A DNA stretch of 7,971 nt from NCBI GenBank assembly GCA_015233515.1, contig JADFXS010000056.1:5094-13064 (forward strand), read 5' to 3'. The notes below the pieces were generated by a model. The model was given only the letters and a program-made list of their open reading frames with translations. It made no database searches and was not told the origin of the DNA. Of this stretch, positions 1 through 7,971 are shown one piece after another. Made by a program: the position numbers and the translations under genes. Positions within the stretch are counted from its first letter, which is position 1, and the number at the start of each line of letters is the position of its first letter. This DNA comes from Deltaproteobacteria bacterium (GTDB taxonomy: Bacteria; Desulfobacterota; Desulfarculia; Adiutricales; JAGVGV01).

Positions 1-1
1 C

Positions 2-628
2 ACCACCGGACCGTTGAACAACCTGGCTGACTGGATGGAGAACTGTCCGGAGACCGTCAAACGGCTCCGGGAGATCATCAGCATGGGCGGAGTCTTTTTC
101 CAGGCCGGCAACAGGAGCCAGGCCGCGGAGTTCAACATCCACGCCAATCCGGCCGCGGCTCGACGGGTCGTGGAATTTTGCCGGGCTCCGACATCATCCG
201 GGATATATGAGTGGCGGGAAACATTGCCTCTGACGTTTGTCGGCCTGGATGTAACTCACCAGGTTCGTTTCCGCCGAGAAATATTGAATGAATTGCTCAA
301 TTCCGGCGGCCGATCGGAACATTTGAGTTTCATCAGGGACATCACCCGATTTTACATGGATTTTTATTATCGCAATGAAGGCCTGGACGGATGCTATTTG
401 CATGACCCCTTGGCGGTGGCCTATGTCGTTGATCCGACCTTATGCCAGGCGGAACAATATATCGTCGAAGTCGAAGACCGCGGTGACTTTACCAAGGGTA
501 TGACCGTGGCCGACTATCGCCCGACCAGATTATTCAAGGATAAGATGAAAGAAGTCACTTGGGTTTGCTACAAGGTTCAGTCCAGACGCTTTGAAGAGAT
601 GTTTGTCGATCGAGTTTTGAAAGTCTAG
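2..628 (+). CDS. Inosine/uridine-preferring nucleoside hydrolase, C-terminal two thirds (5' partial)
   Basis: Enzymes of this family hydrolyse the N-glycosidic bond of ribonucleosides, giving free base and ribose for salvage; they are usually cytosolic. The frame is open to the window edge. The TTG at 14 is not a real start, because the codons before it already read TTGP of the family block GPLTNLA (here GPLNNLA, so the usual Thr, whose backbone binds calcium in the Crithidia enzyme, is Asn). Next comes MGG...GNRSQAAEFNIHANP, where the Glu and Asn at 128-136 match the ribose-binding EFN motif, then LPLTFVGLDVTHQV, and finally LHDPLAVA with the catalytic-type His-Asp pair at 401-406. About 208 residues are present, against roughly 310 in full-length members. 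The C-terminus is complete and looks intact. Substrate preference cannot be read from this. It probably has no role in the CRISPR system; the next gene on the same strand is a decayed CYTH gene. Confidence 0.88.
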   Translation, partial: TTGPLNNLADWMENCPETVKRLREIISMGGVFFQAGNRSQAAEFNIHANPAAARRVVEFCRAPTSSGIYEWRETLPLTFVGLDVTHQVRFRREILNELLNSGGRSEHLSFIRDITRFYMDFYYRNEGLDGCYLHDPLAVAYVVDPTLCQAEQYIVEVEDRGDFTKGMTVADYRPTRLFKDKMKEVTWVCYKVQSRRFEEMFVDRVLKV

Positions 629-704
629 GTGGATTTTAGCGGTCGAGGTTTATTGAATATGCAGGCGAGCGCGGTCCCGGTAGCTCGCTGCGGGGGGCTT
701 CAAT

Positions 705-1330
705 ATGAACCTGGAGATTGAAAGCAATTTACTATCCCGCCGGAAAAATTTGAGGCCATTTTAAGCTTGACGTAATTTAGCCTGGAATATAGAGTGAATT
801 AGTGGGATCAGATTCAATTACTTGACAATTATTTGGACTTCACGGCGCTGTCTCTCTTGCGTTTAGGTGCGTCATTGCGCTAGAAACAAAGGGGAAAGCT
901 CAAGACAACCCTAAAATTCGGCCGGACTACGGAAGAAGCCTGGATGATCAGGTCCGAAGGGGAAAGGGATGCCCGGCCGGAAACCTTCCAAGCCTTGCTG
1001 GAAAGCGGCAAGCGGCCGACCTTTTTCACGGACTTATATGATAATCCTGGGGCGGTTTTGAACGGCTTGGGGCTCCGTCCAGTTTGGGAAGTTATCAGCC
1101 GCCGGCGTGCCGCCGGGGTTTTTCGCCGCGGACAGGAAGCCGAAGGACCGGTTGTGGAGCTAACCTTGGACGGCTTCCAATTCCATCGGGATGATGTCAC
1201 CGCCGATTTCACCGGCTCGGAAGCGGAAATTAAAGGCGCCGGAACGATAGCGGACCTGGACCGGGTGGTTGACCGCCTTAAGACCTTTTGTCCCAGCCTC
1301 CGCCCGGATAACCAGAGCAAATATGAATAG
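705..1330 (+). pseudogene. CYTH-domain (triphosphate tunnel) protein, degraded by a frameshift and three stops
   Basis: CYTH proteins form a beta tunnel that binds triphosphate or polyphosphate-like substrates; class IV adenylate cyclases and thiamine triphosphatases belong here. The remnant starts at ATG 705 with MNLEIESNLL, a typical CYTH start, behind a G-rich stretch at 692-697. The reading then continues one frame over from about 737 as PPEKFEAILSLT. From there one single frame runs to the TAG at 1328-1330, broken by TAA at 773-775, TAG at 800-802 and TAG at 881-883. Across the last stop the frame still reads LDNYLDFTALSLLRLGASLR, then KQRGKLKTTLKFG, which fits the family pattern of YxDTxxxxLxxxGxxLRxR followed by LTLK. 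Later parts are WMIRSEGER, LGLRPVWEVISRRR and VELTLDG...EAEIKGAGT. The longest open piece (ATG 944 to 1330, 128 residues) lacks the N-terminal strands, so it is unlikely to be a working enzyme. All three stops are one C-to-T change away from Gln codons. Stop readthrough is an unlikely alternative, because the frameshift also has to be explained. Confidence 0.82.
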
Positions 1331-1477
1331 GGGATGAGGATGCTAACGGGCGGCTGAGGAATAAATTGTAATTGTGCGCTTGATGTAATTTTAAACTGTA
1401 TAAAATCGGATATTTTTAACATTGACCTCAAACTATAAACCACTGTCTGTCTGTGGCGTTGCTTGAGGAGACACTCC
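1331..1477. promoter_or_regulatory. A+T-rich upstream region of the cas operon; probable promoter region, no clear boxes
   Basis: This 147-base stretch between the CYTH remnant and cas10 is the only non-coding space upstream of the operon, so the operon promoter should lie here or inside the remnant. It holds TATAAA at 1399-1404 and at 1434-1439, TTGATG at 1380-1385 and TTGACC at 1422-1427. None of these pair with a normal 16-18 base spacing: TTGATG to the first TATAAA is 13 bases and TTGACC to the second is 6. I therefore do not call a defined sigma-70 promoter. There is no CRISPR repeat or clear inverted repeat here. A short tandem CTGT run lies at about 1443-1453. Confidence 0.35.
1465..1470 (+). 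promoter_or_regulatory. Ribosome binding site of cas10 (decides the start)
   Basis: GAGGAG sits 7 bases before ATG 1478. The longer reading from TTG 1463 would put this site inside the gene and add five residues (MRRHS) with no homology value, so ATG 1478 is the start. Confidence 0.8.
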
Positions 1478-3112
1478 ATGTTTTTCGTCTGTTTGGACAG
1501 TAACAAAACACAGGATTATGTTTTTTCTTCAGCACGGTTACGGGGAATTCGTAATGCCAGTCGCCTACTGGAGGATGCTGATCGATCCGCCGAGCAACTG
1601 ATAACGCTTCATCATGGACGTTGTATCAGAGCCTTGGGAGCAGTGATCATAGCTGAATTCGATTCCGATGATGACGCATCGAAATTTGTATCGGAAGCCA
1701 TGGGCACTTATCGTCGACATGGTATTAGCATTGAGGCGGCTAAGATCGAAATTAATAAACCAACAGGTCTAAATTTTTATAAAGACGTTATTACTAAGTT
1801 ACTGCGGGATCTGAGGAAGAAAAAAGACAGCCCGAAAAGCATACAGCCAAACCCACCGAGTACCATCCTGGCTGCCAACTGCGAATTATCCGGCCTTGGT
1901 TCGGCCAATCAACTGGTCAAGCGCGGACCCGAGGTGTGGAGAGCATCATCGATTGAATATAAAAAATGGACCTTACGCGAAGAAGATGAACAGGCGATAA
2001 CGATCCTTCAAAATGTTAGCTCGAAATGGGGCGTAGACTCGGGGGAACTTACCTTTGGATTTCCCAAAACAGAGGAAGGTATTGTCGGCTGGAACACGGA
2101 AGACCTGGAAGACACCAAAGCCAAGCCGGGAAGTTCCGAAGCCCGATTATTGGGCATGATTTTCGCCGACGTCAACGGTTTAGGTGACTTGTTGCCGGAA
2201 ATTGCTGCTGACAAAAATATTTATAAATCCTTTGCGCACGACTTGCGGCAATGCCTGTTTGACAGTGTGGCCCAAGGGGTGGCCGAGGTTTTCCGGCAAG
2301 CCATGCAGGTACGAACCAAAACAGCCTCACACAACTTAGCCCTACCGTTCAGGTTACTTTATCTTGGCGGTGACGATCTCTGCTTTCTGGTCCTGGGGGC
2401 TTACGCCCTACCTCTAATTCATGAAATAATATCAAACTTTGAGCAACGTACCGAACAATTAATAGAATGTGTTCAGAATGAGCTACCTCAAGCGACTTTG
2501 CCTTCTCATTTGACTTTATCCGCCGGGGTGGTTTTGGCGCCTTATAAATATCCAATTTTGTTGTTTCGGCAACTTGGCTTGGAACTGGAAGCACACGCCA
2601 AATTGTGTGGCCGGGCATGGGCAAAACTCCACTCTCGATTAACCGGCACAGAAATATATCCACCAAGTTTAGTGGATTACTATCTAGTTAAAAATAATGC
2701 GGCAGGGGGTTTGGACCAGGTCCGGACGGTTCTAAAAAAGAACGATGTCGATTTATTCGGTGGGCCTTATTGGGCTGGGCTGACCTCTCCAGACAATAAC
2801 AAAAGATTTGAGGGCCTTCCAAAATTATTGAGCGTCGCGGAATCCCTCGCGGATTTTTCCGCCGGCCGAAAATTAAAATTGCTGCCAGCGATTTTAAGTG
2901 GAGACAATGCGCAGCTTCTCTACCAGGATTGGTGGGATCATCTGGATAAGGGCCAACAAGTTATCACCTGGCAAACGGTTTTAAATACGTTGAACCTGCC
3001 AAACGGACGTGATTTGTTGCCGATTGGACCTAATAATATGACCACTATTTTGGACGCCTTGGATATGATTCCCTTGGAGGAACTACGACAGCGTTGGGAG
3101 AAACAACTATGA
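1478..3112 (+). CDS. cas10: Cas10, type III-D, without HD domain, cyclase motif intact
   Basis: Large subunit of a type III effector complex. On binding target RNA, Cas10 proteins of this kind turn ATP into cyclic oligoadenylate, a second messenger for accessory effectors. The 544-residue chain begins directly with the first palm domain (FVCLDSNKTQDYVFSSARLRGIRNASRLL, residues 3-31), with no room for an N-terminal HD nuclease; lack of HD is typical of type III-D. The usual zinc finger between the palms is degenerate: at 134-143 the chain reads NCELSGLGSA, where a CxxCG type motif would be expected and only Cys135 remains. Palm 2 starts with FADVNGLGDLL (residues 229-239, Asp231 a likely metal ligand) and carries GGDD at residues 297-300 (bases 2366-2377). 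SAGVVLAPYKYPI (348-360) and the helix ending in EAHAK (371-375) also follow the family pattern. A C-terminal helical part of about 150 residues follows. The stop overlaps the next start as ATGA. I expect cyclase activity but no DNA cleavage. Confidence 0.92.
   Translation: MFFVCLDSNKTQDYVFSSARLRGIRNASRLLEDADRSAEQLITLHHGRCIRALGAVIIAEFDSDDDASKFVSEAMGTYRRHGISIEAAKIEINKPTGLNFYKDVITKLLRDLRKKKDSPKSIQPNPPSTILAANCELSGLGSANQLVKRGPEVWRASSIEYKKWTLREEDEQAITILQNVSSKWGVDSGELTFGFPKTEEGIVGWNTEDLEDTKAKPGSSEARLLGMIFADVNGLGDLLPEIAADKNIYKSFAHDLRQCLFDSVAQGVAEVFRQAMQVRTKTASHNLALPFRLLYLGGDDLCFLVLGAYALPLIHEIISNFEQRTEQLIECVQNELPQATLPSHLTLSAGVVLAPYKYPILLFRQLGLELEAHAKLCGRAWAKLHSRLTGTEIYPPSLVDYYLVKNNAAGGLDQVRTVLKKNDVDLFGGPYWAGLTSPDNNKRFEGLPKLLSVAESLADFSAGRKLKLLPAILSGDNAQLLYQDWWDHLDKGQQVITWQTVLNTLNLPNGRDLLPIGPNNMTTILDALDMIPLEELRQRWEKQL
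3096..3100 (+). promoter_or_regulatory. Ribosome binding site of cas7 (decides the start)
   Basis: GGGAG lies 8 bases before ATG 3109. This favours the ATG that overlaps the cas10 stop over the TTG at 3094, which would lie upstream of its own binding site. Confidence 0.7.
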
Positions 3113-3822
3113 CCATCAGCTATGCCCTGGACGTGAAAGCGCCTCTAATGGTAAGCGATGGAGCCAGCGCCGGCGGTCCATTTGATCGTCTAACCGTGTT
3201 GGAGAACGATCTCCCGTATGTCCCGGCTAGCTCCATCCGGGGGTGCGTGAAGGCGACTTTAAAAAAACTGATTTCCGACGCCCTCGGTCGATGGCCTAAG
3301 TTATGGACCTGTCATAATGGAGACAGCGCCTGTTCATCGCAAGCTTCCATAGACCAAAGATGTCCTCTATGCCGAATTTTCGGTGCACCCGGAAGTATCC
3401 AGCGAGGGTTCACTTTTTCCGGGGCTTATTACTCTAACGAGGCTCGACTTCATATTGAACAGGCCTTTCCAGGGCGCCAGGCAATAACCGTCAATATAGT
3501 GCGTCGTGTCAGGAATAAATATGATGTTCACCTCAGGCGAGCCAGAGAAGACCATCTTTTCGTGGATGGTGTCGCCGCTTTCATGTCCAGCCTGTCCGGG
3601 ACCATCCAGGAATCTCCAGTTCACGCTTCTTATCCTGCCGACATCAGGGATTTTGATTTGTCTTTCCTTCTGCTGGGCCTACGACTGACGACCAGATTAG
3701 GCGCCGGTCGAAACCGTGGTTACGGTTATGCCAATTTTGTTCTATCGCAACCTATGGATTGGCAGAACAAAATAAAGTTTTTTACCGATAGCTGGAACAC
3801 CGGCATAGCGGGAGGAAGCTGA
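3109..3822 (+). CDS. cas7: Cas7 (Csm3-like RAMP) backbone subunit, type III-D
   Basis: RAMP-fold protein that should bind the crRNA spacer and cut target RNA. Of its 237 residues, 8-24 form the first strand and loop. Then comes FDRLTVLENDLPYVPASSIRGCVKATL (25-51), which matches the Csm3 block ending in PYIPGSSLKG. Asp26 (bases 3184-3186) falls where the catalytic Asp of Csm3 lies and is the candidate cleavage residue. An insertion at 68-88 has four cysteines spaced CX6CX9CX2C (Cys68, 75, 85, 88), ending CPLCRIFG, a likely zinc site. The segment RRVRNKYDVHLRRAREDHLF is the thumb-like region, and RLGAGRNRGYGYANF (196-210) is the C-terminal glycine-rich loop of RAMP proteins. Start ATG 3109 overlaps the cas10 stop by four bases, so translation is probably coupled. 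One base separates its stop from csx10. Identification as Cas7 is firm; cleavage activity is inferred from the Asp alone. Confidence 0.88.
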   Translation: MTISYALDVKAPLMVSDGASAGGPFDRLTVLENDLPYVPASSIRGCVKATLKKLISDALGRWPKLWTCHNGDSACSSQASIDQRCPLCRIFGAPGSIQRGFTFSGAYYSNEARLHIEQAFPGRQAITVNIVRRVRNKYDVHLRRAREDHLFVDGVAAFMSSLSGTIQESPVHASYPADIRDFDLSFLLLGLRLTTRLGAGRNRGYGYANFVLSQPMDWQNKIKFFTDSWNTGIAGGS

Positions 3823-3823
3823 G

Positions 3824-4993
3824 ATGTGGACTTACTTGGTAACAGCTAAAGTGCTGGACGAAGTCTGTTTGGCTAAACGCGGCTCCGCCGGAAATATTTA
3901 CTACTCTTTTGACTATATACCTGGAACAGCTTGGTGGGCGGCCCTGGCCGCTGCTAGTGGTATTCAAGCGGGACAAGAACCTAGCTCTGAGTTTAAACAG
4001 GTTTTTTATTCCGGTGACATTATATTCAGCCACCTGTATCCACTTGAAAGTTCAAGCAATAGCCGGGCGTTACCTCTGCCTTCATCAGCCCGCACTAGAA
4101 AAAGCCGGCCAGGATTCCTAAATAGCCCTGAAATATATGGGGAAATGACCAATGACTTACGCGAATCGGTTTATCCTCAGGGAGTATGGGACTGGCTTAA
4201 TGACGGCCATCCTTCTACCTATAAAGGTGATTGGCAACCATTCACCGGATGGTATGTGCTCAAGACTATAAATACCAATGGTGACATAAAAGTGGCTAGC
4301 CATTCTATTCTGCGGGGACACACCGATATTTCCGGACCTAGCGGAACATCTTCTCAAGGGTTATTATTTCTGCGCCAAAATATTACTCGCGATCAGAGAT
4401 TTCAGGGGTATCTCCGCATCATGACTCAGGAAGCTTACGATGCCCTTTTATCTTTTTTCAACCCTGATGACTTCAATGACACGCCCTTAATAATTTCCGT
4501 GGGCCGTCAACCTGGTGCTGTATCGTTACGTTTTGAAGCATGGGAAGATGCTCTGCCATGGCGGACGCAGCCCACGGCCGATGAGGGGGATCTGGCCACT
4601 TTGACGGTAACGTTTTTATCCGACACTATCCTGTTGGATCAGCGGCTCCGGGCCTATTCCTACCTGCCCGCGGATGAAATAGCAAAGATTTTAGGAACAG
4701 GTGTCATGGTTGACGGCCCTCAGGTTGGCTTTTCCGCCTTTCGTCAAATTAGTGGATGGAATGGGGCTTATGGACGTCCGAAAGAGATTGACCTGTCCAT
4801 TGCCGCCGGAAGCGCTTTTAATTACATTATAGAATGGCCGTCAGGTTTAAGTCGAGCAGACAAGACCAACCTTCTGCAGTCTTGGCAAAATCGAGGGATA
4901 GGTTGGCGTCGCGCGGAAGGGTACGGGGAAATATACATCAATAATCCATTTCACGATAAATTCAGCCAGGAGCCCGACAATGGTCATGAATGA
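3824..4993 (+). CDS. csx10: Csx10, the Cas5-type RAMP subunit of type III-D
   Basis: Csx10 is the marker RAMP protein of subtype III-D and takes the Cas5 (Csm4/Cmr3) place, holding the 5' handle of the crRNA and contacting Cas10. The 389-residue chain has FDYIPGTAWWAALAAA (29-44), the first RAMP strand-helix block. Next comes SHSILRGHTDISGP with SQGLLFLRQNI (159-187), then GWNGAYGRPKEIDLSIAAGSAFNYI (311-335), which follows the Csx10 pattern of Gly-Trp-Asn, a Pro-Lys/Arg and AxxAGS. The C-terminal glycine loop RGIGWRRAEGYGEIYIN lies at 357-373. The length suits two RAMP-like folds in one chain. The first glycine loop, at 226-231 (VGRQPG), is weak. GGAGG at 3811-3815, 8 bases before ATG 3824, supports the start. 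The 3' end overlaps the next gene by 14 bases. The family call is from motifs read by eye, not from a profile search. Confidence 0.82.
   Translation: MWTYLVTAKVLDEVCLAKRGSAGNIYYSFDYIPGTAWWAALAAASGIQAGQEPSSEFKQVFYSGDIIFSHLYPLESSSNSRALPLPSSARTRKSRPGFLNSPEIYGEMTNDLRESVYPQGVWDWLNDGHPSTYKGDWQPFTGWYVLKTINTNGDIKVASHSILRGHTDISGPSGTSSQGLLFLRQNITRDQRFQGYLRIMTQEAYDALLSFFNPDDFNDTPLIISVGRQPGAVSLRFEAWEDALPWRTQPTADEGDLATLTVTFLSDTILLDQRLRAYSYLPADEIAKILGTGVMVDGPQVGFSAFRQISGWNGAYGRPKEIDLSIAAGSAFNYIIEWPSGLSRADKTNLLQSWQNRGIGWRRAEGYGEIYINNPFHDKFSQEPDNGHE
4968..4972 (+). promoter_or_regulatory. Ribosome binding site of the Cas11-like gene, inside csx10
   Basis: AGGAG lies within the csx10 coding sequence, 7 bases before ATG 4980. 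The second ATG at 4986 would be 13 bases away, so 4980 is the better start. Confidence 0.65.
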
Positions 4994-5468
4994 AGCCTTT
5001 TTTCGCCGAGCCAAGGCCGACATTGAAAGAAGCATTCTTACTCAGGCCAATCCGCGGGAATATTTCGATTTGACGTTCGCCAGCAACGTCGCGCTCATGA
5101 ATAAATTTTTTGATATCTGCAAGGCCGGCCCCAAGGTCCCTTTCCTGGAAATGGTTCAACGCGAATCTCGGGTCAAAAAATGGGTGGACTTTCTAAAACA
5201 TGAACAAACGCGGGCCCATTCAAAATGGAACTCCTCCCAATTAAGCGGACTGCCGGATAGGATTACTAGCTGGTTTGATTCTCTTCAGGCGCCAGATTTG
5301 GCAAATTGCCTAGATTTGATCGTAAGAATGGTGAGCATTGAGATTATCGCCAAGTTAACAAGCGTCGTTCCGGATGCTTGTTTGAATCTTGAGCCTCCAG
5401 AACGGATCAGACTGGGATTACGCGCCTTCCGGACCATGACATGGCGCTTACGGTCAGGAGTTTTATGA
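4980..5468 (+). CDS. Small helical protein, probable Cas11 (Csm2-like) small subunit
   Basis: I do not recognise the 162-residue sequence directly. It looks almost wholly alpha-helical: likely helices at about 4-20, 28-48, 53-80, 92-103, 106-130 and 140-158. It has no signal peptide, membrane segment or catalytic motif, and is rich in Arg and Lys, as in RAKADIERS (10-18), RVKKWVDFLKHEQTRAHSK (64-82) and RIRLGLRAFRTMTWRLR (142-158). Size, helix content and basic character fit a Cas11 small subunit, which stacks along the crRNA and target in type III complexes. No other gene of the window fills this role. Its place, right after csx10 with a 14-base overlap, matches the position of the Cas11 domain in the Cas7-Cas5-Cas11 fusion of type III-Dv. 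Its stop is overlapped by the start of the double Cas7. Being a real gene is near certain from the packing; the Cas11 role is inference. Confidence 0.6.
   Translation: MVMNEAFFRRAKADIERSILTQANPREYFDLTFASNVALMNKFFDICKAGPKVPFLEMVQRESRVKKWVDFLKHEQTRAHSKWNSSQLSGLPDRITSWFDSLQAPDLANCLDLIVRMVSIEIIAKLTSVVPDACLNLEPPERIRLGLRAFRTMTWRLRSGVL
5456..5460 (+). promoter_or_regulatory. Ribosome binding site of the double cas7
   Basis: AGGAG lies 4 bases before ATG 5465 and 7 bases before ATG 5468. The other genes here use 7-8 bases, so 5468 is preferred; 5465 would only add one Met. The ATG at 5441 lies upstream of this site and inside the previous gene, and is unlikely. Confidence 0.65.
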
Positions 5469-7171
5469 TGCAAACTTTTCGAATTACCGGACGCTTGAAA
5501 GCCAGAGGCTTGACTGCTGATTCGGGTGCTCCATTTCATATCGGCGATCCTGACCAATTTAGGGAATATATAGACCGACCTTTGTGGTTGGATGAAGATG
5601 ACCTGCCGGTGCTGACCGGATCATCTATTTGTGGAGTCATGGCCTCCCTGGCGCGGACCGTTCTGCGACTCAAGGGTTGTCCCAAGGGCAGTGAGGAAAA
5701 TGATCCATCATTTATAGCCCTTTTTGGATCATCCCGAGGAAGCGACCAAGGACAGGCCTCTCGCCTGGCTGTCAGGGATGGCCAAACTTCAGGAAATGCT
5801 GGCGGTCATATTTTGGTTAGGGATCGTAATGGCGTAAATCGCGAAAGGGGCAGCGCCGATGACAAACGGCTGTTTCATGAACAGGTTGTGGACGGCGAAT
5901 GGTCCTTTGATCTTGACTTGGAATATCAGGAAACCGGTCCACGAACTGAAAATGAAAGACGGCTTCTAACGGCTAATGATGACCCTGACCTCATGGGCCG
6001 GCTACTCCTCTGGGACGTTTTGAAGATGCTATGTTCCGGATGGACCACCATCGGCGGCCAGGCTGGAATCGGATATGGCCGGGTCATCCTCGAGGATTGT
6101 CGCTTTGCTATTTATGACCGGTCATCACCTCAAGCTGTGTTTGATTATGCCCTGAATCGCTGGGATAGCTTTTCGCAGAACGGGTTTCCAGCTGTTATAC
6201 CCGATGTGGATTTGCCCTCGGGCACTACAGATGGTTCTCTTCAGCTGGAAAGGATTAGATTTTGTTGCCGCCTTCAGCCGTTGGAACCACTTCTGGTCAA
6301 AGCCGGCTATACCAACGAAACTTATAATTATACTGGAGCCCAAAGAGGAAACAACTTGAACCTCGCTCCGTGGCGCGCGGATAATCAAGGCCCGTTTTCG
6401 GTGGATACCGGATTTTGCCTGAACTCTGCGGATAAACCGTATATTCCGGGTTCATCCTTGCGTGGCAGTTTACGATCTTATGTGGAAAGGATAATCCGCA
6501 CCTTAGCCGGTGACGATCGGGCCTGGAACTTGGAACAAGCTCAGGCCCATGGGCAAGAATTCAGCCGGCGGCATGAGTACATCGAAAATGACGTTAATTG
6601 TCTAGTCAGCCGCGTTTTTGGTTTTTCGGGTCTCGGCGGCAGAATTACCTTTTCCGACGCCGTGCCGGTGAACGTGCAAATATTCGAAAATCGACGCAAA
6701 TTGCTAGACCACGTGGCCTTGGACCGCTTCACCGGCGGTGCAGCGGATCAGGCTAAATTTAACTCCAGACCCTATTTCCCGCTTGGTCCCGCTCTGCCCG
6801 ATGAACTCGACGGCAACGGCGACTTGGTTTGCGAGATAGAACTCTTCGATTTTGATGACTGGCACCTTGGTCTAGTGCTGATGATGTTGCGGGACATGAG
6901 ATTAGGGCGGATTTATCTGGGTCATGGCAAAAACAAGGGGTTCGGGAAGGTGCGTTTAGAAGGAGCGACCATTGCAGCCTTAACCGTCGGCTTCAACCCG
7001 ACCGAGCTTAAAAAATTGTCAATCCCAGCTGGTTTTCGAGGCAATGGTCTGCTGGAAACACCGGCCGCGCCGGGCTTGACGGCGCGATTTGACTCCGCGG
7101 TGGTCGCTTGGCGAGGACAATTAGCCTCAGTTTGTTTAACACCGGGGATTACACCGGGAGGGGCCTCATGA
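5468..7171 (+). CDS. Double Cas7 (two fused Csm3-like RAMP units), type III-D
   Basis: One 567-residue chain with two complete Cas7 units, which should supply two adjacent backbone subunits on the crRNA. Unit 1 (about 1-215) has IDRPLWLDEDDLPVLTGSSI (35-54), a thumb region ending KRLFHEQVVDGEWSF (133-147), and the glycine loop TTIGGQAGIGYGRV (193-206). Unit 2 (about 262-500) has VDTGFCLNSADKPYIPGSSL (312-331) followed by RGSLRSYVERI, a thumb reading VALDRFTGGA (416-425), and the loop IYLGHGKNKGFGKVRL (482-497). Asp36 (bases 5573-5575) and Asp313 (bases 6404-6406) both lie 17 residues before the SS of the (P/T)GSS motif. They line up with each other and with Asp26 of the single Cas7, so both units may cut target RNA. 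A tail of about 70 residues after the last loop (498-567), rich in Ala, Gly and Pro near its end, is not explained by the fold. Its stop overlaps csx19 as ATGA. Confidence 0.87.
   Translation: MQTFRITGRLKARGLTADSGAPFHIGDPDQFREYIDRPLWLDEDDLPVLTGSSICGVMASLARTVLRLKGCPKGSEENDPSFIALFGSSRGSDQGQASRLAVRDGQTSGNAGGHILVRDRNGVNRERGSADDKRLFHEQVVDGEWSFDLDLEYQETGPRTENERRLLTANDDPDLMGRLLLWDVLKMLCSGWTTIGGQAGIGYGRVILEDCRFAIYDRSSPQAVFDYALNRWDSFSQNGFPAVIPDVDLPSGTTDGSLQLERIRFCCRLQPLEPLLVKAGYTNETYNYTGAQRGNNLNLAPWRADNQGPFSVDTGFCLNSADKPYIPGSSLRGSLRSYVERIIRTLAGDDRAWNLEQAQAHGQEFSRRHEYIENDVNCLVSRVFGFSGLGGRITFSDAVPVNVQIFENRRKLLDHVALDRFTGGAADQAKFNSRPYFPLGPALPDELDGNGDLVCEIELFDFDDWHLGLVLMMLRDMRLGRIYLGHGKNKGFGKVRLEGATIAALTVGFNPTELKKLSIPAGFRGNGLLETPAAPGLTARFDSAVVAWRGQLASVCLTPGITPGGAS
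7156..7163 (+). promoter_or_regulatory. Ribosome binding site of csx19 (decides the start)
   Basis: GGGAGGGG lies just before ATG 7168, with its GGAG core 7 bases away. The longer reading from TTG 7108 overlaps the double cas7 by 64 bases and is not needed. Confidence 0.7.
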
Positions 7172-7758
7172 CCCGTGAAACCGATAACCATAAAGTTACC
7201 TTGTACACATGGGCCTTTGATTGCTCAGGCCAGGATGTGGAAGATTATATTTCCAAGACTTGGTCATCGCTTCCTGAAAAAGATGTCTGGGCTCTGGTTG
7301 AACAGATGCACCGCTTCCAATTTCAAGGCCCTGACCGTGATGAGGTTGCCGGCCTCGATTCACTGAAGGAATTGGAGAAGTTTGGCTTGCGCGGTCGGAT
7401 TTTTTGGTCTTGGGGTCAGATAGAGTGGCGGCGTCTGAATCTTAATCTGTTTCGCGTCGTGGTCACATCCGAAGAACAGGTTTTTCCCAATCAGCAGTCA
7501 CCCGTAAAAGGCAACCATTTAAAGGAAGAAGCCACTTGGAGAGATAGCACATTGATATTATGGGGTTCATCCGATCAGAATGGTCTGTTTCGAGAGAAGC
7601 GCATCCAAGGGAGGGATGAAATCGAGTATCCCGCGGCTTTGAAAAGCGCGGCTAAATCCTTTGGCCTGGGAAGCCGTCCGGGCATGATCATCCGCGCCTA
7701 TCACCACCCGTCTGGCGAAGACTTGGCGTGGCGCTTTCTTGAACCAACATTGATTTAA
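7168..7758 (+). CDS. csx19: Csx19 (TIGR03984-type) type III-D accessory subunit
   Basis: Csx19 is a protein found with csx10 in type III-D loci and reported as a part of the III-Dv effector complex; it has no known catalytic activity. The 196-residue protein has the features I associate with TIGR03984: a middle block GLRGRIFWSWGQIEWRRL (73-90) followed by LFRVVVTSEE (94-103), then STLILWGSSDQNGLFREKRI (127-146), EIEYPAAL (151-158), and a final IIRAYHHPSGEDLAWRFLEP (174-193). It has no signal peptide or membrane segment and looks mixed alpha/beta and soluble. It starts inside the stop of the double cas7 (ATGA), which couples it to the effector genes. The family call rests on motif memory plus context. 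If wrong, it is still a complex-associated protein of unknown function. Confidence 0.75.
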   Translation: MTRETDNHKVTLYTWAFDCSGQDVEDYISKTWSSLPEKDVWALVEQMHRFQFQGPDRDEVAGLDSLKELEKFGLRGRIFWSWGQIEWRRLNLNLFRVVVTSEEQVFPNQQSPVKGNHLKEEATWRDSTLILWGSSDQNGLFREKRIQGRDEIEYPAALKSAAKSFGLGSRPGMIIRAYHHPSGEDLAWRFLEPTLI

Positions 7759-7767
7759 TTTTTTTAA

Positions 7768-7773
7768 AAGGAG
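7768..7773 (+). promoter_or_regulatory. Ribosome binding site of the last RAMP gene
   Basis: AAGGAG lies 7 bases before ATG 7781, in the 22-base gap after csx19. It is the strongest Shine-Dalgarno match in the operon, which fits a gene that is not coupled by overlap. The T-run at 7755-7765 has no stem before it and is not a terminator. Confidence 0.75.
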
Positions 7774-7780
7774 ATATCCC

Positions 7781-7971
7781 ATGCCGTTCATCTATCCATA
7801 TAATTTTGTCCCACCGGCTGACCACCCCCCTCGGAATTCGGATCAACCAAAAGAACAGGGACGCATCGGCTCTTTCCGCCGCTTTCAGCCTTTGGATCGC
7901 CATGGCCGATGGACGGGTCGGATCGAATTCACTCTAACAAATTTAAGTCCTTTATTTATCCCTGATCCACA
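7781..7971 (+). CDS. TIGR03986-type CRISPR RAMP protein, N-terminus only (3' partial)
   Basis: Only the first 63 codons are in the window. The N-terminus reads FIYPYNFVPPADHPP (3-17), then GRIGSFRRF (27-35), then WTGRIEFTLTNLSPLFIPDP (44-63). A start with YNFVP, followed by SGRI and a beta strand ending in a TPL(F/L)I-like turn, is what I associate with the TIGR03986 family of large CRISPR RAMP proteins. SPLFIPDP would be the end of the first RAMP strand. In III-Dv complexes a Cas7 unit with a large insertion forms one backbone position, and this gene is the natural candidate for it here, but the body of the gene lies outside the window. The start is fixed by AAGGAG at 7768-7773. The call is based on a short stretch and on context. 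Confidence 0.72.
   Translation, partial: MPFIYPYNFVPPADHPPRNSDQPKEQGRIGSFRRFQPLDRHGRWTGRIEFTLTNLSPLFIPDP

Follow-up and report, generated by a model that had tools for sequence, protein, structure and literature searches.

A type III-D CRISPR operon with the gene order of the fused III-Dv system and a fused pair of Cas7 domains

Introduction

The debate on how CRISPR machines of many parts gave way to those of few parts has drawn mainly on the end points, III-D1, III-Dv and III-E. For the III-Dv complex the available text of PMC11026444 gives Csx19 as required for assembly and names D26, D33 and D246 as the catalytic aspartates. The same text has in print that III-Dv keeps the gene order of III-D1 and that it is an intermediate on the way to type III-E, which is described there as one chain without Cas10 and without Cas5. 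In the type III-D complex SsoCsm five copies of Cas11 are present according to the accessible part of its description (PMC9945777). Our search of the literature found neither a half-fused stage nor an order of the fusions; Makarova 2020 or Ozcan 2021 may show such loci.

Here we describe an operon which follows the gene order of the known fused system and looks like a surviving step from many-part to few-part CRISPR machines. It lies in a stretch of 7,971 nt, in the following called the window, which comprises positions 5,094 to 13,064 of contig JADFXS010000056.1 of a Deltaproteobacteria bacterium (GCA_015233515.1).

Results

The operon occupies the plus strand of the window and consists of six complete genes followed by one that is cut:

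1478..3112, plus strand: cas10, 544 aa (PADLOC Cas10, PF22335)
3109..3822, plus strand: cas7, 237 aa (PF03787)
3824..4993, plus strand: csx10 (cas5), 389 aa, single domain (TIGR02674, PADLOC Cas5_IIId)
4980..5468, plus strand: cas11-like gene of a small helical protein, 162 aa (AF2 model and structural match)
5465..7171, plus strand: Cas7-2x, two fused Cas7 domains (PADLOC Cas7_IIId PDLC02115, phmmer to 8s9t_D)
7168..7758, plus strand: csx19 homologue, 196 aa (profile bridge to III-Dv Csx19)
7781..7971, plus strand: start of a cas7 (Cas7-insertion), cut at the window end (TIGR03986, first 63 codons)

The successive junctions of the six complete genes measure -4, +1, -14, -4 and -4 bases. The ORF coordinates reproduce exactly the gap of 1 base between cas7 and csx10, the overlap of 14 bases between csx10 and the small gene and the gene order given in the original prediction. 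Its further statement that the double Cas7 is the sole fusion is true for the complete genes, the last cas7 being cut by the window end. No direct-repeat family was found within the window. Upstream of the operon there is a cut nucleoside hydrolase gene (2-628; PF01156, 4.5e-43) and, between this gene and cas10, an ORF of 128 aa (944-1330) without a match in Pfam, NCBIfam and PADLOC.

Cas10 matched the PADLOC Cas10 profile (2.8e-43) and PF22335, and in a PDB search the III-Dv Cas10 (8s9t_C, 1.3e-9) was the one match at E<=0.001; the analyses of Cas10 used the start at 1490, 4 codons short of 1478, except for one PF22335 search. The GGDD cyclase motif is kept. The HD dipeptide is absent from the first 200 residues, and without an HD domain this Cas10 is not expected to cut DNA. 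The cas7 gene matched the RAMP family PF03787 (1.4e-11) and is by alignment the counterpart of the Cas7 domain in the III-Dv Cas7-Cas5-Cas11 protein. The pair that marks type III-D, cas10 and a csx10-type cas5, is present: csx10 matched PADLOC Cas5_IIId (1.3e-26) and the III-D Csx10 family TIGR02674 (1.4e-20), the latter with 73.9 bits, below the family's cut-off of 177.3 bits. The Cas7-2x that marks type III-Dv is found as well, PDLC02115 covering residues 22-507 (3.4e-47) and phmmer matching the III-Dv Cas7-2x 8s9t_D (1.3e-11); its two domains extend over about 5465-6247 and 6248-7168. D26 of the window Cas7 aligns with the catalytic D26 of III-Dv, and D37 and D314 of Cas7-2x align with D33 and D246, as the III-Dv residues are numbered in the text available. 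Catalytic aspartates in the Cas7 domains, as expected for cleavage of the target RNA by type III systems, are present and predict this activity for the window.

The csx19 homologue matched PADLOC Csx19 directly only at E 0.022, and the csx19 that type III-D operons often carry is recognized here solely via a profile bridge through unfused loci. In hhalign the window set and the unfused set paired at 94.6%, the unfused set and III-Dv Csx19 at 85.5%, and the merged window and unfused sets with III-Dv Csx19 at 74.1%; the window set compared directly with III-Dv stayed below the print limit of 1.5%, as did all control pairs. A structure model of the csx19 homologue was discarded (pLDDT 35). The 63 aa of the last cas7 matched TIGR03986 (1.7e-6).

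For the small gene no match was found in Pfam, NCBIfam and PADLOC even at E 1. A search with the protein itself gave one relative beyond itself at E<=0.001 and a profile search gave seven proteins at E<=0.01, itself included, all of 154-164 aa. Free-standing counterparts occupy the same slot in three other loci (L001, L002 and L036), and because of these relatives and counterparts we regard the small gene as a real gene. The AF2 model consists entirely of helices (pLDDT 89.8, pTM 0.87), and in VIA-align its best match was to residues 624-776 of 8s9x chain A, which are the C-terminal part of the III-Dv fusion. The predicted fold is that of the helical Cas11 small subunit, in agreement with the earlier designation of the protein as Cas11-like. 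Foldseek alone brought out no fold among the best 50 of 125 matches (E<=10, best 2.5). Sequence profiles linking Cas11 sets reached at best 32%, between two extended-Csx10 sets, with the window set at <=0.7%, and the small-protein profile, searched against PDB sequences, matched a single entry, hypothetical protein MG027 (E 0.03). The claim that the operon has the parts list of III-Dv is supported.

A search of a genome collection with a Csx10 profile gave two loci. In whole-genome searches the phylum to which the first locus belongs had a match in 1 of 4 genomes, namely that of the locus itself, and the phylum of the second locus had matches in 16 of 395, the source genome of this locus counted; repeating the search at the level of the order gave 15 of 176 genomes, all already known. 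Plasmid records yielded the III-Dv locus L006, the related locus L055, the half-fused loci L003 and L056-L060, the III-D1-like locus L004 and the broken locus L005. No relatives were found in viral contigs with the Csx10 profile or in phage records with the III-Dv fusion. In L005, on a Nostoc plasmid, csx10 is only a fragment of 116 aa (8090-8440) near a Tn3-family transposase; this locus and L054, in which no parts were found, were left out of the analyses.

L001, L002 and L036, which together with the window are called the window clade below, have the same operon as the window with a last cas7 of full length (728 aa in L001, 642 aa in L002). L002 and L036 are close to each other, and in L001 an ORF of 103 aa is inserted before the last cas7. 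CRISPR arrays flank the L036 operon on both sides (12-812 and 14309-14957) and a single array is present at L038 (11984-12726); none was found in the L001 and L002 stretches. On visual inspection the repeat at L038 looks like that at L036 in reverse complement. Two traits of cyclic oligoadenylate signalling are seen, GGDD in the window Cas10 and a CARF domain in L002, at a position beyond the window end. In L002 the CARF domain (Cas_APE2256) is joined to HD-CE in one protein of 733 aa downstream of the operon (9091-11289); the same region of L001 (15701-17762) has two ORFs without a CARF match.

According to the fusion of their parts the loci were sorted into these states:

State A, all parts separate: L004, L037, L039, L040
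State B, Cas7-2x fused with cas7, csx10 and the small gene separate: window, L001, L002, L036, L038
State C, extended Csx10 of 478-565 aa with cas7 separate: 18 loci (L003, L041-L052, L056-L060)
State D, Cas7-Cas5-Cas11: L006, L055

In state C the extension is C-terminal and ends <=9 bases before Cas7-2x. It measures 160-174 aa in five state C loci, and from its place and size we infer that it is Cas11. L053 (5189-9707), a second Ca. Desantisbacteria locus near a contig end, codes for a Cas7-Cas5 fusion of 634 aa without Cas11 and is a different fusion route; the GGDD pattern was not found in its Cas10. The order of the parts is constant wherever the parts were found, save for L004, with extra genes between, and L049, whose last cas7 (12803-14581) runs in the opposite direction to the other operon genes. 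The proposal that gene order came first and fusion later agrees with an order which is largely fixed while fusion varies; for III-D1 to III-Dv the idea was already in print in the accessible text of PMC11026444.

The insertion in the last Cas7 was measured, by subtraction of positions, as the span from the first to the last motif in 24 proteins, 19 of which have both motifs. In all 17 state B-D proteins with both motifs, out of 20 B-D proteins, this span covers 362-513 aa; in state A two of four proteins have both motifs, with spans of 198 and 169 aa. L037, L040, L056, L058 and L060, without both motifs, were left out of the count. The insertion is seen in L001, L002 and L036, the window's own gene being cut by the window end, and in most of the half-fused loci measured. 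The last motif was not found in the TIGR03986 Cas7 of L058 (11703-13331, 542 aa), a protein that is possibly shortened.

In an unrooted Cas10 tree of 30 loci five states are explained by four changes, the minimum, and none of 200 shuffles was as low (shuffled mean 11.5). An unrooted concatenation of six parts (29 loci, 2160 columns, L053 left out) gave four states in three changes against a shuffled mean of 10.5; 13 of its 29 rows have an unusual letter make-up. The order in the concatenation is A, the window clade, L038, and then C and D as sisters, and the branches between the states have a support of 97-100. The single trees of Cas5, Cas7a and Cas7ins, the last without the window, whose gene is cut, have three changes each, with L038 and the window clade placed differently. 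State changes were at the minimum in all five trees counted. AU tests on the concatenation rejected a grouping of the window clade with L037/39/40 to the exclusion of L004 (p 5e-6), a single clade of all B loci (p 0.015) and a grouping of the window clade with C/D to the exclusion of L038 (p 0.032); the latter two p values are weak, since the tree was already known when the groups were defined. The Cas10 tree and the concatenation place the window clade between III-D loci without fusions and those with more of them, so far in line with the suggestion of a living intermediate. The window clade does not directly precede III-Dv, since a widespread stage with an extended Csx10 and a separate cas7 (18 of 30 loci) lies between, and the grouping of the window clade with III-Dv alone was rejected (p 0.0002).

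We also scored the proteins with profiles of other effectors. With the III-E profile the second Cas7-2x domain of the window was the highest of 10 (56.8 bits). For the first domain unfused cas7b rows led (55.7 and 50.4 bits), III-Dv rows had 43.9 and 39.5 bits and the window had no match at 0.01; for the last Cas7 an unfused locus led 10 with 165 bits. The scores disagree by domain and the placement of DiCas7-11 in a one-domain tree was without starred support; they give no support to the link to III-E as it had been proposed. This placement, in which the one DiCas7-11 domain joined the first domain of the window clade as long branches meeting, was not used. In 395 Nitrospirota genomes the III-E profile gave no match at E 1e-35, where no control scored either. 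With the III-I effector profile NF049957 the Cas7-2x of L038 (4136-5641) was the highest of 11 proteins (77.3 bits; window, 34.8), and the L038 lineage may be relevant to how III-I arose.

Discussion

We consider it probable that the window carries most of the operon of a III-D effector complex caught early in subunit fusion, which would assemble, cut and signal. Going by their homologues, the crRNA would be lined by Cas7, Cas7-2x and the Cas7-insertion protein, its base would be held by Csx10 and Csx19 together with Cas10, and free Cas11 would line the inner side. The target RNA would be cut at the three aspartates D26 of Cas7 and D37 and D314 of Cas7-2x, and cyclic oligoadenylate from Cas10 would switch on a CARF effector like that encoded next to the L002 operon. 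Since the accessible descriptions have five copies of Cas11 in SsoCsm and one domain of one chain in III-Dv, free Cas11 may be repeated, and a window-type complex might contain several copies of it.

The lineage would have kept stage B, reached after the fusion of Cas7 with Cas7 and the gain of the Cas7 insertion and preceding both the fusion of Cas5 with Cas11 and the joining of Cas7 to that pair in III-Dv. Cas7-2x and the insertion share one boundary among the loci, and by this argument of economy a root among the unfused loci is favoured. We give an even chance to the wider proposal that within type III-D the fusions happened once each and in a fixed order (Cas7 to Cas7 with the insertion, Cas5 to Cas11, then Cas7 to these) under an unchanged gene order, that the window clade survives from the first step and that copy number was fixed stepwise.

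It is possible, but rather doubtful, that the window clade made its own Cas7-2x in parallel to III-Dv. The III-B-rooted Cas10 tree, from which L053, L056 and L060 were dropped, has its root between state A with the window clade and the rest (84/70), on a very long outgroup branch, and the cas7a tree likewise groups the window clade with unfused A. In the Cas7-domain trees (12 names dropped) the window clade has its first Cas7-2x domain close to the cas7a group. However, one clade of all first domains is compatible with the data (p 0.355), as is one clade of the Cas7-2x loci under III-B rooting (p 0.359), and the second domains form one group, weakly (49/68). The rejection of the window clade with L037/39/40 also stands against a parallel fusion, and the Cas7 insertion is common to the same loci, so that two traits would need double origins. 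The Cas7-2x of the window and that of III-Dv are likely from the same fusion event.

Less probable still is an ordinary III-D1 operon among loci whose fusion status has no order, the apparent ladder being an effect of thin sampling. Only 30 loci are known here, mostly from Nitrospirota and cyanobacterial plasmids, and L053 shows that another fusion occurs; but the changes are minimal in five trees, far from the shuffled means, and Cas7-2x in the window and the insertion in its clade mates are both absent from the unfused loci measured. Gene splits occur and the root of the trees is not fixed, which would allow a fused ancestor whose cas7, cas5 and cas11 were broken apart in the window lineage. 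We regard this as improbable, as L004, L037, L039 and L040 have the same genes separate and the window clade stands beside such unfused loci, outside C and D. That an assembly or frameshift artefact split a real Cas7-Cas5-Cas11 gene, as overlapping genes in different frames might suggest, is refuted by the identical split in L001, L002 and L036 and by single-domain lengths in the best 10 of 16 listed Csx10 relatives (350-388 aa) and in the seven small-protein rows.

If the ordered series of single fusions holds, each step has living representatives to purify and compare, and the sequence of fusion events, the decrease in copies of Cas11 and the timing of the Cas7 insertion become directly testable.

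Comparison with known systems

The domain order of Cas7-11 is Cas7, Cas11, Cas7, Cas7 and Cas7 with insertion. Its third Cas7 has an HVA-DR-TGGA segment which resembles the second Cas7-2x domain of the window, whereas the window has cas10 and separate genes in place of the single chain of type III-E. The III-D1-like loci L004 (Allocoleopsis) and L037, L039 and L040 (Nitrospirota), so labelled here from gene content, share with the window separate cas7, csx10 and small genes in the same order and a gene in the csx19 slot. Unlike the window they have two separate cas7 genes in the place of Cas7-2x, and their last cas7 is short (368-442 aa); L004 has further genes between. The 18 half-fused loci (Anabaena L003, Planktothrix L059, Photobacterium L056, Nitrospirota L041-L052 and others) have a separate cas7, Cas7-2x and a TIGR03986 Cas7 like the window, but an extended Csx10 and no separate small gene before Cas7-2x. 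Archaeal SsoCsm (PDB 8bmw), as far as described in the accessible part of PMC9945777, likewise has separate cas11 and cas5 but a different gene order and five cas7-like genes.

Closest in content is III-Dv of the Synechocystis plasmid pSYSA (PDB 8s9t-8s9x; PMC11026444). It has, like the window, a Cas10 with GGDD, Cas7-2x, a Csx19 homologue, a TIGR03986 Cas7 (with the insertion in the window's clade mates), the same order of parts, the three catalytic aspartate positions and the Cas11 fold. In the window Cas7, Cas5 and Cas11 are three ORFs and not the one chain that defines III-Dv, and in the tree the two stand apart, with L038 between them and III-Dv joined to the extended-Csx10 group.
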